Positions 1-41,848 of a stretch of DNA of 41,848 bases are shown here, piece by piece. Numbering within the stretch: the stretch's first letter is position 1; every line of letters starts with the position of its first letter. Made by a program: the position numbers and the translations under genes. Under the pieces are notes generated by a model that saw only the letters and a program-made list of their open reading frames with translations, did not search any database and was not told the DNA's origin. This DNA is from Verrucomicrobiota bacterium (GTDB taxonomy: Bacteria; Verrucomicrobiota; Verrucomicrobiia; Limisphaerales; JACQFS01): contig JACQFS010000063.1 in NCBI GenBank assembly GCA_016199935.1, forward strand, positions 1-41,848, in the 5' to 3' direction.

Positions 1-1193
1 ATGCCGAGCGCGTGCGGCGTCACGTCGAGAAGGATCATTTCCTTCTTGGCTTCGACCAGCGACGCGCCTTGAATCGCCGCGCCGATGGCCACGACTTCGT
101 CGGGGTTCACGCCTTGATGCGGCGGCTTGCTGACGAGGGTGTGGGCCGTCTCGACCACGCGGGGCATGCGGGTCATGCCGCCGACGAGCACGAGCTCATC
201 AATCTTGTCCGCGCTGATGCCGGCGTCCAGAAGGCACGCCTTCACCGGCTTGATCGTGCGCTCGAAGAGGTCATCGCAAATCTGCTCCATCTTCGCGCGG
301 GAAAGATTGCGCTGGATGTGCTTCGGCCCGCTGGCGTCCGCGGTGATGAAGGGTAGGTTGATGTCGTAAGTCTGCGCGGAGCTGAGCGCGATCTTCGCCT
401 TCTCGGCTTCTTCCTTGATGCGCTGGAGGGCATCGGGCTGCTTGCGCAGATCCATGCCGGAGTCCTTTTTGAATTCGTCGAGAATCCAATCAATGATCTT
501 GTTGTCCCAATCGTCGCCGCCGAGGTGCGTGTCGCCGTTGGTCGCCTTCACTTCAAAAACGCCGTCGCCAATTTCGAGCACGCTGATGTCGAACGTGCCG
601 CCGCCGAGATCATACACGGCGATCTTCTCGTCCTTCTTTTTGTCGAGACCGTAGGCGAGCGACGCGGCGGTCGGCTCGTTGATGATGCGGAGCACTTCGA
701 GGCCGGCGATCTTGCCCGCGTCCTTCGTGGCCTGGCGCTGAGAGTCGTTGAAGTAAGCGGGGACGGTGATGACCGCCTGCGTGATCTTCTCGCCGAGGCG
801 CGTCTCGGCATCGGCCTTGAGCTTGGCGAGGATCATCGCGGAAATTTCCTGCGGGCTGAACTGCTGCGGCTTGCCCTCGACTTCGACCTCGACCGCGGCG
901 TCGCCGTTGCTGGCGCGCACGACCTTGTAAGGCACGCGCTTCAATTCCTCCTGAACCTCGTCGAACTTCCGCCCCATGAAACGCTTCACGGAATAGACCG
1001 TGTTGCGCGAGTTGGTGACCGCCTGGCGCTTGGCCGCCTCGCCGACGACGCGTTCGCCGCCCTTGGTGAACGCCACGACGGACGGCGTGGTGCGTTTGCC
1101 CTCGGAGTTTTCCAAAACCAGCGGCTCGCCACCCTCCATCACGGACATGCACGAGTTCGTGGTTCCCAAATCAATGCCTAAAACTTTTGCCAT
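1..1193 (-). CDS. dnaK: Molecular chaperone DnaK (Hsp70), 3' end cut by window edge
   Basis: ATP-dependent Hsp70 chaperone that folds cytosolic proteins together with DnaJ and GrpE. About 397 codons are visible, reading leftward from an ATG at 1193. The N-terminus [14 protein letters not shown] carries the phosphate-1 loop. [32 protein letters not shown] and the phosphate-2 loop [11 protein letters not shown] follow in the expected order, so the whole ATPase domain is present. The last visible residues, [10 protein letters not shown], are the start of the substrate-binding domain; the rest of it and the lid lie outside the window. No grpE or dnaJ is seen on the upstream side, where rdgB is the next gene. 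Identification is certain; the missing part is a window effect rather than a truncation. Confidence 0.97.
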
Positions 1194-1225
1194 AAAAAAA
1201 TCAGAGTCGAAATCCAGCATCCTTT

Positions 1226-1241
1226 AGCCGTGCCCGTGCCA
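1226..1241 (-). promoter_or_regulatory. Possible sigma-54-like promoter for dnaK
   Basis: Read on the minus strand, TGGCACG-GGCA-CGGCT has a perfect -24 box and the invariant GG-N10-GC spacing, but the -12 box is CGGCT where TTGCW is expected. It would start transcription about 20 nt before the dnaK start codon. No CIRCE inverted repeat and no sigma-32 style promoter was seen here. Weak call because one half-site matches poorly. Confidence 0.25.
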
Positions 1242-1389
1242 CAGTGATGAAAGGAAGCGAAATCGCCAGTTTCCTGAGTAAGATGAGGAATCAGGCCAAG
1301 TGACCGCGGACGACCGTTCGTTCAACTCGCGCCATATCCGCGCGAAACGGCCGCCCGCTGGCACAGGAGTGGCACAGCGCAACCGCTTT

Positions 1390-2055
1390 TCAGACGCGCT
1401 GATTGGCGAGCCAATCCTTGAGCGACGCGAGCGCGTGCGAGCGATGGCTGATGCGATTCTTCTCCGCCTCTCCCAACTCCGCGAACGACTGATCTAAGCC
1501 CGCCGGAATGAACAGCGGATCGTAACCGAAGCCGCCCGCACCGCGCGGTGCGAAATCAATCCACCCCTCGCACGCGCCGCCGAAGAGATGCGGGTGATGC
1601 AAGTGCGCGTGCGGCCACGCCTCGACGAGCGCGATGAGGCAGCGGAAGCGCGCCGTGCGTTTCTCGCGCGGGATTTCTTTCAGCAGACGCAGGAGCTTCG
1701 CGTTGTTCTGCGCGTCCGGGCTGTTGCCTTTCAAATTGAGTTCGTGAGCCGCGAAGCGCGCCGAGTGGACGCCGGGTTCACCGTGCAACGCGTCCACTTG
1801 CAGGCCGGAGTCGTCGGCCAGCACGTAGAGCTTGTCGCTCGCCGTGAGGTTGAGCGTGGAAAGGTGCGTGGCCAGCCACGCGGCCAGTTCCACAGCCTTC
1901 TTCGTCGCGTTGCCGGCGAACGTTGGCGCGTCCTCATGCACCACGGGCGCGCCCGCGGCGTCCGCGAGCGTCAGGTAGCGGAATCGGTCGCCGAGGATGG
2001 CGCGGATTTCGCCGACCTTGTGGGCGTTGCGCGTGGCGAGGAGGAAGGTGGTCAT
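1390..2055 (-). CDS. rdgB: XTP/dITP diphosphatase (RdgB/HAM1)
   Basis: House-cleaning pyrophosphatase that hydrolyses dITP, XTP and related deaminated purine triphosphates to monophosphates, keeping them out of DNA and RNA. The 221-residue product begins MTTFLLATRNAHKVGEIRA, the family N-terminal nucleotide-binding motif, then shows ADDSGLQVDALHGEPGV (metal and substrate loop), GGFGYDPLF and the C-terminal SHRSHAL. The frame is open further upstream, but the codons before 2055 read through a degenerate intergenic repeat and the family always begins at the ATRN strand, so the ATG at 2055 is chosen. It lies upstream of dnaK on the same strand with a 196-bp gap. Confidence 0.96.
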   Translation of the reverse strand: MTTFLLATRNAHKVGEIRAILGDRFRYLTLADAAGAPVVHEDAPTFAGNATKKAVELAAWLATHLSTLNLTASDKLYVLADDSGLQVDALHGEPGVHSARFAAHELNLKGNSPDAQNNAKLLRLLKEIPREKRTARFRCLIALVEAWPHAHLHHPHLFGGACEGWIDFAPRGAGGFGYDPLFIPAGLDQSFAELGEAEKNRISHRSHALASLKDWLANQRV

Positions 2056-2076
2056 CGGATTAGTTGAGAGCGACTT

Positions 2077-2128
2077 GAGTTGAGAGTTGAGAGTGGGGCG
2101 GCGCGGCGCAACGCTCAATTTTCAACTC
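2077..2128. repeat. Imperfect inverted repeat of GAGTTGA-type units
   Basis: GAGTTGAGAGTTGAG at 2077-2091 pairs, with two mismatches, with CTCAATTTTCAACTC at 2114-2128 around a GC-rich loop. The left arm is built of near-tandem TTGAGAG units. It lies just upstream of rdgB and belongs to the same structural class as the repeats near 7.6, 13.4, 17.2, 19.6 and 40.0 kb, although the unit sequence differs. The remainder of the gap to 2267 shows no gene. Confidence 0.7.
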
Positions 2129-2267
2129 TTCACCATTATACTCCAGCCAACTGACTCGTCATCTGAACGCGAGGCACAGTCACCGGACCCGGCCCGGCTG
2201 GTCTCGCCTTGCTCGGCGTCGGCAAAGCGTTTGACCCGTGCAACCGGCGTCAGTAACTTCCGCGCTC

Positions 2268-3038
2268 ATGACCCGGGTTGCTTTCGTCGGCGCGATGGTC
2301 GCCACCGTGATGCTCGGCGGCCTCGCCGCGCGTGCGGACATCGTTTCCACGAACCCGATCGCGGACACGGATCTCTTCGAGGTTTTTCCCAACAACAACT
2401 TGGGACGTTCTCCCGGGCTGCCGGTGGGCACCACGGCGACGTCGGGGGCCTCGGGGCGGATGTTGCTGCGGTTCGACATCGCTGCCGTTGTTCCCGCCGG
2501 CGCGACCATCAATTCAGTGACGCTGCAACTGACGGACAACTCGGGCTCGACCAGTTTCATACCTTCGAATTTTGAGTTGCACCGGATGATGCTCGGCTGG
2601 ATCGAGGGGACGAATGGGAGTCTCGCGTCGCCCAACGGTTCGGCTGCTGCGGCGGGCGATCCGACGTGGAATTTTCGCCAGCACAACACCGTCGCGTGGG
2701 GTGCGCCCGGCGGCGCGGCCGGAGTGGATTTTGCCACGAACATCAGCGCGTCGCTGTTGATCAATGTCGGAAATGTAACCGACACGTGGGCAAGTTCGCC
2801 GGGCTTGGTGGCGGACGCGCAGGCGTGGCTCGACTCGCCCGCGACGAATTTCGGCTGGCTGTTGCGCAGCGACGGCGAAGGCAGTCTTGGCACCGCACGG
2901 CGGCTGAATTCGCGCGAGGCAACCGCAGATCGGCCGCTGCTGACGATTGATTTCACGCCGGTGCCCGAGCCGACGGCGGGGGCGCTGGTGGCGTTCGGTG
3001 GCGTGGCGCTTCTTGGATTGCGGCGTCGAGGTCGGTGA
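2268..3038 (+). CDS. PEP-CTERM sorting-signal protein with DNRLRE-like domain
   Basis: Secreted protein of 256 residues. An N-terminal signal peptide (TRVAFVGAMVATVMLGGLAARA) precedes the mature part. The body has the look of a DNRLRE-type beta domain: VFPNNNLG near the start, MLLRFDIAAV, ITLQ-like strands, and WL near the end. The C-terminus is a textbook PEP-CTERM anchor: VPEPTAGA, a short hydrophobic helix, then GLRRRGR, which is the target of exosortase. A GTG at 2238 in the same frame would add ten residues ahead of the signal peptide; the ATG at 2268 is preferred. The ligand is unknown. In known systems such proteins are exported and linked to exopolysaccharide or floc formation. Confidence 0.85.
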   Translation: MTRVAFVGAMVATVMLGGLAARADIVSTNPIADTDLFEVFPNNNLGRSPGLPVGTTATSGASGRMLLRFDIAAVVPAGATINSVTLQLTDNSGSTSFIPSNFELHRMMLGWIEGTNGSLASPNGSAAAAGDPTWNFRQHNTVAWGAPGGAAGVDFATNISASLLINVGNVTDTWASSPGLVADAQAWLDSPATNFGWLLRSDGEGSLGTARRLNSREATADRPLLTIDFTPVPEPTAGALVAFGGVALLGLRRRGR

Positions 3039-3232
3039 GGTGTGTCGGCGCCGGTCGCGGTTTTGACGTGACCGTGTTTGGAACCAAGGCGAAAAGGCGG
3101 AACGCAGACGGGACAGAAGGACTCAAAACCATCAGGCGCTTTTGCTTCTTCGCGCGCCGGCGCCTTTGCGTCAATCGCCCGACCGTTCCGTTTCCGCCTG
3201 GTGCAGTGGAGAGGCTCGCGATTGGTCCGGGC

Positions 3233-3248
3233 TGGCACGGGACTCGCT
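3233..3248 (+). promoter_or_regulatory. Sigma-54 (RpoN)-type promoter upstream of PEP-CTERM gene
   Basis: TGGCACG-GGAC-TCGCT: the -24 element is perfect, the -12 element matches TTGCW at four of five positions, and GG and GC are exactly ten bases apart. The predicted start, near 3259, lies about 12 nt before the ATG at 3271. PEP-CTERM genes in other bacteria are known to be controlled by the PrsK/PrsR system acting with RpoN, which fits. The rest of the 3039-3270 gap holds no gene. Confidence 0.6.
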
Positions 3249-3270
3249 CCTTCGCAGGTTGCTGAAGCAA

Positions 3271-3957
3271 ATGAAGCGTAGATTCAAACTGGTTGCGACA
3301 GCAGGACTCCTCCTGCTGGCGTTGAATGTCCGTGCGGATTTCCTCACGAACATCTTCACTGGCGTTGACGAGAACAACACCAACGCCGTGCTCGGCCTCG
3401 GGCAGGCGGACACCAACTGGTTCATCGTCAGCGTCGTTTCGACCAATAATCCCGGGCCGGTGCCGCGCATGGCGATCACGGTCGGGCGCGAGTTCGGCTG
3501 GAACACCAACATCGCGATGCCCGGCTCGCAGACCATCTCCGTGGGGACGAACTTCGGCGGACCCACGAACCAGTGGGACGGTCTCAGCGGCGCCGACTAC
3601 ACCTTTCGCACGACGTTCCAGATTGATGTCGCCGCCTTCACAAATTGGACACTTAGTGGTCAGGTGTGGGCGGATGATCGCGTGGATGTCTCGCTCAATG
3701 GCACGGTCATTTACGCCAGCGGCGTGCTCTACAATCTCCCCGGGGCGGCGTTCGCCACCAGCAACGCGCTGCTCTTCGTGGACGGGACGAACAACCTCGA
3801 CTTCATCGTGCACAACTCCGGCGGCTTCGCCACGGGGCTGGATTTCGTTGGCTCGGTGACCGCCGTGGTGCCGGAGCCGGGCACGCTGGCGATGTTCGGT
3901 CTCGGGCTCGCGGGCGCGCTCGGCTGGCGTCGCTGGCGCGCGTCGCGCCGACGCTGA
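3271..3957 (+). CDS. PEP-CTERM sorting-signal protein
   Basis: Secreted protein of 228 residues. MKRRFKLVATAGLLLLALNVRA is a classic signal peptide with basic start, hydrophobic core and ARA-like cleavage site. The mature region is rich in Asn, Thr and Gly and contains strands such as WTLSGQVWADDRVDVSLNG, similar to the carbohydrate-binding-like domains seen in many PEP-CTERM proteins. The C-terminus VPEPGTLAMFG, hydrophobic helix and RRWRASRRR basic tail form the exosortase recognition and anchoring signal. The frame is open upstream, but the ATG at 3271 is the one that starts the signal peptide. It follows another PEP-CTERM gene and has its own sigma-54-type promoter. Exact function not known. 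Confidence 0.85.
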   Translation: MKRRFKLVATAGLLLLALNVRADFLTNIFTGVDENNTNAVLGLGQADTNWFIVSVVSTNNPGPVPRMAITVGREFGWNTNIAMPGSQTISVGTNFGGPTNQWDGLSGADYTFRTTFQIDVAAFTNWTLSGQVWADDRVDVSLNGTVIYASGVLYNLPGAAFATSNALLFVDGTNNLDFIVHNSGGFATGLDFVGSVTAVVPEPGTLAMFGLGLAGALGWRRWRASRRR

Positions 3958-4023
3958 AGCGCGCGGACTTCGATCAACTCCGCGATTGCCTCGCGCGGCG
4001 GTTTCCCCAATATCCCGGCTCCT

Positions 4024-6915
4024 ATGTCGAGCCGACGCCAGTATCCGTTCCATCTCATCGAGCCCAAGTGGCAGCAGCGCTGGGAGGCGGAGCAGACTTT
4101 TCGCGCGTGGAATCCGGGCGAGGCGTTGCCGGCGGCGCATCCGTTCGCGCAGCGTCACGGCGCGGAGGCGATGGAGAAAAGCGCGGTTGCGCAAGGCAAG
4201 GCGCCGCCGAAATTTTACATCCTCGACATGTTCCCGTATCCGTCCGGCGCGGGGCTGCACGTCGGGCATCCGGAGGGCTACACGGCTACGGACATCCTCG
4301 CGCGCTGGCGACGCGCGCTCGGCTTCAACGTGCTGCACCCGATGGGCTGGGATTCCTTCGGCCTGCCCGCCGAGCAATACGCGGTGAAGACCGGCCAGCA
4401 CCCGCGCGTCACCACCGAGGAAAACATCCGCAACTTCACGCGGCAGATCCGAAGCATCGGCTTCAGCTACGACTGGACGCGCGAAGTGGCGACGACCGAC
4501 CCGGAATACTTCCGCTGGACGCAGTGGATCTTCCTGCAGATTTACAACAGCTACTTCGACGCGGAGAAAAACTGCGCGCGTCCGATCTCCGAGCTGATCA
4601 TTATTCGTAAATCGCAAATCATAAATGAGTCGGAGGCGGACTTGCGCGCCTACATTGACTCGCGCCGCCTCGCCTACGTCAGCGAAGCGCCGGTGAACTG
4701 GTGCCCCGAACTCGGCACCGTGCTCGCCAACGAGGAGGTCATTGACGGCAAGAGCGAAGTCGGCGGCTTCCCCGTCATCCGCAAGCCGATGCGCCAATGG
4801 ATGCTCCGCATCACCGCCTTTGCCGAGCGCCTGCTCGCTGATCTCAACACGATTGACTGGAGCGACTCGCTCAAGGAAATGCAGCGGAACTGGATTGGCC
4901 GCAGCGAGGGGGCCGAAGTGGATTTCCAGGTGGACGGTCACGCGGCGAAGATACGCGTCTTCACCACCCGGCCCGACACGCTCTTTGGCGCGACTTACAT
5001 GGTGCTCTCGCCGGAGCACCGGCTCGTCGCCGAAATCACCACCACCGCGCAGCGCGATGGGGTGAAGCAGTATCAGGAGTCCGCCACCACCAAGTCCGAC
5101 CTCGAACGCACCGAGCTGGCGAAGGAAAAGTCCGGCGTCTTCACCGGCGCTTACGCAATCAACCCGGTCAACGGCGAGCGGATTCCCATCTGGATCGCCG
5201 ACTACGTGCTCGCGAGCTACGGCACCGGCGCGATCATGGCCGTGCCGGCGCATGACGAACGGGACTGGGAGTTCGCAAAGAAATTTGGGCTCCTGGTTCG
5301 CAGTGTAATTTACGCGCCCCAGCGGAAAGTCAGCATTCGGACGCCGGATGGCGAAGGCGTTTTGCTGAAGACCAAAGCCACCGGCGAGCGCACGCTGGTC
5401 CTGAGGGACGGCAGCGAGCGGGCGATGGGTGATTTCCCGGAGGAGGCGTTCGTTGACTGCGACGACAGTTGCAAGTGTTGCAATTCCGATTTTCTAGACG
5501 AACTGACCGCGCCCGAGGCGAAGAAGAAAATCGCTCGCTGGCTTGAGCAGAAGGGCCTTGGCAAAAAGACCATCAACTACAAGCTGCGCGACTGGCTCTT
5601 CAGCCGGCAGCGTTACTGGGGTGAGCCGTTCCCCATCGTCTGGAAGCGCGACGCCAGCGGAAATCTTTTCCACGAGCCGCTGCCTGAAAGCGCGCTGCCG
5701 CTCCTCCCGCCCGCGCTCGACGATTACAAGCCCACCGCCGACGGCCAACCCCCGCTCGCCCGCGCGAAGGACTGACTCACGCTGCCCGACGGCTCCACGC
5801 GCGAGACCAACACCATGCCGCAATGGGCCGGCTCGTGCTGGTATTACCTGCGCTACCTCGACGCGAAGAACGGCGCGACGTTTGTCGGCAAGGACGTGGA
5901 GAATTATTGGATGGGCACGGTAGGGCGCGCTGTCCTCAGCGCGCCGCGGCCGGCTGAGACAGCCGGCCCTGCCCCCGGCGTTGACCTCTACGTTGGCGGC
6001 ACCGAGCACGCCGTGTTGCACCTGCTCTACGCGCGCTTCTGGCACAAGGTGCTCTTCGACCTCGGCCACGTCTCCACGCCCGAGCCGTTCTTCAAGCTCG
6101 TCAACCAGGGCATCATCCTCGGCGAGGACGGCCAGAAGATGTCCAAGTCGCGCGGCAACGTCGTGAACCCCGACGACATCCTCGTGGAGTTCGGCGCCGA
6201 CGCCTTTCGCCTCTACGAAATGTTCATGGGTCCGTTGCAGGACGCCAAGCCGTGGAGCACGCGCGGCGTCGAGGGCGTGTATCGTTTCCTCGGCCGTGTG
6301 TGGCGGCTGTTCGTGGATGAAAAATCCGAGACCGCTTTCGAGCAGGCGGAGACCACCACGGAGGCACAGCGGCACGGCGAGCTGCTGGATTTGATCCTGC
6401 TCGACGGCGCGATAGCCGACGTGGCCGCCACGCCCGCGCAGCTCAAGACGCTCCACGCCTGCATCAAGAAGGTCACGGAAGATCTCGACGGGATGCGTTT
6501 CAACACCGCCATCTCCGCGATGATGGTCTTCATCAACGAAGCCAATTCGTGGCAGTCCAAGCCGCCGCTGGTGATGAAAAATTTTCTGCAACTGCTCGCG
6601 CCCTTCGCGCCGCATCTCGCGGAGGAATTATGGGCGCGCCTGCACGCCACGTTCGGGCAGGTCGCACCGTCGCTTAGCTACGCGCCGTGGCCGAAGTTCG
6701 ATCCCGCGCTGCTCGTCGAGCTCGAGATTGAGATTCCCGTCTCCGTGAACGGCCGGATGCGCGACGTTGTCCGCGTCCCCGCGGACGCAAACAACGCCAT
6801 GCTCGAAGCCGCCGCGAAGGCCGCGGAAAAGGCGCAGCCGTTCATCGTCGGCAAGAAGATCAAGAAAGTGATCATCGTGCCGAAGAAGATGGTGAACCTC
6901 GTGGTGGAAGATTGA
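4024..6915 (+). CDS. leuS: Leucyl-tRNA synthetase, interrupted by one in-frame TGA
   Basis: Class I synthetase charging tRNA-Leu. The frame spans 963 codons. Visible are the catalytic HVGH (residues 79-82, HIGH-type), the editing domain with [13 protein letters not shown] and [35 protein letters not shown], and QKMSKS (K705-S709). A TGA at codon 584 splits the frame into 583 residues and a second part whose first Met is at 5815; the frame is unchanged across it. [13 protein letters not shown] just after the stop matches normal LeuRS, so the TGA most likely replaces a Trp codon. Two segments, near 4600-4632 and at 5914-5979, look repeat-derived. [10 protein letters not shown] before NSDFLDEL is unusually Cys-rich. 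LeuRS is essential, so an assembly error, readthrough, or a second copy elsewhere must be considered. Confidence 0.9.
4600..4632. repeat. AT-rich repeat-like segment inside leuS
   Basis: Within an otherwise GC-rich gene, this stretch is AT-rich and contains AAATCGC, AAATCAT and AAATGAG in tandem, encoding [11 protein letters not shown] in frame after ARPISEL. The unit resembles the AAATCCG units of the intergenic repeats at 7.6 and 40.0 kb. The linker it occupies is of about normal length for LeuRS, so replacement of the original linker is as likely as a pure insertion. Confidence 0.4.
5773..5775 (+). other. In-frame TGA in leuS
   Basis: TGA lies between ARAKD and LTLPDG, where LeuRS normally has Asp-Trp; one base change from TGG explains it. 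TGA ends many other genes in this window (rdgB, recC, recB, both PEP-CTERM genes), so reassignment of TGA is excluded. No selenocysteine insertion context is expected here. Confidence 0.85.
5914..5979. repeat. Bimodular palindromic element inserted in frame in leuS
   Basis: About 22 codons lie between NYWM and VDLYVGG, which are directly joined, or joined through Pro, in other LeuRS proteins. The DNA holds two tight perfect hairpins: GCGCGCTG-TCCT-CAGCGCGC (5925-5944) and GCCGGCTG-AGA-CAGCCGGC (5949-5967), enclosed by GGTAGGGC and GCCCTGCC, which pair with one mismatch. The encoded peptide is rich in Ala, Pro and Gly. Architecture matches the intergenic element at 18.8 kb. Confidence 0.8.
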
Positions 6916-6925
6916 ACTGCCGATT

Positions 6926-7108
6926 GTGAACAACATTCGCGTGCCTCGCGCCGCCACTTGTGACATCTTCTGTGCGGTGCTCAACCTGACGCGTCACGAA
7001 CAGAAAGTCCTCCTTGCCGTGCTGTTGCTTCTTTTCATCGGTCTGACCGTGAAGGTGGTCCGCAGTTCCAACTCGCCGGAAAAGCCGGTCGCCGAATCGA
7101 AACGCTGA
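6926..7108 (+). CDS. Small single-pass membrane protein
   Basis: Sixty codons from a GTG at 6926, only 10 bp after leuS and 4 bp before the next gene, in the same direction. The product has a polar start, then LTRHEQKVLLAVLLLLFIGLT, a basic and polar lead-in followed by one hydrophobic helix, then a short basic tail ending ESKR. No family is recognised. The NLTRHEQ lead-in followed by a single helix reminds me of the N-termini of ComEA-like proteins in Verrucomicrobiota, but no helix-hairpin-helix domain follows. An internal start is possible because the GTG is not backed by a clear ribosome-binding site. Confidence 0.55.
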   Translation: MNNIRVPRAATCDIFCAVLNLTRHEQKVLLAVLLLLFIGLTVKVVRSSNSPEKPVAESKR

Positions 7109-7112
7109 TCTA

Positions 7113-7547
7113 ATGCAAGCCGTCAACTTTGAAGAAGTTCTGGAAAAAATCCTCGTCGCCGACCCGCGTTACGCGCGCGACGCCTACCTCTTCCTGCGCG
7201 AGGCGCTCGACCACACGCAGAAAATCACCGCCCGCCAGCGCAAGGCCGCCAAGGAGCCGGCCGCGCGCCACGTCACGGGGAAGGAACTGCTCGATGGCAT
7301 CCGCGATTACGCGCTCCAGCAGTTCGGCCCGATGACCCGGAGCGTGCTCGCCGAGTGGGGCATCCGGCGCTGCGAGGATTTCGGCGAACTCGTTTTCATC
7401 ATGGTGGACCACCGGCTCCTTGGGAAGACGGAGAAGGACACGCGCGAGGATTTCAAGGGCGGCTACGATTTCGAGGAGGCGTTTGTGAAACCGTTCCGGC
7501 CCGCTCCGAAGAAGAAGGACGACGAGCAGAAGCCAGCCAAGGCGTGA
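7113..7547 (+). CDS. Minf_1886 family conserved protein
   Basis: A 144-residue cytosolic protein. The sequence matches my memory of the Verrucomicrobiota/Planctomycetota-restricted family called Minf_1886 (TIGR04138): it starts with NFEEVLEKILVADPRYARDAY and FLREALDHTQ, has a central HVTGKELLDGIRDYALQQFG, then VLAEWGIRRCEDFGELVF, and ends with a Lys/Pro-rich tail. No catalytic motif is visible and the function of the family is unknown. It follows the small membrane ORF by 4 bp and probably shares its transcript. Downstream lies a dispersed inverted repeat. Confidence 0.8.
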   Translation: MQAVNFEEVLEKILVADPRYARDAYLFLREALDHTQKITARQRKAAKEPAARHVTGKELLDGIRDYALQQFGPMTRSVLAEWGIRRCEDFGELVFIMVDHRLLGKTEKDTREDFKGGYDFEEAFVKPFRPAPKKKDDEQKPAKA

Positions 7548-7560
7548 TGGTCGTTCAAAT

Positions 7561-7700
7561 CCGAAATCCGAAGCTCGAAATCCGAAACAAATCCAAATCG
7601 GCAATCAGGCAATGACCGAAACTCCGGGGCCGCGTCTTCGTTTGCTCCTTCCGTCATTCGGGTTTTGAGTTTGTTTCGGGTTTCGGATTTCGAGCTTCGG
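7561..7700. repeat. Dispersed inverted repeat, CGAAATC units (copy 1)
   Basis: The 21-base arm CCGAAGCTCGAAATCCGAAAC at 7568-7588 (quoted here only as CCGAAGCTCGAAA plus TCCGAAAC) pairs perfectly with 7680-7700. Each arm is extended by further near-tandem CGAAATC/CGAAACA units. The roughly 90-base middle is unrelated to the arms and includes GGCAATCAGGCAATGA. The same arms recur at 39.94-40.07 kb. The element fills most of the gap before the M16 peptidase gene. Confidence 0.85.
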
Positions 7701-7757
7701 AATTTTTTTCTCCCCAGCATTGCGCCGCCCCCGCGGCTTGCCTATTTTCCCCACTCC

Positions 7758-10328
7758 ATGTCCGCCACTCGCGAACAATTTTACACCGCCCCGGCTGCCA
7801 CCGATCTCCCGGCCATCCCGTCCGGCGTGCGGCTCGTCACGTTGCCCAACGGCCTCGCGCTCATCCTGTGCGAGGACCACAGCGCGCCGGTCGTCAACGC
7901 GCAGGCGTGGGCGCGCAGCGGCAGCATCAACGAGGGCCGCTGGCTCGGCGCCGGCCTCTCGCACGTGCTCGAGCACATGCTCTTCAAGGGCACCGCGACC
8001 CGGCCCGGCTCGCGCATTGATCAGGAGGTGCAGGATGCCGGCGGTTACATGAACGCCTACACGAGCTTCGACCGCACGGTCTATCACATCAATGTTCCCA
8101 ACACCGGCGCGCGCGTCGCGGTGGATATCCTCTGCGACATCATGCAGAACGCCGCGTTGCCCGCCGACGAGCTGGCGAAGGAACTCGACGTCATCCGCCG
8201 CGAGATGGACATGGGCCAAGATGATCCCGCTCGCCGCGCGGGCCGGCGACTCTTCGAGACAGCCTACACGCGTAGTCCGTATCGCTACACGATCATCGGC
8301 TACCCCGACATCTTCAACCGCATCACGCGCGACGACATCTTCGCCTACTACCGGGAGAAATACGTCCCCAACAACTGCTTCTTCGTCGTCGTCGGCGACA
8401 TCAACGCCGCCGAGGTCGAGCAGCAGATTCGCGACGCCTACGCGAACGGAAAATTTCACGCGCAGCCGCCCGAGGTGCTGCCCGCCGAGCCGCGCCAGAT
8501 GGCCGCGCGCGAAATCATCGAGGAGGCCGCCATCGAACTCGGCCACCTGCATTTCTCGTGGCACATCCCGGACCTGCGCGATCCCGATGTGCCGGTGCTC
8601 GACGTGCTCGCCGTGCTGCTCGGCGGCGGACGCAGCTCGCGCCTTTACCAGCAGGTGCGCGAACGCAAGGCGATCGTCAATTCCGTGGACGCGTGGACCT
8701 ACAGTCCGGGCAGCGCCGGGCTGTTTGGAATGAGCGCGGTGGTGGACGCGGGAAAATTTGCCGCCGCGCGCGACGCGATGCTCGTGGAAATCGAGAAGCT
8801 CAAGCAGTTCCCCGTCGCGCAGGAGGAGGTCGAGAAGGCCGTGAAGCAGTTCATCGCCGGCACGCTCTCCTCGCGCAAGACGATGCAGGGCCAGGCGCAG
8901 GACCTCGGCGGAAGCTGGATGGCCGCGGGCGACCTGAATTTTTCCGCGCGCTATCTCGAAACCGTCAAGCGCCTCACGCCCGCCGACCTTCAGCGCGTCG
9001 CCCGTCAATACCTCACGCCGGAAAACCGCACGCTCTACGCGCTGCTCCCGACCGGTGCGTCGCCGAAGCAGGCACACACCGCCGAGGTCACGCAGACAAA
9101 TCCGATCCGGAAATTTGAACTCGCCAATGGCTTGCGCCTGCTCGTGAAGGAGGATCACCGTCTCCCGTTCGTCGAATTCCGTGCCGTGCTTCAGGGCGGC
9201 GTGCTCGCGGAGACCGCGGCGAATTGCGGCATCACGCAACTGCTCACGCGGATGCTCATGCAGGGCACCGCCACGCGCAGCGCGGAGCAGATCGCCACGG
9301 AGATCGAGAGCGTCGGCGGCAGCCTCGACACCTACGGTGGCAACAACAGTTTCGGCGCGACCGCCGAGGTGATGCGCGAGGACTTCGCGGTCGGCCTCGA
9401 ACTCCTCGCCGACGTGTTGCTGAATCCTTCCTTCCCCGCGCCCGCGCTGGAAGTCGAGCGCGCCGTGCAGCTCTCCGTGCTCCAGTCCAAACGCGACCAG
9501 CTCCTGGCCCTTTGCGCGCAGCTCATGCGGCGCACGATGTTTGGCGATGCCGGCTACGGTCTCGAATCGCTCGGCTCCGAGGAGACGCTCGCGAAATTTT
9601 CCGCCGCCGACCTCCGCGCGTTTCACCAGCGTCTCGTCACGCCCGGCAACTGCGTCCTCGCCATCTACGGCGACGTGAAGGCGGAGGTCGTGCGCGCCGC
9701 CGTCGAAAAAGTTTTCGGCAAATGGCCGCGCGCCGCTTCGGCTGATTCCGCACTCCGCACTCCGCACCCCGCACTCCCGGCCTCGCGCCGCGCCGAGGAG
9801 CGGCGCGACAAGAAGCAGGCCGTCGTCGTCGTCGGCTTTCCCGGCACGACCTTTTACTCGGCCGACCGCTTTGCGATGGAGTTGCTCTCCGAGGCGTGCA
9901 GCGATCTCGGCTCGCGCCTGTTCATCCGCATCCGCGACGAACTCGGGCTGGCCTACTACGTCGGCGCGCAGAATTTCCCCGGCCTTGTGCCCGGCTGGTT
10001 CTCGTTCTACTGCGGCACCGCGCCGGAGCAGGCCGCGCTCGTCGAGGCCGAGCTTCTGAAGCAGGCCGAGTCACTCCGCACCGGCGGCATCACGGCGGAG
10101 GAACTCTCGCGCGCGAAGGCCAAGCTCATCGGCCAGAAAAAAGTCGCGCGCCAGGATCTCAGCGGATACGCGATGGTGACGGCGCTCGATGAACTCTACG
10201 GCCTCGGCTTCGCCACGAGCGATGCGGAGGACGCGAAGTATGAAGCCGTAACTCTGGAGCAGGTGAAGGCGGCGGCGGAAAAATATCTGCGCGCGGAGAA
10301 CACGGTCATCGCGCTGGTCCGACCGTAG
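7758..10328 (+). CDS. M16 family zinc metallopeptidase (insulinase/processing-peptidase type), two repeats
   Basis: An 856-residue protein with two tandem M16 units. The N-terminal unit carries the inverted zinc motif HVLEH (H69, E72, H73) in GLSHVLEHMLFKGTATR, followed downstream by ELDVIRREMDMGQDDP, which supplies the third ligand region, so this half should be catalytic. The second unit starts near NPIRKFELANGLRLLV and has ITQLLTRMLMQGTA at the equivalent place, without the zinc residues, as expected for the non-catalytic half. No signal peptide is seen, so it is probably cytosolic or peripheral. The ATG at 7758 is chosen because upstream codons read through a repeat. A tandem-repeat-derived linker precedes RRAEERRDKKQAVVVV. 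Confidence 0.93.
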   Translation: MSATREQFYTAPAATDLPAIPSGVRLVTLPNGLALILCEDHSAPVVNAQAWARSGSINEGRWLGAGLSHVLEHMLFKGTATRPGSRIDQEVQDAGGYMNAYTSFDRTVYHINVPNTGARVAVDILCDIMQNAALPADELAKELDVIRREMDMGQDDPARRAGRRLFETAYTRSPYRYTIIGYPDIFNRITRDDIFAYYREKYVPNNCFFVVVGDINAAEVEQQIRDAYANGKFHAQPPEVLPAEPRQMAAREIIEEAAIELGHLHFSWHIPDLRDPDVPVLDVLAVLLGGGRSSRLYQQVRERKAIVNSVDAWTYSPGSAGLFGMSAVVDAGKFAAARDAMLVEIEKLKQFPVAQEEVEKAVKQFIAGTLSSRKTMQGQAQDLGGSWMAAGDLNFSARYLETVKRLTPADLQRVARQYLTPENRTLYALLPTGASPKQAHTAEVTQTNPIRKFELANGLRLLVKEDHRLPFVEFRAVLQGGVLAETAANCGITQLLTRMLMQGTATRSAEQIATEIESVGGSLDTYGGNNSFGATAEVMREDFAVGLELLADVLLNPSFPAPALEVERAVQLSVLQSKRDQLLALCAQLMRRTMFGDAGYGLESLGSEETLAKFSAADLRAFHQRLVTPGNCVLAIYGDVKAEVVRAAVEKVFGKWPRAASADSALRTPHPALPASRRAEERRDKKQAVVVVGFPGTTFYSADRFAMELLSEACSDLGSRLFIRIRDELGLAYYVGAQNFPGLVPGWFSFYCGTAPEQAALVEAELLKQAESLRTGGITAEELSRAKAKLIGQKKVARQDLSGYAMVTALDELYGLGFATSDAEDAKYEAVTLEQVKAAAEKYLRAENTVIALVRP
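9744..9778. repeat. In-frame 7-nt tandem repeat in the M16 peptidase gene
   Basis: CCGCACT-type units occur four to five times in a row (GATTCCGCACTCCGCACTCC and onward), encoding a Ser/Leu/Pro-rich linker (ADSALRTPHPALPAS) just before RRAEERRDKKQ. It looks like one arm of the short-unit intergenic repeats in this genome placed inside a coding sequence. Confidence 0.6.
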
Positions 10329-10341
10329 GAGCCGGACCCCG

Positions 10342-10692
10342 TCAGGCCGGGGGAGTCGGTGGTGCGCCGGCGGGTTGCTTTGCTTCGGGCGCGTCCTTCG
10401 GCGGCGGGTTCTTGAGGACTTCCACGAAGGTCAGCCGCAGTTGCGTGAGCGTGCGCGCGAGCAGGGCGGCTTCCTCCTTGCTCAAGTTGCCGCGCGTTTT
10501 GAACTCCACCATTTCCAACTGGTCAATGAACAGGCGGGCGGAGTCGAGGTCGTGAAAACGCTCGCCCGTGTGCGGATGCGGTGTGACCCCGAGCATCATG
10601 AGCGCAAGATTGCCCTGCGAGACAACGAGGTTCGCGAACATCGCGGACATCATCTGCTCGCGCTCGACGGGGGACGGTGCGGGGTCACTCAT
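10342..10692 (-). CDS. DUF1844 family protein
   Basis: A 116-residue cytosolic protein. It begins with a run typical of DUF1844 (VEREQMMSAMFANLVVSQGNLALMMLG), then HPHTGERFHDLDSARLFIDQLEMVEFKTRGNLSKEE, followed by a helical stretch and a Pro/Ala-rich tail. The family is widespread and of unknown function. The ATG at 10692 overlaps the stop of the upstream Lon-N gene by 8 bp, which suggests translational coupling and decides this start over the Met three codons earlier. It is convergent with the M16 peptidase gene, leaving only 13 bp between them. Confidence 0.85.
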   Translation of the reverse strand: MSDPAPSPVEREQMMSAMFANLVVSQGNLALMMLGVTPHPHTGERFHDLDSARLFIDQLEMVEFKTRGNLSKEEAALLARTLTQLRLTFVEVLKNPPPKDAPEAKQPAGAPPTPPA

Positions 10693-11368
10693 TGAAGCCA
10701 CCTTTCCCGGAATCGCGTTCGTCGGCGATCAAAAAGTGGATGAGATGCTTGAGGCGCAGGTCCGCGCGGACGGTTTCGAGGATGAGCTGCCGCTGGAGCG
10801 GATTGCGCAGCAGCGTGCAGGCGACCATGTCCGCGATCTGGTCGGGATGCCGGACCTTGGCGAGTTGGCGGGCGAAACTTTTCAGCGGAAAGAGCGACAC
10901 CTGCGCGCCCTTGCCGGTGCTGCCGCCGGACTTAACCATCGGCAGCTTGACGTCCGGCAGGCGGGCGATGCGGTCGGCGACGAGTTCGCGGACTTTTTCA
11001 ATGAGCGCGTCCACCACCACGGAGTCGTCGTCCTTGGGTTCCAGCGGTTCGATGCGAACGACGCGGTAGGGCTTGCGCTGGACGGTGGCGCCAAAGCGCA
11101 CGCGCACGATGCCTTGAACAATCAGGTGCGAGGTGCCATCCTTGTTTTGCACGGAAGCGCGGACGAGGCCGAGACCGGCGACGTTGCAGGGAGTCTCACG
11201 GGAGGTGTTGGGCTTGCGCATGGCGACGGAAAACATGCGGTGGGAGGCGAGCACGTCCTCCAGCATCCGGCGGTAGCGCGGCTCGAAAATGTGGAGCGGC
11301 AGCATCGCCTGCGGGAAGAGGATCGCGTTGGGCAGCGTCATCACCGGCACCTCGCGGGGCAGATTCAT
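10685..11368 (-). CDS. Lon N-terminal (substrate-binding) domain protein, stand-alone
   Basis: A 227-residue protein resembling only the N-terminal substrate-binding domain of Lon protease: PVMTLPNAILFPQAMLPLHIFEPRYRRMLEDVL is the signature start, followed by GLGLVRASVQN and GIVRVRFGA strands and a helical C-terminal half. There is no AAA+ or protease domain. Stand-alone LON-domain proteins are common; their job is unproven but is presumed to be recognition of unfolded proteins. It is the first gene of a coupled pair with the DUF1844 protein and is divergent from the coiled-coil gene at 11.5 kb. Confidence 0.9.
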   Translation of the reverse strand: MNLPREVPVMTLPNAILFPQAMLPLHIFEPRYRRMLEDVLASHRMFSVAMRKPNTSRETPCNVAGLGLVRASVQNKDGTSHLIVQGIVRVRFGATVQRKPYRVVRIEPLEPKDDDSVVVDALIEKVRELVADRIARLPDVKLPMVKSGGSTGKGAQVSLFPLKSFARQLAKVRHPDQIADMVACTLLRNPLQRQLILETVRADLRLKHLIHFLIADERDSGKGGFNE

Positions 11369-11416
11369 GGCGCAACCGTAAGCGCGCGCGGACTGAAATC
11401 AAGTTGTGATGAACAC

Positions 11417-11445
11417 TTGCCAAAGCTTTGCGCCGTTCGCATATT
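11417..11445 (+). promoter_or_regulatory. Sigma-70-type promoter for the coiled-coil gene and possibly moaA
   Basis: TTGCCA (11417-11422), a 17-base spacer, and CATATT (11440-11445) match the consensus at five and four positions. Transcription would begin near 11452, giving a leader of about 48 nt before the ATG at 11500. It sits in the 131-bp divergent gap. Confidence 0.5.
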
Positions 11446-11499
11446 CGCGCGTCCTTTTTGAAACGGAGATTCTGAAACTGACATAAATCGAACAAACCA

Positions 11500-12288
11500 A
11501 TGAAGGCCAACATCGCAATCGTCATCCTGATTTTCCTCGCGCTCCTGCTCGGCGTCGCGCTCCTGCACGTGCAGAGCACCGCCAAAAACGAGAAGCATCA
11601 GGACATGGCGCGCATCAGCGACCTCACCACCAATCTCGAGGACAAGGTGGTGAAGCTCGACGAGCAAAAAAAGGTCAACGACCAGCTCGTCAGCAACCTG
11701 GCCGCGAAGATCGAGGAGGTCGGCAGCTTTTCCAACAAACTCGTCGCCACGGCCGGTGAGTTGACCAAGACCCAGGCGGATGCGAAGGCGGCGGCGGCGG
11801 CGGCGGCGGCGGAAATTGCCAAACGCGACCAGTCCATCGTGAAACTCGAGGGCGAGCGCGACGAGCTGGATCGCAAGATGATCGCGCTCAACGGCACCCT
11901 CGCCACGCTCAACACCAAGATCGGCGACACCGAGCGCAAGCTCGCCGCCTCCGAGGGCGACCGTGAGTTTCTCCTCAAGGAACTCAAGCGCCTCCAGGCC
12001 GAGAAGGCCGACGTCGAGAAAAAGTTCAACGACCTCGTCGTCCTGCGCGCGCAGGTCAACAAGCTCAAGGACGAGCTGTCCGCCGCCCGCCGGCTCGACT
12101 GGTTCCGCCGCGGCCTCTACGGCGACCAGCCCAAGGGCGGGCAGTTGATGGTTCAGGGCGTCGCCAACAATCCGGCCGCGTCGTCGTCCACCACCAACTC
12201 CGGTTTGAATGTCGAGCTGCGCACCGACGGCTCCGTGCGCGTCTCCAACGGCCCGACCAACTCGACCATCCGCGTCACTCCCAAATGA
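11500..12288 (+). CDS. Membrane-anchored coiled-coil protein
   Basis: A 262-residue protein with an N-terminal transmembrane segment (IAIVILIFLALLLGVALL) followed by about 150 residues of heptad-rich coiled coil (LTTNLEDKVVKLDEQKKVNDQ, then ERDELDRKMIALNGTL and LLKELKRLQAEKADVEKKF) and a Ser/Thr/Asn-rich tail. The helix is probably an uncleaved anchor with the coil on the outer face. A (GCG)n run of about eight triplets near 11788 encodes an all-alanine stretch and could expand or contract. No family is recognised. Its stop codon overlaps the start of moaA (ATGA), so the two are co-translated, but no functional link is evident. Confidence 0.8.
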   Translation: MKANIAIVILIFLALLLGVALLHVQSTAKNEKHQDMARISDLTTNLEDKVVKLDEQKKVNDQLVSNLAAKIEEVGSFSNKLVATAGELTKTQADAKAAAAAAAAEIAKRDQSIVKLEGERDELDRKMIALNGTLATLNTKIGDTERKLAASEGDREFLLKELKRLQAEKADVEKKFNDLVVLRAQVNKLKDELSAARRLDWFRRGLYGDQPKGGQLMVQGVANNPAASSSTTNSGLNVELRTDGSVRVSNGPTNSTIRVTPK

Positions 12289-13352
12289 CCCCCGCCGCGC
12301 TCACCGATTCGTTCGGCCGCGGGCTGCGCGATCTGCGGGTGAGCGTGACGGATCGGTGCAATTTCCGCTGCCTCTACTGCCTCCCCGAAACGGAAGAGGC
12401 CGCGAACTTTTACCGCACCCGCTTCGACGCGGTCAAAAATCCGCGCCCGCTCAATGCGCCCATCCCCATCGCGTGGAAGCCGCGCGATGAACTGCTGACC
12501 TTCGAGGAGATCGAGCGCGTCGTGCGCATCGCCGTCGAGCAGGGGATCGACAAGGTGCGGCTCACCGGCGGCGAGCCGTTGCTGCGGCACGGCCTGCCAG
12601 ACCTCGTTGCCCGCATCGCGAAGATTCCCGGCGTCCGCGATCTCGCGATGACGACCAACGGTTTTTTCTTCGCGCAAAATGCCGAGGCGTTGCGCGCCGC
12701 CGGGTTGCAACGTGTGAGCTTCAGCCTCGATTCGCTCGAGGCCGCGAATTTCAAAAAAATGACCGGCCGTGATGGCCTGCGCGAAGTGCTGCACGGCATT
12801 GAACGCGCGCAGGAGCTTGGCTTCGCGCCGGTGAAGGTGAACGCTGTCGTCATCCGCGGCACCAACGACCACGAGATCGAACGGCTCGTGGAGTTCGCGC
12901 GCACGCGTGACCTGAGCCTGCGCTTCATCGAGTTCATGCCGCTCGATTCCGGCCGCACGTGGCTCAAGGAGCTCGTGATGCCCGGTCGCGAAATTCTCCA
13001 GCGCGTGCAGGCGCAGCACGCGCTCGTGCCGGTGAAGCCCGCGAGTGCGTCCGAGACCGCGCGGCGCTGGACGTTTGCCGACGGCCGCGGCGAACTCGGC
13101 ATCATCGCGCCGGTCACGGAGCCGTTCTGCGGCCATTGCAACCGCCTTCGGATCACCGCCGACGGCCAGGTCCGCACTTGCCTCTTCAGTTTGAGCGAGC
13201 ATGACCTCAAGGCGCAGCTCCGCGGCGGCGCGACGGACGGTGAGTTGCGCGCGCGATTGCACGACATCGTCCGACAGAAGGAGGACCGCCATCACATCGG
13301 CGAGCCGGGCTTCCGGCAGCCCGAGCGCACGATGAGTTGCATCGGCGGGTGA
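12285..13352 (+). CDS. moaA: GTP 3',8-cyclase MoaA
   Basis: Radical SAM enzyme for the first step of molybdenum cofactor synthesis, converting GTP to 3',8-cyclo-7,8-dihydro-GTP. The 355-residue protein has the SAM cluster motif CNFRCLYC (C25, C29, C32), GGEPLLR, the second cluster motif CGHCNRLR with C282, C285 and C299, and the C-terminal double glycine MSCIGG required by the family. About 25 extra residues sit between the first cluster and LLTFEEI compared with E. coli MoaA. It overlaps the coiled-coil gene by four bases. No other moa or moe gene is in the window. Confidence 0.95.
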   Translation: MTPAALTDSFGRGLRDLRVSVTDRCNFRCLYCLPETEEAANFYRTRFDAVKNPRPLNAPIPIAWKPRDELLTFEEIERVVRIAVEQGIDKVRLTGGEPLLRHGLPDLVARIAKIPGVRDLAMTTNGFFFAQNAEALRAAGLQRVSFSLDSLEAANFKKMTGRDGLREVLHGIERAQELGFAPVKVNAVVIRGTNDHEIERLVEFARTRDLSLRFIEFMPLDSGRTWLKELVMPGREILQRVQAQHALVPVKPASASETARRWTFADGRGELGIIAPVTEPFCGHCNRLRITADGQVRTCLFSLSEHDLKAQLRGGATDGELRARLHDIVRQKEDRHHIGEPGFRQPERTMSCIGG

Positions 13353-13355
13353 GGA

Positions 13356-13465
13356 GATGACGAATGACGAATGGTGAGTGGCGAATCCAGTGCCATTCGT
13401 TTTGCGAGCAAAGGCTTGGCACACGGGTTGGAATTCGGTATTCGTCATTCGACATTCGTCATTTC
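13356..13465. repeat. Inverted repeat of ATGACGA units (copy 1)
   Basis: GATGACGAATG (13356-13366), followed by more ACGAATGG units, is mirrored by CATTCGTCAT (13453-13462) with its own preceding TATTCGTCATTCGA units. The element runs from the moaA stop to a few bases before the FmdB-type start codon. The same unit builds the element at 17.17-17.22 kb. Confidence 0.75.
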
Positions 13466-13473
13466 AATCCGCC

Positions 13474-13848
13474 ATGCCTACTTACGAATACGTCTGCGCC
13501 AAGTGCGGACATCAGTTCGAGAAAGTCCAGTCCATGAAGGACGACTCGCTCACCGTCTGCCCCAAGGAACTTTGCGCGCGGAAGAAGTGGGGCCGCGGAA
13601 AAGTGAAGCGCGCCGTCGGCTCCGGCGCCGGACTCATCTTCAAGGGCAGTGGTTTTTATCTCACCGATTACCGCAGCGAAGGCTACAAGGCCGCGGCGAA
13701 AAAGGATTCGCTCGCCGCGCCCGGATCCAGCGGCGAAACGAAATCCAGCGGTGACGCCAAACCCGCCGGCGACGCGAAGAAAGCCGCGCCCGCCACGCCC
13801 GCCAAGACCGAAAGCAAACCCGCCGCGCCCGCGCCGAAGTCCAAGTGA
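13474..13848 (+). CDS. FmdB-family zinc ribbon protein
   Basis: A 124-residue protein. MPTYEYVCAKCGHQFEKVQSM is the hallmark start of the FmdB/CxxC putative regulatory family. A second pair, CPKELC, completes a zinc ribbon, followed by RAVGSGAGLIFKGSGFYLTDY, the conserved family core. The last fifty residues are a low-complexity Lys/Ala/Pro/Ser tail. The family was named after a regulator of amidase genes, but its general role is unproven. The frame is open upstream to 13378 through the repeat; the ATG at 13474 gives the family N-terminus. Confidence 0.9.
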   Translation: MPTYEYVCAKCGHQFEKVQSMKDDSLTVCPKELCARKKWGRGKVKRAVGSGAGLIFKGSGFYLTDYRSEGYKAAAKKDSLAAPGSSGETKSSGDAKPAGDAKKAAPATPAKTESKPAAPAPKSK

Positions 13849-13872
13849 CCCGCGCCCGCGCGGCCTGCCGCC

Positions 13873-15228
13873 ATGCGTTTCCTCCGCCCCTGCCTCTTCT
13901 CGCTGGCGACGCTCGTCGTCGTGGGTGCGGCGCGCGCGGCGGACTCGCCGCAGGTAGTGCGCAGCGTGACCGGCCAGTTCACCGTCGGCGCCTCGGGGGC
14001 GGTCTTGCCGAGCGCGATCGGGACGCAGGTCGCAAGCGGCGTCGGCCTCATTCAGCTTTCACCCGTGCTGACGGTGGTGAGTTGCGAGCGGGTGAAGACG
14101 GCGGTGTTGCGGCAGTTGCGGCTCACCGACACCTGGCAGGGACGGGTGGCGGTCACCGTCGTGCCCGCGACCGTGCATGACCAGAAGCCGGACATCCTCG
14201 CCACGCTGTTCGCCGATGGCTGGCATTATCAGGTGGAACTGCCGAGCGAAGTGCGCGCCGAAAATTTCGTCAACGCCCTCACCCAGGTCGTCCTGCTCGA
14301 AATGGCGAACCGCCGCGCCGGCGAACATTGCGCGGAACTGCCCCGCTGGCTCACCGAGGGCATGACCCAGCTCGTGCTCGCGACGGAACCCGACTCGATC
14401 CTGCATTCGGGCCAACTGGTGTCGCCCGCGGGTGTCACCGGCGTTCATCGCAATCCGCGCGGGGTTGACCCGCTCGCGAACGTGCGTCGCGTGCTGAGCG
14501 AGCGGCCGGCGCTGACCTTCGACGAGTTGAGCTGGCCGCGCGCCGAGCACGCGCGCGGCGAGCGATTGGAGTTGTATCAGGACAGCGCGCTGCTGTTTGT
14601 CCACGCGTTGCTGCGGCTGGAGCGCGGCCCGGTGGCGATGCGCGAGTTCCTCGGCGGGCTGGGCGCGAACCTCAACTGGCAGACTTCGTTTTTGAAAACG
14701 TTCAACCCGCCGTTCGGCCGCCTGATTGACGTGGAGAAATGGTGGGCCGTCACGGTTGCCACCTTCACCGGCCGCAACCAGTGGCAGATGTGGTCGCCGG
14801 ACGTCGCGCTGGAAAAACTCGACGAGGCGGTGCTCGTCCAGGTCGAGACTCGCACGGTGGCGGACGGCCAGGCGGCGCGCACCACGGTCCGGCTGCAAAC
14901 GGTCGTGCGCGAATGGGACGCCAAACGGCAGAAGCCCGCGCTGCTTGCGGCCGGCTCGCGCCTCGCGCAGATGCGGCACAACGTCCCGCCCGAGCTGGTC
15001 CGGCTCGTGGATGAATACCGCGTGGCGCTCGATGAATTTTTGACGCGCCGCGCCAAGGTGGACCTCGCCGCCGGGACGCGCGGACAGATTCTGCCCGGGA
15101 CGAAACAGCAGGCGTCGGACGCCGTGAAGCGGCTCGACGCGCTCGATGTGCGGCGCGAGATGTGGCGGCGGGAATTTTCCGCCGCCACCGCGGACCGCGC
15201 GAACCCGACTCCCGGGAGCGTCCCTTGA
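13873..15228 (+). CDS. Secreted protein resembling a gluzincin peptidase without the zinc histidines
   Basis: A 451-residue protein with an N-terminal signal peptide (CLFSLATLVVVGAARA). No family is recognised with certainty. The middle region VLLEMANRR, followed about 15 residues later by LPRWLTEGM, has the layout of MA-family metallopeptidases (HExxH, then WLxEG). Here the HExxH position is L142-E-M-A-N146, so both histidines are lost while the general-base Glu (E143) and the later Glu (E162) remain. The C-terminal half is helical and may bind a partner. It is probably periplasmic or lipid-free secreted, a pseudo-peptidase or a binding protein. It lies between the FmdB-type gene and the kamA promoter. 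Confidence 0.75.
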   Translation: MRFLRPCLFSLATLVVVGAARAADSPQVVRSVTGQFTVGASGAVLPSAIGTQVASGVGLIQLSPVLTVVSCERVKTAVLRQLRLTDTWQGRVAVTVVPATVHDQKPDILATLFADGWHYQVELPSEVRAENFVNALTQVVLLEMANRRAGEHCAELPRWLTEGMTQLVLATEPDSILHSGQLVSPAGVTGVHRNPRGVDPLANVRRVLSERPALTFDELSWPRAEHARGERLELYQDSALLFVHALLRLERGPVAMREFLGGLGANLNWQTSFLKTFNPPFGRLIDVEKWWAVTVATFTGRNQWQMWSPDVALEKLDEAVLVQVETRTVADGQAARTTVRLQTVVREWDAKRQKPALLAAGSRLAQMRHNVPPELVRLVDEYRVALDEFLTRRAKVDLAAGTRGQILPGTKQQASDAVKRLDALDVRREMWRREFSAATADRANPTPGSVP

Positions 15229-15252
15229 CACGCGGGGCTTCAAATTTATAGT
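15225..15252 (+). promoter_or_regulatory. Strong sigma-70-type promoter of the kamA gene
   Basis: TTGACA (15225-15230), a 16-base spacer and TATAGT (15247-15252): -35 perfect, -10 five of six. The -35 box overlaps the stop codon of the gene upstream. The expected start near 15259 leaves almost no leader before the ATG at 15262. Confidence 0.75.
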
Positions 15253-15261
15253 CGCCACGAA

Positions 15262-16500
15262 ATGCACTCGGAAAAACCCCCGGGCCGCGGCGAGGAGCCG
15301 CGAGCGGAACGCCAGTTGAACCACCTCAAGGAATTTCATCCCGCCGGCCGCGGCCCATGGGCGCACGTGCCGGACGCTGAGTGGAACGATTGGCGCTGGC
15401 AGCTCCGCAACCGCGTCACCACGCCGGAGCGTTTGCGCGAGTTGATGCCCACGCTCACCGCGGACGAGTCCGACGGCCTCCGCCTCGCCGAGAACAAGCT
15501 TGCGCTGGCGATCACGCCGCAGTTCTTCAACCTCATTGACCAGTCGGACGATCACTGTCCGATCCGCTGGCAGGTCATCCCGCGCAGCGGCGAGGGCGAC
15601 CTCGCGCCGTGGGAACTCACCGACCCGGTGGGCGAGGACTCGCACTCGCCGGTGCCGGGGCTCGTGCATCGGTATCCCGACCGCGTGCTCTTTCTCGTCA
15701 CGGATCGTTGCGCGGCCTACTGCCGTTATTGCACGCGCTCGCGACTGGTCAGCAACGCCAGCGGCTACGATTTTCATCCCGAGTTCGACCGGCAGATCGC
15801 CTACATCGAGCAGCACACGGAAATCCGCGACGTGCTCCTGAGCGGCGGCGACCCGCTGCTGTTCTCGGACGAGAAGCTCGAATATCTCCTCGCCCGCCTG
15901 CGCGCCATCAAGCACGTCGAGTTCATTCGCATCGGCACGCGCATCCCGGTCTTCCTGCCGCAGCGCGTCACGCCCGAGCTGTGCGCGATGTTGAAACAGT
16001 TTCACCCGCTCTTCATCAGCATCCACGCCAACCACCCGCGCGAACTCACCACCGAAGTCCGCGACGCCCTCGGCCGCCTCGCCGACGCCGGCATCCCGCT
16101 CGGCAACCAGTCCGTGCTGCTCAAGCACGTCAACGACGACGCGACCGTGATGAAGGCGCTCGTGCAGAAACTCCTCATGTGCCGCGTGCGTCCCTATTAC
16201 ATCTACCAGTGCGATCTCATCGCCGGCTCCGCGCACCTGCGCACGAGCGTGCGACGCGGGCTGGAGATCATGAAATCGCTGCGCGGCCACACGACCGGCT
16301 ACGCGGTGCCGCAGTATGTGATCGATGCGCCCGGCGGCGGCGGCAAGGTGCCGGTGAATCCCGACTACGTCCTGAGCCGCAACGCCGACCGCGTGGTCAT
16401 CCGCAACTTCGAGGGCAAGGTCTTCGAGTATCCCGAGGCGCGCGACGGCCGGCCGCTGTTCAAGCCCACCGAGGACTTCATGGCGCCCGAGTTGGTCTGA
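15262..16500 (+). CDS. kamA: KamA-family radical SAM aminomutase (lysine 2,3-aminomutase type)
   Basis: A 412-residue PLP- and SAM-dependent enzyme. The cluster motif is CAAYCRYC (C150, C154, C157) preceded by LFLVTDRC; LLSGGDPLL follows, and DAPGGGGKVPVNPDY near the end contains the PLP-binding lysine. Length and layout match lysine 2,3-aminomutase (L-lysine to L-beta-lysine). The EF-P-specific EpmB branch is shorter, and no EF-P, epmA or ablB (beta-lysine acetyltransferase) neighbour is present, so the true substrate is uncertain. The ATG at 15262 is directly behind a strong promoter, suggesting a leaderless or nearly leaderless mRNA. nth follows after 6 bp. Confidence 0.9.
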   Translation: MHSEKPPGRGEEPRAERQLNHLKEFHPAGRGPWAHVPDAEWNDWRWQLRNRVTTPERLRELMPTLTADESDGLRLAENKLALAITPQFFNLIDQSDDHCPIRWQVIPRSGEGDLAPWELTDPVGEDSHSPVPGLVHRYPDRVLFLVTDRCAAYCRYCTRSRLVSNASGYDFHPEFDRQIAYIEQHTEIRDVLLSGGDPLLFSDEKLEYLLARLRAIKHVEFIRIGTRIPVFLPQRVTPELCAMLKQFHPLFISIHANHPRELTTEVRDALGRLADAGIPLGNQSVLLKHVNDDATVMKALVQKLLMCRVRPYYIYQCDLIAGSAHLRTSVRRGLEIMKSLRGHTTGYAVPQYVIDAPGGGGKVPVNPDYVLSRNADRVVIRNFEGKVFEYPEARDGRPLFKPTEDFMAPELV

Positions 16501-16506
16501 ACCGCC

Positions 16507-17172
16507 ATGCCCCGCGAATCCGCCGAGGCCCGCGCCACCCGCGCGCGCCAGATCATCGCCGGACTCCGCCGCGCGTATCCCGCCGCGCACTGCGAGCTGA
16601 ATTATTCCAACCCGCTCGAACTCCTCATCGCCACCATCCTCTCCGCGCAATGCACCGACAAGCGCGTGAACCTCGTCACCGCGGAGCTGTTCAAAAAATA
16701 CCGCACTGCGCGCGACTACGCCGCCGCGCCGCTCGCCGACCTCGAAGCCGCCGTCCGCACCACCGGCTTCTTCCGCAACAAGGCGAAGAACATCCAGGCC
16801 TGCTGCCGCCGGCTCGTCGAACTGCACCGCGGCGAAGTCCCGCGCACGATGGCCGAACTCCACGCCCTCGACGGCGTCGGCCGCAAGACGGCGAATGTCG
16901 TCCTCGGAAATGCCTTTGGCCTCAACGTCGGCGTGGTGGTGGACACGCACGTCTCGCGGCTCGCCGCGCGACTCGGCCTGACGAGGCACACCGATCCCGT
17001 GAAGATCGAGCAAGACCTAATGAAACTCGTGCCGCAGCCGGACTGGGCGCTCTTCAGCCACTGGCTCATCTGGCACGGCCGCCGGCGGTGCGGCGCACGG
17101 AAACCCGATTGCGCCCATTGCGAAATCGCCGCGCTTTGTCCAAGCTCGGTCAAAATGACGAAGCTCGAATGA
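16507..17172 (+). CDS. nth: Endonuclease III
   Basis: Bifunctional DNA glycosylase/AP lyase for oxidised pyrimidines in base excision repair. The 221-residue protein shows LIATILSAQCTDKRVN, the helix-hairpin-helix LDGVGRKTANVVLGNAFG containing the catalytic Lys, the catalytic Asp in VVVDTHVSRLAARLG, and the C-terminal 4Fe-4S loop CGARKPDCAHCEIAALC with the diagnostic C-x6-C-x2-C-x5-C spacing. It starts 6 bp after kamA and probably shares its transcript. Its stop codon lies within the left arm of an intergenic inverted repeat, so the last codons are repeat-derived. Confidence 0.96.
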   Translation: MPRESAEARATRARQIIAGLRRAYPAAHCELNYSNPLELLIATILSAQCTDKRVNLVTAELFKKYRTARDYAAAPLADLEAAVRTTGFFRNKAKNIQACCRRLVELHRGEVPRTMAELHALDGVGRKTANVVLGNAFGLNVGVVVDTHVSRLAARLGLTRHTDPVKIEQDLMKLVPQPDWALFSHWLIWHGRRRCGARKPDCAHCEIAALCPSSVKMTKLE

Positions 17173-17224
17173 CAAATGGTGAAGGGCACGGCGTGTCGCC
17201 GGTGCCATTCGTCATCCGTCATTC
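17167..17224. repeat. Inverted repeat of ATGACGA units (copy 2)
   Basis: GAATGAC (17167-17173) pairs with GTCATTC (17218-17224); inside, GGCACGGCG and CGCCGGTGCC form a hairpin with one bulge around TGT. The left arm contains the stop codon of nth, and the right arm ends nine bases before the crcB start. Same unit family as 13.36-13.47 kb. Confidence 0.75.
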
Positions 17225-17233
17225 GACATTCAC

Positions 17234-17620
17234 ATGGCCAACTACTTTTTCATCGCCCTCGGCAGCGCGTTTGGCGGCGTGCTGCGCTTCTGGCTGGGCA
17301 ACCACGTCCAGCACGACTTCGGCGGGAAGTTTCCGCTCGGCACGCTCGTCGTGAACGTCTCCGGTTCATTTCTCATCGGCCTGTTCTTCGCCCTCACGGC
17401 GGATGACGGACGGCTCGCGGCGAACGCCACGTGGCGCAACTTCCTGATGGTCGGCATCTGCGGCGGCTACACGACCTTCTCCGCGTTCAGCCTCCAGACG
17501 CTCAACCTCATGCGCGAGGGCGAGTGGCTTTCCGTTTCGCTCAACGTCCTGCTCTCCGTCGCGCTCTGCCTCGTCGCCGTGTGGCTCGGGCACTGGACGG
17601 CGCAGGTGTTCAACCGCTGA
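17234..17620 (+). CDS. crcB: Fluoride channel CrcB/Fluc
   Basis: A 128-residue inner-membrane protein with four hydrophobic helices that works as a dual-topology homodimer to expel fluoride. Family motifs are ALGSAFGGVLRFWLG, GTLVVNVSGSFLIG (with the pore Asn) and GICGGYTTFSAFSLQ (the central sodium site and Phe box). Length is normal. A single copy is enough for a homodimer. The start at 17234 is the only ATG that yields the conserved N-terminus. The upstream sequence is a dispersed repeat and does not look like a fluoride riboswitch. The next gene starts 3 bp after its stop. Confidence 0.95.
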   Translation: MANYFFIALGSAFGGVLRFWLGNHVQHDFGGKFPLGTLVVNVSGSFLIGLFFALTADDGRLAANATWRNFLMVGICGGYTTFSAFSLQTLNLMREGEWLSVSLNVLLSVALCLVAVWLGHWTAQVFNR

Positions 17621-17623
17621 GTC

Positions 17624-18310
17624 ATGCGCGAGACGTGGCTCCTGCTCGAATCCGGCCCCGGCGCGCCCGCCGACAACATGGCGTGGGACGAGGCGCTGCT
17701 GCTCGGCGCGGAGTCGCTCGGCGCACCGGTGCTGCGCTTCTACGGCTGGACGCAACCGGCGGCGACCTTCGGTTATTTCCAAAAAATTTCCGAAGTCGAA
17801 ACGTGGACGCCACTGCGCCCGCTCATCCGCCGCCCGACCGGCGGCGGGCTCGTGCCGCACGACGCGGACTGGACCTACAACCTCGTCATCCCGCCCGCGC
17901 ACGAGTGGTTCGCGCTGCGCGCGGAGGAAAGCTACCGCCGCCTGCACGAGTGGATTCGCGCGGCCTTCGCGCGCGTGCAGCTCGCGGCCGAACTTGCGCC
18001 GTGTGGCGACAAGCAACTGCCCGGACGCTGCTTCGCGGGCCCGGAGAAGTTTGATCTGACGTGGAGCGGAAATAAAATCGCCGGCGCGGCGCAGCGCCGG
18101 ACGAAGCACGGGATGTTGATCCAGGGCTCGATCCAGCCGGTGCCGCCCGGCGTTGCGCGCGCGGCGTGGGAGGCGGCGATGCGCGCGGAGGCGGAGAAAA
18201 TGTTTGGCGTGAAGTGGGAGCCGCTGAGCGTCACCGACGGACTGCGGGAACAGGCACGGGAACTTTCCACGCAGAAGTATTCGCGCACCGAGTTCAACCG
18301 GCGGCGTTGA
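17624..18310 (+). CDS. Lipoate-protein ligase / octanoyltransferase family protein
   Basis: A 228-residue member of the LplA/LipB/LipM fold. It begins with ADNMAWDEALL, has the acyl-binding RRPTGGGLVPHDADWTYNLV and the lysine motif GNKIAGAAQRRTKHGMLIQGS. The Cys in GRCFAGPEKFDL sits where LipM-type octanoyltransferases keep their nucleophile, so transfer from octanoyl-ACP (LipM-like) is as likely as ATP-dependent lipoate ligation (LplA-like). The C-terminal accessory domain of classical LplA is absent. It acts in the cytosol on E2 or H subunits. It follows crcB by 3 bp, with no lipA in view. Confidence 0.85.
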   Translation: MRETWLLLESGPGAPADNMAWDEALLLGAESLGAPVLRFYGWTQPAATFGYFQKISEVETWTPLRPLIRRPTGGGLVPHDADWTYNLVIPPAHEWFALRAEESYRRLHEWIRAAFARVQLAAELAPCGDKQLPGRCFAGPEKFDLTWSGNKIAGAAQRRTKHGMLIQGSIQPVPPGVARAAWEAAMRAEAEKMFGVKWEPLSVTDGLREQARELSTQKYSRTEFNRRR

Positions 18311-18324
18311 AGCGGGTCGCCGCC

Positions 18325-18723
18325 TCAATTCCCCGTCGCGCGGCGACCGGCCACCGCCTTGACCGCGAGGTAGCTCTGCCACGCGCCCAGCGCGATGGCC
18401 GTCAGGCACAGAGTCCAACTCAGGAATCCCACCGGGCCCGTCGCACTGCGAACGACGTGATAGGCGAGCGCGCAGAGCAGCACGTCGGACATGACGAGCG
18501 TCACGAGCACGGAGCGGTCGAGCAGGCGGATCGCCGGGAGCGCTGCGGCGGCCGCAGACGTGAGTTTGGTGGAGGTCGAGACCTCGCCGTTGGCGCCCTT
18601 GATGAGGACGCGCACGCCGGGAGTCAGCGACGGGTTGGTCGGGTTGGCGGTTCCGGGGTTGGCGGAACCAGGCCGCTGGTCCATGAGTTGATCAAGGCCG
18701 CGGCCGAGAACTGGGTTTGGCAC
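18325..18723 (-). CDS. Two-helix membrane protein of unknown function
   Basis: A 132-residue protein with no recognised family. It opens with MPNPVLGRGLDQLMDQR, similar to the first residues of ParB-like proteins but with no ParB domain behind it. A Pro/Asn/Gly-rich linker follows, then two hydrophobic helices (LVTLVMSDVLLCALAYHVV and GFLSWTLCLTAIALGAW) and a basic tail. Probably an inner-membrane hairpin. It is convergent with the LplA-family gene and separated from the next minus-strand gene by 181 bp holding two palindromes. Confidence 0.7.
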   Translation of the reverse strand: MPNPVLGRGLDQLMDQRPGSANPGTANPTNPSLTPGVRVLIKGANGEVSTSTKLTSAAAAALPAIRLLDRSVLVTLVMSDVLLCALAYHVVRSATGPVGFLSWTLCLTAIALGAWQSYLAVKAVAGRRATGN

Positions 18724-18808
18724 GGCGGGGAGCGTTCCTGCTTTCGCGCGACCCCCGCAATCAAATCTTGCTCACAAACAATTCACAGCTTGTTCACGAC
18801 GCCGGGGT

Positions 18809-18897
18809 GCGGGCTTCAGCCCGCTTCAGCGGGCGAAGGTCGACGGGTCATCGTTAACTCGCGGGAGCTTTCCACCTTGAAGCGGACTAAAGTCCGC
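18809..18897. repeat. Bimodular palindromic repeat (REP-like), intergenic
   Basis: Two perfect tight hairpins: GCGGGCT-TC-AGCCCGC (18809-18824) and GCGGACT-AA-AGTCCGC (18882-18897), the second followed by GCTCC. Architecture is the same as the in-frame element in leuS, and the GCGCTCC end recurs at the in-frame palindrome of recB. The 18724-18904 gap holds nothing else clear. Confidence 0.8.
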
Positions 18898-18904
18898 GCT
18901 CCGC

Positions 18905-19549
18905 TCACGACACCTTCGGCGCGAGCGTGACGCCGAGCCGGTCCACGCCGGCATCGAGCAGCGCCGTGGCCGCGGCGAGCGTGGCGACGTTGGCAAAAAC
19001 TTTCAGGCCAAACTTCGGCCCAACGGCCTCGCGCACGGCCCGCACCACTTCTGGCGAAACTTCGCGCGTGCCGAACACCGCCGAGAGCGTGACGAACTTC
19101 GCCTCCGCCTCGACCGCGAGCCGCGCCGCGGCAATCCACTGCTCGCGGTTCAGCAGCGACGTTTCGAGCAGCACCTTCAGCGGGCGCTCATCGGCCGCCT
19201 CGACGAGGTCGCGGAGTTCGCGCCGTGTGGAGTCGGTGTTGCCCTCCTTGAGCCAGCCGTGATTGGGCACCACTTCGAGCTCGTGCGCGTCGTGGTCCAC
19301 CGCCACCTCCACCTCGTAGCGTTTCACGTCGGCGTCCACCGCGCCGAGCGGGAAGCCGGCGGTGGCGGTGACTTTGATCTCCGTGTCGTCGAGAAAATGC
19401 CGCGCCGCGATGACGTGCGCACCGTTGACGACCACGCCGCCGGCCTGGTTCGCGCGCGCGTCGGCGCAAAGTTTCTGCACGTCGGTTCGCGTCGCGTCGG
19501 CGCGCAGGAGGGTGAGTTCGAGATGCGGAGCGAGTTCGGTGAGGGTCAT
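18905..19549 (-). CDS. DeoC-like aldolase-fold protein lacking the catalytic lysine
   Basis: A 214-residue TIM-barrel protein related to deoxyribose-phosphate aldolase: LTLLRADATRTDVQKLC, VTATAGFPLGA, LKVLLETSLL and FANVAT follow the DeoC order. Key residues differ. The Schiff-base lysine of FVKTSTGF-type motifs is Thr154 (KFVTLSAVFG), the catalytic Asp of EIDMV is Glu92 (HELEVV), and only the second lysine (K183, GLKVFANVAT) is kept. DERA chemistry by the known mechanism is therefore unlikely. It may be a lyase of a related reaction, a regulator, or an inactive relative. It lies downstream of mdh on the same strand behind an inverted repeat. Confidence 0.75.
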   Translation of the reverse strand: MTLTELAPHLELTLLRADATRTDVQKLCADARANQAGGVVVNGAHVIAARHFLDDTEIKVTATAGFPLGAVDADVKRYEVEVAVDHDAHELEVVPNHGWLKEGNTDSTRRELRDLVEAADERPLKVLLETSLLNREQWIAAARLAVEAEAKFVTLSAVFGTREVSPEVVRAVREAVGPKFGLKVFANVATLAAATALLDAGVDRLGVTLAPKVS

Positions 19550-19558
19550 GGGGGGGAA

Positions 19559-19613
19559 GTAATCCGTAAGAAGTAATGCGTAAAGAAAAGGGCGCCTCCG
19601 GATTACGGATTAC
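19559..19613. repeat. Inverted repeat of GTAATCC/GTAATGC units
   Basis: GTAATCCGTAA (19559-19569) pairs perfectly with TTACGGATTAC (19603-19613). Both arms continue with second, diverged units (GTAATGCGTAA; TACTCCTTACTCG). The element fills the gap between mdh and the DeoC-like gene, ten bases upstream of the latter's start. Confidence 0.8.
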
Positions 19614-19630
19614 TCCTTACTCGTCACGCC

Positions 19631-20623
19631 TCACTTCGGCAGCAACTCGCTCACGAGCGACTTCTCTTCCTTCAACTCGTTCTCCGTCGCCGTGATTTTC
19701 GCGCGGCTGAACTCGCCCACGGGCAGGCCCTGGACGATCTCCCATTTCTTGCCGTCGGTGCGGATCGGGTAGCTGAACATCAGGCCCTTCTCGATGCCGT
19801 AGCTACCGTCGGAGCAGACGGCCACGCTGAACCAATCGCCCTGCGGCGTGGGCGTGGTGAGCCGGCGCACGGTGTCCACCACGGCGTTGGCCGCGCTCGC
19901 GGCGGAACTGAGGCCGCGCGCCTCGATGATCGCCGCGCCGCGCTTCTGCACGGTCACGATGAAATCTTTTTCCAACCACTCGCGATGGCCGATGACGTCG
20001 GTGACGGGGCGGTTCTGAATTTTCGCGTTGAAGAAATCGGGATACATCGTGGAGCTGTGGTTGCCCCAGATCGCGAGGTTCGTAATCGTCTCGACGGGCA
20101 CGCCGGCTTTCTTCGCGAGCTGCGTGCGCGCGCGGTTTTCATCGAGCGCGGTCATGGCGAAGAACTGCTCGCGCGGCACGCCGGCGGCGCTGTTCATGGC
20201 GATGAGCGAATTGGTGTTGCACGGATTGCCGACGACGAGCGTGCGGACATCCTTCGCGGCGTGGCTGGCGATGGCCTTGCCCTGGCCGGTGAAAATTTTT
20301 CCATTCGCCGTGAGCAGATCCTTGCGCTCCATGCCGGGGCCACGCGGCCGCGCGCCGACGAGCAGTGCCCAGTTGACGCCGCGGAAGCCCTCGCTCAGAT
20401 CACTCGTGGGCACGCAGCCCTTGAGCAGCGGGAACGCGCAGTCCTCGAGTTCCATGACCACGCCGGCGAGCGCCTTGAGCGCCTTCTCGTCGGGGATTTC
20501 GATCAGGTGAAGGATGATGGGTTGGTTCGGCCCGAACATCGCGCCGGAGGCGATGCGGAACAGGAGCGAGTAACCAATCTGGCCGGCGGCACCGGTGACT
20601 GCGACACGGAGGGGGGTGTTCAT
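19631..20623 (-). CDS. mdh: Malate dehydrogenase
   Basis: NAD-dependent TCA-cycle enzyme interconverting malate and oxaloacetate. The 330-residue protein has the Rossmann start [37 protein letters not shown] with the mobile-loop arginines, [13 protein letters not shown], the DENRAR region, and the catalytic His in [15 protein letters not shown]. This is the cytosolic-type (GAAGQI) MDH that is common in Verrucomicrobiota and differs from the LDH-like type. It is transcribed leftward, divergent from the tRNA-Asn locus. Complete and ordinary. Confidence 0.96.
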
Positions 20624-20789
20624 AGTTTCAATTCAGAGTCGTTTCCAAAAATGTCCGCGGAGTATGCGAAGGGGCCGGGGCTGGTGCAAGTGCGGAGAGA
20701 GGAGACGGAAGCTGAGGCATGAGTGGCGCGCCCCCACGGCGAGACGTTCATCAGAAAACGTCGACAACTCGGTCAGCGCGGGAAAACCG

Positions 20790-20816
20790 TTGACGGTCAA
20801 ACAGGTGGTTTGTAAC
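20790..20816 (+). promoter_or_regulatory. Possible promoter of the tRNA-Asn locus
   Basis: TTGACG at 20790-20795 with TGTAAC at 20811-20816 (spacer 15, shorter than ideal) precedes both the first tRNA remnant and the intact tRNA, so one transcript would carry both. The -10 box is weak. The 20624-20789 stretch shows no gene. Confidence 0.35.
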
Positions 20817-20834
20817 TTGCGCGCCCGTTTGCGT

Positions 20835-20898
20835 TCCAGAGCAACTCAATGGTGGAGTCCCGACGGAGTCGGGATTAACCGTGGGTGGTGAAGGTTCG
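20835..20898 (+). pseudogene. tRNA-Asn remnant 1, palindrome replacing the anticodon arm
   Basis: TCCAGAG, CTCAATGGT, TAACCGTGGG and GAAGGTTCG match the intact tRNA-Asn in order, but the D-stem 3' side and anticodon half are replaced by TCCCGAC-GGA-GTCGGGA (20858-20874) and the 3' end is missing. The 17-base string CCGTTTGCGTTCCAGAG is shared with the intact copy (20825-20841 and 20904-20920), so the 5' flank was duplicated too. No anticodon remains. Confidence 0.85.
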
Positions 20899-20913
20899 TC
20901 AGACCGTTTGCGT

Positions 20914-20988
20914 TCCAGAGTAGCTCAATGGTAGAGCACGCGGCTGTTAACCGTGGGGTTGAAGGTTCGAGTCCTTCCTCTGGAGCCA
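20914..20988 (+). tRNA. tRNA-Asn (anticodon GTT)
   Basis: A complete cloverleaf. Acceptor TCCAGAG pairs with CTCTGGA, the discriminator is G and CCA is encoded (20986-20988). The D stem is GCTC/GAGC; the anticodon stem CGCGG/CCGTG contains one G-U pair and the loop CTGTTAA carries anticodon GTT at 20946-20948; variable loop GGGTT; T stem GAAGG/CCTTC with loop TTCGAGT. A run of seven T follows and may end transcription. Confidence 0.96.
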
Positions 20989-21001
20989 TTTTTTTCCTGC
21001 C

Positions 21002-21274
21002 ATGTTCCACGTTTAGGTTCTGCAAAACCCGCAGGGAAAGTTCTACATTGGCCAGACCGACAATCTGGCGGTCCGCCTAGCCAATCACAATCGAACGGAC
21101 CTCATCGGGGGGCATTTCACTCGCAAATGCGGTCCGTGGGAACTGGTCTGGTCTGAGGCGCACCCCACGCGTGCGGCGGCAATGGCGCGGGAACGGGCGA
21201 TCAAACGGATGAAGTCCGCGCGCTGGATTCGCGACCAACTCCTCAATGGTGGAGTCCCGACCAGTCGGGATTAA
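21002..21274 (+). pseudogene. GIY-YIG nuclease (YhbQ/UPF0213-like), broken by a nonsense codon
   Basis: Starting at the ATG at 21002 the frame reads MFHV, then TAG (21014-21016), then VLQNPQGKFYIGQTDNLA and continues without another stop to TAA at 21274. The TAG replaces the Tyr of the GIY half-motif by one base change (TAC or TAT to TAG); FYIG is the YIG half. RLANHN, GPWELVWSE and the C-terminal RERAIKRMKSARWI are typical of small stand-alone GIY-YIG proteins. Total length about 90 codons is normal. No alternative start precedes the motif. The last codons (NGGVPTSRD) are encoded by the neighbouring tRNA remnant and its palindrome. It lies 13 bp after the intact tRNA-Asn. Confidence 0.85.
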
Positions 21275-21322
21275 CCGTGGGGTTGAAGGTTCTCCCGACC
21301 AGTCGGGATTCCTCTGGAGCCA
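21242..21322 (+). pseudogene. tRNA-Asn remnant 2, with two palindromes in place of arms
   Basis: CTCAATGGT, TAACCGTGGGGTTGAAGGTTC and TCCTCTGGAGCCATTT are as in the intact tRNA. Between the first two is TCCCGAC-CA-GTCGGGA (21255-21270) in place of the anticodon half, and between the last two the same palindrome (21293-21308) replaces the T loop and stem. The 5' acceptor strand is missing; the nuclease reading frame runs into this remnant instead. Confidence 0.85.
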
Positions 21323-21432
21323 TTTCTTCTTCGCGGCGACCTCGCCGGGGCTGCTTGCGCGTGGAATTTCCCTCTCAAATATTTTTTTTGACTGGACCGC
21401 CGTTGTCCAGGGGGGCGTGCCAGGATGCGGGC

Positions 21433-21636
21433 ATGAAAACTGAAAAAACATCCTGCCGTTCCCACCGCGTCTCCACCATCGCCCGCTTCGGCGCGGCACA
21501 CCTCTGCTCCGATGAGCGGGGCCGTGTCCATCTCCGGGGCGGTTCGAACGAGGAGCGCGTCGAGGCGCTGGAGTTTGTCTCGCTGTTCCTGCACGAGGTG
21601 GCGGTGGACACGAATTCGCGCCCCGGGGTGAATTGA
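21433..21636 (+). CDS. Small conserved-looking protein, function unknown
   Basis: A 67-residue ORF with ATG at 21433. It begins MKTEKTSCRSHRVSTIARFG, then LCSDERGRVHLRGG and EERVEALEFVSLFLHEV, giving a compact beta-then-helix layout, without a signal peptide or membrane segment. No family is recognised. It lies 38 bp before recC in the same direction. An AT-rich tract and CTGGAC/GTCCAG inverted repeat (21392-21410) precede it. Coding status is moderately supported by its composition and by the lack of a competing gene on the other strand. Confidence 0.5.
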   Translation: MKTEKTSCRSHRVSTIARFGAAHLCSDERGRVHLRGGSNEERVEALEFVSLFLHEVAVDTNSRPGVN

Positions 21637-21674
21637 ACTTTGCTTTCCCCACCGCCGCGCTAAACAACTCCGCC

Positions 21675-24600
21675 ATGCCGACGCCGGGACTGCACCTTCA
21701 CACGAGCAATCGCCTCGAGGCGCTCGTGGAACGCCTCGTCCGGACTGTGCGCGAGCCGGCGGGCGACCCGTTTGAGCGCGAGACGGTCATCGTCCAGAGC
21801 ACGGGCATGGAGCGCTGGCTGCGGATGGAGATCGCGAAACGGCTCGGCGTCTGCGCGAATTTCAATTTCAGCTTCCCGCGCGATTTTGCGTGGAAGGCCT
21901 TCCGTGCGGTCGAGGCCGGGCTGGCGGCGGAATTGCCCGATGAATCCCCGTTCGACCCGGCGGCCCTGACCTGGCGGGTGCATCGTCTCCTGCCGAAGTT
22001 GAAAGAGTGGCCTGGCTTCGATGCGGTGCGCCATTACCTCGCGGGCGACGACGACGGGCGGAAACAGTTCCAGCTCGCGCGCAACCTCGCCGGCCTCCTC
22101 GACCAGTATCTCATCTACCGGCCGGAAATGATTTTGCGATGGGACGCGGGCGGGCGCCCCGACGACGCGACGGAATTCTGGCAGAGCGAACTGTGGCGCG
22201 CGATCACCGGCGAGATCGGTCGCGACCATCCCGCGCGGCTGATCGGAAAACTGCGCGACCATTTTGCCGCGGGGCGCCGGACCGGTTCCGCCCTGCTGCC
22301 GCGCCTGTCCATCTTTGGCATCTCCGCGCTGCCGCCGTTCTACGTCGAGCTGTTCGCCGCGCTGGCCGGTCAGTGTGAGATCCATCTCTTTCTTCTCCAA
22401 CCCTCGGAGGAATACTGGGGCGACGTGCAGTCCGCGCCGGAGAAACTCAAGGCGCTCCGCTCCGCGCCCGGTGCCGGGGCGGCGGGACTGCACCTCGAAG
22501 GCGGCAACCGTCTGCTCGGTTCGCTCGGCGCGTTGGGGCGTGATTTTCTGGGCGTCCTGATCGGCGCGACCGAGTTCGACCCGGACGCGGATTTTTCCGA
22601 ACCCAAAGGCGGCGCGCTGCTTCACGCCATCCAGTCCGACATCCTTCACCTGTGCGACGGCGGCGGGGAAGGCGCGAAGCGCCAGCTCGCGGCGGGCGAT
22701 GACTCGGTGGAAATTCACAACTGCCACGGCGCGCTGCGCGAACTCGAAGTCCTGCGTGACCGGATGCTCGACTGGTTCCAGCGCGATCCGGAGCTGCGTC
22801 CGCGCGACATCCTCGTGATGATGCCCGATCTCGAACGCTACGCGCCGCTCGTGGCGGCCGTCTTCGGCGCGGCGGGGCCGGGCGGGGCGCACATCCCCTT
22901 CAGCGTGGCGGACGTCGGCGCGCGCCGCGAGAGCCACGCGGTCGGCGCGTTCCTCGCGCTGCTGAACCTCGCGGGCACGCGGCTCGGCTCGGCGTCGGTG
23001 ATGGCGTTGCTGGAGTCGGCCGCGGTGCGCGCGCGGTTTGATTTTGCGGAGGCGGATCTGCCGCAACTGCGCGAGTGGATCGAGGCCGCGGGCATCCGCT
23101 GGGGCCGCGACGCCGCGCATCGCGGGCAGTTGAACCTTCCCGCGCTGGCGCAAAACACCTGGCGCACCGGGCTGGATCGCCTGCTCCTTGGCTGCGCGAT
23201 GCGCGGGCGCGGGGAAAATATTTTCGCCGGCATCCTGCCGTGCGACGGCCTCGAGGGAAAAACGGCGGAGACGCTGGGCCGCTTCGCGGACTTCGCGGAA
23301 AAACTTTTCGCCGTGCTCGCCGAACTGGAGCACGCCCGGCCGGTGGATGACTGGATGCGCCTGCTGACGCGCCTGCTCGACGATTTCTTCGCGCCCGGCG
23401 AAGGGGCGGAGCCTGAGTTGCAACTCATCCGCTCGGCGCTGGCGCAGTTGCGCGCGGCGGCGCGGCTGGCGGCGAGCGACGCCCCGGTCTCTCTCGCCGT
23501 CGTCCTCGAAGCCCTCACGCCGATGCTCGACGCGGACTCGGTGCATTCCGGATTCCTCACCGGCCGCGTCACCTTCGGCGCGCTCAAGCCGATGCGCAGC
23601 GTGCCCTTCAAGATCATCTGCCTCGTGGGCATGAACGACGGCCGCTTCCCGCGCAGCGATCCGCGTCACGGCTTCGACCTGATGACGCGCGCGCCGCGGT
23701 TGGGCGACCGCTCGGTGCGCGAGGACGATCGCTATCTTTTTCTCGAAACCCTCCTCTCCGCGCGCGCGCGGCTCTTCATCAGCTACACCGGCCAAAGCAT
23801 CCGCGACAACTCGCCCGCGCCGCCGTCGGTGCTCGTGAGCGAGTTGCTCGACTACGCTCGCTCCAGTTTCACCGCGTCCGATGGCGGCGACGTGGAGAAG
23901 CACCTCTGCTTCCAGCACCGGCTCCAGGCGTTTCACTCTGCCTACTTTGAAAAGGGCGGACGGCTCTTCAGTTATTCGGCGGAAAATTTGCGCGCGTGCG
24001 AGGCGCTTCGGAAGCCGCCGGCTGCGGGCCGTTTTTTCACCACGCCGCTCGCGCCGTCCGCCGGCGATGACTGGCGCACCGTCGCCGTGGACGAGCTGGC
24101 GGAATTTTTCGCCAACCCGTCGCGCTTCCTCGCCACGCGCCGGCTCAACCTCCGGCTCGCCCGCACCGAAGCCGCGCTCGACGAGCGCGAGCCGTTTGAG
24201 ATCGCCGGCCTCGGTGGCTTCCAGGTGCGCGAGGCGCTGCTCGACGCCACGCTCGCGGGCGCGGGCCGCGACGCGCGCCGGGCGCGGCTGCGCGCCGCCG
24301 GGCAGCTTCCGCTCGGCAGCATCGGCGACGCGGAGTTCGAGCGGCTCGCGGATGAACTGGAGCCACTGGCCGCCGCCGTCGCCGCGCTCGGCGCGGGCGC
24401 GCCGTGCGAGCCGGTGTGCGTGGACCTCGCGCTCGGAGATTTCCGCCTCACTGGCCACCTCGCGGGAGTGCGTCACCGCGGGCTGCTGCAATTTCGCCCC
24501 GGCAAACTGAAGGGCCGCGACCTCGTGCGCGCGTGGGTGCGGCATCTCGTGTGGAACGCGCTGCCGGGCGGGGCGGAGGAACGCGCGAGCTTCGTTGTCG

Positions 24601-24944
24601 GCCTTGGGGAAGAGGGCGGTGTGGACCAGCGGCGATTCCGTCCCGTGGCGGACGCGCCCGCAAAACTCCGGGACTTGCTCGCGCTCTACGCGCGCGGCCT
24701 GTGCGAGCCGTTGAAATTTTTCCCCGAGTCCGCGCTGGTGCTGCACGAAACGGTGAAGTCCAAAAAATCGCCACTCGACCGCGCGCGCACCAAGTGGCTG
24801 GGCGGCGAGCGAAACCGCGGCGAGTGCGAGGACGAATACTTCGACCTTTTCTTCCGCGACACCGACCCGGTGGATGAGGAATTCGCCGGCCTCGCGCAGA
24901 GCATCGTGGCACCGCTGCTGGAACATCTGGAGGAAACGCCATGA
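21675..24944 (+). CDS. recC: Exodeoxyribonuclease V subunit gamma (RecC)
   Basis: Chi-recognition subunit of the RecBCD helicase-nuclease that processes double-strand breaks for RecA. The 1089-residue protein starts at LHLHTSNRLEALVERLV, the family N-terminus, and continues with VIVQSTGMERWLRMEIA, ILVMMPDLERYAPLV, VGMNDGRFPRSDPRHGFDLM and ISYTGQSIRDNSPAPPSVLV, all RecC landmarks. Length is close to E. coli RecC (1122). The frame is open upstream to 21633; the ATG at 21675 is chosen because it puts the conserved LHLHTS strand near residue 6. Its stop overlaps the recB start (ATGA), so recC, recB and recD form a coupled operon. Confidence 0.95.
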   Translation: MPTPGLHLHTSNRLEALVERLVRTVREPAGDPFERETVIVQSTGMERWLRMEIAKRLGVCANFNFSFPRDFAWKAFRAVEAGLAAELPDESPFDPAALTWRVHRLLPKLKEWPGFDAVRHYLAGDDDGRKQFQLARNLAGLLDQYLIYRPEMILRWDAGGRPDDATEFWQSELWRAITGEIGRDHPARLIGKLRDHFAAGRRTGSALLPRLSIFGISALPPFYVELFAALAGQCEIHLFLLQPSEEYWGDVQSAPEKLKALRSAPGAGAAGLHLEGGNRLLGSLGALGRDFLGVLIGATEFDPDADFSEPKGGALLHAIQSDILHLCDGGGEGAKRQLAAGDDSVEIHNCHGALRELEVLRDRMLDWFQRDPELRPRDILVMMPDLERYAPLVAAVFGAAGPGGAHIPFSVADVGARRESHAVGAFLALLNLAGTRLGSASVMALLESAAVRARFDFAEADLPQLREWIEAAGIRWGRDAAHRGQLNLPALAQNTWRTGLDRLLLGCAMRGRGENIFAGILPCDGLEGKTAETLGRFADFAEKLFAVLAELEHARPVDDWMRLLTRLLDDFFAPGEGAEPELQLIRSALAQLRAAARLAASDAPVSLAVVLEALTPMLDADSVHSGFLTGRVTFGALKPMRSVPFKIICLVGMNDGRFPRSDPRHGFDLMTRAPRLGDRSVREDDRYLFLETLLSARARLFISYTGQSIRDNSPAPPSVLVSELLDYARSSFTASDGGDVEKHLCFQHRLQAFHSAYFEKGGRLFSYSAENLRACEALRKPPAAGRFFTTPLAPSAGDDWRTVAVDELAEFFANPSRFLATRRLNLRLARTEAALDEREPFEIAGLGGFQVREALLDATLAGAGRDARRARLRAAGQLPLGSIGDAEFERLADELEPLAAAVAALGAGAPCEPVCVDLALGDFRLTGHLAGVRHRGLLQFRPGKLKGRDLVRAWVRHLVWNALPGGAEERASFVVGLGEEGGVDQRRFRPVADAPAKLRDLLALYARGLCEPLKFFPESALVLHETVKSKKSPLDRARTKWLGGERNRGECEDEYFDLFFRDTDPVDEEFAGLAQSIVAPLLEHLEETP

Positions 24945-27900
24945 GCGCGAACTTCAACCTTGTGACGGCGGACCTGCTTCCCGGCACGACCCTGCTCCAG
25001 GCGAGCGCGGGCACGGGGAAGACGCACACGCTCGCGGGGCTGTTCCTGCGCCTGATCGTCGAGCAGGGGCTGGAGGTGGATGAGATTCTGGTCGTCACGT
25101 TCACCGAGGCGGCGACGGAGGAACTGCGCGACCGCATCCGCAAGACGCTCGCGCGCGCGGCGGAGGATTTCCGGTCGGGCAGCAGCACGGACGAACTCAC
25201 TGCCGCGCTGCTCGCGCGCGTGCCGGACCGCCCGCGCGCGGCGACGCGGCTGCGCGAGTCGCTCAACGCCTTCGACACCGCGGCGGTCTTCACCCTCCAC
25301 GGCTTCTGCCAGCGGTTGTTGCGCGACCGCGCGTTCGAGAGCGGCGGCCTGTTCGATGTGGAGTTGGTCACCGATCAGACGGAGTTGCTGCGCGAGGTGG
25401 CCGACGATTTCTGGCGGCGGCAGCTTTACGGGGCGACACCGTTTCGCGTGGCGCTGGCGCGCGGGGGCGGCCTCACGCCTGATGCGCTGCTCGCGCTGCT
25501 CAAGTCATCACTCAACCACCACGATGTGCAAGTGGTCTGCAACGCGGGCCCGCGCACCGCCGACGAGTGTGCGCAGGCGGCGGACGCGGCGCTCGCCCGC
25601 GCGCGTGAACTCTGGGCCGCCGAGTCCGAAATCATCCGCTCGCATTTCGGCGACTTGGCGGAGTGGGCGAACAAGCCTTACAACCGCAGCGGGGAAATGG
25701 AGACGGCGTTCCGTCTCGTGGATGCCGGATTCACCGCGGGACGCGTCGGCGAGGACGAACTGGCGGCGTTGCTCCTGTTCAGTTCCTCCGCACTGGCGGA
25801 CGCGGAGAACCGAGTCAGGAAGCGGGGCGTGCCGCCGCACGTTTTTTTTGACGCCTGTGAATCCCTCCGGCAAACCACGCGGCTGTGGAACGTGGCGCTG
25901 CGCCGCGAGTTCCTTACGGCGGCGCGCGGCGAGTTGGCGCAGCGGAAGGAACGACTCAAGGTCCGTTCGTATGACGACCTGCTCACACGCGCGCGCGCGG
26001 CGCTGCGGGGCGACGGCGGCGCCGGCCTCGTGCGCGCGACGCGCCAGCAGTTCAAGGCGGCGCTGATTGACGAGTTCCAGGATACCGACCCGGTGCAGTG
26101 GGAAATCTTCCGCACGCTGTTTGCGGCGGAACGCGAAACTTCATCTCCGCGCGTTCCGGCCTCGAAACCGGATTCGCAACGCGCCGATCTGGAGATCGGC
26201 GCTCCCTTCCTCTTCCTCATCGGCGATCCCAAGCAGGCCATCTACAGTTTTCGCGGCGCGGACATTTTCACCTACCTCGACGCGGCGGAACGGGCGGAGC
26301 GCGGCTTCACGCTCGGGACCAACTGGCGCTCCGAGAGCGGCCTCGTGGGCGCGGTCAACACGCTCTTCGACCGGCCGGCCGGCGCGCCGTTTGTCTTTGG
26401 CGAAATTCCGTTCGAGCGCGTGCAGCCCTCGCCCCGGGCGGACGACGCGCGGCTTACGTTCGCGGGCCGGCGCGAGCCGCCGATGCAAATCTGGTTCCTG
26501 CCGCGCGACGAAAAGCCGGTCGCCAAAGGCAAGGCCGAGGAAAAAATCGTGGCGGCCGTCGCGGGCGAAATCACGCGGCTGATGAACAGCGAGGCGCGCA
26601 TCGGCGCGCGGCCGTTGCGCCACGAGGACATCGCGGTGCTCACGATGACCAATGCGCAGGCCGACCTCGTGCAGCGTGCGCTCGCGCGCGCCGGCGTGCC
26701 GGGCGTGCTGCACACGGAGCGGAGCGTCTTTGAGAGCCGCGAGGCGGGAGATTTGTTGCGCGTGCTCGCGGCCATCGGTGAGCCGGGCAACGAGAAGTGG
26801 CTCCGCGCCGCGCTCGCCACGCCGCTGTTTGGCGAAAGCGCGAGCGACCTTGCGGCCTACGAGTCGGACGAGGCGGCGTGGCAGCAGCGGCGCGAGCAGT
26901 TTCAAAAATGGTTCGAGATGTGGGAGGCGGATCGCTTTGCCGTGATGTTCCGGCGGCTGCTGGCGGAGGCGGGCGTGCGCGAGCGCTTGCTCTCACGGCC
27001 CGAGGGCGAGCGAGTGCTGACGAACACGCTGCACCTCGGCGAGTTGCTGCACCGCGCCGAGGTGGAGGAGCGGCTCGGCCCGGGCGGGCTGTTGAAATGG
27101 TTCGCCGCGCGCCTGCACGACGAGGGCGCGGCGGCGGACGAGCATCAGCTCCGGCTCGAACGCGACGACAACGCGGTGCGCATCGTCACCGTCCACAAGA
27201 GCAAGGGCCTGCAATATGGAATCGTCTTCGCGCCCTTCTGCTGGCGCGACTCGGAGCCGCGGGCGGGCGACGTGGTTTTTCATGACGAGGCCAGCCACGC
27301 CCGCGTGCGCGACCTCGGACCGGAAATTTCGGCGGAGCGGCGTCACCGCGCGCAACGCGAGGCGCTCGCGGAAAATGTCCGCCTGCTCTACGTCGCGCTC
27401 ACGCGCGCGGTGCACCGCTGCCATTTCGCCTGGGGCGCGATCAACACGGCGGAAACCTCCGCGCCCGCGTGGCTGCTGCACGGGCACCGCGCGGACGGGA
27501 GCGAGCCGTTTGAGCTGAACTGGAGCGAGGTGACGGATGACGACTTGCGCGCGGACCTCAGTGGCATCGTGGAGAAAAGCGGCGGCACGATTGAACTGAA
27601 CGACCTGCCAGAGGCTGATGCTGCGGGCGCACCTGAAGAAAATGTCGCGCCGCAGCCGCTGAAGGCGCGGACATTCACCGGCACTATCCACGACGACTGG
27701 CGCGTCGCGAGTTTTTCCTCGCTCACGGCGTCGGGCGCCGCGGAGCAGCCGGACTACGACTCCTCGGAACGGCGCGAAGCTCCGGCGGAGCCGGCGGCGG
27801 GCATCTTCGCGTTCCCGCGCGGGGCGCGGCCGGGCACGTGCCTGCACAAAATTTTTGAGAAGCTGGAATTCGCCGCGGAGGAGCCGGACGTGCGCGCGCT

Positions 27901-28540
27901 CGTGGCGGAGCAGCTCCAGCGTTTTGGATTTTCCGACCGCGAACACGGTGCGGGCGTCGCGCAAATGGTGCGGCGGGTTCTGTCCGCGCGGCTCGGTGAC
28001 GAATCCGGCGCCTTCGCGCTGTCGCAGGTGGCCAACCCCGACCGCCTCAACGAACTGGAGTTTCACCTGCCGATGAAACGGCTCGCGGCGCAGGGACTGG
28101 CCCGCGTGTTCGGCGGCACTGCGCCGGAATTCAGCGAGCGCCTGGCAACGCTCGGCTTCGCGCCGCAGGAGGGTTTGCTCAAGGGCTTTCTCGACCTCCT
28201 GTTCCGCTTCGACGGGAAATTCTATCTCGTGGACTGGAAATCGAACTGGCTCGGCGGGCGGGTGGAGGACTATTCGCAAAGCGCGATGGCGGCGGAGATG
28301 GAACGGAATTTTTACACGCTGCAATATCACCTCTACGTCGTGGCGCTGAAGCGCTGGCTGGAGTCGCGCGTGCCGGGCTTCGACTACTCACGCGACTTCG
28401 GCGGGGTGTTCTATCTTTTCCTGCGCGGCGTGGAGCCGGCGCGGCCGGAGCTGGGAATTTTCCGCGACCGGCCGTCGGCGGAACTCGTCGCGGAGTTGAG
28501 CCACGTGTTGCTGGCGGAGCCGGAGGAGGGCGTGCAATGA
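24941..28540 (+). CDS. recB: Exodeoxyribonuclease V subunit beta (RecB)
   Basis: The 3'-to-5' helicase and nuclease subunit of RecBCD, 1199 residues. Helicase motifs are present in order: Walker A SAGTGKTHT near residue 23, VVTFTEAATEELRDRI, Walker B DEFQDTDPVQW, GDPKQAIYSFRGADIF, IVTVHKSKGLQY and LLYVALTRAVHRC. The C-terminal nuclease domain follows with GTCLHKIFE, then GFLDLLFRFDGKFYLVDWKSN (written as GFLDLLF and YLVDWKSN), which supplies the metal-binding Asp, Asp and Lys. Both activities should be intact. Residues 401-421 before the GDPKQ motif are extra relative to E. coli RecB and include a perfect DNA palindrome. It overlaps recC and recD by four bases each. Confidence 0.95.
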   Translation: MSANFNLVTADLLPGTTLLQASAGTGKTHTLAGLFLRLIVEQGLEVDEILVVTFTEAATEELRDRIRKTLARAAEDFRSGSSTDELTAALLARVPDRPRAATRLRESLNAFDTAAVFTLHGFCQRLLRDRAFESGGLFDVELVTDQTELLREVADDFWRRQLYGATPFRVALARGGGLTPDALLALLKSSLNHHDVQVVCNAGPRTADECAQAADAALARARELWAAESEIIRSHFGDLAEWANKPYNRSGEMETAFRLVDAGFTAGRVGEDELAALLLFSSSALADAENRVRKRGVPPHVFFDACESLRQTTRLWNVALRREFLTAARGELAQRKERLKVRSYDDLLTRARAALRGDGGAGLVRATRQQFKAALIDEFQDTDPVQWEIFRTLFAAERETSSPRVPASKPDSQRADLEIGAPFLFLIGDPKQAIYSFRGADIFTYLDAAERAERGFTLGTNWRSESGLVGAVNTLFDRPAGAPFVFGEIPFERVQPSPRADDARLTFAGRREPPMQIWFLPRDEKPVAKGKAEEKIVAAVAGEITRLMNSEARIGARPLRHEDIAVLTMTNAQADLVQRALARAGVPGVLHTERSVFESREAGDLLRVLAAIGEPGNEKWLRAALATPLFGESASDLAAYESDEAAWQQRREQFQKWFEMWEADRFAVMFRRLLAEAGVRERLLSRPEGERVLTNTLHLGELLHRAEVEERLGPGGLLKWFAARLHDEGAAADEHQLRLERDDNAVRIVTVHKSKGLQYGIVFAPFCWRDSEPRAGDVVFHDEASHARVRDLGPEISAERRHRAQREALAENVRLLYVALTRAVHRCHFAWGAINTAETSAPAWLLHGHRADGSEPFELNWSEVTDDDLRADLSGIVEKSGGTIELNDLPEADAAGAPEENVAPQPLKARTFTGTIHDDWRVASFSSLTASGAAEQPDYDSSERREAPAEPAAGIFAFPRGARPGTCLHKIFEKLEFAAEEPDVRALVAEQLQRFGFSDREHGAGVAQMVRRVLSARLGDESGAFALSQVANPDRLNELEFHLPMKRLAAQGLARVFGGTAPEFSERLATLGFAPQEGLLKGFLDLLFRFDGKFYLVDWKSNWLGGRVEDYSQSAMAAEMERNFYTLQYHLYVVALKRWLESRVPGFDYSRDFGGVFYLFLRGVEPARPELGIFRDRPSAELVAELSHVLLAEPEEGVQ
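26141..26203. repeat. Palindrome-bearing in-frame insert in recB
   Basis: GCGCCGATCT-GG-AGATCGGCGC (26181-26202) is a perfect 10-bp stem with a two-base loop followed by GCTCCC; a smaller TCCGG/CCGGA pair lies at 26155-26172. The segment encodes about 21 residues (SSPRVPASKPDSQ then RADLEIGA) just before FLFLIGDPKQ. The GCGCTCC end matches the intergenic palindrome at 18.9 kb. Confidence 0.65.
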
Positions 28541-30384
28541 AATGGGAAACTTCAGAACGGCTGCTCGCGCATTCCGCTTTCACGGAACTGGACCGGCACT
28601 TCGCGCGGCTGATGGAGCGGTTGGCGGGCGGCGACGCGCCGGCCGTGGCGCTCGCGGCGGCGCTGGCGAGCGAGCGCGTGCGCGAGGGGCACACGCGTTT
28701 CAACGTGAGCGACGCCACGGGGCATCCGGTTTTCTGCAACGATGGGGATGCACCGCCGCTGGCGGTGCCTGACGTGAAGGAATGGCAGGTGTTGCTGCAC
28801 GCGTCGCCCGTGGTCGGCAGAGCAGGGGAGTTGAAACCGCTCGTGCTCGATGACGCAGGCCGGCTGTATCTGCACCGGTTGTGGGAGGACGAGCAGACGG
28901 TGGCGCGCGGCGTGCGCGAACGCTGCGGCGCGGCGGTGGAGTTGCGCGATGAGAAATTGCTGGCGGAGAGTTCGAAAAAATACTTCCCCCCTTCGCCGCC
29001 GGGCGAAACGGACTGGCAGCAGGTCGCCGCGCTGGCCGCGTTGCGGAATCGTTTCACCGTCATCTCCGGCGGCCCCGGCACGGGCAAGACGCGCACGGTC
29101 GGCGTGCTGCTCGCCCTGTGGCTGGAGCAATCGCCCGCCGCGCGCGTGGCGCTCGCGGCGCCCACGGGCAAGGCGGCGGCGCGATTGCAAGAATCGGTGG
29201 CGGGGCTGGCAGAGACGCTCAAGTTCCCGCGCGCCCTCAACGCGCGGCTGCCGAAAGAGGCGAAGACCCTGCACCGTCTGCTCGGCCTCGTGCCGGGCGG
29301 CGGGGAGCCGAAGTTCAACGAAAAGAATCCGCTGCCTTTCGACACGGTGATCGTGGATGAGGCGAGCATGGTGGATTTGTCTGTGATGGCGAAATTGCTC
29401 CGGGCATTGCGACCGGACGCGCGCCTCGTGCTCGTGGGCGACAAGGATCAACTCGCCTCGGTGGACGCGGGCGCGGTGCTCGGCGACATCGGTGCGGCGG
29501 CAGGCGGAGTGGTGGCGAAGGCGGTGGTGCAGTTGCGGAAAAATTTCCGCTTCGGCGCGACGGGGGAACTGGCGGCCTTGAGCATGGCCGTGAACGCGGG
29601 CGAGGTGGAACGGGTGCAGGAGATCGCCCGCCGCGCGAAGGCTGCGGGAACGGGGGAAGGGGCGAAAGGGAGGGCGGGGGAGCAGGGCGAGTCGTTGCCG
29701 GGAGGCGGGACTGGGGCTTCCGACATGTCCGCCGTCATCTTCCGCGACGCACCGGCGCCGGCTGGGTTGAAGACGGCGTTGCACGCGACGGTGCTCGCAA
29801 ATTTTCTCCCGATGCTGCGCGAGGCGGATCCGGCGAAGGCGCTCGCGGCGCTCAGCCGGTTCCGCATCCTGTGCGCGCTGCGCGAGGGGCCGTTGGGCGT
29901 CGCGAATCTCAACCGGCTCGTGGAGGACATTCTCGCGGAGGCCGGCGTCATCGAGCCGGGCACGCGGTGGTATGCGGGCCGGCCGGTGCTCGTGACGCGC
30001 AATGATCATTCGCTGAAGCTGTTCAACGGCGATCTCGGCGTGGTGCTGCACGATGACGGCGGAGATTTGTGCGCGTGCTTCGGAGCGGCGGATGGGGGGG
30101 TAAAAATATTTCCACCCATCCGGCTGCCCGAACATGAAACCGTGTTCGCGATGACGGTGCACAAGAGCCAGGGGTCGGAGTTCGACGAGGTGCTTTTGAT
30201 TCTTCCCGACGCGGCGAGTCCGGTGTTGAGCCGCGAACTGCTTTACACGGGGCTTACGCGCGCGCGTCGGTCAGTGGAAATTTGGGCGGGAGCGGAAACT
30301 TTGGCGGCCGCGACCCGCCGGCCGCTGGCACGGGAGTCTGGGCTCGGAGAAAGGTTGCGGGCTGCCCCGGAAACTGCCAAATGA
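28537..30384 (+). CDS. recD: Exodeoxyribonuclease V subunit alpha (RecD)
   Basis: The 5'-to-3' helicase subunit of RecBCD, 615 residues, similar in length to E. coli RecD (608). It has the N-terminal RecB-interacting helical region, Walker A ISGGPGTGKTRTVGVL, ALAAPTGKAAARLQESV, Walker B VIVDEASMVDL, VGDKDQLASVDAGAVLGDI and motif VI region TVHKSQGSEFDEVLLILP with LLYTGLTRARRSVEI. These support an active SF1B helicase. Two stretches carry repeat-like DNA: a palindrome at 28750-28768 and a G-rich run at 29648-29690. It closes the recCBD operon; no terminator hairpin is obvious, and the next 75 bp carry a putative promoter. Confidence 0.95.
   Translation: MKWETSERLLAHSAFTELDRHFARLMERLAGGDAPAVALAAALASERVREGHTRFNVSDATGHPVFCNDGDAPPLAVPDVKEWQVLLHASPVVGRAGELKPLVLDDAGRLYLHRLWEDEQTVARGVRERCGAAVELRDEKLLAESSKKYFPPSPPGETDWQQVAALAALRNRFTVISGGPGTGKTRTVGVLLALWLEQSPAARVALAAPTGKAAARLQESVAGLAETLKFPRALNARLPKEAKTLHRLLGLVPGGGEPKFNEKNPLPFDTVIVDEASMVDLSVMAKLLRALRPDARLVLVGDKDQLASVDAGAVLGDIGAAAGGVVAKAVVQLRKNFRFGATGELAALSMAVNAGEVERVQEIARRAKAAGTGEGAKGRAGEQGESLPGGGTGASDMSAVIFRDAPAPAGLKTALHATVLANFLPMLREADPAKALAALSRFRILCALREGPLGVANLNRLVEDILAEAGVIEPGTRWYAGRPVLVTRNDHSLKLFNGDLGVVLHDDGGDLCACFGAADGGVKIFPPIRLPEHETVFAMTVHKSQGSEFDEVLLILPDAASPVLSRELLYTGLTRARRSVEIWAGAETLAAATRRPLARESGLGERLRAAPETAK
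28750..28768. repeat. Perfect palindrome in recD coding sequence
   Basis: GCACCGCC-GCT-GGCGGTGC, 8-bp stem with a 3-base loop, encoding DAPPLAVP in frame. Same tight-hairpin design as the elements in leuS and at 18.8 kb. Confidence 0.5.
29648..29690. repeat. G-rich low-complexity in-frame tract in recD
   Basis: Near-tandem GGGGGAAGGGGCGAAAGGGA-type units on the plus strand encode GTGEGAKGRAGEQGE, a flexible linker with no helicase motif. Together with the tandem repeat in the M16 gene it suggests repeat arms captured in reading frames. Confidence 0.45.
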
Positions 30385-30395
30385 TCGCAACCTTT

Positions 30396-30425
30396 TTGAA
30401 CGAAACTTTTTTGAATGAGTATTTT
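30396..30425 (+). promoter_or_regulatory. Possible promoter of the DUF1501 cluster
   Basis: TTGAAC (30396-30401), an 18-base spacer and TATTTT (30420-30425) lie in the only AT-rich part of the recD to DUF1501 gap. The spacer itself contains a second CTTTTTTGAA string, so another -35 choice is possible. Confidence 0.35.
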
Positions 30426-30459
30426 TTGCGCGGCGTCCCTTTAACGAACAAACAATGAC

Positions 30460-31779
30460 ATGAGCATGAACCAGAATACCAGCAACCACCTCTGGACACC
30501 GAACCGCCGGGAATTCCTCTACGTCGGCCTGGTCGGCACCGTTGGCGTGACGATGAGTGATTTCTTCCGCACCCAGGCCCGCGCCGAGGCGGCGGGCGCG
30601 TCGCTCAAGGTGCGCGCGCAGTCGGTCATCAACATTTACCTGCCGGGCGGCATGTCGCATCAGGAGTCGTTCGACCCGAAGTATAATGCGCCGATCGAAT
30701 ATCGCGGCCCGCTCGACCCGATCAAGACCGAGCTCGACGGCGTGATGTTCTCCGAGAATCTCAAGGAGACGGCGAAGATCGCGGACAAGATCACCGTCAT
30801 CCGCTCGATGACCCACGGCGAGGCGGCGCACGAGCGCGGCACGCACAACATGTTCACCGGCTACCGGCCGAGTCCCGCGCTCCAGTATCCGAGCATGGGC
30901 AGCGTGGTGTCGCACGAGCTCGGCTCGCGCGAGAACATGCCGCCTTACGTGGTGGTGCCCAGTCTGCCCACGCCCTACGCGGGCACGGGTTACCTCGGCT
31001 CGGCGTTCGGGCCGTTTGCGTTGGGCAGCGATCCCGCCAGCGGCGGCTTCTCGGTGCGTGACCTTACGCTGCCGGGCGGGGTGGACGTGAAGCGGTTCGA
31101 GGAACGCCGCGCGATGCGCTCCGCGGTGGACGCGCATTTCAGTGCGCTCGAAAAATCCGACGCGCTGTCGGGCATGGACTCTTACTACGAGCGCGCCTAC
31201 GCGATGATTTCGTCGGACAAGGCGCGGGCCGCGTTCGAGATCAACAAGGAGCCGCAGAAGCTCCGCGAGGAATACGGCATGAACACCGCCGGCCAGCGGA
31301 TGCTGCTCGCGCGCCGGCTCGTCGAGTCGGGCGTGCGTTTTGTTTCGCTCAGCTACGGCGGGTGGGATCATCACGACAACATCAAGCGCGCCAACGAGCG
31401 GACCATGCCCGAGTTCGACAAGGCGTTTGCCGCGCTCATCCGCGACCTTGATTCGCGCGGGATGCTCGACAGCACGCTCGTCATTGTGAACACCGAGTTC
31501 GGCCGCACGCCGAAGATCAACGGCACCGCCGGTCGCGACCACTGGCCGAAAGTTTTCAGCATCGTGATGGCGGGTGGCGGCATGAAGCGCGGCCATGCGC
31601 ACGGCACGTCCGACGCGATCGGCGCGGAGCCCGAAGACAATCCGGTGACGGTCGAGAATTACGCGGCGACGATCTTCAACCAGATCGGCATTGATCCGCA
31701 CAAGCCGCTCATGTCCCCCGGCAACCGCCCGCAGGCGATCGTGAAGGACGGCGAAGTGTTGAAGGATCTGCTCGCCTGA
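30460..31779 (+). CDS. DUF1501 domain protein with Tat signal
   Basis: A 439-residue exported protein of the DUF1501 (sulfatase-like, alkaline-phosphatase-superfamily) family. A twin-arginine signal (NRREFLYVGLVGTVG, R16-R17) opens the protein, so it is folded in the cytosol before export. Family motifs include VINIYLPGGMSHQESFDPK, IRSMTHGEAAHERGTHNMFTG, VSLSYGGWDHHDN and VNTEFGRTPKINGTAGRDHW, the last two rich in metal-ligand residues. It heads a cluster with PPC, DUF1549/DUF1553 and cytochrome-WD40 proteins, a grouping well known in Planctomycetota and Verrucomicrobiota and thought to act on polysaccharides or sulfated substrates, although the biochemistry is not established. A second ATG two codons later is equally possible. 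Confidence 0.9.
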   Translation: MSMNQNTSNHLWTPNRREFLYVGLVGTVGVTMSDFFRTQARAEAAGASLKVRAQSVINIYLPGGMSHQESFDPKYNAPIEYRGPLDPIKTELDGVMFSENLKETAKIADKITVIRSMTHGEAAHERGTHNMFTGYRPSPALQYPSMGSVVSHELGSRENMPPYVVVPSLPTPYAGTGYLGSAFGPFALGSDPASGGFSVRDLTLPGGVDVKRFEERRAMRSAVDAHFSALEKSDALSGMDSYYERAYAMISSDKARAAFEINKEPQKLREEYGMNTAGQRMLLARRLVESGVRFVSLSYGGWDHHDNIKRANERTMPEFDKAFAALIRDLDSRGMLDSTLVIVNTEFGRTPKINGTAGRDHWPKVFSIVMAGGGMKRGHAHGTSDAIGAEPEDNPVTVENYAATIFNQIGIDPHKPLMSPGNRPQAIVKDGEVLKDLLA

Positions 31780-31821
31780 CGCGCGCATGGCGGACCGACA
31801 CTCGACTTGATTTTTAATCAC

Positions 31822-31849
31822 GGGGCAATGTCCGCACGGATGTTGCCCC
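31822..31849 (+). terminator. Hairpin with T-run between the DUF1501 and PPC genes
   Basis: GGGGCAA (31822-31828) and TTGCCCC (31843-31849) form a perfect 7-bp stem, with TCCG-CA-CGGA as an inner extension, followed by TTTCT. It could be a partial terminator, an mRNA end or processing site that lowers or separates expression of the downstream genes in the cluster. Confidence 0.55.
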
Positions 31850-31865
31850 TTTCTGTTCAAAAGAT

Positions 31866-34217
31866 ATGAGACTCAAAATCCTGCTCGCCCTGATGATCAC
31901 TGCGACGGCCGCGGCTTTCGCCGTGGCGCCCAACGTCGGCCAGAACGGCGTCAACCCGGCCGGGGCTCAACGCGGCACCGAGGTTGAAGTCAAGCTGTCC
32001 GGGGATCGACTGGCCGATGCGCAGGAGGTCTTCTTTTACGAGAAGGGCATCGAGTGCGTGAAGATTGTTCAGGCGACGAACAGCTCCGTCACCGCGCTCT
32101 TCAAAATCTCTCCGGACTGCCGGTTGGGCGAGCACAACCTCCGCGTCCGCACCGCCGGCGGCATCTCAGCTTTGCGCATTTTCTATGTCGGCGCGCTGCC
32201 GAACGTGGAGGAAAAGGAAACCGCCCGCGAACCGAACAACGACCCGGCGCACGCGCAGAAAATCCCCCTCAACTGCACCGTCAACGGCCGCATCGAGACC
32301 GAGGACGTGGATTATTTCGAGGTCGAGGCGAAGAAGGGCCAGCGCCTTTCCGCCGAGGTCGAGGGCGCGCGGCTGGGCCGGACGATGTTCGACCCCTACG
32401 TCGCCATCCACGATGCGAAGGGCGTCGTGCTGGCCGAGGACGATGACACGGCGCTCGCGACCCAGGATTCCTTCCTCTCGCTCATCGCGCCGGAGGACGG
32501 GAAATATTTCATCGAGCTGCGCGACAGTTCCTACAGCGGCGCGGGTCATCATTATCGTCTGCACGTCGGCACGTTCCCGCGCCCGCAGGCCGTCTATCCG
32601 GTCGGCGGCAGGATGGGTGAAGTCGTCGATGCGAAATTCATCGGCGACGCGGCGGGCGACTTCACGCAGAAGCTGAAGCTGCCCGCGAAACCAATGGCGA
32701 AATTTTCCGCCCTCGCCGAACACGACGGCCTCGCGCCATCGCCGGACTGGATGCGCGTGAGTCCCTTCAGCAACGTGCTCGAGGTCGAGCCCAATGACAC
32801 CACGACCAACGCGACCGTCGCGCCCGGCGCGTGGCCGGTCGCGTTCAACGGCATCATCTCCAAAAAGGGCGACGTGGATTTTTTCCGGTTCACCGCGAAG
32901 AAGGACGACAGTCTCGACGTGCAGGTCTGGGCGCGCCGGCTCGGTTCACCGCTCGACTCGTTGCTGCAGGTGCTCAACTCCAAAGGCAGCGTGATGAGCT
33001 CGGCCGACGACAGCAACGGCTCGGCCGACAGCGCCGTGCGCGTGCGCATCCCGGCGGACGGTGACTACTACGTGAAGGTCACCGATCATCAGGGTCGCGG
33101 CGGTCCGGCGTTCACCTATCGTGTGGAGGTCACGGAGCCGACGCCGCTCGTGACGCTTTCGATTCCCGACACGGCGCGCTACGACAACGAGACGCGCAAA
33201 TCCATCGTCGTGCCGCGCGGCAACCGCTTCGCGATCCAGTTGAACGCGTTGCGCGCCGACTTCAACGGCGCGCTTGACTACAAGTTCGCCGGCCTGCCGA
33301 ATGGCGTGACGTATCACACCGACACGCTTTCCAACGGCGTCGCCACGCAGGTCGTCGTGTTCGAGGCGGCGGATGACGCGCCGGTGGGCGGCAACCTGCT
33401 CACGCCCGTCGCGAAATCCACCGATCCGGTCAAGCCGGTCGAGTCGCAGTTCCGCCACCGCGTCGAGTGGGTGCGCATCCAAAACGCGACCGTTTACTCG
33501 CTGAGCGACGCGCATCAGATCGCCGCGGTGGTCACCGAGGAGGTGCCCTTCAAGGTCCGCATCGTCCCGCCCAAGGTGGCCATCGTGCAAAACGGCACGC
33601 TCGACTTGAAGATCGAGGCCGAGCGGCAGGACGGGTTCGACGAGCCCATCACCGTGAAGATGATTTGGAATCCGTCCGGCCTCGGCTCGTTGCCCGACAT
33701 GGTCATTCCCAAGGGCACCAACTCGGTGATGTATCGCGTCACCGCGAACGGCGGCGCTGAGACGCGCGTTTGGAAAATCGCCGTCACCGCCTCCGCCACC
33801 GTCAAGGGCGGCCCGGCCTACGTTTCATCGCAGCTCATGCCCCTCGAGGTTGCCAAGCCGTTTGTCGAGGGCAAGCTGGACATCGCCTCCGTCGAGCGGG
33901 GCAAGACCACCAGGGTCGTCTGCAAATTGAATCAGAAGATTCCCTTCGAGGGCAAAGCCAGCATCAAGCTGGTCGGGCTCCCCGCGAATGCCACGACGAA
34001 AGACCTGGAGATCACCAAGGACACCACCGAGGCGGTGTTTGAAATCGAGACGACCGAGAAGGCGCAGCCCGGCGTCACCAAGAATCTGTTCTGCTCCGTC
34101 GTCGTCACCCAGCACGGCGAACCCGTCACCCACACGATCGCGTCCGGCGGCATCTTCCGCGTGGACGCGCCGCGGGTGAAACTGGCCGGGACCACCACGA
34201 GCGCGGTGAAGAAATAG
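31866..34217 (+). CDS. Secreted protein with pre-peptidase C-terminal (PPC) domains
   Basis: A 783-residue exported protein. The signal peptide is MRLKILLALMITATAAAFA. An IPT/TIG-like start (NGVNPAGAQRGTEVEVKLSG) is followed by two PPC-type domains, each introduced by EPNN or EPND and containing DVDYFEVEAKKGQRL and GDVDFFRFTAKKDDSLDV, then by Ig-like strands to the C-terminus. No catalytic motif is visible, so it is probably a structural or binding protein of the periplasm or surface. It lies in the DUF1501 cluster, 36 bp before the DUF1549/1553 gene and after a hairpin. Neighbourhood suggests it works with the cytochrome-type proteins. Confidence 0.85.
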   Translation: MRLKILLALMITATAAAFAVAPNVGQNGVNPAGAQRGTEVEVKLSGDRLADAQEVFFYEKGIECVKIVQATNSSVTALFKISPDCRLGEHNLRVRTAGGISALRIFYVGALPNVEEKETAREPNNDPAHAQKIPLNCTVNGRIETEDVDYFEVEAKKGQRLSAEVEGARLGRTMFDPYVAIHDAKGVVLAEDDDTALATQDSFLSLIAPEDGKYFIELRDSSYSGAGHHYRLHVGTFPRPQAVYPVGGRMGEVVDAKFIGDAAGDFTQKLKLPAKPMAKFSALAEHDGLAPSPDWMRVSPFSNVLEVEPNDTTTNATVAPGAWPVAFNGIISKKGDVDFFRFTAKKDDSLDVQVWARRLGSPLDSLLQVLNSKGSVMSSADDSNGSADSAVRVRIPADGDYYVKVTDHQGRGGPAFTYRVEVTEPTPLVTLSIPDTARYDNETRKSIVVPRGNRFAIQLNALRADFNGALDYKFAGLPNGVTYHTDTLSNGVATQVVVFEAADDAPVGGNLLTPVAKSTDPVKPVESQFRHRVEWVRIQNATVYSLSDAHQIAAVVTEEVPFKVRIVPPKVAIVQNGTLDLKIEAERQDGFDEPITVKMIWNPSGLGSLPDMVIPKGTNSVMYRVTANGGAETRVWKIAVTASATVKGGPAYVSSQLMPLEVAKPFVEGKLDIASVERGKTTRVVCKLNQKIPFEGKASIKLVGLPANATTKDLEITKDTTEAVFEIETTEKAQPGVTKNLFCSVVVTQHGEPVTHTIASGGIFRVDAPRVKLAGTTTSAVKK

Positions 34218-34253
34218 TTTGGCGGAAGAATTTTGAGTCAACCGGATCGAAAC

Positions 34254-36686
34254 ATGAAATCGCAACTGAACCGCTTCCTCAGCCTCCTCTGCGCGCTGCC
34301 GCTCGCCGCGGCCGCCGCGCCCGCGCTGGTGGACGTGCAGGTCTTTCCGCCGGACGTCAACCTCACGAGCAGGCAGGACAAGCAGTCCATCGTCGTCCAG
34401 GCGACCTACGCCGACGGCGTCACGCGCGACGTGACGGGCGAGGCGAAGCTCACGCTCGGCAACGCGAAGCTCGCGAAGCTCGACAAGGCCATCGTGCGTC
34501 CGCTCGCCGACGGCGCGACGGAGCTGAAAGTTTCCTTCGGCGGCAAGACGATCACGCTGCCCGTGAAGGTCGAGAAATCCGCCGTCGAGGAGCCGGTGAG
34601 TTTTGCGAAGGACGTGATCCCGGCGATCACCAAGTCCGGGTGCAACACCGGCAGTTGCCACGGCACCGCGCGCGGCAAGGATGGTTTCCGCATTTCGCTC
34701 TTTGGCTACGATCCGGACGGCGACTACCAGCGCTTCACGCGCGAACAGCTCACGCGCCGCATCAACCTCGCCGTGCCCGAGGAGAGCCTCATGATCGAAA
34801 AGGGCGCGGGCCTCGTGCAGCACTCTGGCGGGAAGACCTTCGGTGCGGGGGATGAGCTTTACGAGGCCGTGCTGCGCTGGATCAAGGAAGGGGCACCCGC
34901 CGACGTGCCGAATCGCGCGAAGGTCGTGGACGTGCAGATTTATCCGCGGCAGTCCGTGCTCGAAGGCAAGGACGCGAAGCAGCAGTTCACCGTGCGCGCG
35001 AGCTACTCGGACGGCACCGACCGTGATGTGACGACGCTCGCCGTGTTCATGAGCAACAACGACGGCTCCGCCAAGCCCGACAAGGCGGGGCTCGTCACCG
35101 CCGGCGTGCGCGGCGAGGCGTTCGTGATGGCGCGGTTCGACGCCTTCACCGTCGGCTCGCAGGTGCTCGTGGTGCCCAAGGGCCAGCAGTTCGTCTGGCC
35201 GACCGTGAAGGAAAACAATTACGTGGACACGCTCGTCCACGCGAAGCTGAAGAAAATCCGCATCACGCCCTCGGAGGTGTGCGACGACGCGACGTTCCTG
35301 CGCCGCGTGTATCTGGACATCATCGGCCGGATGCCGACGACCGACGAGGTGAAGCGCTTCGTCTCCGATGCGGGCACCGGCAAGCGCGAGGCGGTCGTGG
35401 ATGAATTGCTCAAGCGCCCGGAGTTCACCGAGATGTGGGTGATGAAATGGGCCGAGCTGCTCCAGATCCGTTCCTCCGACCAGGCGCTGACCTTCGGCTA
35501 CAAGTCCGCGCTGCAATACTACGACTGGCTCGAGAAACAGATTTCGCAAAACGTTCCCGTGGATCAGATGGTGCGCTCGCTCCTCACCGCGAGCGGCGGG
35601 TCATTTGAGAATCCCGCGGCGAATTTTTACAAGGTCGAGCGGGACACGCTGAAGACGTCTGAAAACGTCGCGCAGGTCTTCATGGGCATGCGCATCCAGT
35701 GCGCGCAGTGCCACAACCATCCCTTCGACCGCTGGACGATGAATGATTACTACAGTTTCGCCGCCTTCTTTGCCCAGGTCGGCCGCAAGTCCGGCGAGGA
35801 CCCGCGCGAGACGGTGGTGTTCAATTCCAAGAGCGGCGGCGTGTCGCACCCCGTCGCCAAGAAGGACATGCCGCCGAAGTTCCTCGGCGCCGAGCAACCG
35901 GACCTGAAGGACCGTGACCGCCGCGAGGTGCTCGCCGAGTGGTTCGCCTCACCGCGCAACCCGTGGTTCGCCAAGAACCTCGCGAACATCGTCTGGGCGC
36001 ACTTTTTCGGGAAGGGCATCATTGATCCCGTGGACGACGTGCGTGTGAGCAACCCCGCGTCGAACCCCGAGCTGCTCGACAAGCTGGCCGCGCAGTTCAC
36101 CGACTACAAATACGACTTCCGCAAGCTCGTGCGCGACATCTGCACCTCGCGCACCTACCAGCTCTCCGTCGTCGCCAACCCGTCGAACCAGGACGACACC
36201 GCCAATTTCGCCAAGGCCTACGTCCGCCGCATCCGCGCCGAGGTGTTGCTCGACGCAATCAATCAGGTCACCGAGACCGACGAGAAATTCCGCGGCCTGC
36301 CGCGCGGCTCACGCGCCGTCGAGATCGCCGACGGCCGCACCACGACCTTCTTCCTCACCACGTTCGGCCGCGCCACGCGCGAGACGCCGTGCTCGTGCGA
36401 AGTGAAGATGGAGCCGAACCTCTCGCAGGCCCTGCACCTGTTGAATGGCGACACCGTGAACCAGAAAATCCAGGCCGGCGGCGTGGTGCGCAAGCTCCTC
36501 AAGGAGGGCAAGACCAACGACCAGGTGATGGAGGAAATTTATCTCCGCGCGCTCGGCCGCCCGCCGACGAAGGATGAGGCGGCCAAGCTCACGGCCTTCT
36601 TCACCGAGGGCAAATCCGCCGACCAGGTGCTCAACGACATTTTCTGGTCGCTGCTCAACGCCAAGGAATTTGTCTTCAACCACTGA
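34254..36686 (+). CDS. DUF1549/DUF1553 cytochrome-associated protein with BIG_2 domains
   Basis: An 810-residue exported protein. The signal peptide starts MKSQLNRFLSLLCALPLAAAA. Two bacterial Ig-like (BIG_2) segments (VDVQVFPPDVNLTSRQDKQ and VVDVQIYPRQSVLEGKDAK) flank a region with GCNTGSCHG, the planctomycete-type Cys motif. DUF1549 follows (RRVYLDIIGRMPTTDEVKRF) with a CxxCH heme-binding-type site in CAQCHNHPFD; the C-terminal part is DUF1553 (from about MDPVDDVRVSNPASN). A TTG start at 34233 would add seven residues; the ATG at 34254 begins the signal peptide. The family is a hallmark of Planctomycetota and Verrucomicrobiota. Function not proven. Confidence 0.9.
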   Translation: MKSQLNRFLSLLCALPLAAAAAPALVDVQVFPPDVNLTSRQDKQSIVVQATYADGVTRDVTGEAKLTLGNAKLAKLDKAIVRPLADGATELKVSFGGKTITLPVKVEKSAVEEPVSFAKDVIPAITKSGCNTGSCHGTARGKDGFRISLFGYDPDGDYQRFTREQLTRRINLAVPEESLMIEKGAGLVQHSGGKTFGAGDELYEAVLRWIKEGAPADVPNRAKVVDVQIYPRQSVLEGKDAKQQFTVRASYSDGTDRDVTTLAVFMSNNDGSAKPDKAGLVTAGVRGEAFVMARFDAFTVGSQVLVVPKGQQFVWPTVKENNYVDTLVHAKLKKIRITPSEVCDDATFLRRVYLDIIGRMPTTDEVKRFVSDAGTGKREAVVDELLKRPEFTEMWVMKWAELLQIRSSDQALTFGYKSALQYYDWLEKQISQNVPVDQMVRSLLTASGGSFENPAANFYKVERDTLKTSENVAQVFMGMRIQCAQCHNHPFDRWTMNDYYSFAAFFAQVGRKSGEDPRETVVFNSKSGGVSHPVAKKDMPPKFLGAEQPDLKDRDRREVLAEWFASPRNPWFAKNLANIVWAHFFGKGIIDPVDDVRVSNPASNPELLDKLAAQFTDYKYDFRKLVRDICTSRTYQLSVVANPSNQDDTANFAKAYVRRIRAEVLLDAINQVTETDEKFRGLPRGSRAVEIADGRTTTFFLTTFGRATRETPCSCEVKMEPNLSQALHLLNGDTVNQKIQAGGVVRKLLKEGKTNDQVMEEIYLRALGRPPTKDEAAKLTAFFTEGKSADQVLNDIFWSLLNAKEFVFNH

Positions 36687-36692
36687 GCGGCC

Positions 36693-38591
36693 ATGAAGTT
36701 GAAAACTGTTCACACGCTCTTCGTTGTCGTCCTCGCGCTCGCTTCGGTCGGCGCCTTAGCGGCTGAGAAAAAGGCGGCAAAGAAGACGGAGAAGATGGCC
36801 GGCAGCGAGAAGATCACCTTCGACGATCACGTCCTCCCGATCTTTCGCGACAACTGCCTCAAGTGCCATAACCCCGACAAGCTCAAGGGTGATCAGGATC
36901 TCACGAGCTACGGCGGCACGATCAAGGGCGGCGGCTCGGGTTCGGGCGTCGTCGCGGGCGATCCCGACGGCAGCCTGCTCGTGAAGGTTCTGACGCACGC
37001 GGCCGAGCCGTATATGCCGCCCAATTCGCCGCCGATGGACCCGAAGCTCGTCGCCACGATCCGCAAGTGGATCGAGGGCGGCCTGCTCGAATCCTCGGGC
37101 AGCAAGGCCGTCGCGGCCGTCAAGTCGTCGGTCACGACGCTCAGCGTCGCCGCCGTCGGCAAGCCCGACGGCCCGCCGCCGATGCCCGGCAAACTCTCGC
37201 TGGAACCCGTCGTCCACGTCGTGCGCCAGACCGCCATCTCCGCGATGGTCTCCAGTCCGTGGGCGCCGCTGCTCTCCGTCGGCAGCCACAAGCAGATCGC
37301 GCTCTACAACACCGCCGATCTCGAATACCTCGGCGTCATTCCGTTTCCCGAGGGCTTCCCGCACGACCTGAAGTTCAGCCGCAACGGCAAGCTCCTCCTC
37401 GCCGGCGGCGGTCACGGCGCGAAGAGCGGTGACGTCGTCGTCTGGGACATCGCCAAGGGCGAGCGCGTCATCGCCATCGGCGGCGAATACGATTCCGTGC
37501 TCGCGGCGGACATCAGCTCCGACCAGAAATGGATCGCGCTCGGCGGGCCCGACCGGCTCGTTAAAATTTTCGACACCAAGGACGGCTCGCTCGAACACAA
37601 GATCAAGAAGCACACCGACTGGGTGACCGCCCTCGAGTTCAGCCCCGACAGCAAATACCTCGCGACCGGCGACCGCAGCGGCGGCGTGATGATGTGGGAG
37701 GCCGCGAGCGGCCAGGAACTTTTCTCGCTCACCGGCCACAAGGGGCCGATCACCGCGTTGAGCTGGCGACCCGATTCCGGCGTGCTCCTTTCCGCGAGCG
37801 AAGACGGCGCGCTCATCCTGTGGAGTCCGCGCGACGGCCAGAGCCTCAAGCGCTGGGCGCCGCACAGCGCCGTGCTCGGCGCGCGGTTCGCGATGGATGG
37901 CAAGATTGTTTCCGTGGGCCGCGACAACAAGGTCATGCTCTGGGACGCGACGGGCAACAGCCTCCGCCAGCTTCCCTTCAAGGGTGAGTTGCCCAACCGC
38001 GCGGTCTTCAGTCAGGACGGCGCGAAGGTTTTCGCCGCCGATTTCTCCGGCCGCATCTCCGTCTGGAACGCGGCCAACGGCGCCGAACTCGGTGTGCTGG
38101 ACTCCGCGCCCCCGACGCTCGCCGAGCGCGTGGAGCAGAGCGGGCGGCGGCTGGGTGAATTGCAAGCCGCGCTCGACAAGGCCTCCGCCGAACAGGCGAA
38201 GCTCGAAGTTGAGGCGAAGCTCGCGAAGGACAATCTGGACAAGGCGAGCCAGAGCCTCAAGGACGCCCAGGCCGGCCTCGCCGCGAAGGAGCAGGAAATC
38301 AAATCGCTCGCCACCGAGTCCGCGAAGGACGCCACCAACGCGGAGTTAAAGGCGAAGCTCAAGGCCGCGAAAGAGGAGACCGTGAAACTTCAGGCGGCCA
38401 TCAAGAAGCTGAACGCTCTCGATGGCCTCACCGCGCTCACGAAGTTGGCCGACCTCGCCACCACGAAGGCGACGGAGGCGAAGGCCGTGGTCGAAAAAAC
38501 CCTGGGCGACGTGACCGCGGCGAAAAACTCCCTCTCCAAATGGAAGGCCGCGCAGCAGGGCGCGCCCAACCGCAAGGTCGCGGCCCGCTGA
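36693..38591 (+). CDS. Cytochrome c-type (PSCyt1) plus WD40 repeat protein with coiled-coil tail
   Basis: A 632-residue exported protein, last in the cluster, 6 bp after the DUF1549 gene. A signal peptide is followed by a c-type heme site CLKCH (C55, C58, H59) in a PSCyt1-like domain (HVLPIFRDNCLKCHNPDKL, then YMPPNSPPMDP). Then come about seven WD40-type blades such as DWVTALEFSPDSKYLATGD and GPITALSWRPDSGVLLSAS, which should form a propeller. The last 150 residues are a Lys/Ala-rich coiled coil. A single heme with a propeller and coil suggests an electron-transfer or sensor scaffold of the periplasm; partners and substrate are unknown. Confidence 0.88.
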   Translation: MKLKTVHTLFVVVLALASVGALAAEKKAAKKTEKMAGSEKITFDDHVLPIFRDNCLKCHNPDKLKGDQDLTSYGGTIKGGGSGSGVVAGDPDGSLLVKVLTHAAEPYMPPNSPPMDPKLVATIRKWIEGGLLESSGSKAVAAVKSSVTTLSVAAVGKPDGPPPMPGKLSLEPVVHVVRQTAISAMVSSPWAPLLSVGSHKQIALYNTADLEYLGVIPFPEGFPHDLKFSRNGKLLLAGGGHGAKSGDVVVWDIAKGERVIAIGGEYDSVLAADISSDQKWIALGGPDRLVKIFDTKDGSLEHKIKKHTDWVTALEFSPDSKYLATGDRSGGVMMWEAASGQELFSLTGHKGPITALSWRPDSGVLLSASEDGALILWSPRDGQSLKRWAPHSAVLGARFAMDGKIVSVGRDNKVMLWDATGNSLRQLPFKGELPNRAVFSQDGAKVFAADFSGRISVWNAANGAELGVLDSAPPTLAERVEQSGRRLGELQAALDKASAEQAKLEVEAKLAKDNLDKASQSLKDAQAGLAAKEQEIKSLATESAKDATNAELKAKLKAAKEETVKLQAAIKKLNALDGLTALTKLADLATTKATEAKAVVEKTLGDVTAAKNSLSKWKAAQQGAPNRKVAAR

Positions 38592-38592
38592 C

Positions 38593-38612
38593 CGCGGCGC
38601 CTCCGCGCCGCG
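38593..38612. terminator. Convergent-gene hairpin after the cytochrome-WD40 gene
   Basis: CGCGGCGC-CTCC-GCGCCGCG is a perfect 8-bp GC-rich stem between the stop of the cytochrome-WD40 gene and the stop of the convergent YhbY gene. It has no T-run on the plus strand, so it may serve as an mRNA 3'-end stabiliser or a bidirectional terminator. Confidence 0.45.
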
Positions 38613-38615
38613 CCA

Positions 38616-38918
38616 TTACTCAAACTTGATCCGGCGCTTCTCCGCGTCCGCGTTCTGCCGGTAGAAAACCGCCACCTGTCCGATCATCCACACGAAGTGG
38701 CTGCTGGTCCGGTCGGCCATTTGCGGCGCGAGCTCGCGCTTTGTGTCCTTGTGGTTCACAAACTTCACCTTCACGAGTTCGTGCCGCTCCAGCTCGTTGC
38801 TCAAGCCGGCGATGAACGAATCGGTGAGGCCGGCCTTGCTGACCATGACGGTGGCGTCGAGTTTCTGGGCGAGCGATTTGAGCTGGCGCTTCTGGCGGCT
38901 GTCGAGCGGTTCAAGCAT
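38616..38918 (-). CDS. yhbY: CRM-domain RNA-binding protein, YhbY-like
   Basis: A 100-residue single CRM-domain protein associated with ribosome assembly. MLEPLDSRQKRQLKSLAQKL opens the domain, followed by MVSKAGLTDSFIAGLSNELERHELVKVKFV, the GxxG/HELIKV region. The usual first glycine of GKxGLT is Ser here (SKAGLT), a minor deviation of the RNA-contacting loop. The C-terminal part FVWMIGQVAVFYRQN is normal. The frame is open upstream to 38954, but the extra residues are unlike the family, so the ATG at 38918 is chosen. It is convergent with the cytochrome-WD40 gene and 48 bp downstream of the EamA transporter gene. Confidence 0.9.
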   Translation of the reverse strand: MLEPLDSRQKRQLKSLAQKLDATVMVSKAGLTDSFIAGLSNELERHELVKVKFVNHKDTKRELAPQMADRTSSHFVWMIGQVAVFYRQNADAEKRRIKFE

Positions 38919-38966
38919 TGCGGGCGAGTGTGCGCATTTTCCGAAACGTGGCAAGCCCGCCGCGCG

Positions 38967-39872
38967 TCACGCCTTGGCCAGCGTCAGGCCGATGACGCCC
39001 CCGACGGAGAGCGCGCCGCCGGCCAGCGCGCGGCCCGTGATTTTTTCCCCTTCGAGCACGCGCGTGAGAAAGATCACGACCAGCGGCGTGGTGGCGACGA
39101 TGGGCAGCACGATGTTCGTCGGCGAGGTCATCAAGGCCCACTGATAAAAAGTCACGCCGAAGGATGGGCCGGCGAGGGCGTTGGCGATGATCCACGGCCG
39201 CGCAGCGCGCCAATCGGCGCGGCGCTCGACCTCGGGCCGGTGCATGAACTTCAGGTAAATGAAGAACAGCGCCGAGACGAGGATGCCGCCGAGCAAACGT
39301 TGATACGCCACGTTCACGCCCGCGCTGACGCCGTCGAGCGGTGCGCCGGCGTCCGCCGCGACGGCGTAGGCTTTGCGGCTCAGCACCGCGCCGCCGGCCT
39401 GGCACACCGCGGCGAGGGTGCCGAAGAAAATTCCCACGCCGAGTCCGTGCGTCGGCTGGGCCTCGGCTTTCGCCGGCATCAGCGCGATGCCGACGCCGAC
39501 GAGGATGACCGCGCCGAAGCCGGCCTGCGCGAGCGTCGGCGCGTGGCCGAGCCACGCCCACTCGATGAACGCGCCGAACGGCGCGGCGAGGCATTGCACG
39601 AGCACCATCGTGCGCCGCGTGCCGATGCGCGGGTAGGCCTGGAACAGCGCGAGATCGCCGATGCCGAAGCCGACGCAGCCGCTGACGAAAAGAATCCCGA
39701 ACCCCGCGCCGCCGACACCGAAGCCGAAGAGATGCGACCAAAGCCCGCGCAGCAGCGCCGCGACGAGCAACCGCGCGAGGTTCGCCTGCGTGCCGCTGAC
39801 CAGATTCGCCAGCCGCCGTCCGCTGAGGGCGGAGAATGAAAACAGGATGGTGGTCAGAAATGCGGCGAGCAT
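38967..39872 (-). CDS. EamA/DMT-family transporter
   Basis: A 301-residue inner-membrane protein of the drug/metabolite transporter superfamily. About ten hydrophobic helices fall into two EamA repeats, the first ending near IALMPAKAEAQP and the second ending with the family signature LPIVATTPLVVIFLTRVLEGE and the C-terminal GGALSVGGVIGLTLA. Substrate cannot be told from sequence. The longer frame (to 39995) reads through the dispersed CGAAATC repeat, giving an artefactual Phe/Cys-rich start, so the ATG at 39872, which begins MLAAFLTTILFSFS, is chosen. Confidence 0.88.
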   Translation of the reverse strand: MLAAFLTTILFSFSALSGRRLANLVSGTQANLARLLVAALLRGLWSHLFGFGVGGAGFGILFVSGCVGFGIGDLALFQAYPRIGTRRTMVLVQCLAAPFGAFIEWAWLGHAPTLAQAGFGAVILVGVGIALMPAKAEAQPTHGLGVGIFFGTLAAVCQAGGAVLSRKAYAVAADAGAPLDGVSAGVNVAYQRLLGGILVSALFFIYLKFMHRPEVERRADWRAARPWIIANALAGPSFGVTFYQWALMTSPTNIVLPIVATTPLVVIFLTRVLEGEKITGRALAGGALSVGGVIGLTLAKA

Positions 39873-39936
39873 CGGGCGCGGAGTGTGCGAAGCGCGGGAG
39901 CTTTGACAACAACGAAACGCGGCGCGCGGAAAAAAC

Positions 39937-40072
39937 CCGAAGCTCGAAATCCGAAATCCGAAACAAATCCAAAATCCGAACCGGCAATGATCCAAACGGC
40001 CACGCGGTTTCGGACATTTGGGATTCGCGCATTTGGATTTGTTTCGGATTTCGGGTTTCGGATTTCGAGCTT
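39937..40072. repeat. Dispersed inverted repeat, CGAAATC units (copy 2)
   Basis: The left arm CCGAAGCTCGAAATCCGAAA (from 39937) and its following units are mirrored on the right, ending with TTTCGGATTTCGAGCTT (about 40056-40072). The right arm has one more seven-base unit than the left. Arms match those of the 7.6 kb copy; the inner part again includes GGCAATGA. It fills the divergent gap between the EamA gene and trxB. Confidence 0.85.
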
Positions 40073-40132
40073 CACGATTCCGCTCATCCGCTCCTTGCCT
40101 TCACCCACGTCTCCCCCTATTTTTCGCGCCCT

Positions 40133-41062
40133 ATGGAAAAAGTCGTCATCATCGGAACGGGCTGCGCGGGACTCACCGCGGCGCTCTACACGGCGCGCGC
40201 CAACCTTTCCCCGCTCGTGCTCACCGGCATCATGCCCGGTGGGCTGCTCACCACCACGAGCATCGTGGAAAATTTTCCCGGCTTCCCCGAGGGCGTGGAC
40301 GGCTACGAGTTGATGACGCGGATGCAGAAGCAGGCCGAGCGCTTCGGCGCACGCGTGAAGTTCGCGACGGTCGAGTCGGTGGACGTGTCCAAGCGGCCCT
40401 TCACGCTGAGCGTGGACGGCGAGCCGGTGCAGGCGCAGACGATCATCGTCGCGACCGGCGCGGGACATCGGCACCTCGGCGTGCCGGGCGAAGATATGCT
40501 GGAGAAAAAGGGCGTGACCTATTGCGCGACGTGCGACGGCGCGCTGCCGATGTTCCGCAACCAGCCGCTCGTTGTCGTGGGTGGCGGCGACTCGGCGTGC
40601 GAGGAGGCGACGTATCTGACGCGCTTCGGCTCGACGGTTTATCTCATCCATCGCCGCGATTCGTTTCGCGCCTCGAAGATCATGGCGGACCGCACGCTGG
40701 CGAATCCGAAGATCAAACCGGTGTGGGCCTCGGTCGTGACCGAGGTGCTCGATCCGAAACTGGACGAGGTCACGGGCGTGAAAGTGAAAAATCTCAAGAC
40801 GGGTGTGGAGAGCGTGCTGGACTGCGCGGGCGTCTTCGTGGCCGTCGGCCACGTGCCGAACACGCAGATTTTCAAGGGCGTGCTCGACACGGATGCGAAC
40901 GGCTACGTCATCCCCAAGCACGGCTCGCAGACGAATGTCGAAGGCATCTTCGTCGCGGGCGATTGCTCGGACCACGTGTATCGCCAGGCCATCACGGCCG
41001 CGGGCATGGGCTGCGCGGCGGCGATTGACGCCGAGCGTTATCTCTCCGCCCTCAACCAGTAG
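40133..41062 (+). CDS. trxB: Thioredoxin reductase
   Basis: NADPH-dependent flavoenzyme that reduces thioredoxin. The 309-residue protein has the FAD-binding IIGTGCAGLTAALYTAR (the usual GSGPAG is GTGCAG), the redox motif CATCDG (C131 and C134), the NADPH-binding VVGGGDSACEEATYLTRF and the C-terminal FVAGDCSDHVYRQAITAAGMG. Complete and of normal length. Sequence upstream of the ATG at 40133 is open but is repeat-derived. It is divergent from the EamA gene; a rhodanese gene follows after 33 bp. Confidence 0.96.
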   Translation: MEKVVIIGTGCAGLTAALYTARANLSPLVLTGIMPGGLLTTTSIVENFPGFPEGVDGYELMTRMQKQAERFGARVKFATVESVDVSKRPFTLSVDGEPVQAQTIIVATGAGHRHLGVPGEDMLEKKGVTYCATCDGALPMFRNQPLVVVGGGDSACEEATYLTRFGSTVYLIHRRDSFRASKIMADRTLANPKIKPVWASVVTEVLDPKLDEVTGVKVKNLKTGVESVLDCAGVFVAVGHVPNTQIFKGVLDTDANGYVIPKHGSQTNVEGIFVAGDCSDHVYRQAITAAGMGCAAAIDAERYLSALNQ

Positions 41063-41095
41063 CCAACCTCCGCAGCATCGGCTCCCCGCACTTTC

Positions 41096-41428
41096 ATGTC
41101 GTCGAGTTTGCCAATGTCGGCGGTGGAACTTTCGGACGCATTGAAGTCCGCGCAACCGCCGCGGCTCCTCGATGTGCGCCAGCCGGAGGAACACGCGCTG
41201 GTCGCGTTGCCGGGCGCGACCTTGATCCCGCTGAACGAACTGCCGGCGCGCGTCGCCGAACTGGAGTCGTGGCGCGCGGAGGACGTGGTCGTCTATTGCC
41301 ATCACGGCGTGCGGAGCCTGCACGCGATCGGGTTTCTCCGGCAGATGGGCTTCACAAAGTTGCGCAATCTCACGGGCGGCATCGACGCGTGGAGCGTGGC
41401 GGTGGACGCGACGGCCCCGCGCTACTGA
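41096..41428 (+). CDS. Rhodanese-like domain protein
   Basis: A 110-residue single-domain rhodanese. LLDVRQPEEHALVALPGATLIPL is the CH2A and entry region, and VVYCHHGVRS carries the active-site loop with C68 in a six-residue loop (CHHGVR), as in sulfurtransferases. NLTGGIDAWS ends the fold. It probably transfers sulfane sulfur in the cytosol. Proximity to trxB may reflect a thiol-linked role, since thioredoxin often reduces rhodanese persulfides, but this is an inference. Confidence 0.92.
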   Translation: MSSSLPMSAVELSDALKSAQPPRLLDVRQPEEHALVALPGATLIPLNELPARVAELESWRAEDVVVYCHHGVRSLHAIGFLRQMGFTKLRNLTGGIDAWSVAVDATAPRY

Positions 41429-41497
41429 GGCGTGATGATTTGTGCCCACGCGGGTTTCAGAAAAATCTTTAGCCATGCGTGGAAACGGGTGTTATCA

Positions 41498-41848
41498 ATG
41501 CCGCGCATGAAGCAACGCCGCGCCGCGCTCAAGCGGGGGACGAAGGAAACGCGCATTGCCGTGAAGCTGAACATTGACGGCTCCGGCAAGGCGCGTGTGC
41601 GCACGGGCATCCCGTTTTTCGACCACATGCTGACGCTGTTCGCCAAGCACGCGGTGATGGATCTGGAGTTGGTGTGCCGCGGTGATCTGGAAGTGGACGC
41701 GCACCACACGGTGGAGGATTGCGGCCTCGCGCTGGGCCAGGTGTTCGCGCACGCGCTCGGCGACAAGCGCGGCGTGCGGCGCTACGGCACGGGCTTCGAT
41801 GCGCGCAACCCGTTCACCGCCGAGGCGCACGTGCGCTATCTGCGCGAG
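41498..41848 (+). CDS. hisB: Imidazoleglycerol-phosphate dehydratase, cut by window edge
   Basis: Sixth step of histidine biosynthesis. The visible 117 codons (ATG at 41498; a second ATG at 41507 is possible) match the family: [34 protein letters not shown] with the first His, [20 protein letters not shown] with the HHTVED manganese site, and [10 protein letters not shown]. After RRYG the expected PMDEAL-type motif is missing; the last twenty residues ([15 protein letters not shown] and on) do not look like HisB. This could be divergence or sequence error at the edge. No other his gene is visible. Confidence 0.88.

Follow-up and report, generated by a model that had tools for sequence, protein, structure and literature searches.

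Why would a bacterium keep a member of the DeoC family that has lost the lysine on which DERA catalysis depends? The question is raised by one gene in a stretch of 41,848 nucleotides (hereafter, the window) from a Verrucomicrobiota genome. This gene, an open reading frame read on the minus strand from an ATG at 19549 to 18905, encodes 214 amino acids with no internal stops, and its family membership is clear: it scores 150.5 bits against the TIGR00126 deoC profile (cut-off 117.3), and 13.5 bits, under the cut-off of 23.8, against the Pfam DeoC model (PF01791). Its best relatives in the PDB are DERAs (E 2.7e-33), the closest solved chains being of the short type. An AlphaFold2 model (four sequences; pLDDT 87, pTM 0.83) superimposes on the L. 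brevis DERA 4xbs with a Z of 31.9 and an rmsd of 1.6 over 209 residues, so that the DERA TIM barrel is predicted to be intact. The annotation of the gene would, however, mislead: the protein passes the equivalog cut-off (NCBIfam deoC) without the catalytic lysine, so that an automatic pipeline would list it as a functional aldolase.

A DERA barrel without the DERA active site

Residues were mapped through an alignment that included E. coli K-12 DeoC. According to the available part of PMC8403123, the imine lysine of E. coli DERA is K167, and D102 and K201 take part in proton transfer. In the window protein the position of K167 (strand 6) is held by T154 (codon 19088-19090, minus strand), that of D102, the catalytic aspartate, by E92 (19274-19276, minus) and that of K201 by K183 (19001-19003, minus); further, E. 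coli K137 corresponds to K125 and D16 to E11. Because T154 stands at the place of K167 and E92 at the place of D102, the known DERA mechanism is, as judged by the alignment, closed to this protein: the classical K167 imine cannot form. An earlier note on this DNA, made from the sequence alone, had claimed precisely this substitution of the lysine and of the aspartate, the retention of K183 and of the barrel, and the loss of the known mechanism, and the alignment and the model agree with it on each point. Since all 34 DERAs taken from outside the clade carry Lys at position 154, its loss here is not noise.

The phosphate site is altered as well. A186-N187 (18989-18994, minus) replaces the GG motif (E. 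coli G204/G205) and V207-T208 (18926-18931, minus) falls at the GTSS motif of short DERAs; both motifs are lost, with ASGG changed to VFAN and GTSS to GVTL. The Gly-Gly and Ser motifs are presumably what binds phosphate in DERA. Thus, of the features of an active DERA, the protein has the second lysine, K183, but neither the Schiff-base lysine nor the catalytic Asp nor the phosphate motifs. The short bacterial DERAs of L. brevis (4xbs), T. maritima (3r12) and B. halodurans (6d33) share with the window protein the fold, the length, 33-36% identity, K183 and the GFPxG motif; unlike them, it has no Schiff-base lysine, a Glu instead of the catalytic Asp and neither phosphate motif, and it carries charged residues in helices α3 and α4 that are specific to its own clade. 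The earlier note had overlooked the loss of the phosphate motifs, the same loss in the two nearest relatives and the existence, in the same order, of many lysine-bearing relatives with identities of up to 52%.

The lysine is missing from many members of the clade

A first sample comprised 116 genomes of the same order, 102 of which yielded a match; genes of the order's own clade in this set were lysine-less in 24 cases, lysine-bearing in 50 and odd in one. The sample was then enlarged with mostly weak-scoring, deliberately chosen genomes and some others. Duplicates of one gene were removed, and 19 aligned rows were excluded as belonging to other DeoC subfamilies (L081, L146, L084 and L147 by the quick gene tree, L148, L150, L151 and L153 by likeness, and the others by a separate tree). 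Of the resulting 119 clade proteins, 68 keep both lysines, 49 have no K154 and two have K154 but no K183; owing to the way of sampling, 49/119 overstates the frequency of the lysine-less form and is not a prevalence. The two last-mentioned proteins, L066 and L130, are mirror-image losses, with the imine lysine K154 in place and Val at K183. The two nearest relatives of the window protein (62 and 61% identity) are lysine-less too. One gene, L040, which is 62% identical, comes from a metagenome-assembled genome titled Akkermansia muciniphila; the record seems to be the genome G036 of the same order, and the species label looks wrong. Hence the possibility, raised in the earlier note, that only this copy had lost the lysine and was simply decaying is contradicted both by the closest homologues and by the clade at large.

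In the lysine-less proteins, position 154 is occupied by nine residue types (S 12, V 7, C 7, A 7, T 6, E 6, G 2, Q 1, N 1; K 0/49), K183 is kept in 45 of the 49, position 92 is acidic in 40 (E 29, D 11) and position 11 in 48, K125 persists in 29, and G187 and S208 are found in 14 and 6 proteins, respectively. The question posed earlier, whether Thr154 and K183 are both fixed, thus receives a split answer: K183 nearly is, and Thr154 is not, which implies that no single replacement chemistry is common to the set. Similarly, the Glu92 pointed out in the earlier note is real, but it is not particular to one copy. A second marker of the switch is position 197 (18959-18961, minus), which is Met in 96% of the lysine-bearing members; no lysine-less protein has Met there, and 35 of the 49 have Leu. 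Matches at E <= 1e-20 are missing from 110 of 320 genomes, so that the gene is dispensable. No viral relatives of the protein were seen in a scan of viral contigs, and tblastn matches in phage and plasmid records all had less than 60% identity.

The two forms occupy one gene position

The neighbourhood of the gene helps to establish its descent. Directly upstream, on the same strand, lies mdh (19631-20623, minus), of the lactate/malate dehydrogenase family, and an lplA-like lipoate ligase gene (17624-18310, plus) is convergent with the deoC homologue. Among the 68 lysine-bearing loci, 25 have mdh in the same position and 10 have a convergent lplA-like gene downstream; among the 49 lysine-less loci the numbers are 19 and 2, many loci being cut short. 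Since both forms lie directly downstream of mdh, they are positional orthologues. The window gene has both hallmarks of this mdh-linked clade, namely, the upstream mdh and the signature D-KR-E-E-A-D / RE-RD-EAA. The order's mdh-linked lysine-bearing proteins (for instance, L012, L029 and L050) share with it the place beside mdh, the α3/α4 signature and up to 52% identity; with K154, D92, GG and GTSS all in place, they have the appearance of functional DERAs. The earlier view that the mdh neighbour gives no clear pathway is correct as far as the pathway goes, but mdh is informative nonetheless, as the mdh-deoC order in the lysine-bearing loci reveals the orthology. Elsewhere in the vicinity, a 132-aa reading frame downstream of the deoC homologue (18325-18723, minus) has, by eye, a membrane-like stretch; it had no Pfam match and no counterpart in the other loci. 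A radical-SAM gene resembling lysine-2,3-aminomutase (15262-16500, plus; Radical_SAM and LAM_C) is located near genes for endonuclease III, crcB and the lplA-like protein.

How many times was the lysine lost? Both forms are mixed in the families f20, f62, f35, f51 and f7 (family codes of the genome collection), and all rows read are lysine-less in f22 (7 rows), f57 (5) and f14 (5). In the quick gene tree, 48 of the 49 lysine-less rows fall inside a set of 49 (support 96), as would be expected of a single ancient lysine-less paralogue; this tree, however, holds long branches, and AU tests, which covered f20 and f7, give better trees when the forms are mixed. Holding the lysine-less and lysine-bearing members together raised the log-likelihood by 34 units (p-AU 0.806) for f20 and by 45 units (p-AU 0.871) for f7. 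The single-paralogue explanation was accordingly rejected, and several independent losses appear to be the better reading of the trees, since the tests favour joining the two forms within each family. The form has to change 7 times on a tree of the adjacent mdh (45 rows) as against 3 times on the larger deoC quick tree of 129 rows. The Mdh encoded in the window is 89% identical to the Mdh of L029 and L046, both neighbours of a lysine-bearing deoC; the respective DeoC proteins are 46% identical. In f20, which holds both forms, a DeoC match with an in-frame TGA (genome G019, contig C78:49878-50288) is possibly a true pseudogene.

A charged patch that outlived the active site

The gene is open and, as judged by codon comparisons, under purifying selection. 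By NG86, dN/dS lies at 0.10-0.36 for the lysine-less pairs and at 0.07-0.21 for the lysine-bearing ones, 9 of the 10 pairs of each kind being measurable (the tenth is saturated, and several dS values are above 1); in the clade of the window gene it reaches 0.33-0.36, which is higher than in the lysine-bearing pairs. The lysine-less clade matches used contain no internal stops. The sequences nevertheless change fast: the median identity of lysine-less pairs is 0.40, and among pairs whose mdh identity is 0.75-0.80, the lysine-bearing ones have a deoC identity of 0.62 and the lysine-less ones of 0.34.

Against this rapid divergence, with only 34% identity left at an equal mdh distance, a fixed patch stands out. 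In helix α3 (residues 73-85; 19295-19333, minus), which matches the dimer-interface helix of E. coli DERA, the residues D74, R77, E81 and D85 are clade-fixed, as are R110, E111, D114, E117 and A118 in helix α4 (residues 105-118; 19196-19237, minus). Retention among the 49 lysine-less proteins is 48 for D74, 48 for R77, 49 for E81, 47 for D85, 48 for R110, 48 for E111 and 47 for D114 (96-100%); the same seven residues are present in 97-100% of the 68 lysine-bearing orthologues and in 0-26% of the 34 outside DERAs. The median retention is 0.96 for 15 clade-specific positions versus 0.60 for 32 pan-DERA positions (Mann-Whitney p 0.012, with thresholds chosen post hoc), four of the 15 (171, 207, 177 and 113) being less well kept; the pan-DERA residues P67, G69, K76, E79, G201 and G206 are kept throughout. 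Synonymous codons vary at the signature, R77, for example, being encoded by CGC 16, CGT 14, CGG 12 and CGA 6 times. This variation rules out conservation at the DNA level and implies that selection acts on the protein.

Where is this patch located? On helical wheels, positions 74, 77, 81 and 85 of α3 lie on the side to which the hydrophobic moment points in outside DERAs and which is charged in the order clade, and R110, D114 and E117 of α4 face away from the hydrophobic side. In E. coli DERA, the α3-equivalent helix lies at the dimer interface, K58 facing D82 and A95C forming a disulfide (according to the available part of PMC4725968). The interface residues D82 and A95 and the helix position L87 map to D72, the clade-fixed D85 and R77, respectively. 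The helix assignment of the model, the helical wheels and the E. coli literature together suggest that the patch would lie on the outer face of the protein, where mesophilic DERA dimerises.

Binding, new chemistry or decay?

The loss of catalysis, the purifying selection and the fixed patch on α3/α4 are most simply explained together if the window protein belongs to a repeatedly arising pseudo-DERA that is retained for a predicted binding function of this patch; we put the probability of this reading at about 0.48. Under this scenario, the gene would be a vertically inherited, mdh-linked deoC of this Verrucomicrobiota order that became a pseudo-DERA. The DeoC of the order clade would have acquired a second role on the α3/α4 face, such as a modified homodimer or the docking of a protein partner, before catalysis was lost; where another intact DeoC covered the aldolase reaction, catalysis could be abandoned while the binding role was retained. 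The 214-aa protein would then act through α3/α4 binding and not through aldol chemistry, Mdh and an active DeoC paralogue being the candidate partners. In pseudoenzymes generally, to judge from the available part of PMC10211241, a catalytic motif is likewise gone while fold and selection persist. A literature search, outside of which most subscription papers lay, returned neither a description of a DERA clade that lacks the lysine nor a DERA pseudoenzyme. As to other DeoC copies, a further TIGR00126 match was tallied by hand in 20 of 24 lysine-less versus 20 of 50 lysine-bearing genomes of the 116-genome set, G050 and the fragmented G018 being excluded (Fisher p 0.0005, uncorrected for kinship and genome size). 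The lysine of these further matches was checked in some genomes only; the source genome of the window gene has two, on contigs C192 and C62, both lysine-bearing. The paralogues that were read belong to other subfamilies and have no α3/α4 signature.

There are points against this reading. A pure surface role need not keep K183, or an acid at positions 92 and 11; the patch could simply tie α3 to α4 through a network of salt bridges; the quick tree alone would suggest fewer losses; the gene is dispensable; and no other DeoC match was seen in 4 of the 24 lysine-less genomes. The kept pocket residues, together with the barrel that is intact in the model, would suit an enzyme with a remodelled pocket in which K183 (strand 7), together with E92 and E11, converts a substrate without phosphate in a new reaction, with K183 perhaps forming the imine. 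There is a precedent of sorts, as the imine lysine of KDPG aldolase has reportedly been moved by engineering from strand 6 to strand 7. Such an enzyme is, however, unlikely, and less likely than a binding role: with nine residue types at position 154 and K125 in 29 of 49 proteins, the pocket is not commonly constrained, the pan-DERA pocket positions are the very ones lost, and Glu92 would probably pair with K183 and mute it. A bolder combination would be a natural relocation of the nucleophile to K183, which would act with E92 and E11 in a new reaction on a carbonyl compound without phosphate, and the docking of a partner by the α3/α4 face; this seems a long shot.

Decay of a single copy was rejected as the main reading in view of the common loss, the lack of stops, the purifying selection and the fixed patch. 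A slower process, in which the aldolase has become redundant, selection is relaxed and the gene drifts towards loss, would fit the faster divergence of lysine-less DeoC at equal mdh distance, the higher frequency of a further DeoC in lysine-less genomes and the elevated dN/dS in the clade of the window gene; yet it is quite improbable given that no internal stops are seen, that dN/dS is below 0.4 in all measurable pairs, that charged residues stay fixed at 96-100% across proteins with a median identity of 40%, and that the lysine-less state is common to all rows read in f22, f57 and f14. The patch might also be purely structural, an order-typical, salt-bridged alternative homodimer, in which the lysine-less proteins would be inactive subunits whose presence stabilises an active DeoC or tunes it. 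The interface position of the α3-matching helix in E. coli, with the K58-D82 pair and the A95C disulfide (PMC4725968, as far as available), the mapping of A95 to the clade-fixed D85 and the frequent presence of another DeoC would all be compatible with this, but the paralogues of other subfamilies do not carry the signature, so that a mixed dimer through α3/α4 is not obvious, and in 4 of the 24 genomes with the lysine-less form no other DeoC match was seen; we consider such subunits very unlikely.

Implications

Whatever its role, the protein is a warning case for annotation: it passes TIGR00126, and equivalog models label such lysine-less proteins as working DERAs. If the nucleophile had indeed been relocated, the clade would provide a wild counterpart of the engineered lysine shift mentioned above for KDPG aldolase. 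If, on the other hand, the binding reading is right, these proteins would represent a clean natural case of a non-catalytic role that outlived catalysis several times, with lysine-bearing and lysine-less orthologues at one gene position as built-in controls; and, as the candidate residues of the hidden role can be named, a few mutants could locate it.

Follow-up and report, generated by a model that had tools for sequence, protein, structure and literature searches.

How does an intact tRNA gene come to lie between two damaged copies of itself, with a nuclease gene running into one of them? The question is raised by a tRNA-Asn locus in the window (the whole stretch of DNA analysed here, 41,848 nt). 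A preliminary description of this DNA had listed a remnant of the tRNA, the intact tRNA-Asn, a GIY-YIG nuclease gene and a second remnant, in that order, and had placed the start of the nuclease gene 13 bp past the end of the tRNA and its last codons (NGGVPTSRD) inside the second remnant. Each of these parts was found where it had been placed (Table 1). Overlooked were the palindromes in both remnants and a stop codon at codon 5 of the nuclease gene.

The tRNA-Asn locus and its nuclease gene

As whole features, the upstream remnant extends over 20835-20897 and the downstream remnant from about 21240/21242 to 21322. Both have GGTGGAG where the intact tRNA-Asn has GGTAGAG, a shared substitution that had been pointed out previously, and 20845-20864 is identical to 21242-21261 (20/20 bases). 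The upstream remnant and the intact tRNA had also been credited with a common flank of 17 bases; 10 of these are true flank, and the other seven are the first bases of the tRNA. The only other related tRNA match in this genome (G000) is a tRNA-Met. The arrangement is not due to chance: the tRNA copies in the window are matched down to E = 1e-8 within 3.3 kb, and dozens of genomes have the same architecture.

Table 1. Positions of the features at the tRNA-Asn locus of the window
Feature	Position	Strand	Remark
Upstream remnant, tRNA-Asn positions 1-23	20835-20857	+	91% to tRNA over 33 nt, including the 10 nt flank 20825-20834
Palindrome TCCCGACGGAGTCGGGA replacing tRNA positions 24-33, upstream remnant	20858-20874	+	
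Upstream remnant continued, tRNA positions 34 to ~55, degenerate	20875-20897	+	
Intact tRNA-Asn(GTT)	20914-20988	+	Sole tRNA-Asn detected in the 5.03 Mb draft genome
GIY-YIG nuclease gene, 90 codons + TAA, probable pseudogene	21002-21274	+	~72% identity to the intact G029 protein
In-frame TAG, codon 5, at the conserved first GIY tyrosine (catalytic)	21014-21016	+	
D-arm piece CTCAATGGTGGAG of the tRNA in the downstream remnant, within the coding sequence	21242-21254	+	
Palindrome TCCCGACCAGTCGGGA replacing tRNA positions 24-33, downstream remnant	21255-21270	+	
Downstream remnant, tRNA positions 34-55	21271-21292	+	100% identity to the intact tRNA
Palindrome TCCCGACCAGTCGGGA, second copy, T-loop of downstream remnant	21293-21308	+	
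Downstream remnant, tRNA positions 62-75 including CCA	21309-21322	+	

The palindrome of both remnants is perfect, TCCCGAC-N(2-3)-GTCGGGA, and takes the place of part of the anticodon arm. Three of the five such palindromes in the whole of G000 are at this locus. When the window stump was folded as RNA, it gave a very stable hairpin (z = -4.5), as is expected from any perfect palindrome pair, and we do not read this as a sign of an RNA function. Another G000 palindrome (L010, G000:C156:21437-21452) is intergenic and lies beside GGTGGAGCGAG on the opposite strand, which bears a loose likeness to the GGTGGAG of the remnants.

The nuclease ORF matches Pfam PF01541 (E = 3e-12). Read through, it gives MFHV*VLQNPQGKFYIGQTDNL...LLNGGVPTSRD*, and its last codons, LNGGVPTSRD, cross the D-arm remnant and the palindrome. 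As the TAG falls on the codon for the catalytic tyrosine, the window copy has probably been inactivated; its dN/dS against the G029 copy is 0.16. A second copy, L048, belongs to a different clade and has independently acquired a TAG at the same tyrosine codon, which is either coincidence or a favoured form of inactivation.

A group I intron, or the remnant of one, with a homing endonuclease in the anticodon loop is scarcely credible as the source of this arrangement. Introns are known from the anticodon region, and PMC3984707 cites the endonuclease of the cyanobacterial tRNA-fMet group I intron, which is directed at the anticodon region, as specific for it (Bonocora and Shub 2001). Conserved genes as targets, and the anticodon region of tRNA-fMet in particular, would indeed be common ground between the window family and free-standing or tRNA-fMet intron homing endonucleases. 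However, an Rfam search of 20700-21450 matched only the tRNA and returned no group I intron even at E<=1, the intact tRNA is uninterrupted, and the unit consists almost entirely of ORF and tRNA repeat. Unlike the intron system, in which the tRNA is restored by splicing, the window appears to owe its complete tRNA to duplication.

Recurrence beside tRNA genes

A GIY-YIG search of 97 relatives, and then of 384 genomes of the class, mostly draft MAGs, returned approximately 130 matches. An intact tRNA lies within 400 bp of 68 of the 120 that were tabulated, a set that omits the weakest matches and some without a tRNA (L017, L019, L023 and L026). The tRNA is upstream on the same strand in 64 cases, downstream on the same strand in three and on the opposite strand in one, and 33 of the GIY-YIG matches start within 60 bp of a tRNA end. 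Among random positions in the same loci only 4/988 were near a tRNA; the association is far above chance, as the preliminary description had required of its own reading. Other GIY-YIG clades of the same genomes served as an internal control, and neither a clade of 16 rows (L068-L138) nor one of seven (that of L054) ever adjoins a tRNA.

Partial copies of the neighbouring tRNA were found at 40 or more GIY-YIG loci. Within the class, the tRNAs with remnants are mostly Asn, fMet, Pro, Ser and Lys, and the same arrangement was seen in Planctomycetota with tRNAs Val, Cys, Pro and Asn. A small unit with the appearance of a mobile element is present across Verrucomicrobiota and Planctomycetota. A scan of genome contigs added five relatives, all distant. 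A query of viral contigs with a single protein returned no match, and phages gave three weak ones. A role in defence was considered and not adopted, as the PADLOC matches were marginal and local. A literature search, which is far from covering subscription journals, turned up no publication that describes GIY-YIG/tRNA units in bacteria.

GIY-YIG homing endonuclease-type domains with an intact active site are present in the family (PF01541, E = 4e-17), the window copy lacking the first tyrosine. The GIY-YIG tyrosines, R25, H29, E64 and K68 are kept, with rare exceptions, in 34 uninterrupted copies. Pairs of units in genus g134 have dN/dS values of 0.06-0.26, apart from one very close pair with few changes (0.57), and the unit nuclease genes are under purifying selection. 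A structure model (mean pLDDT 81.5) has the GIY-YIG fold, and its best PDB match is 1zg2, the UPF0213 protein BH0048 (E = 9.8e-4), followed by the GIY-YIG domains of Slx1 and UvrC. UPF0213/YhbQ-type proteins and these domains share fold and size with the unit nuclease; we know of no description of them with tRNA stumps or palindromes. No separate DNA-binding domain is evident in the protein of about 90 aa.

Units, palindromes and empty sites

Usually, the intact tRNA is followed after 10-60 bp by the GIY-YIG ORF, and this by a few tRNA bases, the palindrome and the 3' part of the tRNA to CCA. Each unit has one ORF, for a single-domain GIY-YIG nuclease of about 90 aa, and terminates on the right with a short stretch of host tRNA and a perfect palindrome in place of part of the anticodon arm. 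On either side of the unit lies a direct repeat of the 3' part of the tRNA, and units measure mostly 302-390 bp from repeat to repeat (about 300-390 bp overall). In mirror-type loci (L050, L078, L106, L152 and L154), a promoter, tRNA 5' part and palindrome precede the ORF and the intact tRNA, and it is the promoter and 5' part that are repeated. Both kinds of stump are found together in the window and at L038, L060, L066 and L125, and one tRNA copy remains intact at the unit loci. Tandem arrays include two identical 323 bp units in G029, two 302 bp units each in G248 and G216, and three diverged copies in G427, while L016 has three extra 60 bp units that contain the palindrome and no ORF.

The 3' ends of tRNA genes are classical integrase sites, and integrase-type elements leave 3' repeats there, which would make the GIY-YIG gene a passenger beside an ordinary att-site scar. 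This origin is very improbable: units of 302-390 bp with one ORF leave no room for an integrase, and no recombinase lies between the repeats, only the one short ORF. Moreover, the same ORF family is found at dozens of sites, and the repeats contain palindromes and have their start at the anticodon or in the T-arm.

A palindrome with a stem of at least 6 was found in 51/62 remnants, compared with 4% of control windows and 2/62 shuffled sequences. Its site varies, at tRNA positions 24-33 or 40-47. The same palindrome is on the 5' and 3' remnants of one locus at L125, L066 and L045, and extra copies are in D- and T-loops at L070, L107 and in the window. At two tRNA-Ser loci, L046 and L060, the remnants are interrupted at the anticodon by long nested palindromes of approximately 60 bp.

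In a tree built from 125 GIY-YIG proteins (80 columns), many forks of which lack resolution, the 48 loci with tRNA copies require eight changes of tRNA isotype, compared with a mean of 24.35 and a minimum of 20 after shuffling. The palindrome arm is TCCCGC in 10/11 members of the Met clade, TCCCGA in 8/8 of Asn clade 1, GTCGCC in 3/3 of the Pro clade and CCCCGA in 2/2 of the Lys/elongator-Met clade, and in Asn clade 2 it is TCCG[CT]C. With clades assigned by reading the tree, arm similarity was 0.90 within and 0.56 between clades, a difference reached by none of 5000 shuffles, and the arm tracks the nuclease clade across host families. As isotype and palindrome arm are both sorted by clade, we conclude that nuclease, target and palindrome travel together. 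A host-wide repeat was rejected as the identity of the palindrome because G000 holds so few copies and the arms track the nuclease and not the host.

The palindrome could instead be the active end of the element, a clade-specific hairpin recognised by the GIY-YIG nuclease, with movement of the REP/IS200-605 type or otherwise hairpin-based and not by homing repair. We regard this as doubtful. It would suit arms that follow the nuclease and neither host nor isotype, the occurrence of one palindrome on 5' and 3' remnants alike, the extra copies in D- and T-loops and the 60 bp units of L016. Like REP/RAYT and IS200/IS605 elements, the units have short, perfect palindromic ends specific to a nuclease clade. 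However, a GIY-YIG enzyme takes the place of the HUH/Y1 transposase, Pfam and Foldseek searches having matched only GIY-YIG-type families and no HUH/Y1 transposase, and the units are always tied to tRNA sequence. In addition, the direct repeats are tRNA homology of variable length and not fixed short duplications, and the position of the palindrome shifts. A tentative version, to which we give a little more weight, is a palindrome-ended, tRNA-restoring transposon-like system, in which the nuclease would recognise its own clade-specific palindrome as a DNA hairpin or cruciform and transfer both the palindrome and tRNA sequence to the anticodon arm of tRNA genes, sister families inserting exactly after CCA.

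Presence and absence of the unit were seen at a single site, the tRNA-fMet beside a glutaredoxin-like gene in genus g134. The site is empty in G232 (L183), with neither palindrome nor stump, and is occupied at L187, L181 and L180. Relative to L183, the single unit of G270 (L187) is a 302 bp insertion flanked by a 34 bp direct repeat that corresponds to tRNA positions 48-75 plus trailer. There is one unit in G315 and there are two in G216, the ORF is truncated in G387, and in G306, which lacks the ORF, tRNA and promoter are inverted. The flanks of G216, G315, G306, G232 and G387 share 93-97% identity. Remnants track the presence of GIY-YIG genes, as the preliminary description would predict, with this one clear congener site that has neither unit nor remnant. 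As empty sites could also arise by precise loss through recombination between the tRNA repeats, the g134 site may record a loss as well as a gain. A tRNA-Asn locus in G205 was not counted as the empty counterpart of the occupied one in G427 as an assembly gap falls inside the tRNA. At L182, L184 and L186 in g134, the tRNA-fMet and its own promoter are inverted relative to the neighbouring gene; the g134 inversions were perhaps produced by recombination between inverted stumps.

At L060, the acceptor halves of the two stumps, GGAGGGG and CCCCTCC, pair with one another, in contrast to GGAGAGG and CCTCTCC in the intact tRNA that they flank. The stumps are therefore two halves of a single, different tRNA allele, in keeping with the replacement of a resident tRNA by an incoming one. 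If the GIY-YIG gene were instead a beneficial or neutral host gene, co-transcribed with the tRNA and acting on it or its precursor, the stumps would have arisen by ordinary tandem duplication. A start codon often 10-20 nt past the tRNA, nearly always on the same strand, would agree with this, and isotype-specific clades suit an enzyme that acts on that tRNA. Nevertheless, we consider a host gene unlikely, as its presence is patchy and polymorphic within one genus, pseudogenised copies exist, and neither palindromes nor the allele-mismatched stumps of L060 are expected from simple duplication.

A probable homing-like origin of the locus

The window locus is, we think, quite likely a decayed copy of a minimal, homing-like mobile unit, one that enters tRNA genes and leaves the tRNA restored. 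The earlier proposal of a small mobile unit that pairs a GIY-YIG gene with tRNA sequence and restores a working tRNA, like a homing element, is supported: the unit carries such sequence and leaves a complete tRNA. Cleavage by the nuclease and homing are inferred from sequence comparisons. The ORF would be transcribed by read-through from the tRNA promoter, as the spacing between ORF and tRNA suggests. The nuclease would then cleave tRNA genes of its isotype that lack the unit, within or close to the anticodon arm, a target location suggested by the loss from the stumps of positions 24-47, the isotype-specific arm. Repair templated by an occupied copy, with tRNA homology on both sides, would copy in the unit of ORF, tRNA part and palindrome; the incoming tRNA part would complete the host tRNA and the old end would stay as a stump. 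Marked by its palindrome, the stump would escape targeting, or the palindrome would act as a docking or end signal for the nuclease, or both, so that it may be a protective scar or an enzyme docking site. Repeated breaks and recombination between repeats would generate tandem arrays, inversions and stumps; the arrays and inversions, like the truncated copies, are a hint that unit loci do keep breaking. In the window, the nuclease would later have lost its catalytic tyrosine codon to TAG. Against homing, the intact tRNA of an occupied site seems no less open to cleavage than an empty site, which leaves the usual self-immunity without an account. The interruption of the window copy and the small size of a nuclease in which no DNA-binding domain is evident also weigh against it.

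The closest parallel is with the mobile ORFs (mORFs) of fungal mitochondria, which form hybrid genes in Allomyces atp6 and in Glomus atp6, atp9, cox2 and nad3 (PMC3630166). There, a C-terminus has been inserted ahead of a LAGLIDADG or GIY-YIG ORF (GIY-YIG in Glomus atp9), and the native end lies downstream; endonuclease-driven mobility of the fungal elements was shown biochemically (PMC3630166). The bacterial units likewise have an endonuclease ORF after a replacement gene end, with the native end displaced (including the acceptor mismatch at L060), are intronless and occupy essential genes. In contrast to mORFs, their target is a bacterial tRNA, they are several times smaller, they include mirror (5') types and their stumps carry clade-specific palindromes; moreover, their mobility is proposed from sequence. 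As they reside in tRNA genes of bacterial chromosomes and not in fungal mitochondrial protein genes, we describe them as working like mORFs and not as members of that class.

If this reading is correct, homing that replaces gene ends, as described in fungal mitochondria, would extend to bacterial RNA genes, and the small GIY-YIG ORFs next to tRNA genes would be accounted for. Nature would also offer clades of nucleases that seem to be specialised for particular tRNA isotypes, and a testable question would follow, namely how a target-sparing element avoids cutting itself and what part the palindrome plays. Essential bacterial tRNA genes would also house mobile units that look autonomous and are, as far as we know, among the smallest, each consisting of a nuclease gene of about 90 codons and borrowed tRNA sequence.

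Other GIY-YIG groups were seen near tRNAs. Members of a class II clade (L098, L100, L112, L114, L115, L122, L123, L128, L129 and L131) follow tRNAs of many isotypes at a distance of 90-290 bp, and their units begin exactly after CCA with NCCTTCGCY. In L112, the left end is present in tandem, following a TGGTCCACCA repeat. A third group (L021, L052, L057, L071 and L073) has TTCGAC directly after the tRNA CCA, on the same strand and 119-286 bp before the ORF; L087 has CTCGAC. When class II was pooled with the TTCGAC group, there was no sorting by isotype (19 changes vs 20.3 shuffled).
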